Shown: positions 1 through 64,000 of the stretch, piece after piece
Layout of the letters: every line of letters begins with the position of its first letter
Position numbering within the stretch: the first letter of the stretch is position 1
Notes under the pieces: generated by a model
Told to the model about the DNA's origin: nothing
Databases searched by the model: none
What the model saw: only the letters and a program-made list of their open reading frames with translations
Position numbers and translations under genes: made by a program
Source: Streptomyces sp. V3I8
Lineage (GTDB): Bacteria > Actinomycetota > Actinomycetes > Streptomycetales > Streptomycetaceae
Assembly: GCF_030817535.1 (NCBI RefSeq)
Contig: NZ_JAUSZL010000002.1
Location: 6,014,001 to 6,078,000, forward strand
Reading direction: 5' to 3'
Length of the DNA: 64,000 nt

Positions 1-429
1 GCGGCCCGGGAGCTGGGGGTGACCCTGGTCCCGTACTCGCCGCTCGGGCGGGGTTTCCTCACGGGGGCCTTCGCGGACGCGGACAGCGACCTCACTGCCG
101 GTGACTTCCGCCGTCATCAGCCCCGTTACACGGGGGACAACGCGGCGGCGAACGGGGCGCTGCTGGAGCCGATCCGCGGGGTCGCCGAGGTCCACGGCGC
201 CTCCCTGGGGCAGATCGCCCTGGCGTGGGTCCAGCAGCGGGCGGCGGTCCACGGCCTCCCGGTCGTCCCGATCCCGGGCACGCGCAGCCGCGCCCGGATC
301 GAGGAGAACACGGCGGCGACACGCATCACCCTGACCGACGGCGACCTGGCCGTCCTGGATGCCATAGCCGCCGGGGTCGCGGGCGACCGCTACGCCGACA
401 TGACGTTCGTCTCGGCGGGCCGGGAGTAG
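1..429 (+). CDS. Aldo/keto reductase, C-terminal part (5' end outside window)
   Basis: The reading frame is open from the first base and ends at TAG 427-429, so only the last 142 residues are present. They match the C-terminal half of the aldo/keto reductase TIM barrel. The segment VTLVPYSPLGRGFLTGAF is the characteristic strand that follows the cofactor pocket. The run VVPIPGTRSRARIEEN is the NADPH 2'-phosphate and adenine binding region. Members reduce aldehydes and ketones with NADPH in the cytoplasm; the substrate cannot be deduced. The nucleophilic Tyr/Lys/His/Asp residues lie upstream of the window. A 23-bp-armed inverted repeat follows the stop and may end the transcript. Confidence 0.9.
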   Translation, partial: AARELGVTLVPYSPLGRGFLTGAFADADSDLTAGDFRRHQPRYTGDNAAANGALLEPIRGVAEVHGASLGQIALAWVQQRAAVHGLPVVPIPGTRSRARIEENTAATRITLTDGDLAVLDAIAAGVAGDRYADMTFVSAGRE

Positions 430-475
430 CCCCCGGGGGCCGCTCTCGTTTGCCGGGTGCGGGCGCGTCGTGGCT

Positions 476-543
476 GGTCGCGCAGTTCCCCGCGCCCCAG
501 GACGGGGCTGCGCCCCGACAGGGGCGCGGGGAACTGCGCGACC
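476..543. repeat. Dispersed intergenic repeat as perfect inverted pair
   Basis: Two copies of the repeat containing CGCAGTTCCCCGCGCCCC face each other, arms 476-498 and 521-543, 23 identical pairs around a 22-base spacer. The same repeat occurs at 6109-6440, 10339-10361 and 38896-38993. Here it separates two convergent genes (ending at 429 on + and 585 on -), so it could serve as a bidirectional terminator as well as being a mobile-like repeat. Confidence 0.85.
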
Positions 544-584
544 GGGGTCCCACCCACCTGCACCCGGCAGGTAACCTCACAGCC

Positions 585-1478
585 TCACAGCTCGGCCAGC
601 AGCTCCGCCTTCTTCGTCGAGAACTCCTCGTCCGTGACGAGTCCCGCCGAGTGCAGCTCCCCGAGATGCCGGATCCGCTCGGCGACCTCCCCCGGCGCCC
701 GCCGGGCCTCCACGGCCACGCCGTCGACGGCGGCCGCGGGTCCGCCCGACCGCACCGCGGCCAGCACGGCCGCCGCGAACGGCAGCGACTCGTGCACCGG
801 CCCGTACCCCAGCCCGAAGACAACGGCCCCCGGATCCTGGTCCGCGGGCCCCGCCTGCGCGGTCTCCGTACCGCCCGCGTCACGGCGCAGCAACCGCAGA
901 TGTCCCTCGAAGAGTTCGGGCGACCGCCACTGCACCCCGCACAGGTCGGCCACGGCGAACGTCTGGTCGCCGGCCTTCCACTTCGCGGACGAGGCCCCCG
1001 TCCAGAACCACCGGAAGACCACGGACCTCCCGTCGAAGGACGCCTTCGCGTCGTACGCCTTGAACTGCAGCGGCGTCTTCGGCGCCGGCACGAGATAGCG
1101 CTCGGCCGGCCCCGCGTCCCCGGGCGCGAGCGCGGCGCGCAGTTCGTCCGCGTAGTACTCGGCGAGCGTCTCCCGCTCGGCGGGCAGCACGAGGCGGTAG
1201 GGATCGGACGCCTCCTTGAGCTGTCCCGCGGCCGCCTCCATCAGCGGGTCCGCCCCCGGTCTCGGCTCGGCGCGCAGGACGACCGTCCCGCGCTTGCCGG
1301 GCGTCAGCGTCACCGCGGCGATCGCGTCGAGCGGGATGCGCCGCTCGCCGAGCGCCTGGAACAGCTTCGGCGTGCGGATCCCCCGTGCGAAGCGGATGAG
1401 CACGGAGTCGGACCCGAACTCCCAGGCGGCATGAAATCCGGCCAGTACGTCACCCATGCGGGCCATCGTATGCGGCAT
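585..1478 (-). CDS. DUF4429 protein with C-terminal SHOCT-like motif
   Basis: About 297 residues. The body carries two similar halves typical of DUF4429, beginning FHAAWEFGSDSVLIRF and later KAYDAKASFDGRSVVFRW, each a PH-like beta-rich unit. The last about 35 residues (IRHLGELHSAGLVTDEEFSTKKAELL) form a SHOCT motif, a short helical tail often found at the ends of bacterial proteins. There is no signal peptide or membrane segment, so it is cytoplasmic. ATG 1478 follows GAGGAGG closely; ATG codons at 1466 and 1457 are alternatives, the last matching where homology appears to begin. The function of the family is unknown. The hydrolase upstream on the same strand ends 46 bases before it. Confidence 0.82.
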   Translation of the reverse strand: MPHTMARMGDVLAGFHAAWEFGSDSVLIRFARGIRTPKLFQALGERRIPLDAIAAVTLTPGKRGTVVLRAEPRPGADPLMEAAAGQLKEASDPYRLVLPAERETLAEYYADELRAALAPGDAGPAERYLVPAPKTPLQFKAYDAKASFDGRSVVFRWFWTGASSAKWKAGDQTFAVADLCGVQWRSPELFEGHLRLLRRDAGGTETAQAGPADQDPGAVVFGLGYGPVHESLPFAAAVLAAVRSGGPAAAVDGVAVEARRAPGEVAERIRHLGELHSAGLVTDEEFSTKKAELLAEL

Positions 1479-1524
1479 GTGCCTCCTCGTCCCCTCCCTG
1501 AGCGGACCGCACTTTTCCCGTTCT

Positions 1525-2757
1525 CTACGCGCGTCCGGCTTCGGTCGTGCCGGACAGGCCTTTCCGGCACGCGTCGTCCTCGTGGTCCTCGTGCGCGCAG
1601 CGAACCGCGCGGTACGCGCCAATTCCGATCTCGGCGAAGTTCCGCAGGCTGTCGGTGCCCGGCTCGAAATACCCGGTGTGTCCCTTCGCCCCGCGCGCGG
1701 ACAGCACCCGCGCGCCGAACTGCGAGGACATCGGATCGGCGCCGTGCCCGAGCCCGCCGAACTCCAGGTGCGGTACGTCCTCGATCCAGTCGTCCGCGTC
1801 CCGTACGGCCCACACCCGGGCCGCGGTGCGCAGCTGTGAGGCCCGCTCGACGCGCATGCCGGGGCTGCCCGCGACCGCTATGTCGGAGACCCGGGACGGC
1901 AGGGAACGCGCGGCGACCCCGCAGACCACGGATCCGTAGCTGTGGCAGTACAGCGCGACGCGCGAGCGGCCGGGCAGCGCCCGTACGAGGGCGGCGAGGC
2001 GGACCGCGCCCTCCTCGGCGCGGGTCCCGGTGGCGGCGTCCATGCCGAGACCGCTCGGGGTCGTGTAGTCGGCCCACGCGATGACGGCCGTACGCGTCCC
2101 GGGGCCCGCCTCGCGCTCCGCGCCGTACAGGGCCTTCGCCATGCCGACGGGCGCCGTGTACCTGCGCTCGGTGCGCTGGAAGGTCAGCAGGTCGGTGTCG
2201 ACGCCGGGCACCACGACCGAGACCCGCCGGGCCCGCCCGAGGTCGCCGAAGACCTCCGCGACCCGGCCCGGCCCCATCGGGTCGAAGGCCAGGATGCGGC
2301 GCCCCTTCGCCATCAGCGCCTCGTACCGGTGCATGCGGCGGCCCGCGTCGTGCTGGCCGCCCGCGGAGAGCCTGCTGTCGCCCATGCGTGCGAGTTCGGC
2401 CCTGCGCGCCTGGCCGAGGGCGATGCGGTTGGCGCGGTAGCGCAGGCTCACCGGCGCCCCGTTCATGTTGCCGACCGCGAGCGGGTAGCGGGCGGCGAGC
2501 TCCGCCCGCCGGGGCGCGTCGAGCGAGGCGAAGAACTGGGCGAGCCGGGCCGGCGTCGTGGTGTCCGGGTCCGGCAGCCGGTGCCCGCCCAGGTGGCCGC
2601 GTTCCCATGCGGACAGGGAGGCCGCGAGGGGTGTGGTCGCCCCCCGGTGGCCGCGCACCGCGGTCCAGCCGGTGGTCCCGAGCATCACGAACACCACGGC
2701 CAGCGCGAGCAGCATGCGCCAGACGTTGAGTTGGGGGGTGGAGTCGAAGGAAGTCAC
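1525..2757 (-). CDS. Alpha/beta hydrolase, DUF1023 family, membrane anchored
   Basis: 410 residues starting at GTG 2757. Residues 13-33 are a hydrophobic segment (MLLALAVVFVMLGTTGW) that acts as an N-terminal anchor or uncleaved signal, putting the bulk outside the membrane. The catalytic domain is the DUF1023 alpha/beta hydrolase: the nucleophile elbow is CHSYGS at 271-276 with Ser273, replacing the first Gly of GHSxG by Cys. The preceding VSVVVPGVDTDL strand and the late GHTGYFEPG (likely catalytic His) fit the family. DUF1023 proteins are common in Streptomyces; no substrate is established. It is followed by the DUF4429 gene on the same strand. Confidence 0.88.
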   Translation of the reverse strand: MTSFDSTPQLNVWRMLLALAVVFVMLGTTGWTAVRGHRGATTPLAASLSAWERGHLGGHRLPDPDTTTPARLAQFFASLDAPRRAELAARYPLAVGNMNGAPVSLRYRANRIALGQARRAELARMGDSRLSAGGQHDAGRRMHRYEALMAKGRRILAFDPMGPGRVAEVFGDLGRARRVSVVVPGVDTDLLTFQRTERRYTAPVGMAKALYGAEREAGPGTRTAVIAWADYTTPSGLGMDAATGTRAEEGAVRLAALVRALPGRSRVALYCHSYGSVVCGVAARSLPSRVSDIAVAGSPGMRVERASQLRTAARVWAVRDADDWIEDVPHLEFGGLGHGADPMSSQFGARVLSARGAKGHTGYFEPGTDSLRNFAEIGIGAYRAVRCAHEDHEDDACRKGLSGTTEAGRA

Positions 2758-2860
2758 TGGGAGGACACACTAGGAGAACGGGAGGGTCTCGCGTTAACCG
2801 AGTGACACGGATCACGTTTCCGTCAGGGCGATCGGGGCACGACCGTGCGTGCAGCGGGAA

Positions 2861-3574
2861 TTACTCCGTGTTTCCGCGGGTGCCGGCGTCGGTTCCGCGG
2901 CCGTCCGCGTCGCCGCGTCCGGGACCGCCCCCGTCGTGTGTGTGCCAGTCCGTCGCCAGCGCGGGCCCCATCTGGTCCAGGTAGGACGTGGTCAGTTCGC
3001 GCATCGCGGCCACGCTGAAGTCCTCGCCGGCGCCCCACGAGCGGGCCGTCAGCCGCATCACGCCGCCGAACAGGGCCACCGCGACGCGCGGACGCGGATC
3101 GGTGTCCACGTCGACACCCTCGCGTTCCGCGATCGTCCGGGCGAGCTCCTCCTCCAGCCCCTCCTGGCGGCACAGGTGGGCCGCCAGCAGCGCGGGCGTC
3201 GACTCGATCAACTGGAAGGTCCGCATGTGCAGTTCGATCGGGACGACCGACTCGATGGCCTCCCCGACGGTGTCCCAGTTCGCCAGGACGGCCTGGCGCA
3301 GCGCCTCCAACGGGGGTTCGTGGGGCGGGCGTCGGTGCACCGCGTCGAGGAAGTGCGACTCCGTCATCTCCTGGACGGCGAAGGCGGCCTCCTCCTTGCC
3401 GGCGAAGTACCGGAAGAAGGTGCGCTGCGAGACGTCGACGGCCTCCACGATCTCGTCGACGGTGGTCCGCTCGTAACCGTTGGCCGTGAACAGCTCCAGG
3501 GCGGCCCGCACCAGCGCGTCCCGGGTGCGCTGCTTCTTGCGCTCGCGCAGCCCCGGTCGTGACGCCGTCTCCAT
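2861..3574 (-). CDS. TetR-family transcriptional regulator
   Basis: 237 residues with an N-terminal TetR helix-turn-helix: RERKKQRTRDALVRAALELF, then TTVDEIVEAVDVSQRTFFRYF, the classic recognition-helix signature including the F-RYF end. The C-terminal half is a ligand-binding domain with no recognisable class. It is transcribed divergently from the drug exporter at 3749, the standard arrangement for a local repressor of an efflux pump. An imperfect palindrome at 3701-3724 is a reasonable operator. The ligand is probably a substrate of that exporter (inference). The last 25 residues are rich in Gly and Asp and look disordered. Confidence 0.92.
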   Translation of the reverse strand: METASRPGLRERKKQRTRDALVRAALELFTANGYERTTVDEIVEAVDVSQRTFFRYFAGKEEAAFAVQEMTESHFLDAVHRRPPHEPPLEALRQAVLANWDTVGEAIESVVPIELHMRTFQLIESTPALLAAHLCRQEGLEEELARTIAEREGVDVDTDPRPRVAVALFGGVMRLTARSWGAGEDFSVAAMRELTTSYLDQMGPALATDWHTHDGGGPGRGDADGRGTDAGTRGNTE

Positions 3575-3700
3575 GAGTCCTCTTCTCGTTCCTCGCGGCC
3601 ACCATCATGCCCGCGGAGGGCTCCCGGTGGCTCCCGGCGGCGCGCGGGCGGCCGTCGGTCCGGCGTACCCGCACGGAAAACGGCATGTCGGGCACCGAAT

Positions 3701-3724
3701 TGTGAATTGGTTTGTCAATTGTCA
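3701..3724. promoter_or_regulatory. Candidate TetR operator before the exporter gene
   Basis: Imperfect inverted repeat with half sites TGTGAATTG (3701-3709) and CAATTGTCA (3716-3724), sharing TG--AATTG. The A+T content is unusual for this genome. It lies 25 bases before the exporter start in the divergent gap between tetR and the MFS gene. Confidence 0.5.
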
Positions 3725-3748
3725 GTGGCTGTCACTAGCCTCGAACGC

Positions 3749-5365
3749 ATGACTAGTCAGACCACCGTCGACAAGACGGGCCCGGCCGACGAGGTTCCGG
3801 CCGGCTCCGGCCCGGCCCCGGCCAAGGGCCTGCGCGGCCACCCGTGGTTCACCCTGATCACCGTGGCCATCGGCGTCATGGTGGTGGCCCTCGACGGCAC
3901 CATCGTCGCCATCGCGAACCCGGCCATCCAGAAGGACCTCGGGGCCACCTTCGCCGACGTCCAGTGGATCACGAACGGCTACTTCCTCGCGCTCGCCGTC
4001 ACGCTGATCACGGCCGGCAAGCTCGGCGACCGGTTCGGCCACCGCCAGACCTTCCTGATAGGCGTGACCGGTTTCGCGGCGACCTCGGGAGCCATCGGCC
4101 TCTCGGACGGGATCTCCTCCGTGATCGCCTTCCGGGTGCTCCAGGGCCTGTTCGGCGCCCTGCTGATGCCGGCCGCGCTCGGCCTGCTGCGGGCCACCTT
4201 CCCGGCCGAGAAGCTGAACATGGCGATCGGCATCTGGGGCATGGTCATCGGTGCCTCCACCGCGGGCGGCCCGATCCTCGGCGGGGTGCTCGTCGAGCAC
4301 GTCAGCTGGCAGTCGGTCTTCTTCGTCAACGTGCCGGTCGGCATCATCGCCGTCGTCCTCGGAGCGGTGATCCTGACCGACCACCGCGCGGCCAATGCGC
4401 CGCGCTCCTTCGACCTGCTCGGCATCGGCCTGCTGTCCGGTGCCATGTTCTGCCTGGTCTGGGCGCTCATCAAGGCCCCGGAGTGGGGCTGGGGCGCCGC
4501 ACTGACCTGGTCGTTCCTCGGTATCTCGGTCCTCGGCTTCGCCCTGTTCGCGTTCTGGGAGAACCGGGTGCGCGAGCCGCTCATCCCGCTCGCCCTCTTC
4601 CGGTCCGTGCCGCTGTCGGCCGGCGTGGTGCTGATGGTGCTGATGGCGATCGCCTTCATGGGCGGCCTGTTCTTCGTCACCTTCTACCTGCAGAACGTGC
4701 ACGGGATGAGCCCGATCGACGCGGGCCTGCACCTGCTGCCGCTCACCGGCATGATGATCGTCGGCTCCCCGCTGGCCGGCGCGCTGATCGGCAGGACGGG
4801 GCCGCGCATCCCGCTCGCGGGCGGTATGGCGTGCACGGCCGTCGCGATGTTCGGCGTCTCGACTCTGGAGACGGACACCGGCAGCGGGCTCATGTCGCTC
4901 TGGTTCGCGCTGCTCGGCCTCGGTCTCGCGCCCGTCATGGTCGGCGCCACCGAGGTCATCGTGGGCAACGCCCCGATGGAGCTCTCCGGTGTCGCGGGAG
5001 GCCTCCAGCAGGCCGCCATGCAGATCGGCGGCAGCCTCGGCACGGCGGTCCTGGGCGCCGTGATGGCCTCCAAGGTGGACAACGACCTCGCGGGCAACTG
5101 GGCGGAGGCGGGGCTCCCGAAGCTCGCCCCGGAGCAGCTGGGCCAGGCCGCCGAGGCGGTCCAGGTCGGCGCCGCGCCGGTGGCGCCGGACACGCCGCCC
5201 GACATCGCGGCGAAGATCACCGACGTCGCCCACGACACGTTCATCTCCGGCATGAGTCTGGCGAGTCTCGTCGCGGCCGGCGTGGCCGTCGTCGCGATCT
5301 TCGTCGCCCTCCTCACCAAGCGCGGCGCCAACGCGGAGGCGGGCGCGGGAGTCGGTCACCTCTAG
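3749..5365 (+). CDS. MFS drug exporter, DHA2 (14-TM EmrB/QacA) family
   Basis: 538 residues from ATG 3749; in-frame codons upstream to 3707 overlap the operator and lack a ribosome site. The protein begins with a short polar tail, then 14 hydrophobic segments. The motif GTIVAIANPAIQKDL in the first helix loop is the DHA2 signature, and GKLGDRFGHRQTF is MFS motif A. It should export hydrophobic drugs or secreted metabolites using the proton gradient. It is divergent from a TetR repressor, so substrate-induced expression is likely. A strong terminator follows at 5393. No fused domain is present, unlike the DHA2 protein at 40395. Confidence 0.92.
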   Translation: MTSQTTVDKTGPADEVPAGSGPAPAKGLRGHPWFTLITVAIGVMVVALDGTIVAIANPAIQKDLGATFADVQWITNGYFLALAVTLITAGKLGDRFGHRQTFLIGVTGFAATSGAIGLSDGISSVIAFRVLQGLFGALLMPAALGLLRATFPAEKLNMAIGIWGMVIGASTAGGPILGGVLVEHVSWQSVFFVNVPVGIIAVVLGAVILTDHRAANAPRSFDLLGIGLLSGAMFCLVWALIKAPEWGWGAALTWSFLGISVLGFALFAFWENRVREPLIPLALFRSVPLSAGVVLMVLMAIAFMGGLFFVTFYLQNVHGMSPIDAGLHLLPLTGMMIVGSPLAGALIGRTGPRIPLAGGMACTAVAMFGVSTLETDTGSGLMSLWFALLGLGLAPVMVGATEVIVGNAPMELSGVAGGLQQAAMQIGGSLGTAVLGAVMASKVDNDLAGNWAEAGLPKLAPEQLGQAAEAVQVGAAPVAPDTPPDIAAKITDVAHDTFISGMSLASLVAAGVAVVAIFVALLTKRGANAEAGAGVGHL

Positions 5366-5392
5366 GGCCGCCGCCGCTCCATCTCCTTTATC

Positions 5393-5420
5393 GCCCCGCC
5401 GAGTTGTTCGGCGGGGCTTT
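5393..5420 (+). terminator. Intrinsic-type terminator of the exporter gene
   Basis: Perfect 10-bp stem GCCCCGCCGA (5393-5402) and TCGGCGGGGC (5408-5417), 5-base loop, followed by TTT. It begins 27 bases after the exporter stop. Confidence 0.85.
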
Positions 5421-5675
5421 CGCCTATCCGGGTGACACCTTTCCGTATGACTTTCATATTGCGCGGGTCGCAGGTCAGAGTGTCCTCAACTGATCTGTAC
5501 GGAACGGGCAGTTCGGTTGATGGAGCGGCGTGCCGCCGGAGGGGGGCGGCACGCCGCGCAACCGACGTGCGCCCGGCGAAAGAAGTACGGGTCTGAATTG
5601 ACATGACCGGGGTACCCGACTTCCGAGCCAGAACCGACCGGCACCCGGTCGGCTCAGAGGTCCAGGGAGTTGATG
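5421..5675. other. Intergenic stretch with no supported gene
   Basis: The 255 bases between the exporter terminator and the small membrane protein are relatively A+T rich near 5445-5500 and 5590-5620. No ORF here shows Streptomyces codon bias. The stretch presumably holds the promoter of the downstream small membrane protein. Confidence 0.4.
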
Positions 5676-5981
5676 ATGGCGGGCTTCGGCCACACCACGC
5701 GCAAACACCCTCGCTCGCGTAGCCGTACGAGGTCACGGAGCGGGCCGGACAGCGCGACACTCGGACTCATCGGAGTCATCTGCGCGGTCGCCGGTTTCTT
5801 CGTGCTGGGAATCATCCTCGGTCCGGTGGCGATCGTCTGCGGCTGGCTGGCCATGGGACGCCGCTGGAGCGGCGCCCGCGTGACACCGGCGCTGATCGCC
5901 GTGGTCCTGGGAGTGATCGACACCATCCTGGCGATCGTGTGGATCGCCGGAGCGGCGGGACCGGGCGGCATGCTGTTCTGA
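5676..5981 (+). CDS. Small membrane protein, DUF4190-like
   Basis: 101 residues. A basic N-terminus (HTTRKHPRSRSRTRSRSGPD) precedes two long hydrophobic segments, LGLIGVICAVAGFFVLGIILGP and LIAVVLGVIDTILAIVWIAG. This is the two-helix pattern of DUF4190 proteins, including a basic loop containing MGRRWSG between the helices. ATG 5676 is preferred because AGGGAG ends 6 bases upstream; ATG 5673 and TTG 5670 sit too near it. Function unknown. It stands alone, with the aceE gene converging from the right across a repeat array. Confidence 0.75.
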   Translation: MAGFGHTTRKHPRSRSRTRSRSGPDSATLGLIGVICAVAGFFVLGIILGPVAIVCGWLAMGRRWSGARVTPALIAVVLGVIDTILAIVWIAGAAGPGGMLF

Positions 5982-6108
5982 CGAACCGGACCGCATCGGG
6001 ACAACGTCCCTCGCGCCCCCTTCGGGGGACGCGGGGGACATCTTTTTGTGGACGCACCGCACGCGGACCGCGGGCCGCCGGTGGCCGGTCGCGCACCCGC
6101 GCCCCGGC

Positions 6109-6440
6109 AGGGGCGCGGGGAACTGCGCGCTCGGCCACGACGCGCCCGCACCCGGCGAACTGCCCGCGGCAGCCGCCTTCCAGGGGCGCGGGGAACTGCG
6201 CGCTCGGTCACGACGCGCCCGCACCCGGCGAACTGCCCGCGGCAGCCGCCTTCCAGGGGCGCGGGGAACTGCGCGACCGGTCACGACGCGCCCGCACCCG
6301 GCGAACTGCCCGCGGCAGCCGCCTTCCAGGGGCGCGGGGAACTGCGCGACCAGCTACGACGTGCCCGCACTCGGCGAACTGCCCGCGGCAGCCGCCTTCC
6401 AGGGGCGCGGGGAACTGCGCGACCAGCCCCCACGCACCCG
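6109..6440. repeat. 73-bp tandem array built on the dispersed repeat
   Basis: Five copies of the GGGGCGCGGGGAACTGCGCG core begin at 6109, 6182, 6255, 6328 and 6401, exactly 73 bases apart. Between cores lies a second conserved block (CCGGCGAACTGCCCGCGGCA). Units differ only at a few bases right after the core (CTCGG, ACCGG, ACCAG). Because 73 is not a multiple of three, the overlapping long ORFs are not coding. The array fills the gap between the small membrane protein and the 3' end of aceE. Confidence 0.9.
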
Positions 6441-6524
6441 CGCCCTACACACGACCCGAGGCCTGACCTGAGACCACGGCCGGACCACGGCCGGGCCAGG
6501 ACCGGGCCACGGCCGGGCTACGGC

Positions 6525-9272
6525 CTAGGCATCCCCACCCGCGGCACCGGGATCCGCCGCCGCCACATCCAGCAGCTGATACCGGTCCACCGCCTGCTTC
6601 AGCACCGACCGGTCCACCTTCCCCTCACGGGCGAGCTCCGTCAGCACCCCCACCACGATCGACTGCGCGTCGATGTGGAAGAACCGCCGGGCGGCCCCAC
6701 GCGTGTCGGCGAAGCCGAACCCGTCCGCGCCGAGCGACTGGTAGGTCCCCGGCACCCACCGCGAGATCTGGTCCGGCACCGACCGCATCCAGTCGGAGAC
6801 GGCCACGAACGGCCCCTCGGCCCCCGACAGCTTCCGCGTCACGTAAGGAACGCGCTGCTCCTCCTCCGGGTGCAGCAGATTGTGCCGCTCCACCTCCACG
6901 GCCTCGCGCCGCAGCTCGTTCCAGGAGGTCGCCGACCACACGTCGGCCCGTACGTCCCAGTCCTCGGCGAGGATCCGCTGCGCCTCGACCGCCCACGGCA
7001 CCGCGACACCCGACGCCATGATCTGCGCCGGGATCGAACCCGAAGTGCCCGCCGCGAAGCGGTGGATGCCCTTGAGGATGCCCTCGACGTCGACGTCCGC
7101 CGGCTCGGCCGGGTGCTGGATCGGCTCGTTGTAGAGGGTGAGGTAGTAGAAGACGTCCTCGCCGTGCGGGTGCTCCTCGGACGAGCCGTACATCCGCCGT
7201 AGCCCGTCCTGCACGATGTGTGCGATCTCGAACCCGTAGGCCGGGTCGTAGGCGACACAGGCCGGGTTCGTCGAGGCGAGCAGCTGCGAGTGCCCGTCGG
7301 CGTGCTGCAGCCCTTCACCGGTCAGCGTCGTGCGCCCCGCGGTCGCGCCCAGGACGAAACCGCGCGCCAACTGGTCGGCCATCTGCCAGAACTGGTCACC
7401 GGTGCGCTGGAAACCGAACATCGAGTAGAAGACGTACACCGGGATGAGCGGCTCGCCGTGCGTGGCGTACGCCGAGCCGGCCGCGATCAGGGAGGCCGTG
7501 CAGCCCGCCTCGGAGATGCCGTCGTGCAGCATCTGACCCGTCGGCGACTCCTTGTAGGCGAGGAGCAGCTCCCGGTCCACCGCCTCGTACTGCTGCCCGA
7601 GCGGGTTGTAGATCTTCGCGCTCGGGAAGAACGAGTCCATGCCGAAGGTGCGGTACTCGTCCGGCGCGATCAGCACGAACCGCTTGCCGATCTCCTTGTC
7701 CCGCATCAGGTCCTTGAGCAGCCGTACGAACGCCATGGTGGTGGCGATCGACTGCTGGCCGGAGCCCTTCTTCACACTCGCGTACGTCTTGTCCTCGGGC
7801 AGCGCCAGCGGCTTCGACCGTACGACACGCGTCGGGACGTACCCGCCGTTCGCCTTGCGGCGGTCGTGCATGTACTGGATCTCCTCCGAGTCCCGGCCCG
7901 GGTGGTAGTACGGCGGCGCGCCGGACTCCAGCTCCTGGTCGGAGATCGGCAGGTGCAGCCGGTCGCGGAAGCCCTTGAGGTCGGCGACCGTCAGCTTCTT
8001 CATCTGGTGCGTGGCGTTGCGGCCCTCGAAGTTCGGGCCGAGCGTCCAGCCCTTGACCGTCTGGGCGAGGACCACGGTCGGCTGGCCCTTGTGCGCCTTG
8101 GCCGCCGCGAAGGCCGCGTACACCTTCCGGTGGTCGTGGCCGCCGCGGCCCAGGTGCAGGATCTGGTCGTCCGTCATGTTCTCGACCATGCCGCGCAGCC
8201 GGTGGTCGCCGCCGAAGAAGTGCTCGCGGATGTATGCGCCGGTCTCGGTGGCGTACGTCTGGAACTGGCCGTCGGGCGTGGTGTTCAGCTTGTTGACGAG
8301 CACGCCGTCGCGGTCCTGCGCGAGCAGCGGGTCCCAACTGCGGTCCCAGACCAGCTTGATGACGTTCCAGCCGGCGCCCCGGAACTGCGACTCCAGCTCC
8401 TGGATGATCTTGCCGTTGCCGCGCACCGGGCCGTCGAGGCGCTGGAGGTTGCAGTTGACGACGAAGGTGAGGTTGTCCAGGCCCTCGCGCGCGGCGATGG
8501 ACAACTGGCCGAGCGACTCCGGCTCGTCCATCTCGCCGTCGCCGAGGAACGCCCAGACGTGCGAAGCGGAGGTGTCCGCGACACCGCGCGCCTCCATGTA
8601 ACGGTTCATCCGCGCCTGGAAGATCGCACCGAGCGGGCCGAGGCCCATCGAGACGGTCGGGAACTCCCAGAAGTCCGGCATGGACCGCGGGTGCGGGTAC
8701 GACGACAGCGCGTGCGGGGCCTTCGACTTCTCCTGCCGGAAGCCGTCCAGCTGCGCCTCGTCCAGGCGGTCCAGGAGGAACGCGCGGGCGTAGATACCCG
8801 GGGAGGCGTGCCCCTGGAAGAAGATCTGGTCGCCGCCGTCGCCCTCGTCCTTGCCGCGGAAGAAGTGGTTGAAGCCCACGTCGTACAGCGAGGCGGAGGA
8901 CGCGAAGGTGGCGATGTGGCCGCCGACGCCGATCCCGGGACGCTGGGCCCTGGACACCATCACGGCCGCGTTCCAGCGGGTCGCGTTGAGGATCCTGCGC
9001 TCGATCTCCTCGTTGCCGGGGAAGAACGGCTCGTCCTTGGTGGCGATGGTGTTGACGTAGTCGGTGCTGCGCATCTCGGGCACGGCCACGCGCTTCTCGC
9101 GGGCCCGCTCGATCAGCCTCAGCATGAGATAGCGGGCCCGCTCCCGGCCGCGCTGGTCCACAGCGGCGTCCAGGGAGTCGAGCCACTCCTGTGTCTCTTC
9201 GGGATCGAAGTCAGGAACCTGACTCGGAAGGCCGCCAATGATGATCGGATTACGATCGGGTCCGGAAGCCAC
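6525..9272 (-). CDS. aceE: Pyruvate dehydrogenase E1 component, homodimeric type
   Basis: 915 residues, the usual length for the single-chain E1 that decarboxylates pyruvate with thiamine diphosphate and acetylates the lipoyl domain of E2. The ThDP motif is clear: [13 protein letters not shown] through [15 protein letters not shown]. The second half carries the transketolase pyrimidine-binding region ([21 protein letters not shown]) and the C-terminal domain. GTG 9272 is chosen because GAAGGA lies 5 bases upstream and the protein then begins [14 protein letters not shown] as in actinobacterial AceE; the frame stays open further up without a ribosome site. No E2/E3 genes are adjacent, as is normal in actinobacteria. 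It is divergent from DUF3052. Confidence 0.97.
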
Positions 9273-9768
9273 GCTGTTCCTTCGCTCTCGGGGGCCGCTT
9301 CTTCTCAGTTTTTTCTTTGGTTCTTCTCTGGTTTCCTGGGCGTCTGCACCGTTTCCCATCGTGTACCGCGGGAACGGAAACGTCATCTCTACCGAGAGGT
9401 AATCGACACGTTCGTCCCGTTCCCCCGAGGGTGGGTCCGGCAAATCGCAACGATACGCCCGCCCCGTGACGCGTACCGCAAAGGCATTCGAGTCTCGTAC
9501 CCTCGTAGGGTTCCTAAATTCACAAACAGGGCGGATCGCTGTGGTGTGTGTCACCTGAAGCTGTGATTCCCTGACTGGGGTTGCGGCGAGACCGCCTGGA
9601 TCGTCACCGTTTCGGCGGTCTCGACGGCCGGGTACTTGCGCGATCCGTCCCGCCCGTGTGGACTACGGCCAATGCTTCGCGCACGCGCGTGGCTTGAACT
9701 TCCCCGAGGCCCCGGCTCAGTCCGGGCCGGGGAGGACCCCATTACCGAACATGATCAGGAGGCAACCC
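9273..9768. promoter_or_regulatory. Divergent promoter region of aceE and the DUF3052 gene
   Basis: A 496-base gap between divergent starts, with a T-rich pyrimidine stretch at 9300-9335 and an A+T-rich block near 9510-9530. No coding signal is seen on either strand: the ORFs crossing it are upstream extensions without ribosome sites. It should contain both promoters and the aceE leader; I could not place a convincing -10/-35 pair. Confidence 0.5.
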
Positions 9769-10206
9769 GTGAGCGCGACCGCGGACCACGCGGAGGAGCG
9801 GACGAGCCTGGCCGCCAGGCTGGGATTCCAGCCCGAGCAGGTGGTCCAGGAGATCGGCTTCGACGATGACGTCGACCAGGAGCTCCGCTCGGCCATTGAA
9901 GAAGTAATCGGCAGCGAGCTCATGGACGAGGAGTACGACGACGTCGCCGACGCCGTGGTGCTCTGGTTCCGAGACGACGACGGCGACCTGACGGACGCGC
10001 TGGTGGACGCCACCACGTACGTCGAAGAGGGCGGCGCCGTCCTGCTGCTGACGCCCAAGACCGGCCGAGACGGTTATGTGGAGCCCAGCGACATCGCCGA
10101 AGCCGTGACGACCGCGGGTCTGTCCCAGACCAAGGGCATCAGCGTGGGGAAGGACTGGAGCGGCACGAAGCTGGCGACGCCGAAGACGGCCGCCAAGAAG
10201 CGCTGA
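9769..10206 (+). CDS. DUF3052 family protein
   Basis: 145 residues, small, acidic and soluble. GTG 9769 is fixed by AGGAGG six bases upstream; the longer frame from 9658 has no ribosome site. The sequence SLAARLGFQPEQVVQEIGFDDD, then WFRDDDGDLTDALVDATTYV and a Lys-rich end (TPKTAAKKR), is the whole DUF3052 domain. The family is widespread in actinobacteria and usually sits beside aceE, as here; no function has been shown. A strong terminator follows at 10224. Confidence 0.88.
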   Translation: MSATADHAEERTSLAARLGFQPEQVVQEIGFDDDVDQELRSAIEEVIGSELMDEEYDDVADAVVLWFRDDDGDLTDALVDATTYVEEGGAVLLLTPKTGRDGYVEPSDIAEAVTTAGLSQTKGISVGKDWSGTKLATPKTAAKKR

Positions 10207-10223
10207 GGCGCAGCCGAGGCCAG

Positions 10224-10257
10224 GAGGCCCCCGCCGACTCCTGTCGGCGGGGGCCTC
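10224..10257 (+). terminator. Terminator after the DUF3052 gene
   Basis: Perfect 14-bp stem GAGGCCCCCGCCGA (10224-10237) and TCGGCGGGGGCCTC (10244-10257) with a 6-base loop, 17 bases after the stop. Confidence 0.88.
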
Positions 10258-10338
10258 GTCCGTGGCGGACCCCGGCGGCCTCCGGTCTCCGGCCCCGGGC
10301 GTCGGCCGCCGGTGGGGCGCCGCGGGTCCGCTGTGGCC

Positions 10339-10361
10339 GGTCGCGCAGTTCCCCGCGCCCC
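10339..10361 (+). repeat. Single copy of the dispersed intergenic repeat
   Basis: One 23-base copy containing CGCAGTTCCCCGCGCCCC, identical to the left arm at 476-498, in the gap before the peroxiredoxin gene. Confidence 0.85.
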
Positions 10362-10448
10362 TGGCGGGGCCCGCGACCCGCTTCCGGGAACGCTGCGTAG
10401 GGTGGGTGTCACCCGAACAGCCTGATCCGACGGAAGGGACGCAGGACC

Positions 10449-10916
10449 ATGGCCACCGAGGCGATCGAGGTCGGCGACAAGGCCCCGGACTTCGAGCTCA
10501 AGGACAACCACGGCGCCACCGTGCGGCTGTCGGACTTCCGCGGCGCCAAGAACGTGGTGCTGCTCTTCTACCCCTTCGCCTTCACCGGCGTGTGCACCGG
10601 CGAACTGTGCGCGCTGCGCGACAACCTGCCGCGGTTCGCCGACCGCGACACCCAGCTCCTCGCCGTCTCGAACGACTCGATCCACACCCTGCGCGTCTTC
10701 GCCGAGCAGGAAGGTCTTGAGTACCCGCTCCTTTCGGACTTCTGGCCGCACGGCGAGGTCTCGCGCGCGTACGGCGTGTTCGCCGAGGACAAGGGCTGCG
10801 CGGTGCGTGGCACCTTCGTCATCGACAAGGAGGGCGTGGTGCGCTGGACCGTCGTCAACTCCCTGCCCGACGCACGCGACCTGGACGAGTACGTACGGGC
10901 GCTCGACGCCCTGTGA
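10449..10916 (+). CDS. Peroxiredoxin, AhpE-like
   Basis: 155 residues of thioredoxin fold. The peroxidatic site is [15 protein letters not shown] with Cys49; a second Cys at 54 and one at about 119 (DKGCAVRG) could matter for resolution. This arrangement, with the [14 protein letters not shown] strand, matches the AhpE group, which reduces hydroperoxides and peroxynitrite with mycothiol or mycoredoxin in actinobacteria. ATG 10449 has GGAAGGGACGCAGGACC upstream. It lies between DUF3052 and the first terD, which suits a stress-response neighbourhood. The C-terminus is complete ([11 protein letters not shown]). Confidence 0.93.
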
Positions 10917-10993
10917 GTCCGGCGCCGACGCGGTCCGGCGGACCGGGACGCCGACACTTCGGGATTTTTCGTGCCCCAGGGCCTGCGGGGACG

Positions 10994-11026
10994 GGGAACC
11001 TCTCACTAGGATCGACACGTTGATCC
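10994..11026 (+). promoter_or_regulatory. Candidate stress promoter and palindrome before terD
   Basis: GGGAAC (10994-10999) and GTT (11019-11021), 19 bases apart, resemble a SigR-type promoter (GGAAT-N18-GTT). Over it lies an 18-base palindrome, 11009-11026, with arms GGATC and GATCC and an inner AC--GT. Together they could couple the terD gene to a stress sigma factor and an operator-binding regulator. Neither element has been tested. Confidence 0.35.
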
Positions 11027-11079
11027 GATACCAACGCACTACGGGGCTTCCCGCCCCCCGGACACCAATGGGAGGACTC

Positions 11080-11655
11080 GTGGGAGTCAGCCTCAGCAAG
11101 GGCGGCAACGTATCGCTGTCGAAGGAGGCCCCGGGCCTGACCGCGGTCATCATCGGTCTGGGGTGGGACATCCGCACCACCACCGGTACCGACTTCGACC
11201 TCGACGCCAGCGCCATCCTGACGAACGCGGACGGCAAGGTCAGCAGTGACGCCAACTTCGTGTTCTTCAACAACCTGAAGAGCCCCGACGGCTCCGTCGA
11301 GCACACCGGCGACAACACCACCGGTGAGGGCGAGGGCGACGACGAGCAGATCAAGGTCGACCTCGCCGGGGTCCCGGCCGACATCGAGAAGATCGTCTTC
11401 CCGGTCTCGATCTACGACGCCGAGAACCGCCAGCAGTCGTTCGGCCAGGTGCGCAACGCGTTCATCCGCGTGGTGAACCAGGCCGGCGGGGCGGAGATCG
11501 CCCGGTACGACCTCTCCGAGGACGCCTCGACGGAGACCGCCATGGTCTTCGGCGAGCTGTACCGCCACGGCGCGGAGTGGAAGTTCCGCGCCATCGGCCA
11601 GGGGTACGCGTCGGGCCTGCGCGGCATCGCGCAGGACTTCGGCGTCAACGTCTGA
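11080..11655 (+). CDS. terD: TerD-family tellurite/stress resistance protein (copy 1)
   Basis: 191 residues. GTG 11080 follows GGGAGG by 5 bases and gives the normal TerD start [15 protein letters not shown]. The acidic loops typical of the Ca-binding TerD fold are present: [10 protein letters not shown] near residue 44 and [14 protein letters not shown] near 87. The end [23 protein letters not shown] is standard. TerD proteins bind calcium and act with TerC-type membrane proteins at the inner membrane in resistance to tellurite, phage and other stress. It is about 75% like the next gene, so they are recent paralogues. The ter genes on this strand run 11080-14578. Confidence 0.95.
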
Positions 11656-11807
11656 GCCGTTTCGCCCGTCCGGGGCCGGGCCCGTCGTGTCGGGACCGGC
11701 CCCGACCGGCACCATCCCTCCCGTCCGGCGCCGCACACTCCCAGTGCGGCGCCGGACGTGGTAGTGCCACGCATGAACCAACGGCTTGACCGGAGAGGAC
11801 CAGGAAC

Positions 11808-12383
11808 ATGGGCGTCACGCTCGCCAAGGGGGGCAATGTCTCCCTCTCCAAGGCCGCACCGAACCTCACGCAGGTGATGATCGGGCTCGGCTGGGACGCG
11901 CGCTCCACCACCGGAGCCCCCTTCGACCTCGATGCCAGCGCGCTGCTGTGCAACTCGGGGCGGGTGCTCGGCGACGAGTGGTTCATCTTCTACAACCAGC
12001 TCAAGAGCCCGGACGGCTCGGTCGAGCACACCGGCGACAACCTTACCGGTGAGGGCGACGGCGACGATGAGTCCATCCTCATCGACCTCTCCAAGGTGCC
12101 CGCGAACGTGGAGAAGATCGTCTTCCCGGTCTCCATCCACGACGCCGACAACCGCGGCCAGACCTTCGGCCAGGTGAGCAACGCCTTCATCCGGGTCGTC
12201 AACCAGGCCGACGGCCAGGAGCTCGCCCGCTACGACCTCTCCGAGGACGCCTCCACCGAAACCGCGATGATCTTCGGCGAGGTCTACCGCTACAACGGCG
12301 AGTGGAAGTTCCGCGCGGTGGGCCAGGGCTACGCGTCCGGGCTGCGCGGCATCGCCCTGGACTTCGGGGTCAACGTTTCGTAA
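11808..12383 (+). CDS. terD: TerD-family tellurite/stress resistance protein (copy 2)
   Basis: 191 residues from ATG 11808, with GGAGAGGACCAGGAAC upstream. It starts [18 protein letters not shown] and keeps the acidic metal-binding loops [10 protein letters not shown] and [14 protein letters not shown], so it should bind calcium like copy 1. It ends [16 protein letters not shown]. Its last 24 bases are part of a 31-base direct repeat whose second copy starts at 12484, showing that the 3' end was once duplicated. TerD proteins cooperate with TerC-like membrane partners; the DUF475 gene immediately downstream is the likely partner. Confidence 0.95.
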
Positions 12384-12514
12384 AGCCGGGAAGGCGCGGG
12401 CATCCCATGGTTCCGTACCCGCTGGACCTGCGGATCTCCGGGGGATCGGCCCCGGCCCTCTCCTGCGGGGGGTCGGCCCTCTAGACTTCGGGGTCAACGT
12501 TTCGTAAAGCCGGG
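12360..12514 (+). repeat. 31-bp direct repeat of the terD 3' end
   Basis: Bases 12360-12390, covering the last codons and stop of terD copy 2 plus 7 bases, recur without a mismatch at 12484-12514, 124 bases later. The intervening segment has no ORF of note. The second copy has no gene body, so it is a duplication footprint rather than a coding remnant. Confidence 0.92.
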
Positions 12515-12520
12515 TACGGC

Positions 12521-12562
12521 GGGGGGAAACCCCCTCCGGACTTCGTCCGGGGGTAGCCCCCC
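12521..12562 (+). terminator. Strong hairpin between terD and the DUF475 gene
   Basis: Nested G/C-rich structure: an inner stem CCGGA / TCCGG around CTTCG, extended by CCCC / GGGG, and flanked by GGGGGG (12521-12526) that can pair with CCCCCC near 12557-12562. It could terminate or attenuate read-through from terD into the DUF475 gene, whose start is 22 bases further on. Two alternative pairings exist. Confidence 0.55.
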
Positions 12563-12583
12563 AACCTCACGATTGGGTAGCCA

Positions 12584-13729
12584 GTGGTTCTGAAAACCTT
12601 CGGCTGGTCGTTCGCGGTCACCGCGCTCGGCCTGGTCGCAGCGGTGCTGATCGGCGGATGGACCGCCTTCGGGATCGTGCTGATCCTGTCCATCCTCGAG
12701 ATCTCGCTGTCCTTCGACAACGCGGTGGTCAACGCCGGCATCCTGAAGAAGATGAGTGCCTTCTGGCAGAAGATCTTCCTCACCGTCGGCATCCTCATCG
12801 CCGTCTTCGGGATGCGGCTCGTCTTCCCCGTCGTGATCGTCGCGATCAGTGCCTCGCTCGGCCCCATCGAGGCCGTCGACCTCGCCCTGAACGACGCCGA
12901 CCGCTACCAGGAACTGGTGACCGACGCCCACCCGTCGATCGCCGCCTTCGGTGGCATGTTCCTGCTGATGATCTTCCTCGACTTCATCTTCGAGGACCGC
13001 GACATCAAGTGGCTCGGCTGGCTGGAGCGCCCGCTCGCCAAGCTCGGCAAGGTCGACATGCTGTCGGCGTGCATCGCGCTGATCATCCTGCTCGTCACCG
13101 CACTGTTCCTGGCCCCGCACGCCCACCTGCACGCGGGATCCGCCGACAAGACCGAGACGGTGCTGCTCTCCGGCGTCGCCGGCCTCATCACGTACCTGGT
13201 CGTCGGCGGGCTCTCCGGCTTCTTCGAGAACCGGCTGGAGGAGGCGGAGGAGCGCGAGCACGAGGCCGAGGAGGAGGCCAGGGCCAAGGGCAAGCAGATC
13301 TCCGCGGGAGCCCTCGTCGGCAAGGCCGCGTTCTTCATGTTCCTCTACCTCGAGGTCCTGGACGCGTCCTTCTCCTTCGACGGCGTGATCGGCGCCTTCG
13401 CCATCACCAACGACATCGTCCTGATGGCGCTGGGCCTCGGCATCGGCGCGATGTACGTCCGTTCGCTGACCGTCTACCTGGTCCGCCAGGGCACCCTCGA
13501 CGACTACGTCTACCTGGAGCACGGCGCCCACTACGCCATCGGCGCCCTGGCCGCGATCCTTCTCGTCACCATCCGGTTCGAGGTCAACGAGATCGTCACC
13601 GGCCTCATCGGGGTCGTCCTGATCGCCTGGTCCTTCTGGTCCTCCGTCCGCCGCAACAAGGCGCTGGAGGCCGCGGGGGGAAAGGCTGACCCCTCGGACG
13701 ACAAGACAGAGGTCTCGTCCGGGGTGTGA
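12584..13729 (+). CDS. DUF475 / TerC-like integral membrane protein
   Basis: 381 residues with about 9-10 hydrophobic segments. The first half contains LEISLSFDNAVVNAG and the second LEVLDASFSFDGVIGAFA, the paired acidic intramembrane motifs shared by TerC and DUF475 proteins, which bind metal ions. Between the halves is a charged cytoplasmic loop with a Glu-rich coiled segment (LEEAEEREHEAEEEARAKGKQ, about residues 221-241). TerC-type proteins are the membrane partners of TerD and have been linked to manganese export. GTG 12584 starts right at the first membrane segment; the ribosome site is weak. It lies in the ter gene run and is closed by a strong terminator at 13759. Confidence 0.92.
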   Translation: MVLKTFGWSFAVTALGLVAAVLIGGWTAFGIVLILSILEISLSFDNAVVNAGILKKMSAFWQKIFLTVGILIAVFGMRLVFPVVIVAISASLGPIEAVDLALNDADRYQELVTDAHPSIAAFGGMFLLMIFLDFIFEDRDIKWLGWLERPLAKLGKVDMLSACIALIILLVTALFLAPHAHLHAGSADKTETVLLSGVAGLITYLVVGGLSGFFENRLEEAEEREHEAEEEARAKGKQISAGALVGKAAFFMFLYLEVLDASFSFDGVIGAFAITNDIVLMALGLGIGAMYVRSLTVYLVRQGTLDDYVYLEHGAHYAIGALAAILLVTIRFEVNEIVTGLIGVVLIAWSFWSSVRRNKALEAAGGKADPSDDKTEVSSGV

Positions 13730-13758
13730 CACCGGTCAGGTTGAGGAACGCTCTGTGA

Positions 13759-13791
13759 GGGCGGCCGCCGAGGAGTCCTCGGCGGCCGCCC
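13759..13791 (+). terminator. Terminator after the DUF475 gene
   Basis: Perfect 15-bp stem GGGCGGCCGCCGAGG (13759-13773) with CCTCGGCGGCCGCCC (13777-13791) and a 3-base loop. Confidence 0.9.
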
Positions 13792-13846
13792 CGGCGTATG
13801 GGGCCCCGATCCGTGTCGGGGCCGACGAAGAAGCGTGGGGGCGGGA

Positions 13847-14578
13847 ATGAAGTTCTGGGAGAACCTGTGGCGCGGCCGGTCGACGCCGTTCGACTCGGGC
13901 AGCGCGTCGACCAACGCCATCGAGCTGACCAAACGCAACCAGACGATCTCACTCACCAAGCAGGGCGCGGCCACCGGCAACCTCCGCATCAACCTGTCCT
14001 GGCGGATGCGGACCTCCGACATCGGCGGACCGCAGCGGGGCAGCCTGCTGCGGCACCCCTTCAAGGCACTGAAGCCGGAAGTGGTGCAGGCGCACACCCA
14101 GTCCATGGTCAACGTCGACCTCGACCTGGGCTGCATGTACGAACTGGCCGACGGCACCAAGGGGGTCGTCCAGCCGCTCGGCGGTTTCCTGGGGGACCTC
14201 AACGGCGCGCCGTACGTGAAGCTCAGCGGCGACGACCGCTTCGGCTCCGGTTCGGGCGAGACGATCTTCGTCAACCTCGACCACCGCGAGCAGATAAAGC
14301 GGTTGCTGGTCTTCGTCTACATCTACGACCAGACGCCCGCGTTCGACCGTACGCACGCCATCGTGACGCTGTACCCGAGCAACGGGCCCCGGATCGAGAT
14401 CGGGCTCGACGAGCGGCATTCGCAGGCGCGGTCCTGCGCGGTGGTCATGATCGAGAACGTGAAGAACGAACTGGTGGTGCGGCGCGAGGTGAAGTTCGTC
14501 TACGGCTTCCAGGCGGAGCTGGACCGGTTCTACGGCTGGGGCCTGCAGTGGGGCCGGGGCTACAAGACCAAGGCCTAG
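13847..14578 (+). CDS. TerA-like tellurium resistance protein
   Basis: 243 residues from ATG 13847. The N-terminal IELTKRNQTISLTKQG is the start of a TerD-superfamily beta-sandwich. The middle VNVDLDLGCMYELADGTKGVVQ and LNGAPYVKLSGDDRFGSGSGE match TerA, the TerD homologue that carries an extra strand region and often co-occurs with TerD and TerC. The aromatic C-terminus (LDRFYGWGLQWGRGYKTK) is typical. It should be a cytoplasmic or membrane-associated stress protein. It ends 39 bases from the convergent TerD-tail gene. Confidence 0.82.
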   Translation: MKFWENLWRGRSTPFDSGSASTNAIELTKRNQTISLTKQGAATGNLRINLSWRMRTSDIGGPQRGSLLRHPFKALKPEVVQAHTQSMVNVDLDLGCMYELADGTKGVVQPLGGFLGDLNGAPYVKLSGDDRFGSGSGETIFVNLDHREQIKRLLVFVYIYDQTPAFDRTHAIVTLYPSNGPRIEIGLDERHSQARSCAVVMIENVKNELVVRREVKFVYGFQAELDRFYGWGLQWGRGYKTKA

Positions 14579-14617
14579 CGCCGCGGCACCAGCGTCCCCG
14601 GCGGGCGCGGAGCTCCC

Positions 14618-15508
14618 TCAGCGGCCGATGAACTGGGGGCCCTGGGGCGGGAGGCGGAAGTCCGGGTCCGGGGCAGGGGCCGGACCCACCGGCTGCGGGT
14701 AGCCGTAGCCGGACTGCGAGGGCCGGGGCGGGGCCGACTGCGGATAGCCGTAGGCAGGTGCGCCGGTGGGCTGCGGATAGCCGTACGCGGGCTGCGTGGC
14801 CGGCGGCTGCTGCCGCGTCGGCTCCGGGCCCGGCGCGGCCGGGGGATATCCGTACGCCGGCTGCACGGGCTGCTGGGGCACCTGCGTGGGCGCCTCGGGC
14901 GGCAGCGGCTGGGCCCCGCCCCGCCCGGTGGATGCCGAACCCTCCTCGGTCCCGGATTCGTCCACCGAGATCCCGAAGTCGGACGCCAGGCCCTCCAGGC
15001 CGTTGGAATACCCCTCGCCGAGGGCCCGGAACTTCCAGCCCTCACCCCGCCGGTACAGTTCACCGCAGATGAGCGCGGTCTCCTCACCGGTCTCCGGCTT
15101 GATGTCGAAGTACGCCAGCGGCTCCGCGTCCGCGACCGTGGCGTCGAACAGCAGGATCCGCAGCGCCTGTACCCGGTCGAAGGTGACGCCGTCGGCGGAG
15201 GCGACCAGCAGGATCCGCCCCACGGCGTCGTCGACACCCGCCAGATCCGACTGGATCGTGTCGGTGAGCCCTTCGGCGAGACCGTCGTTCACGCGCTTGT
15301 TGCCCAGCCGCCAGACCTTGCCCGACGGATGCCGGGGCTGGTTGTAGAAGACGAAGTCCTCGTCGGACCTGACCCGGCCGTCGGGGCCGAGGAGCAGGGC
15401 GGAGGCGTCCACGTTCGGGAGGCCCCGCCCGGGCGTCCAGCGCAGCACGGCGCGCACCGCCGTGGCGTCCAGCGGGACGTTCGACCCCTTCAGCATGGCG
15501 TGCGTCAT
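14618..15508 (-). CDS. TerD-domain protein with Pro/Tyr/Gly-rich C-terminal tail
   Basis: 296 residues. ATG 15508 follows AGGCAGGATGACCGC and gives MTHAMLKGSNVPL, a variant TerD start. Residues 1 to about 190 are a TerD domain (LPNVDASALLLGPDGRVRSD, then FRALGEGYSNGLEGLASDFGI). Residues from about 200 on are a disordered tail of repeated PAYGYP and GYGYPQP units rich in Pro, Gln, Gly and Tyr. Such tails in Ter clusters are thought to mediate assembly or membrane association (inference). It is divergent from the CitE-type gene, with a perfect 9-bp palindrome between them. Confidence 0.9.
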   Translation of the reverse strand: MTHAMLKGSNVPLDATAVRAVLRWTPGRGLPNVDASALLLGPDGRVRSDEDFVFYNQPRHPSGKVWRLGNKRVNDGLAEGLTDTIQSDLAGVDDAVGRILLVASADGVTFDRVQALRILLFDATVADAEPLAYFDIKPETGEETALICGELYRRGEGWKFRALGEGYSNGLEGLASDFGISVDESGTEEGSASTGRGGAQPLPPEAPTQVPQQPVQPAYGYPPAAPGPEPTRQQPPATQPAYGYPQPTGAPAYGYPQSAPPRPSQSGYGYPQPVGPAPAPDPDFRLPPQGPQFIGR

Positions 15509-15557
15509 GCGGTCATCCTGCCTTCTCGGTCCTGGCCACGACAACGCGGGGGTGGGT

Positions 15558-15585
15558 GCCCGTTCGGCTTGTTGTGCGAACGGGC
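15558..15585. promoter_or_regulatory. Perfect palindrome in the terD / aldolase divergent promoter region
   Basis: Arms GCCCGTTCG (15558-15566) and CGAACGGGC (15577-15585) with a 10-base spacer, 49 bases before the terD-tail start and 125 bases before the aldolase start. It may be a shared operator or a hairpin in the terD leader. Confidence 0.5.
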
Positions 15586-15638
15586 GGGCACAATGGTGTT
15601 TGTCTGCGTTACCTGAACTTCATGCCCGATGGGAACCC

Positions 15639-15665
15639 TTGACACGGATCTCTACGTACTATTAC
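15639..15665 (+). promoter_or_regulatory. Possible sigma-70-type promoter of the Ter biosynthesis operon
   Basis: TTGACA (15639-15644) is a perfect -35 hexamer. TATTAC (15660-15665) is a fair -10 with a rather short 15-base spacing. It would drive the aldolase, PRTase-StiP and HAD genes. Confidence 0.35.
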
Positions 15666-15709
15666 CGGCCACATATCGTCAGGCCGCACAGCCGCCCCGG
15701 GGGTAACTC

Positions 15710-16876
15710 ATGCGTCATTTCGGGCATCTCGCCCCTGAGGTGCGGCAGCGCCTCTTCTTCCAGGAGCCGTGCGCATTCACCGCGGACTCCGCGCCCCGGG
15801 TGCTCGCCGCCGCCCTCGGAGCGACCCTCTACAGCCCCGCGACCAGGCAGAAGATGGCCGACGACATCGTGAAGCAGGCCGGCCGCGGGGTCGTCTCGAT
15901 GGTCCTGTGCCTGGAGGACTCGATCGGCGACGAGGACGTCACCGGCGCCGAGGAGAACCTCGTCCGGCAGTTCGCGGATCTGGCCGAACGCCGCCCCGTG
16001 GCCGATCTGCCCCTGCTCTTCATCCGGGTCAGAACGCCGGAGCAGATCCCCGACCTCGCCCACCGTCTCGGCGCTTCCGTGCGGCTCCTGTCCGGATTCG
16101 TACTGCCGAAGTTCACCGAGGAGCGGGGGGTGCCGTTCCTGGAGGCGCTCACCGAGACCGAGGGGGCGAGCGGACGGCGGCTCTTCGCCATGCCCGTCCT
16201 CGAATCGCCCGAACTGCTGTACCGCGAGTCGAGGGCCGAGACCCTCGCCGGGATCTTCCGCGCCGTCGACAAGTACCGCGACCGCGTGCTCGCGCTGCGG
16301 CTCGGCGTCACCGACTTCTGCTCGGCGTACGGACTGCGCCGGGCGCCCGACATGACCGCGTACGACGTCCAGATAGTGGCCTCCGTGATAGCCGACGTGG
16401 TGAACGTCCTCGGACGGGCCGACGGCACCGGATTCACCGTGACCGGACCCGTGTGGGAGTACTTCCGCGTCCAGGAGCGCATGTTCAAGCCGCAGCTGCG
16501 CAGCAGCCCCTTCAACCCCGAGGCCCAGGGCCTGCGCGCCGCCCTGATCGAGCACGACATGGACGGGCTGCTGCGGGAGATCGCCCTCGACCGGGCCAAC
16601 GGACTGCAGGGCAAGACCTGCATCCACCCCTCGCACGTACTGCCCGTGCACGCCCTGTCGGTGGTCAGCCACGAGGAGTTCAGCGACGCCCAGGACATCC
16701 TGCGGCCCGAGCGGGGCGGCGGGGGCGTCCTGCGGTCCGCGTACACGAACAAGATGAACGAGGTGAAGCCGCACCGCGCCTGGGCGGAGCGCACCCTCCA
16801 GCGCGCCGAGGTCTTCGGCGTCACCAACGAGGACATCGGCTTCGTGGAGCTGCTGGCCGCCGGGATCCCCGGCTGA
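15710..16876 (+). CDS. HpcH/HpaI aldolase, citrate lyase beta-like (Ter cluster type)
   Basis: 388 residues. The fold is the CitE/HpcH TIM barrel: VVSMVLCLEDSIGDEDV (metal-binding acidic strand), FIRVRTPEQIPDL, FAMPVLESPELLYRE and LRLGVTDFCSAYGLRR, then GKTCIHPSHVLPVHALSV, which is the CitE C-terminal signature. Members cleave or form C-C bonds in acyl-CoA or sugar-acid substrates with Mg2+. Comparative studies place this subgroup in Ter stress operons, with PRTase and HAD enzymes, in an inferred pathway to a nucleoside-like metabolite. The gene is followed by the PRTase-StiP gene after 106 bases and probably forms one operon with it. Confidence 0.9.
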   Translation: MRHFGHLAPEVRQRLFFQEPCAFTADSAPRVLAAALGATLYSPATRQKMADDIVKQAGRGVVSMVLCLEDSIGDEDVTGAEENLVRQFADLAERRPVADLPLLFIRVRTPEQIPDLAHRLGASVRLLSGFVLPKFTEERGVPFLEALTETEGASGRRLFAMPVLESPELLYRESRAETLAGIFRAVDKYRDRVLALRLGVTDFCSAYGLRRAPDMTAYDVQIVASVIADVVNVLGRADGTGFTVTGPVWEYFRVQERMFKPQLRSSPFNPEAQGLRAALIEHDMDGLLREIALDRANGLQGKTCIHPSHVLPVHALSVVSHEEFSDAQDILRPERGGGGVLRSAYTNKMNEVKPHRAWAERTLQRAEVFGVTNEDIGFVELLAAGIPG

Positions 16877-16982
16877 CACACTTCCCCGGCCGACACCCAC
16901 TTGTCCGGCAGGTACACACCTGCACCCGCCGCACACCTGTGCCCGGCACCCATCCCCGGCTCGGCTGACACACAAGGAATCC

Positions 16983-19850
16983 ATGAACAAGGTCGTGAAC
17001 GACGGGTCCGGCGTCTGGTCCGCGACGGGTTTCCGTCCCGGCACCGGGGCGCCGGCCCGGACCGGAGCGCGGGGCGGCCCGGCGGACGGCGCGTCCGCGG
17101 GCGAGGTCTGGTCCGGGAGCTGGGTCGCCGCGCGGCTCGGCGTCGAACTCGTCGGGGACGAGGGGCTCGGGGAACTGCTGGGGCTCGCGCTGCGGCGCAA
17201 CCCCAAGCGCGCGCACCTGCTCGTGTCGAACGTGCTCGGCAAGCACGTACCGCAGTCGCCCGCCGTCGTGTACGGGTACGGGTTCGCGCTCGGCCTGCGC
17301 GTGCGCGCCCTGCTCGGCGAGGAGGCGGCGGGCCGGGCCGTCGTCCTCGGATACGCCGAGACGGCCACCGGGCTCGGCCACTCGGTCGCGGACGGCGTGG
17401 GCCTCGCCCCCTGCCTCCACTCGACCCGGCGCCCGGTCGAGGGCGTCGCGACCGCGGGCGGCTTCGAGGAGTCCCACTCGCACGCCACCTCGCACCTGCT
17501 GCTCCCGGAGGACCCCGGCCTGCTGGCCACCGACGGCCCGCTCGTCCTCGTCGACGACGAGTTCTCCACCGGCAACACGATCCTCAACACCATCCGTGAC
17601 CTGCACGAACGCTATCCGCGCGACCGGTACGTCATCGTCGCCCTGGTCGACATGCGCTCGGCCGCCGACCTCGGCCGGCTGGCGGACTTCGCCCGCGAGA
17701 TCGACGCGACCGTGGACCTCGTGACGGCCGCCTCCGGCACGGTACGGCTGCCCGAGGGCGTACTGGAGAAGGGGCAGGCACTGGTCGCCGAGCACGAGCG
17801 GGCCGCCGAGGGCGAACGGGCCGCCGGGCTTGCGGCAGTCGCCGCGGACGGGACAGCCGCCGGGCTCACGGAAGCCGCCGGGGGCGGGACAGCCGCCGGG
17901 CTCGCGGCAGTCGCCGCGGACGGGACAGCCGCCGGGCTCGCGGCAGTCGCCGCGGACGGGACAGCCGCCGGGCTCGCGGCAGTCGCCGCGGACGGGACAG
18001 CCACCGGGCTTGCGGCAGTCGCCGGGGGCGGGACAGCCACCGGGGGCGGGACAGCTGCCGGGGGCGGGGGAACGGCCGAGGACGGGGCAGCGGCCGTCGC
18101 CCCCGCACCGCTTCCGGAGCCCGGCACGATCGTCCGGGTGGACCTCGGCTGGCCGCAGGGTCTCGCCGACGGCGGCCGGCACGGCTTCACGCCGGAGCAC
18201 CGCACCCGTCTGGAGGCCGCGCTGCCCGCCATGGCGGCCCGAATATCCGCGGCGCTCCCGCCCTCCGCCCGCCGCGGCCGCGTCCTCGTACTCGGCTTCG
18301 AGGAGCTGATGTACGCGCCGCTGCGGCTCGGGGTCGCGCTGGAGAAACTGACCGACGCCGAGGTCCGCTGCTCCACGACCACCCGCTCACCCGTCCTGGC
18401 CGTCGACGACCCCGGCTACGCGATCCGCACCCGGCTGGTCTTCCCGGCCCATGACGACCCGGCCGACGGCCCCGGCGAGCGGTACGCCTACAACGTGGCC
18501 GGCGCCGGCTTCGACGCGGTCGTCGCCGTGGTCGACTCCGTCGCCGACACCCCCGAACTGCACGCACCCGGCGGCCTGCTGGCGCAGCTCGCCGCCCACA
18601 CGCGGAGCGTGCTGCTCGCCGTCGTCCCCTCGTATGTACCCGCCACACCCACGACACTCGCTACACCCGCCGTACCTGCTGAAAGGCCTTTGATGCTGCC
18701 CGAGCCCCTCCGTGGCCCCGACTTCTCCTCGTACGCGCCGGACGAGGTCGGCTGGCTGCTGCAGGACCTCTCGGACACCCGGCTGGAGGCACCGACCGAG
18801 GAACGCGAGGAGGCCATCCAGGCCGGCGGCGCCCACTACGCCGAGTCGCTGCCGGTGGAGTACCAGCCGAGCCCGCAGTACCAGGAGCTGTTCCGCAGCG
18901 CGCTCGCCGATTCGGCGGCCCGTATCGCACTGGCCGTGGGAGCGGTCACCGAGACCGTGCTGGCGGAGCGCTCACCGCGTCCCGTGCTCGTCTCTCTGGC
19001 CCGCGCCGGCACCCCCGTCGGCGTCCTGATGCGGCGCTGGGCCCGGCACCGCCACGGCCTCGACCTGCCGCACTACGCCGTCTCCATCGTGCGGGGCCGC
19101 GGCATCGACGCCAACGCGCTGCGCTGGCTGGCCGCCCACCACGACCCGGCCGACGTCGTCTTCGTGGACGGCTGGACCGGCAAGGGGGCCATCACCCGCG
19201 AACTGGCTCAGGCCCTGCGGGAGTTCGAGGCATCCGACGGCGTCGGCGGCTTCGACCCGGAGATAGCGGTCCTCGCCGACCCCGGTTCCTGCGTGCGCAC
19301 GTACGGCACCCGCGAGGACTTCCTCATCCCGTCCGCCTGCCTCAACTCCACCGTCTCCGGGCTCATTTCGCGTACGGTGCTCCGCGCCGACCTGGTGGGG
19401 GAGCACGATTACCACGGGGCGAAGTTCTACCGCGAACTCGCCGACGTGGACGTCTCCGTCGAGTTCCTGGACGCGATCTCCGCCCGCTTCGACGAGGTCG
19501 GCGACGCGGTGGACGACCGGGTCAAGGAACTGCTCTCCACCGACCGCACCCCGACCTGGGAGGGCTGGGCGGCGGTCGAGCGGATCAGCGACGAGTACGG
19601 CATCCACGACGTCAACCTGGTGAAGCCGGGCGTCGGCGAGGCGACCCGGGTGCTGCTGCGCCGCGTCCCCTGGAAGATCCTCGCCCGCGCCGGGGCGGGC
19701 GCCGACCTCGACCACGTACGCCTGCTCGCCGAACAGCGCGGCGTACCCGTCGAGGAGGTCGCCGACCTCCCGTACACCTGCGTCGGGCTGATCCACCCCA
19801 AGTACACGCGCGGCGCGACCGGCGCCGACGGCCGGGCGGTGACGGTCTGA
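16983..19850 (+). CDS. PRTase-TRSP-StiP polypeptide of the Ter stress cluster
   Basis: One uninterrupted frame of 955 residues joins parts usually described as separate genes. Residues about 35-270 are an orotate-type phosphoribosyltransferase: GPLVLVDDEFSTGNTILN (about 180-202) is the PRPP-binding loop. A Gly/Ala repeat linker occupies about 280-375. Residues about 380-560 resemble the TRSP domain (RVLVLGFEELMYAPLRLG). From 571 on is a StiP-like domain (LPEPLRGPDFSSYAPDEVGWLLQ region, EYQPSPQYQELF, VSLARAGTPVGVLMRRW), proposed as a cysteine protease or related hydrolase. ATG 18693 with GAAAGG six bases upstream could start StiP separately. The stop overlaps the HAD start (TGATG). Confidence 0.85.
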   Translation: MNKVVNDGSGVWSATGFRPGTGAPARTGARGGPADGASAGEVWSGSWVAARLGVELVGDEGLGELLGLALRRNPKRAHLLVSNVLGKHVPQSPAVVYGYGFALGLRVRALLGEEAAGRAVVLGYAETATGLGHSVADGVGLAPCLHSTRRPVEGVATAGGFEESHSHATSHLLLPEDPGLLATDGPLVLVDDEFSTGNTILNTIRDLHERYPRDRYVIVALVDMRSAADLGRLADFAREIDATVDLVTAASGTVRLPEGVLEKGQALVAEHERAAEGERAAGLAAVAADGTAAGLTEAAGGGTAAGLAAVAADGTAAGLAAVAADGTAAGLAAVAADGTATGLAAVAGGGTATGGGTAAGGGGTAEDGAAAVAPAPLPEPGTIVRVDLGWPQGLADGGRHGFTPEHRTRLEAALPAMAARISAALPPSARRGRVLVLGFEELMYAPLRLGVALEKLTDAEVRCSTTTRSPVLAVDDPGYAIRTRLVFPAHDDPADGPGERYAYNVAGAGFDAVVAVVDSVADTPELHAPGGLLAQLAAHTRSVLLAVVPSYVPATPTTLATPAVPAERPLMLPEPLRGPDFSSYAPDEVGWLLQDLSDTRLEAPTEEREEAIQAGGAHYAESLPVEYQPSPQYQELFRSALADSAARIALAVGAVTETVLAERSPRPVLVSLARAGTPVGVLMRRWARHRHGLDLPHYAVSIVRGRGIDANALRWLAAHHDPADVVFVDGWTGKGAITRELAQALREFEASDGVGGFDPEIAVLADPGSCVRTYGTREDFLIPSACLNSTVSGLISRTVLRADLVGEHDYHGAKFYRELADVDVSVEFLDAISARFDEVGDAVDDRVKELLSTDRTPTWEGWAAVERISDEYGIHDVNLVKPGVGEATRVLLRRVPWKILARAGAGADLDHVRLLAEQRGVPVEEVADLPYTCVGLIHPKYTRGATGADGRAVTV
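17823..18038 (+). repeat. Six tandem 36-bp units inside the PRTase-StiP gene
   Basis: Units begin at 17823, 17859, 17895, 17931, 17967 and 18003, each coding roughly AGLAAVAADGTA (12 residues). Units 1 and 3-5 differ by only one or two bases; units 2 and 6 are more diverged. A degenerate Gly/Thr/Ala tail continues to about 18075. The length is a multiple of three, so copy-number change keeps the frame; the run forms the flexible linker between PRTase and TRSP parts. Confidence 0.92.
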
Positions 19851-20734
19851 TGCCGGATCCCGCCCCCGCCTCCGCCTCCGCCTCCGCCCCCGTCCCGATC
19901 CCCGCCTCCGCTCCCCGGGTGCTGGTCGCCAGCGACCTCGACCGGACGCTCATCTACTCCGCCAACGCACTCGCGCTGACCGGGCCCGACGCCGAGGCGC
20001 CCCGGCTGCTGTGCGTCGAGGTGTACGGGAGCAAGCCGCTGTCGTACGTCACCGAGACCGCGGCCGGGCTGCTCACCGAGCTGGGCGGGGTGGCGGACTT
20101 CGTCCCGACCACGACCCGTACCCGCGAGCAGTACCATCGCATCCGGCTCCCCGGCCCCGCCTCGCGGTACGCCATCTGCGCCAACGGCGGGCACCTCCTC
20201 GTCGACGGCGTCTCCGACCCCGACTGGCACGCCGGGGTGACCGAACGGCTGGCCCGCGAGTGCGCCCCGCTGGACGAGGTGCGCACGCACATGGCGGCCG
20301 TCGCGGACCCGGCCTGGGTACGCAAGCAGCGGGTCGCCGAGGACCTCTTCGTGTACTTCGTCGTCGAGCGGGACCTGCTCCCCGGCGAGTGGGTGAAGGA
20401 ACTGGCCGTGTGGGCGGAGCAGCGCGGCTGGACCGTCTCCGTCCAGGGCCGCAAGATCTACGCCGTGCCGAAGCCGCTCACCAAGAGCGCCGCCATGCGT
20501 GAGGTCGCCCGCCGCACGGGTGCGACGCTCACCCTCGCGGCGGGCGACTCCCTTCTCGACGCCGACCTGCTGCTGGCCGCGGACCGCGGCTGGCGCCCGG
20601 GCCACGGCGAACTGGCCGAGGCGGGATGGACGGCCCAGGGGATCACCGCGCTCCCGGAACGGGGCGTGATCGCGGGCGAGCGGATCCTGCGGGAGTTCCT
20701 GGACGGGGTTCGGGTCCGGGTGCAGGCGCGGTAG
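19850..20734 (+). CDS. HAD-family hydrolase of the Ter cluster
   Basis: 294 residues. HAD motif I is VASDLDRTLIY with the nucleophile Asp and general acid Asp; the Lys motif is YAVPKPLTKSAAM; motif IV is TLAAGDSLLDADLL. The cap insert is of the Cof/sucrose-phosphatase kind. The ATG at 19850 overlaps the stop of the PRTase-StiP gene by one base, so the two are translationally coupled. It probably removes a phosphate from the product of the PRTase/aldolase pathway (inference). The first about 20 residues (ASASASAPVPIPASAP) are a low-complexity lead of uncertain use; the HAD domain proper starts near residue 23. Confidence 0.92.
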   Translation: MPDPAPASASASAPVPIPASAPRVLVASDLDRTLIYSANALALTGPDAEAPRLLCVEVYGSKPLSYVTETAAGLLTELGGVADFVPTTTRTREQYHRIRLPGPASRYAICANGGHLLVDGVSDPDWHAGVTERLARECAPLDEVRTHMAAVADPAWVRKQRVAEDLFVYFVVERDLLPGEWVKELAVWAEQRGWTVSVQGRKIYAVPKPLTKSAAMREVARRTGATLTLAAGDSLLDADLLLAADRGWRPGHGELAEAGWTAQGITALPERGVIAGERILREFLDGVRVRVQAR

Positions 20735-20776
20735 GGCGTGGCGGGTCTTGAGGGCGGGGCGACCGGCGGGCGGTGA

Positions 20777-21538
20777 TCAGCCGCGGGGAGGGCGCCGGTC
20801 GCCGCCGGGGCCGGATCCGGTGCCGGTTCCGGCACCGGTGGACTCGGGCACGGTTTCGGAACGGTCGCCCGACCCCGGCTCTGCCCCAGCCCTCGTCCCT
20901 GACTTCTCCTCCCCTCGCCGTCGGCCGCCGCGACCCGGCCTGGACAGTCGTACGCCGACGAAGACCAGCAGGGCGAGCGCCGCGACGACCAGGACGACCT
21001 TCGAGTACGCGGTCACGTAGGTGGTGACGTCGGCCCAGTTCTCGCCGAGCAGGTAGCCGGCGAGGACGAAGACGGTGTTCCAGATGGCGCTGCCCAGCGT
21101 GGTCAGACCGAGGAAGACGGGCAGGGGCATCCGTTCGACGCCCGCGGGCACCGAGATCAGGCTCCGGAAGATGGGGATCATCCGTCCGAAGAACACGGCC
21201 TTGGTGCCGTGCCGGGAGAACCACGCCTCCGTCTTCTCGATGTCCGACACCTTGACCAGCGGCAACCGCGCCGCGACGGCCACCGTACGGTCGCGGCCGA
21301 GCAGCGCCCCCACGCCGTACAGCGCGAGCGCGCCGATGACCGAACCGGCGGTCGTCCACAGCAGCGCGGCGTACAGGTTCATCTGCCCGGTGCTCGCCGC
21401 GAATCCCGCCAGCGGCAGGATCACCTCGCTCGGCAGGGGTGGGAAGAGGTTCTCCAGGGCGATGGCGATGCCCGCGCCCGGGGCGCCGAGCGTGTCCATC
21501 AGGCCGTTGATCCACTGCGGTGCGCTGGTGTCGGTCAC
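20777..21538 (-). CDS. DedA-family membrane protein
   Basis: 253 residues from GTG 21538. The DedA (SNARE-associated/VTT) core is complete: an early amphipathic acidic motif ENLFPPLPSEVILPLAGF, then GRMIPIFRSLISVPAG, the conserved motif with essential Arg, and C-terminal membrane segments. DedA proteins are proton-coupled lipid carriers (undecaprenyl phosphate or phospholipid) at the cytoplasmic membrane. Residues after about 195 form a charged, Gly/Glu-rich tail of about 60 residues (RPGRGGRRRGEEK to GGDRRPPRG) that is longer than usual and probably disordered. A second DedA gene is at 31437. Confidence 0.93.
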   Translation of the reverse strand: MTDTSAPQWINGLMDTLGAPGAGIAIALENLFPPLPSEVILPLAGFAASTGQMNLYAALLWTTAGSVIGALALYGVGALLGRDRTVAVAARLPLVKVSDIEKTEAWFSRHGTKAVFFGRMIPIFRSLISVPAGVERMPLPVFLGLTTLGSAIWNTVFVLAGYLLGENWADVTTYVTAYSKVVLVVAALALLVFVGVRLSRPGRGGRRRGEEKSGTRAGAEPGSGDRSETVPESTGAGTGTGSGPGGDRRPPRG

Positions 21539-21640
21539 CCGCCCGACGCTAGAGAACCGAAGCTGAAGCCAGACTGAAGCCGGGCCTGGGCCCGGGTTCG
21601 GGCTCAGGCCCGGGCTTGAACTTGGGCCTGCGCGCGGAGA

Positions 21641-21871
21641 TCAGCTGCAGCAGCCCCCGCCGCAGCAGCCACCCCCGCCTCCGCCCCCACCGCCGGAGCG
21701 GGGCGCGGCCGCGGACGACGCGGCGGAGCCGCCGACCGCCACCGCCGACAGCAGCTTCACCGTGTCGTCATGACCGGCGGGGCAGGCCGCGGGTGCGGAC
21801 GACTCGGCCATCGGACGGCTCTTCTCGAAGGTGTCTCCGCAGGTGCGGCAGCGGTACTCATAGCGAGGCAT
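21641..21871 (-). CDS. FmdB-type zinc ribbon protein
   Basis: 76 residues. MPRYEYRCRTCGDTFEK and a later PAACPAGH give the CxxC...C zinc ribbon of the FmdB regulatory-protein family. The second half is a run of nine Gly ending in CCGGGCCS, giving two more Cys pairs that could bind metal. Such proteins are common in actinobacteria; none has an established role. It is followed upstream on the same strand by the DUF4383 gene after 9 bases, so the two may be co-transcribed. Confidence 0.87.
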   Translation of the reverse strand: MPRYEYRCRTCGDTFEKSRPMAESSAPAACPAGHDDTVKLLSAVAVGGSAASSAAAPRSGGGGGGGGGCCGGGCCS

Positions 21872-21880
21872 GCGCTCAGG

Positions 21881-22504
21881 TTAGCGGGCTGAACGGTCCT
21901 CTCCCAGATGCGCCGGGGCGGAACGGGTGCCCTGAGCCCGGGCCTTCGCGCGCAGCTCGGCCCCCGCCTTCGCGCGCTGCTCGTAGGCGGACTGTTCCGG
22001 GTGGCGGGAGCGCCAGTACGGGTTGTCGTGCGGCAGGGCCGAGCCGACCCGTCCGTACATCCCGAAGAACATCAGCAGTACGCCGACCACGAAGCTGAAC
22101 AACACGTTCGGGATGCGGAAGGCGAGGAAGTTGAGGTCGGTGTCGAGCAGGGCGAGGTTCACGAAGCCGCTGAGGATGAACAGGACCCCGAGGATCATGT
22201 TGATGGTCGAGGCGACGTTGCCGCCGATCACCATGCCGGCCAGGAGCAGCAGCCCGACGCAGAGGGAGAGCACGCTGAGCGCGCCGTTGGTGCTGAGTCC
22301 GGTGACGGTGTCACCGCCGGTGTCGAAGAAGCCGACCTTGTCGATCAGACCCAGAATGCCGAAGACGAGCAGCACGAGCCCCATGAGCCCGGCGCCGATC
22401 CGGTAGAACCGGCTGAGACGGTGGTCGACCGGCAGGTGCTCGTCGAGCTTGATCCGCTGCCGCTTGGACGTCGTACGCAGGGCATGCGTGACATGCGAGG
22501 CCAT
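21881..22504 (-). CDS. DUF4383 membrane protein
   Basis: 207 residues with four hydrophobic helices: IGAGLMGLVLLVFGILGLI, LSVLSLCVGLLLLAGMVIG, INMILGVLFILSGFVNLAL and LFSFVVGVLLMFFGMYG. The segment RFYRIGAGL before the first helix and the Asn-rich middle are characteristic of DUF4383. The basic N-terminus (about 30 residues) and the Arg/Ala-rich C-terminal tail lie in the cytoplasm. ATG 22504 is the only reasonable start. The role is unknown; the family frequently accompanies stress genes in Streptomyces. Confidence 0.88.
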   Translation of the reverse strand: MASHVTHALRTTSKRQRIKLDEHLPVDHRLSRFYRIGAGLMGLVLLVFGILGLIDKVGFFDTGGDTVTGLSTNGALSVLSLCVGLLLLAGMVIGGNVASTINMILGVLFILSGFVNLALLDTDLNFLAFRIPNVLFSFVVGVLLMFFGMYGRVGSALPHDNPYWRSRHPEQSAYEQRAKAGAELRAKARAQGTRSAPAHLGEDRSAR

Positions 22505-22861
22505 GACCGCCTCCTTGGGTACGGGCTCGGGTGCGAGCGGAGGGCGTCCGCACTCCCAGCATCCGCCCGGGAAGACGGTCCCGCCAGCGCCGACCAGGAG
22601 GAATCACCGGTTTCGCCGGTTTCGTCAGCTCCGCCGGTTCCGCCGGCCGGTTTCCGGCAGGGCGAGCCGAATCCCGTACGTGACAGGGGTCCTGCCGGCC
22701 CCCTGTCTGAAGGGGGCCCTGGCAGCACCGGGCGCAAGGACGGACGGTGGTTCAGGGCCCGGCGAGCGGCGCTCCCCGAAACCCCGGAAGCTCGAAGAGG
22801 CACGGCGCATGCCGACCCCGCTCCGAGAACAAGAGCTGGACGAAGAAGGAACAGAACACAC
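22505..22861. promoter_or_regulatory. Divergent gap between DUF4383 and SDR genes with hairpin
   Basis: The 357 bases contain a C/G-rich repeat of CCGGTT-like words (22605-22665) and a stable hairpin, 22682-22707, with arms GACAGGGG and CCCCTGTC. No ORF shows convincing codon bias. The hairpin, lacking a T run, could be a leader structure of the SDR transcript. Confidence 0.45.
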
Positions 22862-23665
22862 ATGACACCGCAGACTGCCCCCACCCCTCCCCCCACCCGC
22901 AACCTCACCCTCATCACCGGCGCGTCGTCGGGAATCGGCAGGGCGTTCGCGGAACGCCTGTCGAAGGACGGCCACGACCTGATCCTGGTCGCGCGCCGGC
23001 GGGAACGGCTCGAAGAGCTCGCGGCCACGCTGCCCACCGAGGTGGAGGTCGTCACCGCCGACCTGTCCACGGACGAGGGCATCGACGCGGTGGCCGAGCT
23101 GTGCGCGAACCGCCCGCTGAAGACGCTCGTGAACAACGCCGGCGTCGCGCACTACATGCCGCTGGACCAGCTCCCCGCCGCGAAGGCGCGCGAACTGGTG
23201 AACGTCAAGGTCGCCGCACCGACCCTGCTGACCCGCGCGGCCCTGCCCGGCATGCTCGCGCGCGACAAGGGCACGATCGTGAACGTCGCAGGCATGCTCG
23301 CCTTCTCGGGCCCCGCGACACAGAAGGCGGGCCGCGCGGTGTACGCGGGCAGCCTGGCCCACACGGTCACGATGACGCAGACCCTGCACGCCGAGCTGGA
23401 GGGAACGGCCGTGACGGCACACGTCGTCTGCCCCGGCGTGGTGGCCACGGAGTTCCACGAGGTCCAGGGAATGGACCTGTCGGCCATCCCCCGCATGTCG
23501 GCGGACGACGTCGTAACGGCGGCCCTGGCGGGCATCGAACTCGGCGAGGTCGTCATCGCCCCGGGCGTCGAGGACCGCACCGTCCTCGAATCGGCGTTCA
23601 CCGCGACCCTGACCGCGTTCGAATCCCAGGCCCCCCATCTGGCATCCCGTTACCACCAGACCTGA
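22862..23665 (+). CDS. SDR-family protein lacking the catalytic Ser/Lys
   Basis: 267 residues from ATG 22862. The Rossmann cofactor motif TGASSGIG is at 19-26, ADLS at 66-69 and VNNAGVA at 90-96, so NAD(P) binding looks intact. At the active site the Tyr is present (Y161 in VYAGSLAH) but the YxxxK lysine is Leu165, and the usual SS of the NVSS strand is AG (NVAGMLAF). Ser149 is the only nearby serine. The protein may therefore bind cofactor without normal dehydrogenase chemistry, or use a different mechanism. The ribosome site AAGGA lies 11 bases upstream. The insertion element begins 43 bases after its stop. Confidence 0.85.
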   Translation: MTPQTAPTPPPTRNLTLITGASSGIGRAFAERLSKDGHDLILVARRRERLEELAATLPTEVEVVTADLSTDEGIDAVAELCANRPLKTLVNNAGVAHYMPLDQLPAAKARELVNVKVAAPTLLTRAALPGMLARDKGTIVNVAGMLAFSGPATQKAGRAVYAGSLAHTVTMTQTLHAELEGTAVTAHVVCPGVVATEFHEVQGMDLSAIPRMSADDVVTAALAGIELGEVVIAPGVEDRTVLESAFTATLTAFESQAPHLASRYHQT

Positions 23666-23753
23666 AGCACACCGGCACCCTCGCGCCCCTGCACCCAAAA
23701 GGCCCTAGGCCGTGTGTCGAAAGTGGATCTTGGGCTGTGGATGATCACGGTTC

Positions 23754-24636
23754 ATGGGTCGGGGAGATCTCACGGACGAGCAGTGGGCGGTGCTGGAGCC
23801 GTTGTTGCCGAAGGGTGCGAAGGCGGGCCGACCGCCCGTCTGGTCTCGGCGGCGGCTCATCGACGGCATACGGTTCCGGGTGCGGACCGGTGTGCCGTGG
23901 CGGGACGTCCCCGTTGAGTGCGGACCGTGGAACCGGGTCTACGATCTGTTCCGCAGGTGGCAGCGGAACGGCACCTGGCACCGGATCCTCACCCGGCTCC
24001 AGTCCCTGGCCGACGCGAAGGGTGCGATCGTGTGGGACCTGGGCGTCGACTCCACGGTGTGCCGCGCCCCTCAGCACGCGGCCGGGGCCCGGAAACGGGG
24101 TGACCTGCAGAAGGAACCACCAGGCGGCGTCTTCACCGAGCCCCGTGATCACCGGCTGGGACGGTCGCGCGGTGGGTTCACCACCAAGCTCCACCTGGCC
24201 GTCGAGCAGGGTCAAAAGCCCATGGCGATCGTGATCACGGCAGGACAACGCGGGGACTCGCCGCAGTTCGAACCGGTCCTGGAGAAGGTCCGCATGCCCC
24301 GCATCGGGCCAGGCCGGCCATGCGTCCGCCCCAACCGCGTGCGGGCCGACAAGGCCTATGCCTCCCCCCCCCCAAAAAAACCGAGCCTACCTGCGCCGCC
24401 GGAAGATCCGCTGCACCATCCCGGATAAGGCAGACCAGGCACGCAACCGCCAAAAGCTCGGCTCCCGCGGTGGCCGGCCACCGCATTTCGACCTGGTCGA
24501 CTACCGCGAGCGTCATGCGGTGGAGTGCGGGATCAACCGCCTCAAGAGACACCGCGCTGTCGCCACGCGCTACGACAAGCTCGCCGTCCGCTTCGAGGCG
24601 ACCGTCCTCGTCGCTGCCATCAGTGAGTGGCTGTGA
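23754..24636 (+). CDS. IS5-family DDE transposase in two frames
   Basis: The N-terminal frame 23754-24428 contains [14 protein letters not shown], the first catalytic Asp in [13 protein letters not shown], and the second in [10 protein letters not shown]. The C-terminal frame to 24636 carries [15 protein letters not shown] and the Glu in [15 protein letters not shown] with YDKLA, completing the DDE triad. The frames meet at a run of ten C followed by seven A (24364-24380). The total, 883 bases, is 3n+1, so one surplus base or a +1 ribosomal shift joins them. IS427-type elements often use frameshifting; a sequencing error in the homopolymers is equally possible. If functional, the product is about 293 residues. 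Confidence 0.82.
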
Positions 24637-24646
24637 CCCTTGGCCG

Positions 24647-25177
24647 TCACGCGGTGGGATCCACGTTCCACGCCGCGGGCAGATCGCTGCCGCAGAAGAC
24701 GCAGAAGAAGTCATCTTCGCGCACGATGTTGTGCTCCTGGCAGTCAGGGCACCGCCGGAATACCACCTCGTGGGTGAAGCTGCAGGGCCGCCGGAGCCCT
24801 ACAGTGTCCAGGGCACGAGCAACCTCTGCCCAGGAGTCGATGTCCGGACAGTACCCGGTGGACTGGTTGCTGATCTCGCTCACGGTCCACCGGTCTGCCT
24901 CGCGCATAAAGCTGATCTCGCCGGAACTCAGAACCATGCCTCCGCCGGCACAGGCCACATGCTCGCTTCGCCGCGGCGCCAGCCGAAGCACACCGTCCGT
25001 GCCGACGACGAAGGTGAACGGTTCAGCCCGCTCCGCTGCCGATTGCTCCATGATCCAGCCACCGAAGTCAGCTGCCGAGCCGATCCGACGCCCGCCGTCA
25101 CCCGACCGGACCGCAGCCTTCAGCTCGATCGGTCCGACATATCGATAACTCCGCCCCCGCCCACTCACCTCAGCCAA
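24647..25177 (-). CDS. Zinc-ribbon protein of unknown function inside the IS
   Basis: 176 residues. The N-terminal about 120 residues (GRGRSYRYVGPIELK, WIMEQSAAERAEPFTFVV, GEISFMREADRWTVSEISNQ) have no recognised domain but show normal Streptomyces codon bias. The C-terminal end holds a zinc ribbon with CPDC at 133-136 and CVFC at 149-152. It lies tail-to-tail with the transposase, 10 bases apart, and its start is 24 bases inside the right inverted repeat, so any promoter must be in the IS end or beyond it. It may be a passenger gene or a host gene captured by rearrangement. I do not know its function. Confidence 0.75.
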   Translation of the reverse strand: MAEVSGRGRSYRYVGPIELKAAVRSGDGGRRIGSAADFGGWIMEQSAAERAEPFTFVVGTDGVLRLAPRRSEHVACAGGGMVLSSGEISFMREADRWTVSEISNQSTGYCPDIDSWAEVARALDTVGLRRPCSFTHEVVFRRCPDCQEHNIVREDDFFCVFCGSDLPAAWNVDPTA

Positions 25178-25215
25178 CCTAGATCACTTCCGACACACGC
25201 CCTAGTGTCCGCACC

Positions 25216-26001
25216 ATGTGGGCTCAAGAGATCGTGGCCGGCCGACCGGCTTGGCGGCACACCCCTTCCGGAGTGGTCTTCCGGGCTGTGCCTGGTGGGA
25301 CGTTCCGGATGGGCCTGTCCGACGCGGAACTGGACGCGGTTCGTGCCGTTGAGCGGGCCGACGGCGCCGATGACGACCTTGAAGCGTTCTTCGCCGGTGC
25401 GGTCCAGGCCCGGCCTGTGCGGGAAGTGCGGGTCGAGCCGTTCCTGATAGCCCGGCATCTGCTCACGGTGACGCAAGTACGGCACTGGCTGCCTGAGTAC
25501 GAGGACAGCTTCGCCGACTCGGATTCGAGCACGGCCCGGCTCGAGGACGACTTGGACGACCTGCTTGGGACGTTGCCCTTCCGACTGTCCAGCGAGGCGG
25601 AGTGGGAGTACGCGGCCCGGGCGGGTACAACCACTCTGACCTTCCGAGGGGAGGGGAGGCCGGACGAGGACCAGGTGCTCGACTACTTCGCTGATGAAGA
25701 AAGCACTGCCGTGGCTGAGAAGGCCTTCGGGCTGGCGGCGATGGGGTCGGCCAACGAAATCTGCGCCGACGTATGGATCCCGCATTTCAAGGACGCGCCG
25801 GTGAATGCGCGCCCTCGCACCGGGGACGGACCGCGGGTGGTGCGCGGAGGAGCCGGCGACCTCTCTCCGTGGCAGGGCTGCGACGAGTGGCTGCTGTTGC
25901 TCTCCGCCACCCGCTACGAGTTCCAGGACTTCACCGCGGTCCGGCCGGTCGCTCCCGTGCCAACCAGTCAGGGACATGCCGGGCACGGAGACAACACCTA
26001 G
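25216..26001 (+). CDS. FGE-sulfatase (SUMF1-like) domain protein, noncanonical active site
   Basis: 261 residues. The start SGVVFRAVPGGTFRMG, the middle LPFRLSSEAEWEYAARAGT and GPRVVRGGAGDLSPW match the formylglycine-generating enzyme / EgtB-like fold. The two Cys that bind copper and activate oxygen in true FGE (R-G-G-S...C....C) are absent; only one Cys (WQGCDEW) is near. So a sulfatase-activating role is unlikely; a binding or different oxidase role is possible. ATG 25216 lies 10 bases after the IS target repeat and has no ribosome site upstream, so the insertion has probably removed the original leader, or translation is leaderless. Confidence 0.8.
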   Translation: MWAQEIVAGRPAWRHTPSGVVFRAVPGGTFRMGLSDAELDAVRAVERADGADDDLEAFFAGAVQARPVREVRVEPFLIARHLLTVTQVRHWLPEYEDSFADSDSSTARLEDDLDDLLGTLPFRLSSEAEWEYAARAGTTTLTFRGEGRPDEDQVLDYFADEESTAVAEKAFGLAAMGSANEICADVWIPHFKDAPVNARPRTGDGPRVVRGGAGDLSPWQGCDEWLLLLSATRYEFQDFTAVRPVAPVPTSQGHAGHGDNT

Positions 26002-26036
26002 ACAAGACGCGCGCCCTGGGAGTTCTGGCACAGCGA

Positions 26037-26076
26037 CAGGCCCCCTGCCGACGGAAGAACCGCGGACAGGGGCCTG
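26037..26076 (-). terminator. Terminator left behind with a stranded gene 3' end
   Basis: Arms CAGGCCCCCTG (26037-26047) and CAGGGGCCTG (26067-26076) around a 19-base loop. It sits just after (in minus direction) the stop codon at 26088 of a gene fragment and also between the convergent FGE-like gene and that fragment. Confidence 0.6.
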
Positions 26077-26087
26077 CGGACGCGGGC

Positions 26088-26132
26088 TTACTTCTTCTTG
26101 CCCTGGGTCTTGCCGGGGATATCGGTGAGCCG
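26088..26132 (-). pseudogene. Possible 3' end of a lost gene (ends GKTQGKKK)
   Basis: The last 14 codons before TAA 26088, RLTDIPGKTQGKKK, use G/C at nearly every third position and are followed by a terminator. Upstream (from about 26135) the frame continues without codon bias through A/T-richer DNA. This looks like a core gene whose body was lost or displaced when accessory DNA entered, or the 3' end kept as an attachment site. The parent gene is not recognised. Confidence 0.35.
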
Positions 26133-26242
26133 GTTTTTTGCCGGTCCGGGGCGGTGGACTCGCGCGTCTGGTGGTCGCCGTTGGTCGTCATTGGCCACTG
26201 TTGAGCAGCCTCGGACGGCCCAGGGACGGCCCAGGATCCCGC

Positions 26243-26737
26243 TCATCGGCCCGCCTCGGAGGCGGTGCCGTTGGCTGATGTGGCTTTCTGGTGTGACCGC
26301 ATTGCGGTTCGCAGAGCTTCGAGTTCGGTTCGGGGGAACGGCCGGCCCCATTTAGACTCGTAGGCTTCTTCGCCCTGCTTGTAGTCGATTCGGTCGAAGG
26401 CCCGGACGGCTGACCGTGCGAGTGCCGTAACGGTGTGGCGGCCTGACCAGAGAACTACCCCTGAGCTGTCCGGAGCTTGGGCGTCGTCAGCCAGGACCAG
26501 GCGGATATTGACCACGGATCCGTCTCTGCGGAAGAACCACCGGTAGACCTGTGGTTCTCCCTCCGACTCGGCGCGTGTGTCCTCGTCACCGAGGACGAGC
26601 CGGGCAACGGCGTAAAGAAACGCCTCGGGCGCGTCAGTGATGTAGGAAGCAATGGCCTCTGCCTCACCATGATCATCAGCCACTTTGACGCTCGCCCAGC
26701 CGTGACTGCCCAATGTCCATGTGATCGCTAGAGACAA
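26243..26737 (-). CDS. Conserved hypothetical protein of Streptomyces accessory regions
   Basis: 164 residues if TTG 26737 is used (GGGGGAG just upstream); ATG 26785 would add 16 residues. The sequence ITWTLGSHGWASVKVADD, VYRWFFRRDGSVVNIRL and KWGRPFPRTELEALRTA resembles a family seen widely in streptomycetes with no assigned function. It is soluble, acidic, and without Cys. Neighbours (an IS, an FGE-like protein, a tRNA) suggest an accessory stretch. Codon bias is weaker than in the core genes. Confidence 0.65.
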   Translation of the reverse strand: MSLAITWTLGSHGWASVKVADDHGEAEAIASYITDAPEAFLYAVARLVLGDEDTRAESEGEPQVYRWFFRRDGSVVNIRLVLADDAQAPDSSGVVLWSGRHTVTALARSAVRAFDRIDYKQGEEAYESKWGRPFPRTELEALRTAMRSHQKATSANGTASEAGR

Positions 26738-26937
26738 AATCTCCCCCTCTTCCGGGGGGCCTTGGGGCAAGGCCCGAGTGCGCATGACTGCCGGTGCTCC
26801 GGTGGTGATCGATGCGTCTGGACTGTTCCTCGTCGGTTACCGGAAGGCCTGGTTCTTCCCGTTCCCGGATGAGTAATCTTCCGTCGTCTGCCTGCGCCGA
26901 ACGGTGATCAGGGGGCGGGGAGGGCGAGGTGGGGTCT

Positions 26938-27246
26938 ATGGACGCGCTCAAACGTGCTGTCCTGAGGTTTGAGCGGACGCTTGGTAGTGGTCAACCTCCA
27001 TCGCGGTTCGAGCTATGGGCGATCCGGCATCCGCTGGTATGCGCCATGGGCGTCGCAATGCTTGTCGGGATGTCAGTTGGCTGGGCCCTTTCGGCTTTCA
27101 CTGATCCGACCTACCGCCTTGACTCCGCCCTCCTAGGGTTGGGCATAGGGACGTTCATATGGCTCTGCTTGCGCATCCAGCGATGGGTCAATGCGCAGAA
27201 CGCCCCCGCTGGTTATGACACGCCCCCTCGCGTTCCGGGCTCCTGA
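26938..27246 (+). CDS. Small two-helix membrane protein
   Basis: 102 residues from ATG 26938, with GAGGTGGGG just upstream. Two hydrophobic segments, HPLVCAMGVAMLVGMSVGWAL and ALLGLGIGTFIWLCLRI, are separated by a short polar loop (SAFTDPTYRLD). The N-terminus is amphipathic and basic (DALKRAVLRFERTLG). No family is recognised. Codon usage is less biased than in core genes. It is followed by more than 500 bases without a firm gene. Confidence 0.55.
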   Translation: MDALKRAVLRFERTLGSGQPPSRFELWAIRHPLVCAMGVAMLVGMSVGWALSAFTDPTYRLDSALLGLGIGTFIWLCLRIQRWVNAQNAPAGYDTPPRVPGS

Positions 27247-27767
27247 CTGCACCTCAGCCCACCACTCTCCTCAGCTCCCATCCCGTCCGCCGTCGACCCA
27301 CGCCCGCTCGGCTCTGCCTGGTCGGCGGTGGTCGGGGTGGGAGCACCCCGCGCACGCCCCACTCGGCCGGCACTCGCGAACGGCGCCCCCTCCATCCCGG
27401 AGTCGGAGCGCCCCCGCCGGAGGCACGTCTGTAACTGCGGCTGCGTTCGTGCGGTGATCGCCACTCATCAGACCGGCTATCTACCCGTGGGCGCGCGCCC
27501 ACGCCGTGCGCGGGACTTGATGGAGTAGGGAAAGTTCTACCGCGCTTCCTGATTGGATTTGGTCATCAGTGTTGGGCAACCTGCTCGTAGGAGTAGGTGC
27601 AGGGCTACGCCTGTTGTGTGGGTCGTGTTGGTTGTGGGCGCTTTGTCGGTTGTCGTGATCACGAGGTCGCCGACTGTGTTGATGGGTAGATCAGGAGAGT
27701 GGAGCGTTCCCGCGGGATTCTTCTGGCGCGTGAGTGGCATCGTGGTGAGAAGGCGGTGGGAATGATC
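27247..27767. other. Non-coding or unassigned stretch before tRNA-Val
   Basis: Short ORFs on both strands lack codon bias. One plus-strand frame of 70 codons (27553-27765) has a hydrophobic core VVWVVLVVGALSVVVITR and ends three bases before the tRNA terminator hairpin, but uses many rare third-position A/T codons. I do not call it a gene. The drop in G+C supports accessory DNA. Confidence 0.4.
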
Positions 27768-27809
27768 AAGGCCCAGGCGTCCGGATGTGTGCCGGTCGGC
27801 CTGGGCCTT
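27768..27809 (-). terminator. Terminator of the tRNA-Val gene
   Basis: Perfect 11-bp arms AAGGCCCAGGC (27768-27778) and GCCTGGGCCTT (27799-27809) around a 20-base loop, 16 bases beyond the encoded CCA in the direction of transcription. Confidence 0.75.
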
Positions 27810-27825
27810 TGTCGTGTCCTGGGGC

Positions 27826-27900
27826 TGGTGGGCGCGGACGGTTTCGAACCGCCGACATCCGCCTTGTAAGGGCGGCGCTCTACCCCTGAGCTACGCGCCC
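27826..27900 (-). tRNA. tRNA-Val (anticodon UAC), CCA encoded
   Basis: Read on the minus strand from 27900: acceptor GGGCGCG pairs with CGCGCCC near the 3' end, the D arm is GCTC-AGGGGTA-GAGC, the anticodon stem CCGCC/GGCGG encloses the loop CTTACAA with anticodon TAC, and the T arm contains GGTTCGAAACC. Discriminator A and genomic CCA follow at 27829-27826. It decodes GUA, a rare codon in this genome. tRNA 3' ends are common integration sites, and the accessory stretch lies just on its 3' side. Confidence 0.95.
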
Positions 27901-28107
27901 GGGACGAGTCGACAGCCTACATTGCCCGGGGCGGTGCCCCGCAAACCCGTTCCCGGTGATCGGCGGGGGTGTGGGGATGCGGGGGTTTACCCCACCCCGT
28001 ATCCGGGAGTGGTCCGGATCCCCCTGCGGAGGTCTGATCCGTACGGTCGAGGTGTGTCCCCGGCGCAGCGTGGAGCCGTGGGCCTTCGAATCTGGGGGAG
28101 TGTCGTC

Positions 28108-28893
28108 ATGAGTGGTTTTCAGGGGCAGCGGCTGGAGCGGAGGCGGCGGAGGGCTTTCGGGTTCTTCGGGGTCGGGGTTGTCACCGTGGGGGTGCTTGTC
28201 AGTGGGTGTGCCAGTGCGGATGAGGACACCTCGCCCGAGAAGCGGTCCTTCGCGTTCAGTGGGAAGACGCTGACCGTCGACTCCGACGACTCGGCGCTCG
28301 AACTGGTCGTGGGGGACGTGGACGAGGTCCAGGTCACCCGGTGGTTCAAGGCGCATGTGACGATCGGCAAGGATCCGAAGACGACCTGGAGCATGGAGGG
28401 GGACACCCTGAAACTGCGGGTGACCTGCTCCGGGGTCGTCGCCGACTGTTCGGCCAAGCATCGGATCGTCGTGCCGCGTGGCGTGGCCCTCGCCGTGAAG
28501 GACCAGGACGGGAGCGTGCGGGCCACCGGTTTCAAGGAGGGGCTCGACATCCGGGCCAGTGACGGTTCCGTACGTGTCCAGGATGTCTCCGGGGCCCTGA
28601 CCCTGCGTACCGCCGACGGCTCCGTGCACGCGAGCGGTATCGAGTCCCGGCAGGTCGACGTGAAGACCGAGGACGGTTCGGCCCGGCTCGAATTCGCGTC
28701 CGTTCCGGACCGGGTCTCGGCGCACGGGCAGGACGGCTCGCTCACCATCGGGCTGCCGGACGCCAGCTACCGGGTGACCACCGGCGCCCAGGACGGCTCC
28801 GTGGATGTGTCGGTGCCCCGCGACGAGGGCAGCTCACATGTGGTGTCCGCCCACACCCAGGACGGGAAAGTCACGGTGCGTACCGCGAACTAA
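28108..28893 (+). CDS. Lipoprotein with DUF4097 beta-repeat domain
   Basis: 261 residues from ATG 28108 (GGGGGAG seven bases upstream). The signal sequence has an Arg-rich n-region (QRLERRRRRAF), a hydrophobic core and the lipobox LVSGCAS, so the mature protein starts at Cys about 36 and is membrane tethered outside the cell. The rest is a DUF4097 right-handed beta-solenoid with repeating DGSVRATGF, SDGSVRVQDV, DGSVHASGI and EDGSARLEF turns. Such domains are thought to be scaffolds or adhesin-like; none is enzymatic. The gene stands alone 82 bases before the next. Confidence 0.9.
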   Translation: MSGFQGQRLERRRRRAFGFFGVGVVTVGVLVSGCASADEDTSPEKRSFAFSGKTLTVDSDDSALELVVGDVDEVQVTRWFKAHVTIGKDPKTTWSMEGDTLKLRVTCSGVVADCSAKHRIVVPRGVALAVKDQDGSVRATGFKEGLDIRASDGSVRVQDVSGALTLRTADGSVHASGIESRQVDVKTEDGSARLEFASVPDRVSAHGQDGSLTIGLPDASYRVTTGAQDGSVDVSVPRDEGSSHVVSAHTQDGKVTVRTAN

Positions 28894-28975
28894 CCGGCCC
28901 GTGTGTTCGTCCTACCTGGTGGGAGAATGAGACGGGACCACCGGGGCGGGACGGATCACAGCACGGGAGAGGGAC

Positions 28976-30370
28976 GTGACGGCGACACCTTCGCAGCCGT
29001 ACACACCGGTTGTGCCATGTGCGCAGCATGCATCTCATGCGCCTCGCCGTGCCGGTCGTGATCTGCTGGGGCTCGTCCTGCTGCCGCTCCCGTTGCTCGC
29101 GCTCGCCCTCCCCGCCGCCTTCGCCGGCGGCGGCACCCGGCGGTGGTTCGGCGGGCGTTCCGAGAGCCAGCGGGCCGAGGCGCAGGCCGCGAAGGACGCC
29201 GCGGCGGCCGCGTTCTACGAACTCGACACGGCGCAGCGCGATCTGCGTATCTCGATCGAGACCATCACCGCGGTCGACGACTCCCCGGCCGCCCGCCGCG
29301 CGGTCGCCGACTTCGAGGCGCTCGGCCGCCGTATCGACGAGGTCAGCCGCATCTACATCAGCGCGGTCGACGCCCACGACCTCGACCGCGACGACCTGGA
29401 AGCCTCCGTCGCCGCCCACGCGCGCACGGAGCTGACCAGGGCGAAGGACGAGCTGACCCGCGTCAAGCAGGAGCTCGACCGGTTCGAACAGGGGCTCGGC
29501 CCGCTCCTCGGCAAGGCCGAGACCCAGCTCGCCCGGCTCGCCCCCGCCGTCGAGCGCGCCCGCCAGTCCCTGCTCGCCGCGTCGAACGCCCTGGACGCCG
29601 TACGGGGATCGGGGCTCAAGGCCGACGACCTGGCCGCGCGCCTCGCCGCGCTCGCCCCCGAGCTGACCAAGCTGAACCAGGGCGCCGGGCAGCACGGTGT
29701 GCCGGAGACCCTGGAGCGGGCCGACCGGGTCGCCCGGGACGCCGGGGCCGTGCGCGCGGAGGCCGAGCGGCTGCCGGAGCGGGCCACCGAGATCGACCGG
29801 CGCCTCGTCTCGCTGCGTACGCGCGCGCAGGCGCTCACCACCCGCGCGGAGCAGGTGGACCCGATACTCAGCGAATTGCGGCGGCGCTTCGTGGCCGCGT
29901 GCTGGCAGGACCTCCAGCACGTGCCCGACCAGGCCGCCGAAGCCGTCCGGCAGGCCGAGCGGAAGCTGGCGGAGGCGCGGACCGCCCGCGAGGAGCAGCG
30001 CTGGGCGGACGCGACCGCGCTGCTGTCCACCGTGCGCGCGCTGCTGAACACCACCGACGAGGCGGTGTCCGCGGCCGGTGACCGGCTGCGCCGGCTGAAC
30101 GAGGTGTCGAAGGACCCCGAGCGGGAGATCGAGCGCACGCGGTTCGCCATCCGGGACGCGCAGCGCCTCGCCATGGCCGGCCGCAACACCCCGGACCCCC
30201 GCCAGGCGCGTCCCCTCGACGATTCGGTGGCCCGCCTGGAGCGCGCGATCGGCACGCTGGAGGGACGGCACCCGGACTACTGGCACTTCCTGACCGAGCT
30301 GGAGGCCGTCCGGGGCACCGTCAGCGGCGTGGTCGCGCAGATCCGGGAGGAGCGGGGGGCCGGGGCCTAG
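28976..30370 (+). CDS. Membrane-anchored long coiled-coil protein
   Basis: 464 residues from GTG 28976 with GAGAGG four bases upstream. A hydrophobic stretch (LLGLVLLPLPLLALALPAAFAGGG, about 29-53) follows a short polar lead and acts as an anchor. The rest is almost entirely helical and charged, with heptad patterns (SESQRAEAQAAKDAAAAAFYE, LTRAKDELTRVKQELDRFEQ, PLLGKAETQLARL, AEAVRQAERKLAEAR). It lacks enzymatic motifs. It resembles actinobacterial PspA-like or septal coiled-coil proteins only in architecture, so no function is given. Confidence 0.8.
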   Translation: MTATPSQPYTPVVPCAQHASHAPRRAGRDLLGLVLLPLPLLALALPAAFAGGGTRRWFGGRSESQRAEAQAAKDAAAAAFYELDTAQRDLRISIETITAVDDSPAARRAVADFEALGRRIDEVSRIYISAVDAHDLDRDDLEASVAAHARTELTRAKDELTRVKQELDRFEQGLGPLLGKAETQLARLAPAVERARQSLLAASNALDAVRGSGLKADDLAARLAALAPELTKLNQGAGQHGVPETLERADRVARDAGAVRAEAERLPERATEIDRRLVSLRTRAQALTTRAEQVDPILSELRRRFVAACWQDLQHVPDQAAEAVRQAERKLAEARTAREEQRWADATALLSTVRALLNTTDEAVSAAGDRLRRLNEVSKDPEREIERTRFAIRDAQRLAMAGRNTPDPRQARPLDDSVARLERAIGTLEGRHPDYWHFLTELEAVRGTVSGVVAQIREERGAGA

Positions 30371-30479
30371 CCCTCTGGCCCTCTAGCCCCCTGGCCCTCG
30401 GTCGGGGCCGACCACGGGCCGGTTGCGGGGCAGTTACGGGGCAGGGCTCAGTCGCGAGCCGAGTGGTCCTGCGGCCTCA

Positions 30480-31112
30480 TCAAGCCCTGGGCTCCGGATC
30501 TGGGTCCGGGTCCGGGTCCGGGTCCAGGGCTTGGTTCGGTCCCAAGGCGGGGTCCGATTTCGGCTTCGACTCCAGGTCCGGCTCCGATTCTGACCCCGGG
30601 CTCGGGTTCGGCTCCGGCTTCGATTCCGGGGCCGGGTTCAGGTCCGGCTCCGGGCTCGGATCCGGGTCCGGGTCCGGCTCCGGGCTCGGATCCAGGTCCG
30701 GGTCCGGGTCCGGCTCCGGGGCCGGTCCCGGTTCCAGGTCCGGGACCTGCCCCGGGACCGGCTCTGGGACCCGCTCCGGCTCCGGGACCCGCTCCCGTAC
30801 GTGCTTCAGCGTCATCCGTGCGTCCACCTTCTCCGGGGCCGTCACCTCCGACCAGAAGCGGTGGCAGGTCACGAAGACCGCCAGTTCGCGTTCGCGCTCC
30901 CGGAGCTTCTCCACCTCGGCCTGTTCGTCGGATGTCCAGCCGGGGGAGGCGGGGCGTTCGACCTTGCGCCAGCCGTGGTCGTCGCTGAAGCCGTCCAGGG
31001 GTTCGACCGACCAGGGAAGCCGCTTCAGCAGGGCCAGCAGTTCGGCCCGGACCTGGTGCAACTCCTCCTGACCGGACAGGAGATCGCTCGGGAAGTCATA
31101 GGTCGCAGCCAC
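30480..31112 (-). CDS. Hypothetical protein with Asp/Glu-Pro repeat tail
   Basis: 210 residues. The first about 105 form a compact conserved part: YDFPSDLLSGQEELHQVRAELLALLKRLPWS, then FVTCHRFWSEVTAPEKVDARMTLKHV, without known motifs. The remaining about 100 residues are a degenerate repeat of (D/E)P dipeptides (PEPDPDPDLDPSPEPDPDPD and similar), encoded by GGGTCC/GGCTCC-like hexamers that are prone to slippage. The tail is acidic and must be unstructured. Proteins of this N-terminal kind are found across Streptomyces; the tail length probably varies between strains. Function unknown. Confidence 0.75.
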   Translation of the reverse strand: MAATYDFPSDLLSGQEELHQVRAELLALLKRLPWSVEPLDGFSDDHGWRKVERPASPGWTSDEQAEVEKLRERERELAVFVTCHRFWSEVTAPEKVDARMTLKHVRERVPEPERVPEPVPGQVPDLEPGPAPEPDPDPDLDPSPEPDPDPDPSPEPDLNPAPESKPEPNPSPGSESEPDLESKPKSDPALGPNQALDPDPDPDPDPEPRA

Positions 31113-31224
31113 GCGGTAATGGTACGCCTGTTCGATTTTATGATGCGAGTTCCTTCTGGGACTTCACTCGAACTGGGACTTCATCCGAACTCGCGTTGTC
31201 AGTGCCGCGCGCGAGACTGGGCGC

Positions 31225-31554
31225 ATGTGCCGCAGCATCAAGACACTCCGACCGCCCGTCCTTCCCGAAGAGGCCACGGAGGACGACATCCGTGCCGCCG
31301 CTCTCCAGTACGTCCGCAAGGTCTCGGGCTTCCGCGCCCCCGCCGCCCACAACCGTGAGGTGTTCGACCGCGCGGTCGAAGCGGTGACGGCCGCCACGGC
31401 CGAACTGCTGGCCGGGCTGGAGGTCCGCGGGAAGTCTCAGACGCCCGCGCCCGTGCCCGGGTCCGGCGCGGTCACCGGTACGGGTACCCCCACAGGTACG
31501 GACACCGCCACCGGTGCGGACACCGCCACCGGCGAAGGGCGCCGCATCAGGTAG
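31225..31554 (+). CDS. DUF2277 family protein
   Basis: 109 residues. MCRSIKTLRPPVLPEEATEDDIRAAALQYVRKVSGFRAP and NREVFDRAVEAVTAAT are the full DUF2277 domain, found in many bacteria with the invariant MCR(N/S)I start; no function is known. After residue 72 the sequence becomes a Thr/Gly/Ala repeat (GTGTPTGTDTATGADTATGEG). That repeat lies in the 118 bases where this gene overlaps the 3' end of the convergent DedA gene. The conserved domain itself ends before the overlap. Confidence 0.85.
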   Translation: MCRSIKTLRPPVLPEEATEDDIRAAALQYVRKVSGFRAPAAHNREVFDRAVEAVTAATAELLAGLEVRGKSQTPAPVPGSGAVTGTGTPTGTDTATGADTATGEGRRIR

Positions 31555-32141
31555 GCCGCCCCCGCCCCCGCCCCGAACAGCGCCACCAGCGAGATGCCGG
31601 AGGCGAGCCAGGTCGCGCCCAGCCACTGGCCGCCGAAGTACCCGAGGCCGACGCTGTACGCGGCCCACGCGAGGCCCGCCAGGATCGACCAGGGCAGGAA
31701 ATCGCGGACCCGGCGGTGCGCGGCGCCCGCGCCAATCGAGACGACCGAGCGGCCGGCGGGCGCGAAGCGGGCGAGGACGACCAGGGCGCCGCCGCCGCGC
31801 GCGAGGGCCGCGCCGAGACGTTCCTGCGCGCCGCTCAGGCGGCGGGAGCGGGCGATGGCGCGGTCCAGCCGCTCGCCGCCGCGCCAGGCCAGCCGGTACG
31901 CCACCAGGTCGCCGAGGACCGACGCGGTCGCGGCCGAGAGGATCAGCGCGAGGATGTCCGGCACGTGCCGGGTGGCCGCTCCGGTGCCCGCCGCGGCCGC
32001 CGTCGCCGCCGTGATGACGAGGACGCCGCTCGGCAGCACCGGCAGGAAGACGTCGAACAGGACCGACAGCGCCACCACGGCGTAGATCCATTGGCTGTAG
32101 ATCCAAGGGGTGCCGGACAGCGACCCCACACTCTCAAGCAC
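31437..32141 (-). CDS. DedA-family membrane protein with Pro/Val tail
   Basis: 234 residues from GTG 32141, which follows GGGGAG at 5 bases; the frame is open further up but without a site. After a short lead (WIYSQWIYAVVALSVLFDVFLPVLPSG) come DedA motifs: LGDLVAYRLAWRGG, and LARFAPAGRSVVSIGAGAAHRRVRDF, where the usual GRxxPxxR is FAPAGR. This is a divergent member. The last about 30 residues (SPVAVSAPVAVSVPVGVPV) are a low-complexity tail, antisense to the DUF2277 tail. Likely a lipid carrier at the cytoplasmic membrane. Confidence 0.87.
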   Translation of the reverse strand: MLESVGSLSGTPWIYSQWIYAVVALSVLFDVFLPVLPSGVLVITAATAAAAGTGAATRHVPDILALILSAATASVLGDLVAYRLAWRGGERLDRAIARSRRLSGAQERLGAALARGGGALVVLARFAPAGRSVVSIGAGAAHRRVRDFLPWSILAGLAWAAYSVGLGYFGGQWLGATWLASGISLVALFGAGAGAAYLMRRPSPVAVSAPVAVSVPVGVPVPVTAPDPGTGAGV

Positions 32142-32314
32142 CGGAACTCCCCTGTGTCTCCCCCGTGAGCCCGATCGTGCCGTGTGCCGCGGTGTCGCGG
32201 GGGAGCGGCAGGAGCGGCCTGTGACAGCCATACAGCGTACGCGTCGGGTCCGGCAGGAGATCCACAGGGGGCTCGGGTGTTCGTCACGCCATGTTCACCC
32301 GCCTGCGCCACACG

Positions 32315-32767
32315 TCAGGCCGTGACGGGCTCCGACGGGCGGTTCCGCCCGGCCGGTGCGGAGGAACGGCCGGGGAGCAGCCGGTCGAGACCGAACGCGC
32401 CCGAGCCGGTGAAGACGAGCAGGAGCATCGACCAGCAGTACATGGCCGCGCTCTCGCCGTTGTTCTCGATCGGCCACAGGGCCTCGGGCTGGTGGACCTT
32501 GAAGTACGCGTAGGCCATGGCGCCCGAGGAGACGAACGCCGCGACGCGGGTGCCGAGGCCGAGCAGGACCAGGGTGCCGCCGACCAGCTCGATGGCGGCC
32601 GCGTACCAGTTCGGCCAGGCGCCGGTCTCCACGGTGGCGCCCTTGCCGTCCAGGCCGCCGAGGACGCCCAGGAGCGACGCGGCGCCGTGGCAGGCGAAGA
32701 GCAGGCCGATGACGATGCGGAACAGGCCGACGGCGTAGGGCTGGGCGCTGTTGAGGCGTCCGGTCAT
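32315..32767 (-). CDS. DoxX-family membrane protein
   Basis: 150 residues with four transmembrane helices: LFRIVIGLLFACHGAASLLG, AAAIELVGGTLVLLGLG, VAAFVSSGAMAYAYFKVH and CWSMLLLVFTGSGAFGLD. The early RI--GLLF--HG and the ELVGG motif are those of DoxX. Family members include small respiratory-type subunits and redox-associated membrane proteins. The C-terminal about 20 residues are polar. It is 83 bases from the large FAD protein gene on the same strand upstream; they may be co-transcribed. Confidence 0.9.
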   Translation of the reverse strand: MTGRLNSAQPYAVGLFRIVIGLLFACHGAASLLGVLGGLDGKGATVETGAWPNWYAAAIELVGGTLVLLGLGTRVAAFVSSGAMAYAYFKVHQPEALWPIENNGESAAMYCWSMLLLVFTGSGAFGLDRLLPGRSSAPAGRNRPSEPVTA

Positions 32768-32850
32768 GAGGGGGAGCTCCTTCGGTTTGAGTACGGTCCC
32801 GGGGGGACCGGTGGGGGCGTAACCGAGTGAGTGCTCTACGTTAGGTGTGC

Positions 32851-34887
32851 CTATTCGATGCTTGCAAGTTCAACTTTTGGCCACGGATTTTCGGACGGCA
32901 CGGGCGCGGTTTCCGCCTGCTCCGCCTGCTCCGCCTGCTCCGGCCGCTCCGGCCGCTCCGGCCGCCCCGGCTGCGCGGCAGCCGTCCGCAGGACGGCCCG
33001 CGCCACCGCGTCGGCGTCCGACAGGGTGACCGAGTCCACCCCCGGCCTGACTCCGGCGGCGGTCACCCAGTGCACCCCTTCCGTGGGCACGCCGATCGCG
33101 AACCGCCGTGGGTGCGGGCGGCCCTGACGGTCGATCAGACGATAGGGGCGCTGTGTTACGTCCAGCCCTCCGGTTTCGTAACCGTCCACGGTGTGCGGGC
33201 GGCACTGGCCCGTCTTCAGCAGCCGGGCCAGCAGCGCGTCGGCGGTCCGCCGCAGGTCCGGCTCCGGCAGCCGGGCCTCGACGAGGGTCGTCGCCGTCAC
33301 GGTCGAACCGGGCACGTCCGGCGAGTGTGCCACCCACGCCCCGCCCTGCGCCCGCACCTCCAGCCGGGGGCCGAGCACCTCCAGCACGCCCGCCTCGATC
33401 AGCGCGGCCATCTCCTCGATGCGGCGGCGCGGCGGTCCGATGGACAGGAACGCGTTGAGCGGCGTGTACCAGCGGTCCAGGTGCTCCTGGCGCGACAGGC
33501 CCGCGAGCCCGCCGTGGTCGACGATCTGCCGCAGCTCGTTGCGCAGGTCGCGCAGCACGTCGAGAGCCGCCTTCAGCGGACCCTCGACGTTGCCGAGCGC
33601 GGCCTGCTCGGCGTCCTCGCGGAGGTGGTCCAGCAGCCAGCCCCGGAAGTCCCCGGGGCCGGTGAAGACGCGTCCGCCGTACGGCCGTGAGACCCGGTCC
33701 CAGGACCAGCGGTCGGCCTCCGGGATCCCGAACCCGTCCAGGACGAGCGCCTCTCGGGGGTCCCGGTGCGGCACGGCGAGGAAACGCTCGCGGAAATCGC
33801 TCAGGGGCGTGCCGCCACGCGTCAACAGCTTCTCGTAGTAGACGGTTTCGACCTCCTTGGCCACCAACGGCCATATCTCCGTGAGGAAGTCGGGCGCCTC
33901 GCCCGAGTCCGCGCGCCTGCGGAAGCCGGCGACGGTCCCGGGGGTCAGCACGAGCGGGACGTGCCGGCCGTACGGGCCCTTCGCGTTGTCGCCGCGCGCC
34001 TGGTACGGGACGCCGCGGCGGGAACCGGCCACCAGGCGCGGCTCGCGGCCCGAGGGCAGGTAGCGCGTACCGGCCGGGGTGCGCAGGAAACGGCCGCCGC
34101 GGCCCGTCGTCAACAGGGCCATGTGGTCGAAGAAGTTGAGACCCAGACCGCGCAGGAGGACGGTCTCGCCGGGGGCGACGGCGGAGAGGTCCAGGTCCGC
34201 CGGATTTGCGGGCGGGACATGGCGCAGGCCGTGGCACCCGGCGTACGCGGACAGCCGTTCCTGTGCCCGGTCCGCGACCGCCGGCAGGTGGCCCTGCGCG
34301 AGGACCACGGCCGACAGGCCGGTCAGGGTACGGCCGTTGTCGAGTGCGAGGGTCTGGTGGCCGTCGGCCGCACCGTCGAGGCGGGTCGCGCGCGCCCGGT
34401 GCGTCTCGATCCGCAGCGCGGGCGGCGCCCCGCGGACCACCTCGGTGAAGACCCACTCCAGGTAGTGGCCGTACTGGGCGCGGCTCGGGTACTCGTCCGG
34501 ACCCAGCCGGCCACCGGCCCAGGTGTGCAGGCTGGGGCCGGGGCGGATCGGGCCCGAGCAGTCGACGCTGTCGTCGGTGAAGAGGGTGACCTGGGAGGCC
34601 ACCGTGTTCATCAGCAGCTCGGCCGGCTGGGCGGTGCGCCAGACGCGGCCGGGACCCGGCGGTGACGGATCGACGACGTGGACGGTCAACCGCGTTCCCG
34701 GGGCGAGGAGTTCGGGCGCGGAGGCGCAGAGGCGCTCCAGCACGCTGGTGCCCCGCGGCCCGGCACCGACCAGGGCCACGTGGACGTGTCCTGCCGGCTC
34801 CGGCGGCCCGGGATCCGCGGACCCGGCGGGCCCCGCGGCCTCCGTGTTCCTCGTCGGTTCCGTCGGCTCCGCGGTCGCTGCAGACAA
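32851..34887 (-). CDS. FAD/NAD(P)-binding protein (HI0933/ornithine-monooxygenase-like)
   Basis: 678 residues from TTG 34887, which has GGGAG 8 bases upstream. After a low-complexity lead of about 35 residues comes the FAD Rossmann motif VALVGAGPRGTSVLERL, and TVHVVDPSPPGPGRVW, then NTVASQVTLFTDDS. The middle contains ALDNGRTLTGLSAVVLAQG and ETVLLRGLGLNFFDHMALL, the second nucleotide-binding region. It matches the FAD-NAD(P)-binding group found next to siderophore and biosynthetic genes. The C-terminal tail has a repeat of EQAEQAEQAE. The last stretch (RPERPERPEQ) is encoded by a C/T-rich tract that may be unstable. Substrate unknown. Confidence 0.85.
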   Translation of the reverse strand: MSAATAEPTEPTRNTEAAGPAGSADPGPPEPAGHVHVALVGAGPRGTSVLERLCASAPELLAPGTRLTVHVVDPSPPGPGRVWRTAQPAELLMNTVASQVTLFTDDSVDCSGPIRPGPSLHTWAGGRLGPDEYPSRAQYGHYLEWVFTEVVRGAPPALRIETHRARATRLDGAADGHQTLALDNGRTLTGLSAVVLAQGHLPAVADRAQERLSAYAGCHGLRHVPPANPADLDLSAVAPGETVLLRGLGLNFFDHMALLTTGRGGRFLRTPAGTRYLPSGREPRLVAGSRRGVPYQARGDNAKGPYGRHVPLVLTPGTVAGFRRRADSGEAPDFLTEIWPLVAKEVETVYYEKLLTRGGTPLSDFRERFLAVPHRDPREALVLDGFGIPEADRWSWDRVSRPYGGRVFTGPGDFRGWLLDHLREDAEQAALGNVEGPLKAALDVLRDLRNELRQIVDHGGLAGLSRQEHLDRWYTPLNAFLSIGPPRRRIEEMAALIEAGVLEVLGPRLEVRAQGGAWVAHSPDVPGSTVTATTLVEARLPEPDLRRTADALLARLLKTGQCRPHTVDGYETGGLDVTQRPYRLIDRQGRPHPRRFAIGVPTEGVHWVTAAGVRPGVDSVTLSDADAVARAVLRTAAAQPGRPERPERPEQAEQAEQAETAPVPSENPWPKVELASIE

Positions 34888-35126
34888 GGGTGAGACTCCC
34901 GGACAGGTGGGGCATGTGCGGCACTGACGCCCACTGGAAGCGGGCGGTCCGCATCATCATGCCGTCGCGCACCACCGGAACCGACCCCTGGAACGGATCA
35001 TCGGGGCCGGTTGTGGGATGCCTCACGGGACTCACAGGACTCGCGGGTACCAAGCATCAGCATCACGCACAACAAGGCTCTACACGGGCAACGTACACAA
35101 TTGCCCGTGCCGAACGGCGTGAGCGG

Positions 35127-36863
35127 TCAGCTGAGTTCGGATTCGTCGATCGTCCGCAGGCGGGCCCCGCCGCCGGGCTCCTCGCGCGCGTGGTCGAGCC
35201 GCAGGAGGGCCGAACGGCCGCGCAGGGTCAGTGTCATCAGCTGGTTGCCGAACCAGGGGCCGCCGGTCTTGCGCCAGTCGACGGGCGGCGGAGCGACCCT
35301 GCCGTGCCGGGCGAGGCGCCGGCCGATCGCCCGGCCCGTCCCGCTCCAGCCGAAGCGGAAGCCGACCTTGATGTAGGCCGGGATGGAGTTGTGGACGGGG
35401 GAGCAGGTCAGCTGGAGCACCCGGGCGTCGGGCCCCGCCGTGCTCTCCCGCCAGACCGGCTCGGCGACGTACGCGTGGTGGACGTCCCCGGACAGCACGC
35501 ACACGGTCGCCGGTGCCTGGGGTCCGGAGCCGGCCTCGGCGATCAGGTCGGCCAGCCTGTCGAAGGAGGTCGGGAAGGCCGCCCAGTGCTCCAGGTCGGC
35601 CGCCCGCCGCAGTTTCTCCCCGCGCCGCGCCCAGCGCTCGCCCCGCTCGCCCCGGCACGTCGCGGCGTTCCAGGCCTCCGCGTCGTGCACGAGGTTGGGG
35701 AGCAGCCAGGGCAGCGAGGTGCCGATGAGGAGGTGGTCGTACGGGCCGGGGACGTCCGGCGTTCCCCCGGCCGGCGCCTGTCCCTCCGGAAGCTGTCCCT
35801 TCGGAAGCTGTCCTTCCGGTGCCTGTCCGGCGTCCGGTGTCCGCCCGTCGAGTATCTGCTCGCGCAGCCAGTCCCATTCCGCCGGGTCGAGCATCGAGCG
35901 GTTCTGCTCGTCGAGGACGCGGGCGGCGCGGCTGTCGACCATCAGGAGGCGGGTGCGGCCGAAGTCGCGGCGGTAGCTCCAGCGGACCGAGGCCGGGTCG
36001 GCGTCGGCCCGGGCCGCGAAGGTGCGCAGGGCGTCCGTGCCGTCGGGCGTGTCGCGGACGGCCGCGTACAGCGGGTCCTCGGCGAGGCGGTCGGGGGAGA
36101 GGTTGCCGAGGTGCTGGTGGACCCAGTACGACATCAGGCCGCTCAGCACGCGCTCGCGCCACCAGGGGGTGCCCCGCATGTCGGCGACCCAGGCCTCGCT
36201 GGTGTTCCAGTCGTCGATGACGTCGTGGTCGTCGAAGATCATGCAGCTCGGGACCGTGGAGAGCAGCCAGCGCACCTCGGGGTCGAGCCACGATTCGTAG
36301 TAGAGGTGCGTGTACTCCTCGTAGTCCGCGACCTCGGCGCCGGGCGGTTCGTCCAGGCTGCGGCGGGTCTCCAGCCAGCGGCGGGTGGTCTTGGACACCT
36401 CGTCCGCGTACACCTGGTCGCCCAGCAGCACCAGGACGTCCGGGCGCTCGCCCTGCGGGTCCGCGGCGATCCGTACCGCGAGGGTGTCCAGGGCGTCCGG
36501 GCCGACCGGGTCCTTCTCGCCCTCGGGCGGTGAGGCCCAGCGGCAGGAGCCGAAGGCGACCCGCACCGTCTCGTGGTCGTCCACGGGGGTGTGGATGGCC
36601 GAGGGCGGGAAGGGCGAGTCGGGCAGCGGCCAGACGCGCGCCCCGTCGAACAGCACCTCGTACGAGGTGGTCGTGCCCGGTGTCAGCCCGGTCACCGGGA
36701 TCAGGGCGTAGTGGTGGCCCGAGATCTGGAAGGTCCGGGCCTCACCGCTCGTGCCGTCCGCGCAGCGCACCTCGGCGGCGCACGGACGGCTCGCCTCGAC
36801 CCAGACGGTCGCGGACGAGCCGTCGACGTACCTCAGCAGTGGACCCAGGCGCAGACTCGCCAC
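35127..36863 (-). CDS. PhoD-like metallophosphatase (alkaline phosphatase D family)
   Basis: 578 residues. An N-terminal fibronectin-like domain (GPLLRYVDGSSATVWVEAS) is followed by the PhoD-like metallophosphatase: RVAFGSCRWASPP, LVLLGDQVYADEVS, FDDHDVIDDWN and LSGDVHHAYV, which supply the metal ligands. Unlike secreted PhoD it has no Tat signal (starts MASLRLGPLL), so it should be cytoplasmic, as in many actinobacterial DUF7800-type relatives. It hydrolyses phosphodiesters or monoesters. An insertion with repeated PEGQLPKGQLPEGQ lies near residues 350-370. It is adjacent to the HNH nuclease gene upstream. Confidence 0.92.
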   Translation of the reverse strand: MASLRLGPLLRYVDGSSATVWVEASRPCAAEVRCADGTSGEARTFQISGHHYALIPVTGLTPGTTTSYEVLFDGARVWPLPDSPFPPSAIHTPVDDHETVRVAFGSCRWASPPEGEKDPVGPDALDTLAVRIAADPQGERPDVLVLLGDQVYADEVSKTTRRWLETRRSLDEPPGAEVADYEEYTHLYYESWLDPEVRWLLSTVPSCMIFDDHDVIDDWNTSEAWVADMRGTPWWRERVLSGLMSYWVHQHLGNLSPDRLAEDPLYAAVRDTPDGTDALRTFAARADADPASVRWSYRRDFGRTRLLMVDSRAARVLDEQNRSMLDPAEWDWLREQILDGRTPDAGQAPEGQLPKGQLPEGQAPAGGTPDVPGPYDHLLIGTSLPWLLPNLVHDAEAWNAATCRGERGERWARRGEKLRRAADLEHWAAFPTSFDRLADLIAEAGSGPQAPATVCVLSGDVHHAYVAEPVWRESTAGPDARVLQLTCSPVHNSIPAYIKVGFRFGWSGTGRAIGRRLARHGRVAPPPVDWRKTGGPWFGNQLMTLTLRGRSALLRLDHAREEPGGGARLRTIDESELS

Positions 36864-37019
36864 GTGTGATCACCCTCCTCCGTCGCCCCGTACGGTACGG
36901 AACGACGGAGGCCGGTGGGGACATTCCGGCGAGCAATCGGCAGGCAATCGGTGAGAGACCGGTGGAAGACCGGTGAGATATCTCCAAAGATCGCGGTCCC
37001 CGAGCCTGCCGGGGGTGTG

Positions 37020-37664
37020 TCAGCAGCCGCTGAGGACCGAGCTGAGTTTGGTCTTCTCCGCGGAGTCGACGGAGAGGTCGTAGTAGTACTTCACCTGGAC
37101 CCAGGCGCGTACGTAGGTGCAGGCGTAGGCCGTGCGGGACGGCATCCACTCGGCCGGGTCCTGGTCGCTCTTCGACTGGTTCACGTTGTCCGTGACGGCG
37201 ATGAGCTGCGGACGGGTCAGGTCGTTGGCGAAGGACTGGCGCCGCGCGGTGGTCCAGCCGTCGGCGCCGGAGTCCCAGGCCTCGGCCAGCGGCACGAGGT
37301 GGTCGATGTCGAGGTCGGAGGCCGCGGTCCAGGTCGCGCCGTCGTAGACCGAGTACCAGGAGCCGCTGGTGGCGGCGCAGGCGGAGCTGGTGACGACGTT
37401 CGTGCCGTCACGCTTCAGAACGGTCTCGCGGGTGTTGCAGGTGCCGCTGATGGTGATCCAGTGCGGGAAGAGGTCGCGGTCGTAGCCGGTGCGGTCCTCG
37501 GTCGCCACGGTGAGCGAGGCGAGGTACGTGCGGGCGGTGGCCGCGCTGACCGGGGTGGGCAGTGCGGCGGAGGCGGCCGGGCCGTTGAACAGCCCGGCCA
37601 TGGCTATCAGACCGGTGAGGGCCGCGACCAGACTCAGCCGTCGACGCGCGTAGATCCTGGGCAT
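37020..37664 (-). CDS. Secreted HNH-family nuclease (DUF1524)
   Basis: 214 residues. The signal peptide is MPRIYARRRLSLVAALTGLI-AMAGLFNGPAASA, cleaved near residue 33. The mature domain contains SDLDIDHLVPLAEAWDSGA, the HNH/DUF1524 catalytic DxDHLVPL, then ANDLTRPQLIAVTDNVNQSKSDQDP, in which the Asn and Asp complete the metal site. Cys pairs (TCNTRE, SACAATS, YACTYV, LSGC) suggest disulphides outside the cell. It is a nutritional or defensive nuclease. The family is common in Streptomyces culture fluid. A divergent repeat-rich region lies before it. Confidence 0.93.
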   Translation of the reverse strand: MPRIYARRRLSLVAALTGLIAMAGLFNGPAASAALPTPVSAATARTYLASLTVATEDRTGYDRDLFPHWITISGTCNTRETVLKRDGTNVVTSSACAATSGSWYSVYDGATWTAASDLDIDHLVPLAEAWDSGADGWTTARRQSFANDLTRPQLIAVTDNVNQSKSDQDPAEWMPSRTAYACTYVRAWVQVKYYYDLSVDSAEKTKLSSVLSGC

Positions 37665-38190
37665 GCGAACTCCCTTTGGGTGGGGGGAAGTTGACGTGCG
37701 GGCACCGCATGCTCCCGGAGGCGGGTTTCCGGGAGGTGTGCGTCAGGTGAGAAGTTAGTGATGTGGGCATGACACGACAAGGGCCGCGCCGGGATTTCCG
37801 GGCCGGCCTGTCCTCTTTGTTGTGCCCTCGTGCGGAATGGGGTGCGCGTCGGGGGTTGCGGAGGTCTCGCATGGATCCGGTGGATTCAGCTCGCCTGACG
37901 CGCCTGACGCGCCTGACGCGCCTGACGCGCCTGACGCGCCTGATGGGGCCGATGGGCCCGGCGTACCCGGCGTACCCGGCGTACCCGGCGTACCCGGCTC
38001 GCCCGGTGGATCCGGTGGATCCGGTGGATTCGGTGGATCGGTGGGGGCGGGTAGCGGGGATGTCGCTTTGTTTTGTACCGTGGGGGAACAAAGTGGTCCC
38101 CGTCCGTTCTCCCTGACCGGCGGGCGGGGCCACCTTGTCCCCGGCGCCTGTCCCTCCGGGGGCTCTTTCCCACGTCTTTGGAGCATGCCG
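37665..38190. other. Divergent gap with an embedded repeat tract
   Basis: The 526 bases between the nuclease gene (minus) and the HAD gene (plus) include a nonamer repeat tract (37891-38041, separate entry) and a strongly basic stretch without conserved domains. The plus-strand frame of the HAD gene remains open upstream to 37822 through the repeats. I regard this as non-coding leader, but see the findings. Confidence 0.45.
37891..38041. repeat. Nonamer tandem repeats (three successive families)
   Basis: First a run of six CCTGACGCG-type nonamers (37893-37946), then four GCGTACCCG-type nonamers (about 37960-37998), then four GGTGGATCC-type units (about 38003-38040). In the frame of the downstream HAD gene the tract codes Pro-Asp-Ala, Gly-Val-Pro and Gly-Gly-Ser triplets. 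Confidence 0.88.
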
Positions 38191-38853
38191 ATGGCCCCGA
38201 CCGTGCTGACCGCCCGTGCCCTGCTGCTGGACATGGACGGCACCCTCGTCAATTCGGACGCCGTCGTCGAGCGCGTGTGGCGCCGCTGGGCCGACCGGCA
38301 CGGGCTCGACGGGGACGAGGTCATGAAGGTCGTCCACGGGCGGCAGGGGTACGCGTCGATGGCCATGCTGCTGCCCAGCCGGCCCATGGAGCAGAACCAC
38401 GCGGAGAACGCGCGGATGCTGGCCGAGGAGACGGCCGACATGGAGGGGGTCGTGGCGGTCGAGGGGGCGGGGGAGTTCCTGGGGGCGCTGCGGGAGCTGG
38501 GGGTGCCGCACGCGCTCGTCACGTCCGCGGACGTCGCGCTGAGCACGGCGCGTATGAGGGCCGCGGGGCTTTCGCTGCCCGAGCTCCGGATCACCGCCGA
38601 GTCCGTGGGGGCGAGCAAGCCGGATCCCGAGGGGTTCCTGAAGGGGGCGGCCGAGCTGGGGGTCGCGCCTGAGGAGTGCGTGGTGTTCGAGGACTCCGGG
38701 GCGGGGATCGTGGCGGGGCGCTCCGCCGGGATGCGGGTTGTCGGAGTGGGGGCGCGGGCGGCGGTTCATCGGCCGGATGCGGTGGTGCGGGATCTTCGGG
38801 GGGTCCGGGTCGAGGCGGTCGGTGGGGGCGGGGTTCGGTTGCGCGTGGGGTGA
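38191..38853 (+). CDS. HAD-superfamily phosphatase (subfamily IA)
   Basis: 220 residues from ATG 38191, with GGAG seven bases upstream; ATG 38185 is an alternative. HAD motif I is LLLDMDGTLVNSDAVV, followed by an alpha-helical cap with VWRRWADRHGLDGDEVM. Motif II is ALVTSADVA, motif III contains GASKPDPEGFL, and motif IV VVFEDSGAGIVAGRSAGM. The C1-cap pattern and length fit sugar-phosphate or glycerol-3-phosphate phosphatases. It lies alone, followed by two copies of the dispersed repeat. The upstream open frame encodes a collagen-like repeat but is probably not translated. Confidence 0.92.
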   Translation: MAPTVLTARALLLDMDGTLVNSDAVVERVWRRWADRHGLDGDEVMKVVHGRQGYASMAMLLPSRPMEQNHAENARMLAEETADMEGVVAVEGAGEFLGALRELGVPHALVTSADVALSTARMRAAGLSLPELRITAESVGASKPDPEGFLKGAAELGVAPEECVVFEDSGAGIVAGRSAGMRVVGVGARAAVHRPDAVVRDLRGVRVEAVGGGGVRLRVG

Positions 38854-38895
38854 CGGGGGTGTGCGCGTGCCGTTGCCTGCGGGCTTGCGGGGACT

Positions 38896-38993
38896 GGTCG
38901 CGCAGTTCCCCGCGCCCCTGGAGGGGGGGCGGGGGTGCGGGTGTGTTTTGGGTGCGGGCCCGTGGGGGCGGGCCGCGCAGTTCCCCGCGCCCC
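38896..38993 (+). repeat. Two copies of the dispersed intergenic repeat
   Basis: Direct copies at 38896-38918 and 38971-38993 (second with one change, GGCC for GGTC at its start), 75 bases apart, almost the same spacing as the 73-bp array at 6109. Confidence 0.85.
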
Positions 38994-39100
38994 TGAAGGC
39001 GCGCCTACGAAGAGCGAGCTTCTGAAGAGCGAGCCCCTGAGGGCGCGCCCCCCTCAGGGTGGGGGAGTGAGCCGTGGTCTGTGTCTTCGGGGTGGGGTGT

Positions 39101-40228
39101 CTACGGTTCCGATGTTTCTGATTCCAGGCGTTGGCGGGTTTGTTCCGTGTAGACGCCCTGGCCGTCCTGGATGCCCCGGGTGAGCTGGTAGCTGCGTACG
39201 GCGTTCTCGGTCCGGTTGTCGTAGTCGCCGTTCGCCTCGCCCACGTACATCGCCAACTGCTTCAGGCGCGACTGGAGTTCGACGACCTCCGGGCCCTTGT
39301 CGCCGCGGCGCAGGACCACCGGCTCGACCCTGTCCGTCGGGGTCGCGGACGGCTTCGTGGTGCTGGTCGGGTTCTCGGCCGAGGGCGCGTCCGTCGTGGC
39401 GCTCGCCCGGGACGACGCGGTGGCCGAGGCCGTCGGCGAACCGGAGGCCTCCGGCTCGGTGCTCTCGCCGGCCGACGCGGACGCGGACGCGGAGGGGGAC
39501 GACGACGCGGACGGGGAACCGGATTCCGACGGGGACGGTTCCTCCACGGACGTGTCCGGCACGCTCGCGCGTATGTCGTCCGGGGCGGCGCTGCCGCGCG
39601 ACGGCGACTCGTACGAGAACAGTCCGCTCGCGAACCCGGCGGCGGCCACCACGACCGCGGTGGCCCCGGCGCCCACGAGCGCGAAGCGGCGGCGCCGGCT
39701 CGTGTTCCCGTCAGGACCTTCGAGGCCTCCAGGGCCGTCGAGGTCGGGAGGGCTGGGCGGTGACCCGTCCCCGAAGAGCTGGACGTTCGCCGGGTGCGGC
39801 GGCACCGTCGCACGGGACAGCGGGGTCGTCGCGTCACTGAGGGGACGGGGACGGGAGTCCGCTGAACTCATCTGTCCGGAGGCGGCGGTGGGGGCCTCGG
39901 CGGAGGTGGAGCGCTGGACGGGGATCGACGGGATCGGAACCGTCGCCCCCTCTGCGCCCACCCCCTCTGCGCCCACCCCCTCTGCGCCCACCCCCGCCGT
40001 GCCCGGTGCCGCCGTGCCGTCGGTCGTCCCTGAGCCCTCCGGGGTCACGGACAGATCCACGTAGGGGCGTATCCGCAGCGGGTCGAAGTCCTCCGCGGCG
40101 GCCGCCTCGGCGCTGCGGGTCTGCAGGAGCTCGTCCGCCGCTCTGCGCGCGCAGCCGCAGGTCGGAGAGCCCTCCGCCGCCCAGGGTGCTCCGCATTCAG
40201 GACATATATGACCGCTCCGGTCACTCAC
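39101..40228 (-). CDS. Zinc-ribbon, single-TM, peptidoglycan-binding protein
   Basis: 375 residues from GTG 40228, with AGGGA seven bases upstream. The N-terminus is a zinc ribbon (GHICPECGAPW and TCGCARR). A low-complexity stretch includes three GAEGV repeats. One membrane segment, FALVGAGATAVVVAAAGFASGLF (about residues 180-202), separates the cytoplasmic zinc ribbon from an extracellular Ser/Ala/Pro linker and a C-terminal peptidoglycan-binding domain (GPEVVELQSRLKQLAMYVGEANGDYDN). The layout suggests sensing or anchoring between cytoplasm and wall. It is divergent from the exporter-MarR gene. Confidence 0.85.
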   Translation of the reverse strand: MSDRSGHICPECGAPWAAEGSPTCGCARRAADELLQTRSAEAAAAEDFDPLRIRPYVDLSVTPEGSGTTDGTAAPGTAGVGAEGVGAEGVGAEGATVPIPSIPVQRSTSAEAPTAASGQMSSADSRPRPLSDATTPLSRATVPPHPANVQLFGDGSPPSPPDLDGPGGLEGPDGNTSRRRRFALVGAGATAVVVAAAGFASGLFSYESPSRGSAAPDDIRASVPDTSVEEPSPSESGSPSASSSPSASASASAGESTEPEASGSPTASATASSRASATTDAPSAENPTSTTKPSATPTDRVEPVVLRRGDKGPEVVELQSRLKQLAMYVGEANGDYDNRTENAVRSYQLTRGIQDGQGVYTEQTRQRLESETSEP

Positions 40229-40285
40229 GTGTGGATCCCTCCCCGTACGAACTCCAGCGATTATGCAGACCGCCTCCACACAATC

Positions 40286-40302
40286 TCCGGGTTACCCCCG
40301 GA
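40286..40302. promoter_or_regulatory. Palindrome in the divergent gap before the exporter-MarR gene
   Basis: TCCGGG (40286-40291) and CCCGGA (40297-40302) separated by 5 bases. The site lies 93 bases before the exporter start and 58 bases before the divergent gene; a possible operator for self-regulation by the MarR-like domain. Confidence 0.35.
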
Positions 40303-40394
40303 ATTGGCGACTCCTGGCTGGATTCAACAGGCCATAACAGGTCACACCGACCAGGATGGAAGAGGAACGGGATTCTCGTGGCCGGGAGGTCCAC

Positions 40395-42503
40395 ATGGCC
40401 GAGGACGCGCGCGGCGCGGACGCCTTGCACATACGGAAGACATCCCGCGGCGGCCAGGACCGCGGACGTGGCGCCGACGCCCCGCCGGAACAGACGCACG
40501 GCGGAGTGCTCATCCCGATCGGGGCGCTGCTCCTGGGGATGCTTCTCGCCGCGCTCGACCAGACGATCGTGTCGACCGCGCTGCCGACCATCGTCAGCGA
40601 CCTCGGCGGCCTCGACCACCTGTCGTGGGTCGTCACGGCCTACCTGCTGGCCTCCACGGCCGCCACCCCGCTCTGGGGCAAACTCGGCGACCAGTACGGC
40701 CGCAAGAAGCTGTTCCAGATCGCCGTCGTGATCTTCCTGATCGGCTCGGCGCTGTGCGGAATGGCGCAGGACATGCCCCAGCTGATCGCCTTCCGCGCCC
40801 TCCAGGGTCTCGGCGGCGGCGGACTCATGGTGTTGTCGATGGCGATCGTCGGCGACCTCGTCCCGCCCCGCGAACGGGGACGCTACCAGGGCCTGTTCGG
40901 CGCGGTCTTCGGTGCGACCAGCGTCCTCGGCCCGCTGCTCGGCGGCCTGTTCACCGAGCACCTGAGCTGGCGCTGGGTCTTCTACGTCAACCTCCCCGTC
41001 GGCGTCGTCGCGCTCGCCGTCATCGCCGCCGTCCTGCACATCCCGGTCCGCTCCAGGAAGCACACGATCGACTACCTCGGTACGTTCCTGATCGCGGCCG
41101 TCGCCACCTGCCTGGTCCTCGTCGCCTCGCTCGGCGGCTCCACCTGGGCCTGGGTCTCGCCGCAGATCATCGGCCTCACGGTCCTCGGCGTCGTACTCGC
41201 CGTGGCGTTCGTGGCCGTCGAGCGGCGCGCCGCCGAACCCGTGCTCCCGTTGAAGCTGTTCCGGATCCGCACCTTCACCCTCGCCGCCGTCATCAGTTTC
41301 GTCGTCGGCTTCGCGATGTTCGGCGCCATGACGTACCTGCCGACGTTCCTGCAGGTCGTCCAGGGCGTGTCGCCCACCATGTCGGGCGTGCACATGCTGC
41401 CGATGGTGGCCGGGCTGCTGCTCTCCTCGACCGTCTCCGGGCAGATCGTCAGCCGCACCGGCCGCTGGAAGGTGTTCCCCGTCGTGGGCACCGCGGTGAC
41501 GGCCCTCGGGCTGCTGCTCCTGCACCGGCTCGACGTGAACAGCTCCACGGGCGAGATGAGCGCGTACTTCCTGGTGTTCGGCCTGGGACTCGGCCTGGTC
41601 ATGCAGGTCCTCGTCCTGATCGTGCAGAACGCCGTCTCGTACGAGGACCTGGGGGTCGCGACCTCCGGCGCCACCTTCTTCCGCTCCATCGGCGCCTCGT
41701 TCGGCGTCGCCGTCTTCGGCTCGGTCTTCGCGAGCCGTCTGAGCGACCAGCTGGCCGACGTCCTGCGCGGACGGGAACTCCCGGCGGGCCTGAGCCCCGA
41801 CGCGCTGAAGTCCGACCCGAAGATCATCTCCGAGCTGCCGGCCGCGCTCCGGCCGCCCGTCGTCGAGGCGTACGCCACCTCCATCACGGACGTCTTCCTG
41901 TACGCGGCCCCGGTCGCCTTCGTCGGCTTCGCGCTCGCCTGGTTCCTGCGCGAGGACAAGCTGCGCGGCTCGGTGACGGCGCCGGACGCGACCCAGACCC
42001 TCGCCAGCAACCCCGTGGAACGCTCCTCGTACGACGAGGTGTGCCGGGCGCTGTCCGTGCTCGGCACCCGGGAGGGGCGGCGGCAGATCTACGAGAAGAT
42101 CACCGCCCGTGCCGGGTACGACCTGCTGCCCGCGGCGAGCTGGCTGCTGCTGCGCATCAGGCGCTACGGCTGGGCCGAACCCGCCACGCTCGCCGAGCGC
42201 AGCGGAGTGCCCCTGCAGGTCGTCATCACGGCCGCGCGCCAGGTGGAGGAGCGGCGTCTCGCCGTACGCGAGGCGCACGACCTCGTCCTGACGGAGCGGG
42301 GCTGCGAGGTGGCCGAGGAGCTGGCCGCCGCCCGGGAGGAGTCCCTCGCCGAACTCCTCGGCGACTGGTGGGGACCGGACCGGCCGACCGACCTCGTCCG
42401 TCTGGTGGCGGAACTGAACTCCGAGCTGTGCGGTTCCGACGCCGAACGACCCTACGAGGAGTCGGCGTCCAGGCCGGCCGGCCGGTCGCGGACCGCCAAG
42501 TGA
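40395..42503 (+). CDS. DHA2 MFS exporter with fused C-terminal MarR-like domain
   Basis: 702 residues from ATG 40395 (GGGAGG five bases upstream). Residues about 35-540 form a 14-helix DHA2 exporter: LAALDQTIVSTALPTIVSDLGG and WGKLGDQYGRKKLF (motif A) and the long second half. After an extracytoplasmic loop and last helix (FLYAAPVAFVGFALAWFL), residues about 560-695 continue as a soluble domain with a winged-helix pattern (YDLLPAASWLLLRIRRYGWAEPATLAERSGVPLQVVITAARQVEERRLAV), as in MarR regulators. So transport and DNA- or ligand-binding functions are joined in one chain. Confidence 0.9.
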   Translation: MAEDARGADALHIRKTSRGGQDRGRGADAPPEQTHGGVLIPIGALLLGMLLAALDQTIVSTALPTIVSDLGGLDHLSWVVTAYLLASTAATPLWGKLGDQYGRKKLFQIAVVIFLIGSALCGMAQDMPQLIAFRALQGLGGGGLMVLSMAIVGDLVPPRERGRYQGLFGAVFGATSVLGPLLGGLFTEHLSWRWVFYVNLPVGVVALAVIAAVLHIPVRSRKHTIDYLGTFLIAAVATCLVLVASLGGSTWAWVSPQIIGLTVLGVVLAVAFVAVERRAAEPVLPLKLFRIRTFTLAAVISFVVGFAMFGAMTYLPTFLQVVQGVSPTMSGVHMLPMVAGLLLSSTVSGQIVSRTGRWKVFPVVGTAVTALGLLLLHRLDVNSSTGEMSAYFLVFGLGLGLVMQVLVLIVQNAVSYEDLGVATSGATFFRSIGASFGVAVFGSVFASRLSDQLADVLRGRELPAGLSPDALKSDPKIISELPAALRPPVVEAYATSITDVFLYAAPVAFVGFALAWFLREDKLRGSVTAPDATQTLASNPVERSSYDEVCRALSVLGTREGRRQIYEKITARAGYDLLPAASWLLLRIRRYGWAEPATLAERSGVPLQVVITAARQVEERRLAVREAHDLVLTERGCEVAEELAAAREESLAELLGDWWGPDRPTDLVRLVAELNSELCGSDAERPYEESASRPAGRSRTAK

Positions 42504-42773
42504 GCTGTCCGGTAAGGAACTTGTAGGGCGCGGGAAGCCGCTCGCGGGACGCGGGACGTCACTTGCATGCCCCGAGAGTGTTGTTCGGGGCGTTGTCCGA
42601 GGCTCTCTTCGAGGCGCTGTCCGAGCCGCGTTCGCGGGACCGGGACGACGTGCGCGGGCGCCACGATCGCGCGACTGCGGCTCGGATTGCACAAGGGCCC
42701 GTTTGCGCGCCGGAGTCCGGGCAATCCGATCGAGAGAACCGGCCCACTGGGCCCAGAACCCGGAAGGCAATCC

Positions 42774-43451
42774 ATGTCCACAGGCGTGATCATCGTTCTG
42801 ATCGTGATCGCGGTGGCCCTTGTCGCCGCCGTGATCGCTCGGCAAGTGATGGCCCGCGGGGCGGGCGGCGGGCGTGGTCTGAAGCGGCGCTTCGGGCCCG
42901 AGTACGACCGGGCGGTGGCCCGGCACGACGGCGACACCAAGGCCGCCGAGCGTGAGCTCGAGGAGCGCGTGCAGCGGCACGGTTCGCTGCGTGAGCAGCC
43001 GCTGGACCCCACGGCGCGGGAGCGGTACGTGGTCCGCTGGACCGCGGTGCAGGAGCAGTTCGTCGACTCGCCGCGGGACGCCGTCGTCGAGGCGGACCGG
43101 CTGCTCGCCGAGGTGGCGGGCGCGCGCGGGTTCCCGGGCAACGACCACTACGAGGAGCAGCTCTCCGCGCTGTCCGTGCACCACGCACACCACGTGAACG
43201 GCTACCGGCGTGTCCATCTGGCCGCGCACGCGAACGGCGCCGCCGGGCGGCTCGACACGGAAGAGCTGCGTGAGGCGCTGGTCGAGGCCCGCGGTCTCTT
43301 CGAGAACCTGACCACCTCCGCCCGCGACGACAAGGCGCGGCTGCGGAAGGACGACGAGGAAGTGCCCGCGAGCACTTCGACGGACGACAGCTCCCGCGGT
43401 CGCTCGCACGCGCCGTGGGCGCTCAACAGGCGCCACGTGAAGGGGAGTTGA
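42774..43451 (+). CDS. Membrane-anchored small protein, paralogue of the next gene
   Basis: 225 residues from ATG 42774 with GGAAGG six bases upstream. An N-terminal anchor (VIIVLIVIAVALVAAVIARQVM) is followed by a soluble helical domain: YVVRWTAVQEQFVDSPRDAVVEADRLLAEVA, then DTEELREALVEARGLFENL. The same pattern (W, FVD.P..AV.EAD..L.EV, DTE.LR.AL...R.L.E) occurs in the next gene, so the two are homologous. No catalytic motif is visible. The genes are 5 bases apart and are surely co-transcribed. The N-terminal anchor is absent from the second protein. Confidence 0.82.
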   Translation: MSTGVIIVLIVIAVALVAAVIARQVMARGAGGGRGLKRRFGPEYDRAVARHDGDTKAAERELEERVQRHGSLREQPLDPTARERYVVRWTAVQEQFVDSPRDAVVEADRLLAEVAGARGFPGNDHYEEQLSALSVHHAHHVNGYRRVHLAAHANGAAGRLDTEELREALVEARGLFENLTTSARDDKARLRKDDEEVPASTSTDDSSRGRSHAPWALNRRHVKGS

Positions 43452-43456
43452 GACGC

Positions 43457-44251
43457 ATGCCGGACAACATCGCAGGGCCGTCCCGTGACCAGCAGCAGCG
43501 GGACGAGCGGGAGGATCCGACAAGGGCCCCGGGGATACCCGGAGCCTCGGGGGCCCCGCAGACGCCGGGGACGCCGAGGACCCCGGGAGGGAACAGCACC
43601 GGCACCGGCGGCACGGCCCGGGCCGGTTCGGGTACGCGGGACGGTGTCCTGGGTGGCCGTGACACGGCGGCGCAGGAGCGGGCCCGCGGCGGCCGGGACA
43701 CGGTCGTCGACGGCGAGCCGGTCCCGGCGTCCCCGGGCCGCGGTGACCGGGACGGTGTCCTGGGTGGTCGTGACACGGCGGCGCAGGAGCGGGCTCGTGG
43801 CGGCCGGGACACGGTCGTCGACGGCGAGCCGGTCCCGGCAGGGCCCGGCCCGGCCGGGCACGACCGCTCGCCGGCTCCGGACGGCGTCACCGGCAAGGGC
43901 ACGGACGGCAGGACCGGGGCGTCCCGCGAGGGACTCCTGGGCGCCGAGGCCAGGGTGAAGGCCGGTACCCCGTCGGGCACCAGCGGGCGGCTCATGCCGC
44001 ACGACGAGGGCGACACGTGGTCGCTGCGGCTGCAGCACGCGGTCACCGGGTTCGTCGACGGGCCCAAGGGCTCGGTCGAGGAGGCGGACAAGGTGCTGCA
44101 GGAGGTGGCGGAGCGGTTCACCGACGCCGTCAACCAGCGCCGCCGCACCCTGCGCACGTCCTGGCAGGACGGTGACAAGGCGGACACGGAACAGCTCCGG
44201 CTGGCCCTGAAGGACTACCGCGAACTGGCGGAGCGCCTGCTGAAGATCTGA
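43457..44251 (+). CDS. Repeat-containing protein with conserved helical C-terminal domain
   Basis: 264 residues from ATG 43457, five bases after the stop of the preceding gene (GGGGAG nine bases upstream). Residues 1-165 are Gly/Pro/Arg-rich and disordered, with two near-identical 37-residue repeats of DGVLGGRDTAAQERARGG then RDTVVDGEPVPA. Residues about 175-264 repeat the helical domain of its neighbour (WSLRLQHAVTGFVDGPKGS, VEEADKVLQEVAERF, DTEQLRLALKDYRELAERLL). It probably interacts with the same partner as the neighbour but is cytoplasmic. A strong terminator follows. Confidence 0.8.
   Translation: MPDNIAGPSRDQQQRDEREDPTRAPGIPGASGAPQTPGTPRTPGGNSTGTGGTARAGSGTRDGVLGGRDTAAQERARGGRDTVVDGEPVPASPGRGDRDGVLGGRDTAAQERARGGRDTVVDGEPVPAGPGPAGHDRSPAPDGVTGKGTDGRTGASREGLLGAEARVKAGTPSGTSGRLMPHDEGDTWSLRLQHAVTGFVDGPKGSVEEADKVLQEVAERFTDAVNQRRRTLRTSWQDGDKADTEQLRLALKDYRELAERLLKI
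43637..43858 (+). repeat. Two-copy 111-bp tandem repeat within a gene
   Basis: Unit 1 is 43637-43747 and unit 2 43748-43858. They are nearly identical except for a few third-position or terminal changes. The length is 37 codons, so expansion or contraction keeps frame. Confidence 0.92.
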
Positions 44252-44318
44252 CCCCGGCCGCCGTGCCGGCGCACTCGCGTGCGCGACGGACCGGACCACG
44301 CGTACCGCGTGCCACGTA

Positions 44319-44356
44319 CGAGGCCCCGCCCGGACGACACCCCGGGCGGGGCCTCG
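44319..44356 (+). terminator. Terminator after the paired small-protein genes
   Basis: 15-bp arms CGAGGCCCCGCCCGG (44319-44333) and CCGGGCGGGGCCTCG (44342-44356), 8-base loop. Confidence 0.85.
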
Positions 44357-44439
44357 CGCGTGCCCGGAGCCGGGCCGGCCGGAAACCGGAGCCCGCCCCC
44401 CCGGCCGGAGTCAGGCCGTGCGGAGTCCGCCGTGCGGAG

Positions 44440-44844
44440 TCAGGTCGTGCGGGCGGTGTGCCAGGCCCGGACGATCTCCTCCACGTCGTACGGCTTGAGG
44501 CCCAGGGGCGGGCCGGGCGGGGGCTTGAACATCATGTCGCGGATCTTGGCGTTGATGTCCGTGACGATCCGCCGCACCACCCGCTCCGAGGGCGCCGCGG
44601 CGGCCGCCTCCAGGGCGTCCTCCGCCTCCTTGCGCAGCGCCAGGGTCGGCGGCAGCACGGACATGCCCTCGCGGGCCATCTTCTGCTTGATCCACCACAG
44701 TTCGTCGTACGACGTGTCGGGGCCGCTCGGCAGCGGCTTGCCCGCTCCGGCGAGCTGGGTGAACTCGCCGCGGGCCTCCGCCTCGCGGATCTGCCTGTCG
44801 ACCCAGGACTCGAAGCTGACGCCGGGAGGCTTGCGCTCGGTCAT
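44440..44844 (-). CDS. DUF1992 (DnaJ-homologue subfamily C member 28 domain) protein
   Basis: 134 residues from ATG 44844 with GGGGAC immediately upstream. SFESWVDRQIREAEARGEFTQLAGAGKPL and KMAREGMSVLPPTLALRKEAEDALE are the whole DUF1992 domain, which occurs in DnaJC28 of eukaryotes and as a stand-alone protein in bacteria. It has no known activity. The frame continues upstream to 45426 because it is antisense to the FHA gene, but that part has no codon bias. The divergent gene is FHA-domain protein 45074. Confidence 0.85.
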   Translation of the reverse strand: MTERKPPGVSFESWVDRQIREAEARGEFTQLAGAGKPLPSGPDTSYDELWWIKQKMAREGMSVLPPTLALRKEAEDALEAAAAAPSERVVRRIVTDINAKIRDMMFKPPPGPPLGLKPYDVEEIVRAWHTARTT

Positions 44845-45073
44845 GTCCCCATTGTGCCAAAGGGGCCCGGACGACCGCCGGCGACCGCTGACGGTCACCG
44901 ACGGCGACCGACGACGGCTGACGGCGCCCCACGGAGGCCGAACGGTATGCGACTGTGCCGGACGGTGCGCGGCCGGGCGAATTATCATTCGGCGGCGATA
45001 CGTCGCCGGGCGCCGACCGTGCCCCGGCGCGGCACAATTGGACCGCGGGAACGCGCGGAACGAAGGAGCGCAC

Positions 45074-45469
45074 GTGCTCGAACTGACCATGGCCTCGGTG
45101 TCCGGGGCCGACGCCGGCGCGACGGCCGGGATGCAGATGGCCGAGGCGTCGAGCGAGCCGGGCGCCATGCTGCGGGTGGGGCGCGACCGGGGCGTGTGCC
45201 GCCTCGCGACGCCAGACGACTGGCTGTTCGTCTCGCGGGTCCACCTGGAGTTCCTGTGCGGACCCGAGGGGACCTGGCAGGTGACCTGGCTGCGGGGCTC
45301 GCACGAAGACCCGTCGTCCGAGGTGCGCTTCGCGCTGGTGGGCGACGCCCAGCAGCCACTCCCGTACGGCGGGACGGCACAGCTGCCCAAGGGCGGCGCG
45401 GGCGAGCTGGTCATCGTGGACCGCACGGGCCCGCGCAGCGTGAACGTGGGCTTCTACCAGGAGGTCTAG
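45074..45469 (+). CDS. FHA-like phosphothreonine-binding protein
   Basis: 131 residues from GTG 45074, with AAGGAG five bases upstream. The pattern LRVGRDRGVCRL then WLFVSRVHLEF (GR then SRxH) is the core of the FHA fold, which recognises phosphothreonine on partner proteins; the usual Asn ligand of the C-terminal loop is not obvious. It probably reads Ser/Thr kinase signals, common in Streptomyces. It is followed by repeated G/C-rich DNA without genes. Confidence 0.78.
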   Translation: MLELTMASVSGADAGATAGMQMAEASSEPGAMLRVGRDRGVCRLATPDDWLFVSRVHLEFLCGPEGTWQVTWLRGSHEDPSSEVRFALVGDAQQPLPYGGTAQLPKGGAGELVIVDRTGPRSVNVGFYQEV

Positions 45470-45528
45470 GGTTTCCGGACCTCCCCGGCCCGCCCCGACC
45501 CCGCCGAGAGCCCCGGCCGCCCCGGGGC

Positions 45529-45960
45529 ATGGCGCCTGTGCCAGGTGCGCGCCTACGAACGCGGCGCCTGCGCCCGGCAGCCACCCCCGGGGCACGGCGC
45601 CCGCACCCGGCGTCCGTGCCCGGCGTCCGCTTCCGGGGTATGGCGCCTGTGCCAGATGCGCGCCTCCGAACGCGGCGCCTGCGCCCGGTAGCCGCCTCCC
45701 GGGCACGGCGCCCGTGCCCGGCGTCCGCACCCGGCGTCCGCTTCCGGGGCACGGCGCCTGCGCCAGGTGCGCGCCTCCGGGCACGGCGCCTGCGCCCGGT
45801 AGCCGCCTCCCGGGCACGGCGCCCGGCACCTGCGCCCGCCTCCGCACCCGGCACCTGCGCCCGCCTCCGCACCCGGCACCTGCGCCCGCCTCCGCATCCG
45901 GCCTCCGCATCCGGCACCCGCACCCGGCACCCGCACCCGGCACCCGCGCCCGGCGCGCGC
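45529..45960. repeat. Tandem repeats, 111-bp then 25-bp units, no gene
   Basis: Three imperfect 111-bp units start at 45529, 45640 and 45751 (word ATGGCGCCTG or ACGGCGCCTG). From about 45826 a 25-bp unit (CACCTGCGCCCGCCTCCGCA then CCCGG) follows three times, then CACCCG/CATCCG hexamers to about 45945. All ORFs crossing it are open in several frames because the DNA lacks T and A, not because it codes. It fills the gap between the FHA and methyltransferase genes. Confidence 0.85.
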
Positions 45961-45974
45961 ACCGCGGCCTACGG

Positions 45975-46646
45975 CTACGGCAGGACGCGCGCCAGCGCGA
46001 ATCCGTCGTAGCCCTTCACCCCCACCGTCTGGATCGCCGTGGCGGTCAGCCTGGGGTGCGTGGCGAAGATGTCCAGCGCCTCGCGGGTACCGCGCACGCT
46101 CGGGTCCTGGCTGGTGGCGTCGGTGACGGCGCCCCCGCGGACGACGTTGTCGAGGATGATCAGGCTGCCCGGCCGGGTGAGCTCCAGGGCCCACTCCACG
46201 TACCGCGGGTTGTTCACCTTGTCCGCGTCGATGAAGACCACGTCGAAGGGGGCGGGCCGCTCGTCGGCCAGCTTCTGCAGGCCGATCAGGGCCGGCCCCA
46301 CCCGTACCTCGGTGATCTTGTCCAGACCGGCCCGGGCGAGGTTGTGCCGGGCCACCTCGGCGTGTTGCTCGCTGTACTCGAGGGTGATCAGCCTGCCGTC
46401 CTCGGGGAGGGCCCGGGCCAGCCAGATGGTGCTGTAGCCGCCGAGCGTGCCGATCTCCAGGATGCGGGTCGCGCCCTGGACGACGGCGAGCAGATGCAGC
46501 AGTTTGCCCTGGTTGGGGGCGACGTTGATCGGGGGGAGTCCGGCGGCGTCGCTGTCGCGCAGCGCGTCGGTCAGGGCGGCGTCCGGCGGGGCGAGGAGCC
46601 CGGTGAAGTAGGCGTCCACGTCGTGCCAGAGCTGCGGCTCGTTCAT
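45975..46646 (-). CDS. Class I O-methyltransferase (CCoAOMT-like)
   Basis: 223 residues. The SAM-binding motif is ILEIGTLGGYSTIWLA (I), followed by LITLEYSEQHAEVA, FDVVFIDADKVNNPRY (metal and substrate Asp) and GSLIILDNVVRGG. This is the caffeoyl-CoA/catechol O-methyltransferase family (methyltransferase 3), which methylates catechol-type substrates with Mg2+. The region just upstream has a perfect MarR-type palindrome (46667-46687), so the gene is likely controlled by a MarR regulator. There is no marR gene next to it in the window. Confidence 0.93.
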   Translation of the reverse strand: MNEPQLWHDVDAYFTGLLAPPDAALTDALRDSDAAGLPPINVAPNQGKLLHLLAVVQGATRILEIGTLGGYSTIWLARALPEDGRLITLEYSEQHAEVARHNLARAGLDKITEVRVGPALIGLQKLADERPAPFDVVFIDADKVNNPRYVEWALELTRPGSLIILDNVVRGGAVTDATSQDPSVRGTREALDIFATHPRLTATAIQTVGVKGYDGFALARVLP

Positions 46647-46666
46647 ACGGCGGACCTTTCGTCTGT

Positions 46667-46687
46667 CTAGTTAGCTGAACTAACTAG
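46667..46687. promoter_or_regulatory. Perfect palindrome upstream of the O-methyltransferase (MarR-type)
   Basis: CTAGTTAG (46667-46674), five bases, CTAACTAG (46680-46687). The TTAG-N5-CTAA core is typical of MarR operators. It is 21 bases before the methyltransferase ATG (46646) and would cover its promoter. Confidence 0.6.
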
Positions 46688-46822
46688 TTCTGTTGCCGAA
46701 TATAGCCGGTCACCCGCGGACCGGGTGGCCGTATTCCCGTCACGGCCTCGCGTGGCGGCGCGCCAGAGGGCCTCTTCGGCCTTACAACACCTTCATCGGG
46801 ACAAAAGAATGAAGGACGTCAG

Positions 46823-49141
46823 GTGAAGAGGGGGTTGCCCGCGTCTCACAACAGAGGTGGTGCGAGCCTCTTAGGGTTCGAAGAGAAAACAGGCGCACAA
46901 GACTCATGGGGCTCATGGGGCTTACTGGACCCATGGGGTTCACGAGTGCTCATGGGACGCAGAGGACGAACGGGGCGGGAGGTCCGACGGCGCGTGGCGA
47001 ACGTGGAGCACGGTGGACGACCAGGTGAGGCCTTCGGGGCGGCGCCCGGGACGGCGAGGGCACGGCTGGGCATGGTCCGCGCGGGCCTCTGGCTGATCGC
47101 CGCCGTCCTGGCGGTACGACAGCTCGCCACCGTCCTGAACACACCGGACAGCGAACGCCTGACGGACCTGGAGACCTGGGTCGGTCCCGAGGGCGTGCTG
47201 CATGTGAACGGCTCGCTGTACGACTCGACCCGGTTCACGGGCACGCCCTTCGGCGGACTCGTCCTCAAACCCCTCACCAGGGCCGCCGAGCAGGCCCTCG
47301 GCTGGGGCTGGACCTTCGGCACGCTGCTGCTGGTGGTCGCCCTGGGCGTGGTCGCCGCACGCGCCCTGCCGCAGCCCGTCAGCCGCCGCACCGCCCTGCT
47401 GGCCGCGCCGGTCGCGATCAGCCTGCTGATGCTGTCCCTGCCCGTGCGCAACACGCTGTACCTCGGCCAGACCAGCATCATCCCGGTCCTGCTGGTGCTC
47501 CTCGGCTGCTTCGCCGTACGCGGGGAACGGACGAGCGGGCTGCTCATCGGTCTCGCGGCCGCCCTGCAGCCGACCGTCCTGCTGTTCGCGCCGCTCCTGT
47601 GGTTCACCGGCCGCCGCCGGGCCGCCGTCTCCACCGGCCTCACCTTCGCCGCGGCCACCGCGCTCGCGTGGGCGGCGATGCCGCACGACTCGTACACCTA
47701 CTGGGTGCACCACCTGGCCGGGGTCGGGCTCGGCCGGCCCGCCGACGACCTCGCCAACGAGTCGCTGCACGGGGCGCTGCTGCGGCTCGGTGTCGAGGGC
47801 CCGCCGGAGATCGCGCTCTTCCTGGTGCTCGCCGCCGCCGTCGCGGTGCTCGGCCTGCGCCGCGCCGTGCGCTACGCCCGCGACGGACAGCTGCTGCTCG
47901 CCGTCGCCGTCACCGGCTGCGTCGCCATCGCCGTGGCGCCCACCACCTGGCAGCACCAGCTGCTGTGGGTCCTGCTCGCGCTCTCCGGCCGCGTCGGGAA
48001 GAAGGCGGGCGACCGGTATGTGTGGCCGGTCGCCGTCGTCCTGGTGATGACCCTGCCGGCGAAGATGATGCTGCCGAACATGGCGGTCCTCTACCCGCTG
48101 CGCGACAACGTCGTGCTGCTCGCCGCCCTCGCCGCGGCGACCGCGGTCCCGTTCCTGTCCCGTACGTCCGAGCACTACCGCTCACCGGTCCCGACGCGGT
48201 ACGCGCAGCCGGTGCCCACGCGGTGGAGGCGCGTACCCCTGCTGCCGTTCCTGGGCCGGGTCCTCACCCGCCCGAACCTGCTCCTCGAACTGCTGCTGAT
48301 CCGCGTCGGCTACTCCGCGTACCAGCAGGTCAGGCTCGCGGCGACCGGCGGCACCAACACGGGGGGCCGGGCCACCGCAGAGCACCACGGCGAGCAGGTC
48401 CACTCGATCGAGAAGTTCCTCTTCATCGACATCGAGCACTGGGTCAACCACACGGTGGTGAGGATCGGCTGGCTGGAGGACTTCTTCAACTTCTACTACA
48501 CGTCGTTCCACTTCGTGGTCCCGCTGACCGTGCTCGGCGTCCTGTACGCCCGTCGGCCCGCCGACTACCGCTGGGCGCGGGCGGCGCTCGGCTTCGCCAC
48601 GCTGCTCGCGCTCGTCGGGTTCTGGCTCTACCCGCTGGCCCCGCCGCGGCTGATGCCCGGCCTCGGCTTCATCGACACCGTGCACGGCGTACAGGACTTC
48701 TCCCAGCCGGACTACGGCACGCTGACCGCGCTCACCAACCAGTACGCGGCGATGCCCTCGCTGCACTTCGGCTGGTCGCTGTGGTGCGGGCTCGTCATCG
48801 CGATCCTCGCCCCCCGATGGTGGATGAAGGCCCTCGGCCTGCTGCACCCGCTGTTCACGGTCTCCGCGATCGTGGCGACCGGCAACCACTGGGTGCTGGA
48901 CGCGGTGGGCGGCGCGGCCGTCGTCGGCGCGGGCTTCGGGCTGACCTACCTGCTCCAGGGCCCGCGACCCCGGCCGCGTACGCAACCGGCCGGGGACGGA
49001 GGCACCGGGAAAGCCGAGGAGGTCGGGAAGGCAGGGAAGGCCGAGGAGGCCGGGAAGGCAGGGAAGGCCGGGGAGGCCGGGAAGGCCGGGGAGGTCAGCA
49101 CCGCGGAGCCGGCCCCGGTGAAGGGCCGTACCCCGAGCTGA
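46823..49141 (+). CDS. GT87 glycosyltransferase / PAP2 fusion membrane protein
   Basis: 772 residues from GTG 46823 with AAGGA six bases upstream. Residues about 85-455 are a polytopic GT87 (DUF2029) domain, related to polyprenol-phosphate-mannose mannosyltransferases: TDLETWVGPEGVLHVNGSLYD then FGGLVLKPL. Residues about 520-715 are a PAP2/AUR1-type lipid phosphotransferase: LYPLAPPRLMPGLGF, AMPSLHFGWSLW, GNHWVLDAVGG (three phosphatase motifs). It likely elongates or transfers lipid-linked sugars at the membrane. The C-terminus ends in Lys/Ala/Glu/Gly repeats (GKAGKAEEAGK). Its last 47 bases overlap the 3' end of the convergent membrane-protein gene. Confidence 0.9.
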   Translation: MKRGLPASHNRGGASLLGFEEKTGAQDSWGSWGLLDPWGSRVLMGRRGRTGREVRRRVANVEHGGRPGEAFGAAPGTARARLGMVRAGLWLIAAVLAVRQLATVLNTPDSERLTDLETWVGPEGVLHVNGSLYDSTRFTGTPFGGLVLKPLTRAAEQALGWGWTFGTLLLVVALGVVAARALPQPVSRRTALLAAPVAISLLMLSLPVRNTLYLGQTSIIPVLLVLLGCFAVRGERTSGLLIGLAAALQPTVLLFAPLLWFTGRRRAAVSTGLTFAAATALAWAAMPHDSYTYWVHHLAGVGLGRPADDLANESLHGALLRLGVEGPPEIALFLVLAAAVAVLGLRRAVRYARDGQLLLAVAVTGCVAIAVAPTTWQHQLLWVLLALSGRVGKKAGDRYVWPVAVVLVMTLPAKMMLPNMAVLYPLRDNVVLLAALAAATAVPFLSRTSEHYRSPVPTRYAQPVPTRWRRVPLLPFLGRVLTRPNLLLELLLIRVGYSAYQQVRLAATGGTNTGGRATAEHHGEQVHSIEKFLFIDIEHWVNHTVVRIGWLEDFFNFYYTSFHFVVPLTVLGVLYARRPADYRWARAALGFATLLALVGFWLYPLAPPRLMPGLGFIDTVHGVQDFSQPDYGTLTALTNQYAAMPSLHFGWSLWCGLVIAILAPRWWMKALGLLHPLFTVSAIVATGNHWVLDAVGGAAVVGAGFGLTYLLQGPRPRPRTQPAGDGGTGKAEEVGKAGKAEEAGKAGKAGEAGKAGEVSTAEPAPVKGRTPS

Positions 49142-50856
49142 TCCGGTACTCGCCCGGCCCGCTCACCGTCAGCCGCGTGAACTCGCCCTCCTTCGCCAGG
49201 CAGCCGCCCTCGGCGTGCAGCCAGGGCGAGAAGACGACCCGCACGGTGACCGGGCCGGGGCGCGGGACGCGCACCACGACCTCGGCGCCGTCGGCCCGCA
49301 CGACCGTGGCGGGCGGCGACACCAGCGGCACCGCGTCGCGCACCCGGTAGACCCGCCAGTTCGGGTCGCGCCACACCGGCTCCAGCCACGGGGTGCCGTT
49401 CCTGACCAGGCGGGCCTCGTCCTCCGCGAAGCCGTCCGGTTTGCCCTCGGGCAGCACGACGAAGCCGACCGCCCACCGGTCCAGCCAGGCCCGGTACGTC
49501 TCCTGCGAGAACGTGCCGTCGTAGAAGAGCCGGCCGCGCTCCATGTCCAGCTGCCGGTTCCAGCCCCGCGCCAGGTTCACGTGCGGGGCCAGCGCGGTCG
49601 CCTCCCGGTGGTTGCGGGCCGGGACGACCTCGACCCGGGTGCGGTCGGCGCCGAGCCGGTCCAGGGCCTCCACGACTCCGGTGGTGTCGTGCGCCCAGGC
49701 CGGCACCACCGTCGACACCTCCAGATCGTCGACGGTCTTCTTGCCGACCCAGCCCACGGAGAACACCAGGGCCATGGTCAACGCCACGCGCCGCCGGCGG
49801 CGCCCGCGCCACAGGACGGCATCGGTCTCCTCGGTGCCGGTGCCGGCACCGCTGGTGTCGGCACCGGTGCGGTGGGGGCCGGGCACCGCGAGCAGCGCGG
49901 CCAGCAGCGCCGCCGGCGCGAACAGCTCCGCGAGGCGCTCCACGTTCGTGCCGACCGGTGAGGGCACCAGATAGGTGAGGACCGTCCCGGCCGCGTACAC
50001 GACGGCGCCCCGGCGCAGGACCCGCCACCCGCGCGGGGCCAGCGTCAGCACGGCGATCCCGATCAGCACCGGCGGCCAGATCCGGGCGGCGGGCATCAAC
50101 TGCTCACCGGTGAACGGGAAGAACAGGGTCGTCGTGCCGACCACCACGACCGGGGGCGCGATCAGGGCCGCGGCCCGCCCCCGGTCCCGTACGAGGGCGT
50201 GGCCGGCGCCCGCGACGACCAGGAACAGGCCCGCCACCGGGCTCGCCATGGTGGCGAGCGCCGCGTACGCAGCGGCCGGCCGTACGCGGCGCTCGCGGAC
50301 CAGCAGCACACAGGCCGCGAGCCCCAGCGCGACGCCGAGCGCGAACGTCGTACGCCCCGACGCGACGTTGCACCACAGGGCGAGCGACGCGAGCAGCGCC
50401 GGGCCGAGGGGACGGCGGATCCCCGTACGGACGACGAGGACCGCGGCCAGCCAGGCGGCCACCAGCCCGGCCCGCCACGGTGACCGTCCGCACACCGAAG
50501 GCGGCCATCAGGTAGGGCGAGATCAGGCTGTAGTTGGCGGTGTGCATCCCGCCGTACCAGAAGAGGCTGTACGCCGATCCGCCGTGCCGGGACACGAAGT
50601 CGGCCCACGCCTCCTGCGCGGCGAGATCACCGCCGCCGGTGGCGAGGAGGAACCACCACAGGACGTACAGCGGCACGGTCGGCAGGGTGGCGAGCAGCGG
50701 CACCCGGTGCCGCCGCAGACGCCGTCGCAGAACCGGTCGGACATCCCGCTTCGGGGAGGCTGCGGCGCTCTTCCCCCGGACGGGGGACAGTTCGGCTGGG
50801 GCCACGGCTCGGCGTTTCCGTTCGAAGTCTTCGAAGGTGTGAGGTGTCTGTGCCAC
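49095..50856 (-). pseudogene. Polytopic membrane protein gene with a one-base frameshift
   Basis: Two frames make one protein. Frame A (start GTG 50856) gives about 126 residues, ending YSLISPYLMAAFGVRTVTVA, then goes out of codon bias. Frame B continues AGLVAAWLAAVLVVRTGIRRPLG to the stop at 49095. They join if one base is removed from the CCC at 50471-50473 (+ strand). The total length of 1762 bases, 3x587+1, agrees with one inserted base. The intact product, about 586 residues, has around ten membrane helices and a soluble C-terminal domain (AEVVVRVPRPGPVTVRVVFSPW), and resembles GT-C-type or hypothetical Streptomyces membrane proteins. Mutation, sequencing error or frameshifting would explain it. 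Confidence 0.75.
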
Positions 50857-50908
50857 CTGTAAAGACGCTCGACGGACCGAAATCGTTCATCATCTGCCGG
50901 AGGACCGC

Positions 50909-52153
50909 TCAACCGGCGCTGACCTGCAGCTCCTTTATGCCGTTGAGCCAGGCCGAGCGCAGCCGCCGGGGGTCCCCGGCCAGGCGTACGCCGGGCATGG
51001 CGTCGGCGATCGCGTGAAAGATGAGGTCGATCTCCAGGGTGGCCAGGGACTTGCCGAGGCAGAAGTGCGGGCCGCCGCCCCCGAAGCCCAGGTGCGGGTT
51101 CGGATCGCGCCCGATGTCGAAGACCTCCGGCGCGTCGAAGACCTCCGGGTCGTTGTTGGCGGACGAGTAGAAGAGGCCGAGGCGGTCGCCCTCGAGGATC
51201 TGCTTGCCGCCCAGCCGGGTGTCCTGGGTCGCGGTGCGCTGGAAGGCGACGATGGGTGACGCCCAGCGGACGATCTCCTCCGCGGCGGTCGCCGGGCGCT
51301 CTCGCTTGTAGAGGTCCCACTGGTCGGGGTGGGTGAGGAAGGCGTGCATGCCGTGCGTGATGGCGTTGCGGGTCGTCTCGTTGCCCGCGACGGCCAGCAT
51401 CAGCACGAAGAAGCCGAACTCGTCGGAGGCGAGGTTGCCCTCGTCCTCGGCGGCCACCAGCGTGGTGGCGATGTCCTTGGCGGGGCACTGCTTGCGGTCG
51501 GCTGACATGTTCATCGCGTAGGCGAGGATCTCAGTGGCCGCCTCCTGGCCGATCTCCTCGGTGATCGCGTACTCCGGGTCGTCGTACGCGATCATCTTGT
51601 TGGACCAGTCGAAGATCTTGGCGCGGTCGTCCTGCGGGATGCCGATGAGTTCGGCTATCGCCTGCAGGGGCAGCTCGCTGGCGACCTGGGTGACGAAGTC
51701 GAAGGAGCCGCCGGGACCGGCCTCCGCGAGCGCGTCCGCGACGACGCGGCCCGCGCGCGCGTGGAGGTTCTCCTCCAGGGCGCGCACCGCCCGCGGGGTG
51801 AAACCGCGCTGGACGATCTGGCGGACCCGGGTGTGCTCGGGCGGGTCCATGTTGAGCAGGATCAGCCGCTGCGCGTCGAGCGCGTCCCGCTCCATGTGCG
51901 GACCGAAGCGGATGATCGCGGTGTTGAGGGTGGAGGAGAACAGCTCGGGGTGCGTGGAGACGTACTTGACGTCGGCGTGCCGGGTGACGGCCCAGTAGCC
52001 CTCGTCCTGGAAGCCGGCGAGGCCCGGCGGCTGGGGGATCCAGCGGACCGGTTCGGTCCGGCGCAGTTCGGCGAACTCCGGGAGGGGGACGCGCTGGTGC
52101 AGCAGATCGGGATCGGTGGGGTCGAACCCGTCGGGCAGGGCCGGACAGGGCAT
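50909..52153 (-). CDS. Cytochrome P450 (CYP125-like)
   Basis: 414 residues from ATG 52153, with GGAGG 5 bases upstream; the longer frame has no site. The haem ligand motif is HLGFGGGGPHFCLGKSLA; the oxygen-activating I-helix is LAVAGNETTRNAITHG; the K helix is AAEEIVRWASP. LLNMDPPEHTRVRQIV is also typical. The overall sequence recalls CYP125, which starts cholesterol side-chain degradation by oxidising C-26/27 in actinobacteria; similar P450s act on other lipids. It is divergent from a steroid-type thiolase with palindromic boxes between them, strengthening the lipid-catabolism reading. Confidence 0.93.
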   Translation of the reverse strand: MPCPALPDGFDPTDPDLLHQRVPLPEFAELRRTEPVRWIPQPPGLAGFQDEGYWAVTRHADVKYVSTHPELFSSTLNTAIIRFGPHMERDALDAQRLILLNMDPPEHTRVRQIVQRGFTPRAVRALEENLHARAGRVVADALAEAGPGGSFDFVTQVASELPLQAIAELIGIPQDDRAKIFDWSNKMIAYDDPEYAITEEIGQEAATEILAYAMNMSADRKQCPAKDIATTLVAAEDEGNLASDEFGFFVLMLAVAGNETTRNAITHGMHAFLTHPDQWDLYKRERPATAAEEIVRWASPIVAFQRTATQDTRLGGKQILEGDRLGLFYSSANNDPEVFDAPEVFDIGRDPNPHLGFGGGGPHFCLGKSLATLEIDLIFHAIADAMPGVRLAGDPRRLRSAWLNGIKELQVSAG

Positions 52154-52221
52154 CGGGGCCTCCAGGTCGTGCGACGGCGGGTTCTGACGGCCCATCAGTA
52201 ACCGGGAACTGCCGTGAAGGT

Positions 52222-52235
52222 AGTAACGGGTTCTA
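52222..52235. promoter_or_regulatory. KstR-like box upstream of the P450
   Basis: AGTAACGGGTTCTA matches the lipid-catabolism repressor consensus TnnAACnnGTTnnA with one difference at the first base. It is 69 bases before the P450 start and may repress it. Confidence 0.45.
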
Positions 52236-52320
52236 CAAGAGGCAAGGGGCACGGCACCCCGAAATCCGGGAGCTGCACGACCCTTGCGGTGGCGGACGCC
52301 GGGTCAGCAGACTGCAAGCA

Positions 52321-53572
<1,252 letters not shown>

Positions 53573-53577
53573 GCCGC

Positions 53578-53662
53578 CTCCCGCCTCCCGCTTCCCGCTT
53601 CCCGCTTCCCGCTTCCTGCCTTCTGTCTTCTGCCTTCTGCCTTCTGTTTCCTGTTTTCGGCC
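53578..53662. repeat. Polypyrimidine tract of heptamer repeats
   Basis: The plus strand is almost pure C/T: five CTTCCCG-type heptamers (53580-53615) followed by five CCTTCTG-type heptamers (53618-53652). It separates the thiolase and nucleotidyltransferase 3' ends. Mirror-type polypurine strands can form triplex DNA. Confidence 0.85.
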
Positions 53663-54388
53663 TCAGCCCTCCACGGTGTTGTAGTTGGTGATGCCCTCCA
53701 CCAGCACGGCCGCCGCGCCGACCAGAGGGCTGTCCGCCCCCTTGCGCACCACATCCGGCAGCCGGTGCGCGTTCTCCTCGGTGACCGCCACCATGCCCCA
53801 GAACGCGTTGTACGCAGACGGGTCGGCCGGCTTGTCGACGGCCGCCCCGACCGTCCTGACGCCGTCGCCGTCGCCCTGGCCGCCGTCTCCCCCGGCCAGG
53901 GCCAGCGCGCCCATCTGCCGCAGTATGTCGGGGTTCCGCTCCTCGGCGGCCACCACGCTCCAGCCCGCCGTCTCCGTGTGCCGCAGTGCGGCGAGCAGGC
54001 TGCCGGAGCTGCCCGCACCCGTGACAACGATGTCCGGCAATACGAGGGCCACCTGTCCGTGCGTCATCGGCAGGGCGGACCGGATCGCCCCGTCGAGTTC
54101 CGGTTGCGAGGACTGGTCCTGGTAGACGAAGACGATCTGGAAGGTCTGGGCGTAGCGCGCCAGATAGCTCACCGTGTCCAGCTTGTGCGTCTCGAACACG
54201 ACGACCAGGCGTACGGCGAGTCCGCTCCTGGCCAGTTCGGCGACGGCTTCCAGGCTGCGGTCCAGCACGGTGACCCCGGGGGCCAGGCAGTGCAGTTCCT
54301 TCGAGTAGGGCGCCCCGAAACGCGTTCCGAATCCGGCGCAGGGCAGTATGACCGAGACGTCAGGGGTGGGCACGGACGAACTATCCAT
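53663..54388 (-). CDS. Nucleotidyltransferase (sugar-1-phosphate type)
   Basis: 241 residues. VSVILPCAGFGTRFGAPYSKELHCL is the NTP-transferase signature (GXGTR and K for pyrophosphoryl transfer), and VALVLPDIVV the central Asp motif. The length is that of small NTP-transferase-like proteins. It makes an NDP-sugar from NTP and a sugar 1-phosphate. It lies divergent from a GT1-type glycosyltransferase across a gap with a hairpin, suggesting common use in a glycosylation step, though no product cluster is evident. ATG 54388 gives MDSSSVPTPD. Confidence 0.85.
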   Translation of the reverse strand: MDSSSVPTPDVSVILPCAGFGTRFGAPYSKELHCLAPGVTVLDRSLEAVAELARSGLAVRLVVVFETHKLDTVSYLARYAQTFQIVFVYQDQSSQPELDGAIRSALPMTHGQVALVLPDIVVTGAGSSGSLLAALRHTETAGWSVVAAEERNPDILRQMGALALAGGDGGQGDGDGVRTVGAAVDKPADPSAYNAFWGMVAVTEENAHRLPDVVRKGADSPLVGAAAVLVEGITNYNTVEG

Positions 54389-54735
54389 GGAGTCGCTCTC
54401 AGGTCGTGAGGCCGTCAGGTCGTCAGGTCGTGTCGTGGGGGAGTGGGCCGTGTCGACGATCGGGAACCTCGCACGCGTCGGCGGGTGCGGGTGGGTGCGG
54501 AAGGGCCGGGGCCGACGCCGCGTCGTCGGCCCCGGGAGGCACGTTGGCGATCACCGTAGCCACTGAGGGCGGCCCACGCGAGAGGGCAAAACGGGCTCCG
54601 GTTCCCGGCGTCCCGGTGATCGTGGATCACCGTCGCGGCCTGCACCGTGCGTCGTACACTGCTGCCGCGCACCCGCCGGGGCCGACGCATCGCAGTCGAC
54701 GACACAGTCAGTGACGGAACGAAAGAGGTTGCGGA
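54389..54735. other. Divergent gap with repeated GTCGTCAGGTCGT words and a hairpin
   Basis: A short direct-repeat cluster GTCAGGTCGT occurs at 54400-54435. A strong hairpin, arms GGGGCCGACG (54508-54517) and CGTCGGCCCC (54524-54533), loop CCGCGT, could be a terminator for an unidentified short transcript. No convincing ORF. Confidence 0.45.
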
Positions 54736-55941
54736 ATGCGGGTGTTGCTGTCCACGTACGGCACGCGGGGCGACGTCGAACCGCTGGTCGCGCTCGCGGT
54801 GCGGTTGCGGGAACTCGGCGTGCAGGTGCGGATGTGCGCCCCGCCCGACGAGGAGTTCGCGCGCCGGCTGGCCGGTCTCGGTGTGGACCTGGTGCCGGTC
54901 GGGCCACCGGTGAAGGAGCTGATGCGCGGGGCGGGTGTGCCGTCGGCGGCGGACCTGGCCCGGTACCGGGCCGAGATGCTCGACGCGCAGTTCGACATCT
55001 TCCCCGCGGCGGCCGACGGATGCGACGCGCTGGTGGCGGCCGGGCTGGCGCAGATCGCCGCGCGGTCCGTGGCCGAGGCCGCGGGCATCCGGTACGTGTA
55101 CACGTGTTACGCGGCGGTCAACCTGCCGTCGCCCTACCATGCGCCGCCGCCGCGGCCGGGCTGGCCGGAGCCGGCGGCGAGCGACAACCTGGCGCTGTGG
55201 GGACTGGACGCCGAGAACGTGAACGCGCAGTTCCGCGAACCACTCAACGGCCACCGGGCGTCGCTCGGCCTGCCCCCGGTGGACAACGTCCGCGACCACG
55301 TCTACAGCGACCGGCCGTGGCTGGCGGCGGACCCGGTCCTGGGGGCGTGGCGCGGGACCCCGGGCCTCGACGTGACCCAGACCGGTGCGTGGTTCCTGCC
55401 GGACGAACGTCCCCTCCCCGCCGACCTGTCGGCGTTCCTGGACGCGGGCACCCCGCCGGTCTACGTCGGCTTCGGCAGCATGACCCCGGCGCCGGACATC
55501 GCCCGCAGGGCCGTCGAGGCGATCCGCGCGCAGGGCCACCGCGTACTCGTCTCCCGCGGCTGGGCCGGCCTGGACCTGGCCGGCGACCGGGACGACTGCT
55601 TCGCCGTCGGCGAGGTCAGCCACCAGAGCCTGTTCCCCCGGGTGGCCGCCGTGGTGCACCACGGCGGCGCCGGCACGACGGTGACGGCCGCCCGCGCGGG
55701 CGCGCCACAGGTGGTGGTGCCTCTCCAGCTGGCGGACAACCCGTACTGGGCGAGCCGGGTGGCGGCCCTGGACGTCGGCGCGGCACTCGACGGCGCGACC
55801 CTGACCGACGACGACCTGGACGTCGCGGTCAAGACGGTCCTGGCACCGCAGACGCGGGCACGGGCGGAGGCACTGGGGGCCAGGATCCACACCGACGGCG
55901 CGGCGGTCGCCGCGCGCCTGCTGCACGAGGCCCTCCGGTGA
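54736..55941 (+). CDS. GT1-family glycosyltransferase
   Basis: 401 residues. The N-terminal acceptor domain begins VLLSTYGTRGDVEPLVALAVRL, typical of macrolide and glycopeptide glycosyltransferases (TxGTRGDVxP). The donor part has GFGSMTPAPDIARR and FPRVAAVVHHGGAGTTVTAARAGAPQVVVPLQLADNPYWASRV, containing the HHGGAGT nucleotide-sugar motif. It transfers an NDP-sugar to a lipid or natural product. The GTG of the cupin gene overlaps its stop (GTGA), so the two are coupled. Confidence 0.93.
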   Translation: MRVLLSTYGTRGDVEPLVALAVRLRELGVQVRMCAPPDEEFARRLAGLGVDLVPVGPPVKELMRGAGVPSAADLARYRAEMLDAQFDIFPAAADGCDALVAAGLAQIAARSVAEAAGIRYVYTCYAAVNLPSPYHAPPPRPGWPEPAASDNLALWGLDAENVNAQFREPLNGHRASLGLPPVDNVRDHVYSDRPWLAADPVLGAWRGTPGLDVTQTGAWFLPDERPLPADLSAFLDAGTPPVYVGFGSMTPAPDIARRAVEAIRAQGHRVLVSRGWAGLDLAGDRDDCFAVGEVSHQSLFPRVAAVVHHGGAGTTVTAARAGAPQVVVPLQLADNPYWASRVAALDVGAALDGATLTDDDLDVAVKTVLAPQTRARAEALGARIHTDGAAVAARLLHEALR

Positions 55942-56330
55942 GCGGGCCCGTGGACGACGGCGTGTACGTGGGCAACGCGGGCAAGGACGCGGCGCTGGAC
56001 CGGGGATGGCTGCTCGGGCACTTCAAGGAGCCCGGCGATCCCCGCCACAGCCAGGCCCTGGAGGTGAAGTGGGGCGTCCACCCGCGCGGCGAACGGCGGG
56101 CGCAGTGGGTGGAGGGCGAGGTGCGCACCGCCCTCCTGGTCCTCGTCTCGGGCCGTTTCCGCCTGGAGTTCCCCGGCCGCAGCGTGCTGCTGGAGGAACA
56201 GGGCGACTACGTCGTCTGGGGCGAGGGGGTGGGCCACTCCTGGGTCGCGGAGGACGAGTCGGTGGTACTGACCGTGCGCTGGCCCTCGGTACCCGGATAC
56301 GCCGTAGCGCAGGAGGAGGAGCGGCTCTGA
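55938..56330 (+). CDS. Cupin-like small protein
   Basis: 130 residues from GTG 55938, overlapping the glycosyltransferase stop. The pattern VRTALLVLVSGRFRLEFPG, EEQGDYVVWGEGVGHSWVAEDESVVLTVRWPS is a single cupin beta barrel; a GxxH-type ligand is present in GEGVGHSW, though other metal ligands are not obvious. Alternative annotations for this family are inconsistent. The overlap suggests coexpression with the glycosyltransferase. The 3' 124 bases are antisense to a DUF397-like ORF. Confidence 0.75.
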   Translation: MSGPVDDGVYVGNAGKDAALDRGWLLGHFKEPGDPRHSQALEVKWGVHPRGERRAQWVEGEVRTALLVLVSGRFRLEFPGRSVLLEEQGDYVVWGEGVGHSWVAEDESVVLTVRWPSVPGYAVAQEEERL

Positions 56331-56560
56331 CGGGCCGTCGTCGCCGTCCAGTCGAGGAAGGTGGTGAACGCGGCGGGGTCGAGCGTGCGGACGGGCCCCG
56401 CCGGGTTCTTCGAGTCGCGTACGGCGAAGGTGGTACGGAGCGATCGCCCCTCAACCGCGTCCGGATCAGCGGTCGGGTGCCCCGTTCCGTAGTCCTCGCT
56501 GCAGACGATGGCCGGGTCGCCCGCGAAGTGGACACTCCCGGCCCGGCGCGGGTGCCGCAC
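56207..56560 (-). CDS. DUF397-like ORF (degenerate)
   Basis: 117 codons. The stretch TFAVRDSKNPAGPVRTLDP-AAFTTFLDW is the C-terminal half of DUF397, a domain paired with helix-turn-helix regulators in Streptomyces. The usual N-terminal WxKSSYS...CVEVA is missing or unrecognisable (SVHFAGDPAIVCSEDYG stands there). The ORF overlaps the cupin gene antisense and no partner regulator is adjacent. It may be a decayed copy or a small orphan. Confidence 0.5.
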   Translation of the reverse strand: MRHPRRAGSVHFAGDPAIVCSEDYGTGHPTADPDAVEGRSLRTTFAVRDSKNPAGPVRTLDPAAFTTFLDWTATTARQSRSSSCATAYPGTEGQRTVSTTDSSSATQEWPTPSPQTT

Positions 56561-56651
56561 AGGGCGAAGGCGGCGGCCCCGGGGATCGAGGACCGCCGCC
56601 TTCGCGTACGGGGGAGTCGTGACGGTGCCTCCCGGGCGCCGTCGGGCCGGC

Positions 56652-57077
56652 TCAGTACCAGCCGTTGGCCTGCCAGAAGTTCCACGCGCCGACCGGGCTG
56701 CCGTAGCGGGAGTTCATGTAGTCGAGGCCCCACTTGATCTGGGTCTTCGCGCTGGTCTTCCAGTCGGCGCCCGCGGAGGACATCTTCGAGGCCGGCAGGG
56801 CCTGCACCAGGCCGTAGGCGCCCGAGGAGGCGTTCGTGGCATCGACGTCCCAGCCGCTCTCGTGCTCGACGATCTTCGAGAACGCCTTGTACTGGGCGTC
56901 GTCGTGGATCATCTTCTGCGCGATCGTCCTGGCCGACGCGGAGGAGGCGACCGTGGGGGCCGCGGCCTGGGCGGGGCCCGCCGCGAGGACCATGCCGGCG
57001 GTGGCGGCCGCCACGGCGGCGCCGGTGAGGGCCTTCTTCGGGGTGGTGAGCGGACGGATGCGGGTGGAGAAGGGCAC
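56652..57077 (-). CDS. Secreted transglycosylase (SLT-domain) protein
   Basis: 141 residues from GTG 57077, AAAGG six bases upstream. A signal peptide (KKALTGAAVAAATAGMVLAAGPAQAA) is cleaved near residue 39. The mature part, FSKIVEHESGWDVDATNASSGAYGLVQALPASKM, is a soluble-lytic-transglycosylase/RpfB-like catalytic core, with Glu in HESGW as the likely acid. It ends YGSPVGAWNFWQANGWY, the typical C-terminus. It cleaves peptidoglycan during growth or germination. The leader upstream is about 270 bases and structured. Confidence 0.92.
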   Translation of the reverse strand: MPFSTRIRPLTTPKKALTGAAVAAATAGMVLAAGPAQAAAPTVASSASARTIAQKMIHDDAQYKAFSKIVEHESGWDVDATNASSGAYGLVQALPASKMSSAGADWKTSAKTQIKWGLDYMNSRYGSPVGAWNFWQANGWY

Positions 57078-57350
57078 GGAGAACCTTTTCTACGGGGACG
57101 GGGGGCCGCTCGTACGTCCTGGGCGCCGGTTCCGGCGGGGTCCTGACATGCGGCGGCGCCGAGACCCGGAGGGGCACGTCGGCGCCTTGCGACTCCTCCA
57201 ATGAACCAGGGTCGCGGCGCGTCCGCAATGACCCCTTTTGCTAGTTGTGGTCGTATCCCCGGCGAAAGGTCCCTGTGTGAGGTGGCTCTCCATTCGCAGG
57301 TCAGAGGCCATTAGTGCATGGGCATGACAGGCTTATGTCCTACGATCGCG
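57078..57350 (-). promoter_or_regulatory. Structured leader of the transglycosylase gene
   Basis: Perfect arms GGCGCCGA (57155-57162) and TCGGCGCC (57179-57186), and a second hairpin GCGCCGG/CCGGCG nearer the start (57123-57136). The pyrimidine-poor leader also contains AAAAGGGGTCATTGCGG. I looked for the c-di-AMP (ydaO) pattern known before rpf genes and did not see it. A class of leader remains open. Confidence 0.4.
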
Positions 57351-57382
57351 CCTAGTTGAGGACCAAGGTCCTGTGGGACGGC

Positions 57383-58237
57383 TCACGGAAGCGGCGTGAC
57401 GGGCGCCGCGCCGTCCGGCTCCTCGAACGTGACCGGCGTCTCGAAGGCCGCCCGCCGCGTCGCCCGGCGCAGCGCCTTGAGGACAGTCGCGCCCAGGGTG
57501 AGCGTCAGGACGACCGTCACCGTCGCCCGGCCCAGGTCCCAGCCCAGCGAGGTGGCCAGGCAGTACGCCACGAAACGGGCCAGGTTGGTGTGCACCGCGT
57601 CCCGCGCGTCGAAGGCGACGTTCGACGACAGCGCGTCCATGAAGGGCCATCCGGCCAGGTTCATGAACGTGCCGTACGCGAAGGCCGCGAGGAAGCCGTA
57701 CGCCGCGAGCATCGCCAGCTCGCCCCGGCCGCGCAGCCGGTCGGGACCCGGCAGCAGCCCCGCGCCCATCGTGAACCAGCCCATGGAGAGCATCTGGAAC
57801 GGCATCCACGGCCCGACCCCGCCCGTGAGCAGCGCGGACGCGAACATCGTGACCGACCCCAGCACGAAGCCGAACCCCGGCCCCAGCACCCGCCCGCTCA
57901 GCACCATCAGGAAGAACATCGGCTCGATGCCCGCCGTACCGGCGCCGATCGGCCGCAGCGCGGCCCCGGTCGCGGCCAGTACCCCGAGCATGGCCACCGC
58001 CTTGGGGCCCAGGCCCGATTCGGAGATCGTCGCCGCGACGACCCCGACCAGCAGCACCAGCAGCCCGGCGAACAGCCAGGGCGCGTCCTGCGCGTGCGCG
58101 CCCACCTGCGAGGTCGGACCGCTGAAGAAGGGCCAGGTGAGCGCGGCGAGACCGATCGCCCCGACCAGGACGAGCGCGGCGACGGAACGGGGTCCCAGCC
58201 GGATGGGACGCGCCTGGGGCCGGGGCCGGGCGCTCAT
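57383..58237 (-). CDS. ECF transporter substrate-binding (S) component
   Basis: 284 residues from ATG 58237, overlapping the stop of the ABC gene by ATGA. Six to seven hydrophobic helices: VAALVLVGAIGLAALTWPFF, WLFAGLLVLLVGVVAATI, AVAMLGVLAATGAALRPIG, IEPMFFLMVLSGRVLGPGFGFVLG and so on. It fits the CbrT/CblS type of S component which binds the substrate in the membrane. Position in the riboswitch operon suggests cobalamin, cobinamide or a cobalt-related precursor. The C-terminal tail is rich in Pro and Val. Confidence 0.85.
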   Translation of the reverse strand: MSARPRPQARPIRLGPRSVAALVLVGAIGLAALTWPFFSGPTSQVGAHAQDAPWLFAGLLVLLVGVVAATISESGLGPKAVAMLGVLAATGAALRPIGAGTAGIEPMFFLMVLSGRVLGPGFGFVLGSVTMFASALLTGGVGPWMPFQMLSMGWFTMGAGLLPGPDRLRGRGELAMLAAYGFLAAFAYGTFMNLAGWPFMDALSSNVAFDARDAVHTNLARFVAYCLATSLGWDLGRATVTVVLTLTLGATVLKALRRATRRAAFETPVTFEEPDGAAPVTPLP

Positions 58238-60048
58238 GGATGCGCCCCTTCCGCCGGCCCGGGTTCGCCCAGCGCCTCGCGCACCTGGGACACGGTCAGC
58301 CACTTCTGCGGGGCCAGGACCTTGGTGACCTGCGGCGCGAAGGACGGGGAGGCGACGACAACCTCGGCCGTCGGGCCGTCGGCCACCGGCTCGCCGTCGG
58401 CGAGGATCACGACCCGGTGGGAGAGCTCGGCGGCCAGCTCGACGTCATGGGTGGCCAGGACGATGGCACGGCCCTCGGCCGCGAGCGTCCGCAACAGGGT
58501 GACCAGGCGCGACTTGGCCGCGTAGTCGAGGCCGCGGGTCGGCTCGTCGAGGAGGATCAGGGGCGGCCGGGCCGTCAGGACGACCGCCAGGGCCAGGGTG
58601 AGCCGCTGGCCCTCGGACAGATCCCGCGGATGAGTGCCGTCCCCGATGCCCGGCAGCAGCTCCGACACCAGGGCCCGGCAGGTGCCCGGCCCGGCGCCCG
58701 CGTCGGCGTCCGCCGCCGCGCACTCGCCGGCCACCGTGTCCGCGTACAGCAGGTCCCGGGGCTCCTGCGGTACGAGGCCGACGTGGCGGATCAGCTCACC
58801 GGGCGCCGTGCGGTGGGGCCGGAGTCCGCCCACGCGGACCGAGCCGGCCGACGGGGGGACGAGGCCGGCCAGGGCCGAGAGCAGGGTCGACTTGCCGGCG
58901 CCGTTGCGGCCCATGAGCGCGACGGTCTCGCCGGGGGCGACGGTCAGGTCGACGTCGTGGAGCACTTCGGTGCGGCCCCGGCGGACGGCGAGACCGGTGA
59001 CCACCGCCGGGTGGGGCGCGGCGGTCGTGCCGGTCGCGTCGGTCGTACCGGCCGGGCCGGTGGTGCCGGGTGTCGTGGCCGGGCGCCTCCGGAAGAGCCG
59101 TGGGCGGCGGGAGGCCGGCGCACCGCCCTCCGCCGCCTCGCCTTTCGCCGCGTCACCCTCCGTCGCACCGCCTTCCGGCACCCGTACCGGCGGGGCTGCG
59201 GGGCCGGGGGCGCCCGTCCCCCCGTACGGGAGCCCCTCCAGGCGTTCGCGCAGGGCGCCCGCCCTGCGCCGGGCGTCCCGGACCGTCAGCGGCAGGGGTG
59301 TCCAGCCGCCGAGCCGGCCCAGGGCCACCACCGGCGGGTGGACCGGGGACACCGCCATGACCTCGGCGGGGGTGCCGAGCGTCAGCGGGGCGCCCGGCGA
59401 CGGGAGGAGGGCGACGCGGTCGGCGTACTGCACGACGCGTTCCAGGCGGTGTTCGGCCATCAGGACCGTCGTGCCGAGGTCGTGGACGAGGCGCTGCAGG
59501 ACGGCGAGCACCTCCTCGGCGGCGGCCGGGTCGAGGGCCGAGGTCGGCTCGTCGAGGACCAGAACCTGGGGGTGCGGGGTGAGGACCGAGCCGATCGCGA
59601 CCCGCTGCTGCTGTCCGCCGGAGAGCGTGGCGATGGGGCGGTCGCGCAGGTCGGCGAGGCCGAGCAGGTCCAGGGTCTCCTCCACGCGGCGGCGCATCAC
59701 GTCGGGGGCGAGGCCCAACGACTCCATCCCGTAGGCGAGTTCGTCCTCGACCGTGTCCGTGACGAAGTGGGAGAGGGGGTCCTGGCCCACCGTGCCGACC
59801 AGGTCGGCCAGCTCGCGGGGCTTGTGCGTGCGGGTGTCACGGCCCGCGACCGTCACGCGCCCGCGCAGGGTGCCGCCCGTGAAGTGCGGGACCAGTCCGC
59901 CCACCGCGCCCAGGAGCGTCGACTTGCCGACCCCGGACGGTCCGATCAGCAACACCAACTCGCCCTCCGGGACGGTCAGTTCGATGTTGCGGACGGTGGG
60001 CCCGGCCGCCCCGTCGTACGTCACGGAGACGTCCTCGAAGCGGATCAT
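58234..60048 (-). CDS. ECF transporter energising ATPase with two ABC domains
   Basis: 604 residues from ATG 60048 with AAGGAG five bases upstream; the much longer open frame is antisense-free but unbiased. Domain 1 has Walker A GPSGVGKST, signature LSGGQQQRVAIGS and Walker B VLVLDEPTSALD. Domain 2 (from about 370) has GRNGAGKST, an altered signature LSEGQRLTLALA and LILLDEPTRGLD. Between them is a Gly/Ala/Pro/Glu-rich linker (VPEGGATEGDAAKGEAAEGG). It corresponds to fused EcfA and EcfA'. ATGA overlaps join it to the T component and S component genes on both sides. Confidence 0.95.
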   Translation of the reverse strand: MIRFEDVSVTYDGAAGPTVRNIELTVPEGELVLLIGPSGVGKSTLLGAVGGLVPHFTGGTLRGRVTVAGRDTRTHKPRELADLVGTVGQDPLSHFVTDTVEDELAYGMESLGLAPDVMRRRVEETLDLLGLADLRDRPIATLSGGQQQRVAIGSVLTPHPQVLVLDEPTSALDPAAAEEVLAVLQRLVHDLGTTVLMAEHRLERVVQYADRVALLPSPGAPLTLGTPAEVMAVSPVHPPVVALGRLGGWTPLPLTVRDARRRAGALRERLEGLPYGGTGAPGPAAPPVRVPEGGATEGDAAKGEAAEGGAPASRRPRLFRRRPATTPGTTGPAGTTDATGTTAAPHPAVVTGLAVRRGRTEVLHDVDLTVAPGETVALMGRNGAGKSTLLSALAGLVPPSAGSVRVGGLRPHRTAPGELIRHVGLVPQEPRDLLYADTVAGECAAADADAGAGPGTCRALVSELLPGIGDGTHPRDLSEGQRLTLALAVVLTARPPLILLDEPTRGLDYAAKSRLVTLLRTLAAEGRAIVLATHDVELAAELSHRVVILADGEPVADGPTAEVVVASPSFAPQVTKVLAPQKWLTVSQVREALGEPGPAEGAHP

Positions 60049-61214
60049 GAAGGCTCCTTGCCGGTGTCTTGTGCGATGTCGGGTGCCGGGGCGACGAAGG
60101 CCGGGAGCAGGCCGAGCAGGACCGCAGCCGCGGGCCACAGCGGAAGCGTCGGTGCCGTCAGCGGGACGACGCCGGGATGCAGGGCCGCGGCGGCGTACGC
60201 GTCGTGGGCGGCGTACAGGATCAGCAGCCCCGCGACGGCCGCGCCGGACGCGGCGACGAGCCAGGCGCGTACGCCCCACGCGTCCGGCCGGTACCGGGTG
60301 CGCAGCGAGCGGCGCCCGCCGAGCCACAGGCCGCCGAGGGCCGCGGCGAGTCCGGCGAGCAGCACGGGCACGCCGTAGCTGCCGCCCTCCGCGGTGAGCA
60401 GGCCGTACGTGCCCGCGCAGACCCCGACCAGACCGCCCAGGGTGAGCGCGGCGGTGGTCCGGCGGACGGCGGGCGGCACTTCGGCGGAGCGGCCGTAACC
60501 GCGCGCGTCCATCGCCGCGGCGAGGGCCACCGAACGTTCCAGCGCGCCCTCCAGGACCGGCAGCCCGACCTGGAGCAGGCCGCGCACGCCGTGGTCGGGC
60601 CGGCCGCGCAGCCGCCGGGCCGCGCGCAGTCGCTGGACGTCCGCGATCAGGCTCGGGGCGAAGGTGAGGGCGACCACCACGGCCACGCCCGCCTCGTACA
60701 GGGCGCCCGGCAGGGACTTGAGGAGGCGGGCCGGGTTCGCGAGGGCGTTCGCGGCGCCCACGCAGATGAGCAGGGCGGCGAGTTTCAGGCCGTCGTAGAG
60801 CGCGAAGACCAGGCCCTCGGCGGTGACCCGGCCCCCCACGCGGATGCCCTGCGCCCAGTCGGGGAGCGGGAGTTCGGGAAGGGTGACGAGGGTGTGCGTA
60901 CCAGGAACGGGTGAGCCGAGGAGGACGGCGAAGGCCAGCCGGATGCCGAGCACGGTGAGCGCGAGCTTCACGAAGGCGCCGTAGGAGCGTGCCCAGGGGG
61001 CCTGCGTCCGGCGCGCCGCCACCACGTGACCGGCCACGCCGATGAGGAGGGCGAGCAGGAGGGGGTTCGTGGTCCGGGACGCGGCGGTCCCGAGCCCGAG
61101 GGCCCAGATCCACCAGGCGCCGGGGTGGAGGGCGTTGGTACGGGTCGCGCGCGGGGCACGCAGTCGTCGCAGGACTCCTGCCGGGCCCGGGCGGACCTTC
61201 TCGCCGGTGGTCAT
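60045..61214 (-). CDS. ECF transporter T component (CbiQ/EcfT family)
   Basis: 389 residues from ATG 61214. About 8 hydrophobic segments: PGAWWIWALGLGTAASRTTNPLLL, VFALYDGLKLAALLICVG and so on. The coupling helix has the Ala-Arg-Gly motif in AAAMDARGYGR, which contacts the ATPase. It is longer than usual EcfT (about 260) because of four extra C-terminal helices (VPVLLAGLAAALGGLWLGG to AAAVLLGLLPAFVAP). The ATGA overlap with the ABC gene and 13-base spacing from the SCO2322-family gene confirm the operon. Confidence 0.92.
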   Translation of the reverse strand: MTTGEKVRPGPAGVLRRLRAPRATRTNALHPGAWWIWALGLGTAASRTTNPLLLALLIGVAGHVVAARRTQAPWARSYGAFVKLALTVLGIRLAFAVLLGSPVPGTHTLVTLPELPLPDWAQGIRVGGRVTAEGLVFALYDGLKLAALLICVGAANALANPARLLKSLPGALYEAGVAVVVALTFAPSLIADVQRLRAARRLRGRPDHGVRGLLQVGLPVLEGALERSVALAAAMDARGYGRSAEVPPAVRRTTAALTLGGLVGVCAGTYGLLTAEGGSYGVPVLLAGLAAALGGLWLGGRRSLRTRYRPDAWGVRAWLVAASGAAVAGLLILYAAHDAYAAAALHPGVVPLTAPTLPLWPAAAVLLGLLPAFVAPAPDIAQDTGKEPS

Positions 61215-61227
61215 GGTGCGTGTCCCG

Positions 61228-61902
61228 TCAGCCGCGGCGTCGGCGGGCCCGCCAGACCGTGGCCGCGGCCAGTACGGCCACGGCGGCGATCCCGGCCACC
61301 AGGCCCACCGAGGGCCCGCCATCGCCCCCGGACCCGCTCACCGCGCGGGGCGGGGCGGTGGCCTCCGGACGGTCGTCCGACACCGGCTCGCCGCACCCGG
61401 TGCGGGGGTAGCCGGCGATGGCGCACAGCAGGGCGTTCGTGTCGTACCGCAGCGGCTCGGCGACGGAGGCGAGGGCGTCCGCGGTCGTCGCGTCCTCGTC
61501 GACGCGGGCGCACACCGTGCGCGGGCTCGGGTCCGGCGGTGTCGAACCGGCCGGCGCGTCCGCGGCCGTACCGAAGTCCAGGACGAGGGCGACCCGTTTC
61601 GTCCCCTCGCGTGCGGGCGTCCCCGCGCAGACGGCCGCGAAGCCGGCCTTCCCGCGCGGCTTCGCCGAGTCCTTCGAGTCCTCGCTCACCGAGAAGCGGA
61701 ACCCCTGGACGTCGCCGTCGGAGGGCCGCGCGGTCGACGGGCCCTGCGTCGCGTACACCCACGTGCCGGCGGCGGATTCGCGGTCCCAGAAGGACCAGTA
61801 GCGGTAGCCGGCCGCCCGGGCCTGCCCCGCCGCACCGAGCACGGCGAGCAGGAGGGCCGGGACCAGGGCCAGGACCAGCAGGGCCGGGCGGCCGCGGGTC
61901 AC
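61228..61902 (-). CDS. SCO2322-family secreted protein, single C-terminal anchor
   Basis: 224 residues from GTG 61902, overlapping the previous stop by GTGA. Signal sequence GRPALLVLALVPALLLAVLGAAGQARA is followed by GYRYWSFWDRESAAGTWVYATQGPSTARP and DGDVQGFRFSVSED, the SCO2322 motif; aromatic residues resemble the DUF4430 beta fold. A Cys pair (LLCAIAGYPRTGCGEP) may form a disulphide. The end has a helix (VGLVAGIAAVAVLAAATVW) and RARRRRG, the membrane anchor. Gene order between the barrel protein and the T component implies a role in capturing the ligand. Confidence 0.85.
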   Translation of the reverse strand: MTRGRPALLVLALVPALLLAVLGAAGQARAAGYRYWSFWDRESAAGTWVYATQGPSTARPSDGDVQGFRFSVSEDSKDSAKPRGKAGFAAVCAGTPAREGTKRVALVLDFGTAADAPAGSTPPDPSPRTVCARVDEDATTADALASVAEPLRYDTNALLCAIAGYPRTGCGEPVSDDRPEATAPPRAVSGSGGDGGPSVGLVAGIAAVAVLAAATVWRARRRRG

Positions 61903-63203
61903 GGCTGCTGCTTCTTGGTGCGGCCGCTCAGGAGGAAGCCGATGCCGATGCCGCCGACCAGGCCGACGCCGACGATCCACCAGACGCTGACCCCGCCGTC
62001 GCCGTCCTCGTCCTCCTTGCCGTCCTCGTTGTCCTTGTCGCCCTTGTCGGCGGCCGATGTGCCGGTGGCCTCGGCGGCCGGGCCGGTCGCGCCGAGCTGC
62101 TTCACCAGGTCGGCGCCGCCGAAGTCGCGCGGGTCCGCTCCGGTGGCGTGCGCCGCGAAGATCAGCTGCGCGTACGCGGCCGGGCCGCTCCGCGCCGCCC
62201 AGTCGCCCGACTCCTTCTTCAGCCAGGCCAGGGACCTGCCGGCGTCGGCCGTCCGGCCCGCCGCCGCCAGCGCGACGACCGCGTCGGCGGTGTTGCCGTG
62301 ATCGGGCTGGTCCTCGGCGCCCGCGAGGGCGGACTTCAGGTAGCCGGTCCTCGCCACCGCGCCCGCGAGATACCCGGCGCCGTTGGCCGCCGCCTGCCCG
62401 GCGGTCGGGGAGTCGCCGCCCGCGCACTTCGCGGCCCCGGCGGACTTCCCGGCGGATCCCCCGTCGTCCTCGGCGTCCGCCGCCAGGCCTTCGCCGAGCG
62501 CGCCCAGGACGCCCGCCGCGGTGGCGTCGGCGTTCGCCGCGAGCCCGCCCTTCTTGTCGGGCTGGAAGGCGAACGCGCCCGCGCCGTCCTCGTCGCAGGG
62601 GACGGACAGGCCGCGCAGGGCGTCGTACGGCGTCCGGTCGTCCTTCGAGCGCAGGTCCTGCGTGTCGGTGCCGGCGGCCTCCAGGGCGCCGATCACGACG
62701 GATGTCGAGTTGGTGTCGGTGGCCCCGCCGGGGAGGTAGCCCCAGCCGCCGTCCTCGTTCTGCGCGGACTTCAGCCACTTCACGGCCGCGCCGCTCACGG
62801 CGTCGTCGGCGTCGAGCGCCTCCAGGGCCTGCAGGGCGGCGGCGGTGCTGTTCGTGTCGGCCTGCGTCCTGGTGTCGCACTTCGCGGCCGGGTCCGCGCG
62901 GTAGGCCGCGAAGCCGCCGTCCGCGCACTGCTGCCCGGTGAGCCAGTCGACGGCCTTCGCGGCGGGCCGCACGCCCACGGTGTGCTGGGCGAGCAGCGCG
63001 AGCGACTGCCGCCAGACACCGTCGTACGTCGGGTCGGTGCTGCCGTACAGGCCTGAGGGGAGCGCCGGGGACGGGGAGGGCGAGGCGGAGGACGAAGCGG
63101 ACGGGGACGGGGAGGGTGACTCGTCGGCGAGGGCGGTCGGCGCGAACGCCGTGCCGATCACGGCGGTGGCGGCCAGGACCACGGCGCTGCGGCGGACAGA
63201 CAT
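61899..63203 (-). CDS. Secreted alpha/alpha-barrel (prenyltransferase/squalene-oxidase-repeat) protein
   Basis: 434 residues from ATG 63203. Signal peptide (RRSAVVLAATAVIGTAFAPTALA), a Ser/Pro linker, then repeats typical of the terpenoid-cyclase barrel: WLTGQQCADGGFAAYRADP, WLKSAQNEDGGWGYLPGG, TDTNSTSVVIGALEAAG, YLKSALAGAEDQPDHGNTADAVVALAAAGR. It ends in a membrane helix (VWWIVGVGLVGGIGIGFLLS) and RTKKQQP. This is not a likely enzyme: animal cobalamin-binding proteins (intrinsic factor, transcobalamin) use the same barrel. As the first gene behind a B12 riboswitch it is probably a surface corrinoid-capture protein. Confidence 0.87.
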   Translation of the reverse strand: MSVRRSAVVLAATAVIGTAFAPTALADESPSPSPSASSSASPSPSPALPSGLYGSTDPTYDGVWRQSLALLAQHTVGVRPAAKAVDWLTGQQCADGGFAAYRADPAAKCDTRTQADTNSTAAALQALEALDADDAVSGAAVKWLKSAQNEDGGWGYLPGGATDTNSTSVVIGALEAAGTDTQDLRSKDDRTPYDALRGLSVPCDEDGAGAFAFQPDKKGGLAANADATAAGVLGALGEGLAADAEDDGGSAGKSAGAAKCAGGDSPTAGQAAANGAGYLAGAVARTGYLKSALAGAEDQPDHGNTADAVVALAAAGRTADAGRSLAWLKKESGDWAARSGPAAYAQLIFAAHATGADPRDFGGADLVKQLGATGPAAEATGTSAADKGDKDNEDGKEDEDGDGGVSVWWIVGVGLVGGIGIGFLLSGRTKKQQP

Positions 63204-63359
63204 GATCGGCGGGTGCCTCTCTGTACTCATCGGCTCGCCGACGGGGGTGCCCCTTCGGCTCGCCCTGCGGGGGGAGCGGCCGGGCAGCCCGGAACCCCGG
63301 GCGGCTCGGCTCCGTATGCCTCGACGGTGCCGGTCACCGGCGGTCCCGGTGACGCGAGC

Positions 63360-63478
63360 CGGTCACGTTCCGTACGGGGCGTTCCGGCTCGCCGCCCAGC
63401 GGGAACGGGGCGGCACACGGCTGCGGGTCAGCGCCGGATTTGCACCGGCTTCCCCCCGTACGGGTGTGATGACGACCT
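63360..63478 (-). ncRNA. Cobalamin riboswitch
   Basis: On the minus strand a typical core is read: GGGAAGCCGGTGCAAATCCG (63434-63453), then GCTGACCCGCAGCCGTG, followed by an actinobacterial variant of the B12 box (GAGCCGGAACGCC, about 63377-63389). These are the conserved features of the adenosylcobalamin riboswitch. The exact ends are estimated. It is placed after the ArsI-type gene and 150 bases before the first gene of the ECF operon, and should lower that operon's expression when B12 is abundant. Confidence 0.88.
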
Positions 63479-63555
63479 GCTCACTGTACCGGCCCGTAGC
63501 GATGCCCCCCGGGGCCGGCCGGGAGCCGCCGGGGTCGAGGTGGCCGGCGGACGGG

Positions 63556-64000
63556 TCAGCAGCAGCCGGTACCGGCGGCCGCGGATTCGTCCGGGCCGGT
63601 ACAGCACGTGCTCCGGGGCTGCTCGGCGAGCGTGTCGGCGTCGGCCTTGACGACGTACACCTCCCAGGGTTCCCGGCCGGGGCCGTGGACCCACACCTTG
63701 TCCTGGAGGGCGAAGCAGCAGACGGTGTCGCGCTCCACCGCTGTGTCGAGCCCTCGGCCGGCGAGGCGGGCGGTGGCCGCGTGGACGTCTTCGGAGGAGG
63801 TGACTTCCACACCGAGGTGGTCCATGCGCGTCTCGTGCTCGGCCTCGCCCTGGATGAGGACGAGCTTGAGCGGGGGTTCGGCGATGGCGAAGTTGGCGTA
63901 GCCGTCGCGGAGTTTGGCCGGCTCGGTGTCGAACAGCTTGCGGTAGAAGGCGACCGAGGCGTCGAGGTCGGGCACGCGCAGAGCCAGTTGCACACGGGAC
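63556..64000 (-). CDS. ArsI/CadI-family VOC metalloprotein (5' end outside window)
   Basis: At least 147 residues; the frame runs past the right edge (codons SRVQLALRVPDL), so the ATG lies just beyond base 64000. The vicinal-oxygen-chelate domain is complete: VQLALRVPDLDASVAFYRKLF, LVLIQGEAEHETRMDHLGVEV and TVCCFALQDKVWVHGP, with the CC pair that binds trivalent arsenic or cadmium. The C-terminus adds CCTGPDESAAAGTGCC, more thiols. This family cleaves C-As bonds (ArsI) or is cadmium-induced (CadI). Its end is 78 bases upstream of the riboswitch, so the two are distinct units. Confidence 0.88.
   Translation of the reverse strand, partial: SRVQLALRVPDLDASVAFYRKLFDTEPAKLRDGYANFAIAEPPLKLVLIQGEAEHETRMDHLGVEVTSSEDVHAATARLAGRGLDTAVERDTVCCFALQDKVWVHGPGREPWEVYVVKADADTLAEQPRSTCCTGPDESAAAGTGCC

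What the first reader, a model, noticed from the sequence alone, without database searches (positions are those of the whole stretch)
57383..63478. B12-riboswitch operon pairing an intrinsic-factor-like barrel with an ECF transporter
Seen: riboswitch core on the minus strand at 63360-63478, then five tightly linked genes (overlaps of ATGA or GTGA at three junctions): secreted barrel-repeat protein, SCO2322-family protein, EcfT, double ATPase, S component. Known: animal intrinsic factor and transcobalamin have an alpha6/alpha6 barrel followed by a small beta domain; the barrel family is the same one as the prenyltransferase/squalene-oxidase repeats. Inference: the two anchored extracellular proteins bind a corrinoid as a two-part receptor and hand it to the ECF S component, a Gram-positive analogue of the human B12 carrier layout.
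Basis: partly seen in the sequence, partly recalled or inferred. Interest (0 to 1): 0.82.

Follow-up and report, generated by a model that had tools for sequence, protein, structure and literature searches.

The report
Rewired bacterial vitamin B12 catcher operon
A bacterium, probably a Streptomyces, carries a B12-controlled operon whose two surface proteins look like the two halves of the human vitamin B12 carrier, each with its ends circularly swapped, next to a membrane importer that probably takes the vitamin into the cell.

Summary
In detail: a cobalamin riboswitch (RF00174) precedes five tightly packed minus-strand genes: anchored barrel (SCO2321 family), SCO2322-family protein, EcfT, double ATPase, S component. 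The inference gains strong comparative support. Relatives in Actinomycetota and Chloroflexota keep barrel, small beta domain and ECF genes together; a B12 riboswitch is linked in 37 of 61 loci scanned. Natural single-chain barrel-beta fusions exist; one modelled at mean pLDDT 90, and ten transcobalamin chains were its best PDB matches after those of its cell-wall anchor. The beta domain aligns with DUF4430 (E 2.6e-6).

The general idea is not new: bacterial toroid + transcobalamin-like domains beside CbiO/CbiQ genes were predicted to scavenge B12 in 2007 (PMC1796856). New, as far as my searches went, are the Actinomycetota/Chloroflexota branch, the split chains, the double permutation and the riboswitch link. 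Corrinoid binding and hand-over to the S component are inferred, not tested; the model of the window's own beta domain failed (mean pLDDT 45).

The parts
63377..63455 (-). cobalamin riboswitch aptamer core (RF00174), 5' leader of the operon
   Evidence: 37.7 bits, gathering 31.5, model 45-169 of 189
61899..63203 (-). SCO2321-family secreted alpha/alpha barrel protein with C-terminal transmembrane anchor (alternative ATG at 63230); signal peptide and anchor read by eye
   Evidence: NF053823 576 bits; SQHop_cyclase_C E 6e-9
62415..63059 (-). first barrel segment = C-terminal two thirds of the colinear relatives (profile 133-339)
62088..62417 (-). second barrel segment = N-terminal third of the colinear relatives (profile 27-129): circular permutation
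   Evidence: rotation scan
61228..61902 (-). SCO2322-family secreted beta protein with GPS-CTERM tail
   Evidence: NF040672 223 bits; GPS-CTERM 28 bits (residues 196-223)
61624..61815 (-). first beta segment (YRYWSFW...GDVQGFRF) = C-terminal half of the relatives' domain
61381..61623 (-). second beta segment (VALVLDFG...LLCAIAGYPRTGC) = N-terminal half of the relatives' domain: circular permutation
60045..61214 (-). EcfT transmembrane coupling protein (PF02361 CbiQ)
   Evidence: E 3e-7
58234..60048 (-). double ABC ATPase (EcfA-EcfA' fused)
   Evidence: ABC_tran E 1.8e-54, two stretches
57383..58237 (-). ECF substrate-specific S component (PF12822)
   Evidence: E 5.7e-8

Best explanation
This is a cobalamin (B12/corrinoid) uptake operon. 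When cobalamin is scarce the riboswitch lets the operon be expressed. Two exported, C-terminally membrane-anchored proteins, an alpha/alpha barrel and a beta-grasp (transcobalamin-clade SLBB/DUF4430-like) domain, act as the two halves of a transcobalamin/intrinsic-factor-like trap that sandwiches a corrinoid at the cell surface and passes it to the ECF S component; EcfT and the double ATPase drive import. In this window's genus both halves are circularly permuted relative to the colinear, sometimes fused, forms in other bacteria. Shown here: genes, riboswitch, conserved linkage, natural fusions, transcobalamin-like two-domain fold of a fused relative, both permutations by sequence. Inferred: corrinoid binding, joint binding by the two separate chains, hand-over to the S component, the riboswitch's OFF logic.
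For: Riboswitch plus genes. Linkage: of 41 loci (window + 40), 40 hold the beta domain; 30 of 40 hold EcfT+EcfA+S on the same strand with centres within 7 kb, 22 of 40 a barrel; of 72 loci from genome contigs, 71 hold the beta domain, 34 of 71 all three ECF genes, 63 of 71 a barrel (loci were chosen by the beta domain, many contigs are short, and at least six loci are the same contigs in both sets). B12 riboswitch at gathering score, same strand, under 900 nt before the first barrel/beta/EcfT domain in 37 of 61 scanned loci. Barrel+beta in one chain: 15 of 25 aligned proteins barrel first, 2 of 25 beta first (by eye); 10 of 72 loci by profile. Fusion P0241: mean pLDDT 90; Foldseek ranks 12-21 are all transcobalamin, E 3.5e-10 to 4.5e-8, before any terpene cyclase (7.3e-5); intrinsic factor 3kq4 aligned over model residues 37-448. 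Pfam Cobalamin_bind (PF01122) hits 15 of 56 barrels and 9 of 25 aligned proteins at E<=1, best 8.5e-5. Beta alignment versus DUF4430: prob 88.6, E 2.6e-6, 88 columns. Canonical DUF4430 genes lie beside EcfA-type ATPase genes on the same strand in 6 of 9 fetched loci and beside a barrel in 2 of 9, with an RF00174 match upstream (within about 3.3 kb) in 5 of 9 genomes, 3 of them over the cut-off. Permutation.
Confidence: 0.8

Rival explanations
1. The operon is a B12-regulated importer of something other than cobalamin itself (cobinamide or another corrinoid precursor, dimethylbenzimidazole, or cobalt in a carrier), and the extracellular pair binds that ligand.
For: B12 riboswitches also control cobalt uptake: CbiM in this genome has one. 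CbrUVT is glossed in one review as cobyrinate-diamide uptake (PMC8123684, passage). The S component matches no solved S component by sequence.
Against: The S component is PF12822, not CbiM; a transcobalamin-type two-domain fold argues for a corrinoid-sized ligand.
Confidence: 0.15
2. The barrel is an extracellular terpene-cyclase-like or other enzyme, or a cell-wall protein, unrelated in function to the transporter.
For: Closest sequence matches are squalene-hopene cyclases.
Against: The cyclase DxDD motif (recalled) occurs in 7 of 56 barrels and at most once per alignment column; barrels look exported and are linked to ECF genes and fused to the beta domain.
Confidence: 0.04
3. The apparent permutations are alignment artefacts of an internally repetitive barrel and a small beta domain; the proteins are merely divergent.
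For: Alpha/alpha toroids have internal repeats, rotated controls keep much of their score, and the beta optimum is a broad plateau.
Against: Rotation scans peak far from the native ends: barrel 134 to 195.5 bits, beta 40.7 to 60.5 bits (200 shuffles at most 4.8). The sampled controls (4 of 68 barrels, 6 of 73 beta domains) peak at or within 12 residues of their native ends. All 9 genomes of the window's genus examined show swapped barrel order. The beta domain's three invariant cysteines align after permutation.
Confidence: 0.03

Closest known systems
[quoted passage not shown] 2007, PMC1796856; abstract, section 7 part 1, sections 8 and 10, and passages seen; supplement not seen)
   Same: Exported alpha/alpha toroid + transcobalamin-type beta-grasp domain, fused in either order, in operons with CbiO-like ATPase and CbiQ-like membrane protein; predicted to scavenge B12.
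   Different: The parts seen place the clade in low-GC Gram-positives, planctomycetes, some euryarchaea and animals. The searched words riboswitch and permut* occur 0 times in the main text. Here: Actinomycetota and Chloroflexota, separate chains, both domains circularly permuted, riboswitch-linked.
Human transcobalamin / intrinsic factor
   Same: Barrel plus beta domain; fold match of a fused relative over both domains; PF01122 and DUF4430 similarity in relatives.
   Different: Window version is two membrane-anchored chains with permuted connectivity next to an ECF importer; ligand binding untested; domain orientation of the fused model differs.
CbrUVT / ECF-CbrT cobalamin ECF transporters (PMC5997447, PMC6593275, PMC8123684; passages seen)
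   Same: ECF module plus S component associated with B12.
   Different: ECF-CbrT was characterised as a CbrT, EcfT, EcfA, EcfA' complex; here two extracellular proteins are co-operonic. No sequence match of this S component to any solved S component.
NCBIfam SCO2321 family (NF053823) and SCO2322 family (NF040672)
   Same: The window proteins are members.
   Different: Those names carry no function; the SCO2322 model matches colinear relatives mostly as part-domain fragments.

Membership tests
Cobalamin riboswitch RF00174 | covariance-model score above gathering | tested here: met
   37.7 vs 31.5 bits; partial, model 45-169
Transcobalamin/intrinsic-factor-type carrier | alpha/alpha barrel of the PF01122 type | tested here: inconclusive
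   window barrel: SQHop/Prenyltrans, no PF01122 row at E<=1; relatives: PF01122 in 15 of 56 and 9 of 25 at E<=1; fused relative matches TC/IF by fold
Transcobalamin/intrinsic-factor-type carrier | transcobalamin-clade beta-grasp (SLBB/DUF4430) domain | tested here: inconclusive
   window beta aligns over its full length to the relatives' domain only when rotated; those relatives align to DUF4430, E 2.6e-6; own model failed
Transcobalamin/intrinsic-factor-type carrier | barrel then beta domain in one chain, native connectivity | tested here: not met
   two chains, both permuted; met in fused relatives
Transcobalamin/intrinsic-factor-type carrier | binds cobalamin between the two domains | not testable with these tools
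   needs a binding assay or complex structure
ECF transporter, group I | own EcfT, two ATPase domains and S component in one operon | tested here: met
ECF-CbrT cobalamin transporter | S component homologous to CbrT | tested here: inconclusive
   no S-component match in PDB sequences at E<=1 by phmmer
Class II terpene cyclase | conserved DxDD acid motif (recalled) | tested here: not met
   7 of 56 colinear barrels, at most 1 per column

The most novel reading that the evidence does not exclude
An ECF transporter with its own extracellular substrate-binding proteins: a split, membrane-anchored homologue of the human B12 carrier, both halves of which were circularly permuted in separate events, perhaps after tandem duplication (tandem beta domains in Euzebya, tandem barrels in Chloroflexota), so that each half could be anchored by its C-terminus and close over the corrinoid above the S component. 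This would break the textbook rule (recalled) that ECF importers work without soluble binding proteins.
Probability: 0.55. Interest if true: 0.8.

Novelty: new variant of a known kind. Interest (0 to 1): 0.66.

Why it matters
How Gram-positive and Chloroflexota bacteria catch B12 outside the membrane is, to my knowledge, poorly known; one paper calls identification of B12 transport systems in gut genomes an open problem (PMC6593275, passage). The finding gives a testable function to two conserved families with empty names (SCO2321, SCO2322), extends the bacterial relatives of intrinsic factor and transcobalamin into two large phyla, and suggests an ECF importer with dedicated extracellular catchers. 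Two adjacent genes that encode the two halves of one presumed binding site, each circularly permuted, would be an unusual case for protein evolution.

Tried and rejected
Pfam scan of ten relatives found no DUF4430 at E<=1; the link appeared weakly with 21 beta domains (E 0.0015) and clearly with 73. PDB profile searches with beta alignments found no transcobalamin; the DUF4430 alignment found transcobalamin-2 second, E 0.18, not significant. PDB searches with barrel profiles gave terpene cyclases. The structure of the window's SCO2322 domain failed (mean pLDDT 45), so no fold search was run on it. Terpene-cyclase activity was rejected on the DxDD count. A first idea that the two permutations are one event was dropped: L094 has a permuted barrel with a colinear beta domain, and L058 and L087-L090 have a permuted beta domain without a detected barrel. 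Literature (search listings unless said otherwise): no paper for DUF4430+prenyltransferase; one unrelated paper, by title, for the SCO numbers; six for DUF4430, none on bacterial B12 uptake by title; none; capped lists for (20 of 28; 15 of 124); one search found PMC1796856, which is prior art. Only the held open-access library was searched.

Full report
The observation. The window carries a cobalamin riboswitch core at 63377-63455 (-) and, behind it, five minus-strand genes with GTGA/ATGA overlaps at three junctions. They are an SCO2321-family barrel protein with signal peptide and C-terminal anchor (by eye), an SCO2322-family protein with a GPS-CTERM tail, EcfT, a double ABC ATPase and a PF12822 S component. 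The genome has five cobalamin riboswitches; the other four precede a Peripla_BP_2 protein, CbiM, CobD/CbiB and a ribonucleotide reductase. I infer the genus Streptomyces from the named homologues; the genome itself is unnamed.

What the second protein is. A search of 296 genomes of the phylum with the SCO2322 model gave 10 genomes over the cut-off and 44 with a match at E<=0.001; most of the extra matches cover only part of the model. In two genomes both parts lay in one open frame in swapped order. The relatives read [ALVVDTG..C....G..L..A......G..VC.L.GVG...C][YWGYW...W..S..GA......GDVEGW.W], while SCO2322 has the second block first. hhalign of the SCO2322 alignment rotated in silico against the relatives gives E 2.6e-23 over 114 columns; the native order gives 51 columns at E 5.4e-14, a reversed control E 0.32. 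A rotation scan of the window domain against a 73-member profile rises from 40.7 (native) to 60.5 bits, with a broad optimum around residue 94; 200 shuffles reach at most 4.8, and 6 sampled leave-one-out controls (of 73) peak at their native ends.

What the first protein is. A profile of six colinear barrels matches the barrel of every genome of the window's genus examined (9 of 9 genomes; loci L005-L014) as two pieces in swapped order. The rotation scan rises from 134 to 195.5 bits with a broad optimum at about residues 249-273 (numbered from the ATG at 63230), where the sequence looks like a linker; 4 sampled controls (of 68) peak at or within 12 residues of their native ends. So both neighbours are circularly permuted. 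The events look separate: L094 has a permuted barrel with a colinear beta domain; the beta domain is permuted in 10 of 40 beta-bearing loci of the first set (0 of 71 in the second), including L058 and L087-L093, where no barrel was detected. Tandem copies, a plausible intermediate, exist for the beta domain (L051, P0242-P0244) and the barrel (for example L123, L142).

Linkage and fusion. Of 41 loci annotated with home-made profiles, 40 have the beta domain (L065 had been fetched for a DUF4430 hit), 30 of 40 have EcfT+EcfA+S on the same strand within 7 kb, and 22 of 40 a barrel; 11 of those 30 have no detected barrel. Of 72 loci from genome contigs, many of them Chloroflexota by title, 71 have the beta domain, 34 of 71 all three ECF genes and 63 of 71 a barrel. 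Single-chain barrel+beta proteins occur with CWB2 or SLH domains: of 27 hits, 25 were aligned (P0264 and P0267 left out); 15 of 25 carry barrel then beta, 2 of 25 beta then barrel (by eye); 10 of 72 loci carry fusions by profile. Canonical DUF4430 genes in other lineages of the phylum sit beside EcfA-type genes in 6 of 9 loci and beside a barrel in 2 of 9 (families).

Riboswitch. Of the 112 long loci held (L048-L067, L087-L178), 61 were scanned in seven Rfam calls; those were picked for having ECF genes and upstream sequence. In 37 of 61 a B12 riboswitch (RF00174, or AdoCbl-II in L095) reaches gathering score on the same strand within 900 nt of the first barrel/beta/EcfT domain (count). In whole-genome searches at E<=1e-3, a match lies within about 2 kb upstream of the beta gene in 12 of 15 genomes: 5 of 8 other genomes of the window's genus and 7 of 7 others; only 4 of those 12 are over Rfam's cut-off. 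Among nine DUF4430 genomes, 5 have any match at E<=1e-3, and in each of the five one lies upstream of the DUF4430 genes (3 over the cut-off).

Mechanism. Most likely: low cobalamin, riboswitch permissive, operon expressed; barrel and beta domain, each anchored, close on a corrinoid as in transcobalamin; the S component takes it and the ECF module imports it. The linkage, fusions and fold are shown in relatives; binding, joint action of separate chains, hand-over and switch logic are inferred.

Relation to the known. Burroughs et al. 2007 (PMC1796856; abstract, section 7 part 1, sections 8 and 10, and passages seen; supplement not seen) already predicted that bacterial toroid + transcobalamin-clade SLBB proteins, in operons with CbiO/CbiQ, scavenge B12, and that animals acquired theirs from low-GC Gram-positives. 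CbrUVT is used as a label for B12 ECF transporters (PMC6593275, PMC8123684, passages) and ECF-CbrT is biochemically characterised (PMC5997447, passages). So the kind is known. The variant (new phyla, split chains, two permutations, riboswitch coupling) I did not find in print, some of which returned capped lists.

Noticed in passing
window 63556-63993 (-): ArsI/CadI-family heavy-metal resistance metalloenzyme directly upstream of the riboswitch, same strand (NF041414).
   Followed up: partly
L048 (G171:C1:3645000-3664900): A genome of the window's genus carries a second, colinear (unpermuted) set beta-EcfT-EcfA-S-barrel followed by a DUF4430 protein, besides its permuted copy (L067).
   Followed up: partly
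L085, L086, L091-L093, L097: Beta domain without a detected barrel; in L085/L086 apparently as a small lipoprotein (by eye), and in L091-L093 and L097 also without detected ECF genes within about 7 kb.
   Followed up: no
L119, L137, L153, L159, L165, L167: Chloroflexota-side loci with two consecutive, diverged beta-domain genes after the barrel.
   Followed up: no
L179-L181: Open frames of 1538-1886 codons with two to three DUF4430 matches next to a small DUF4430 protein and ECF genes.
   Followed up: partly
P0001, P0241 and others: Precomputed Pfam PF28005.1 is assigned to both permuted and colinear members, but the held Pfam copy lacks it, so its name is unknown to me.
   Followed up: partly
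window 54736-55941 (+): Glycosyltransferase resembling rifamycin-inactivating Rgt, below the family cut-off (465 vs 800 bits).
   Followed up: no
NF040672 model: Because of the permutation the SCO2322 model hits most colinear relatives only in part and under its cut-off, so pipelines using it would miss them.
   Followed up: yes
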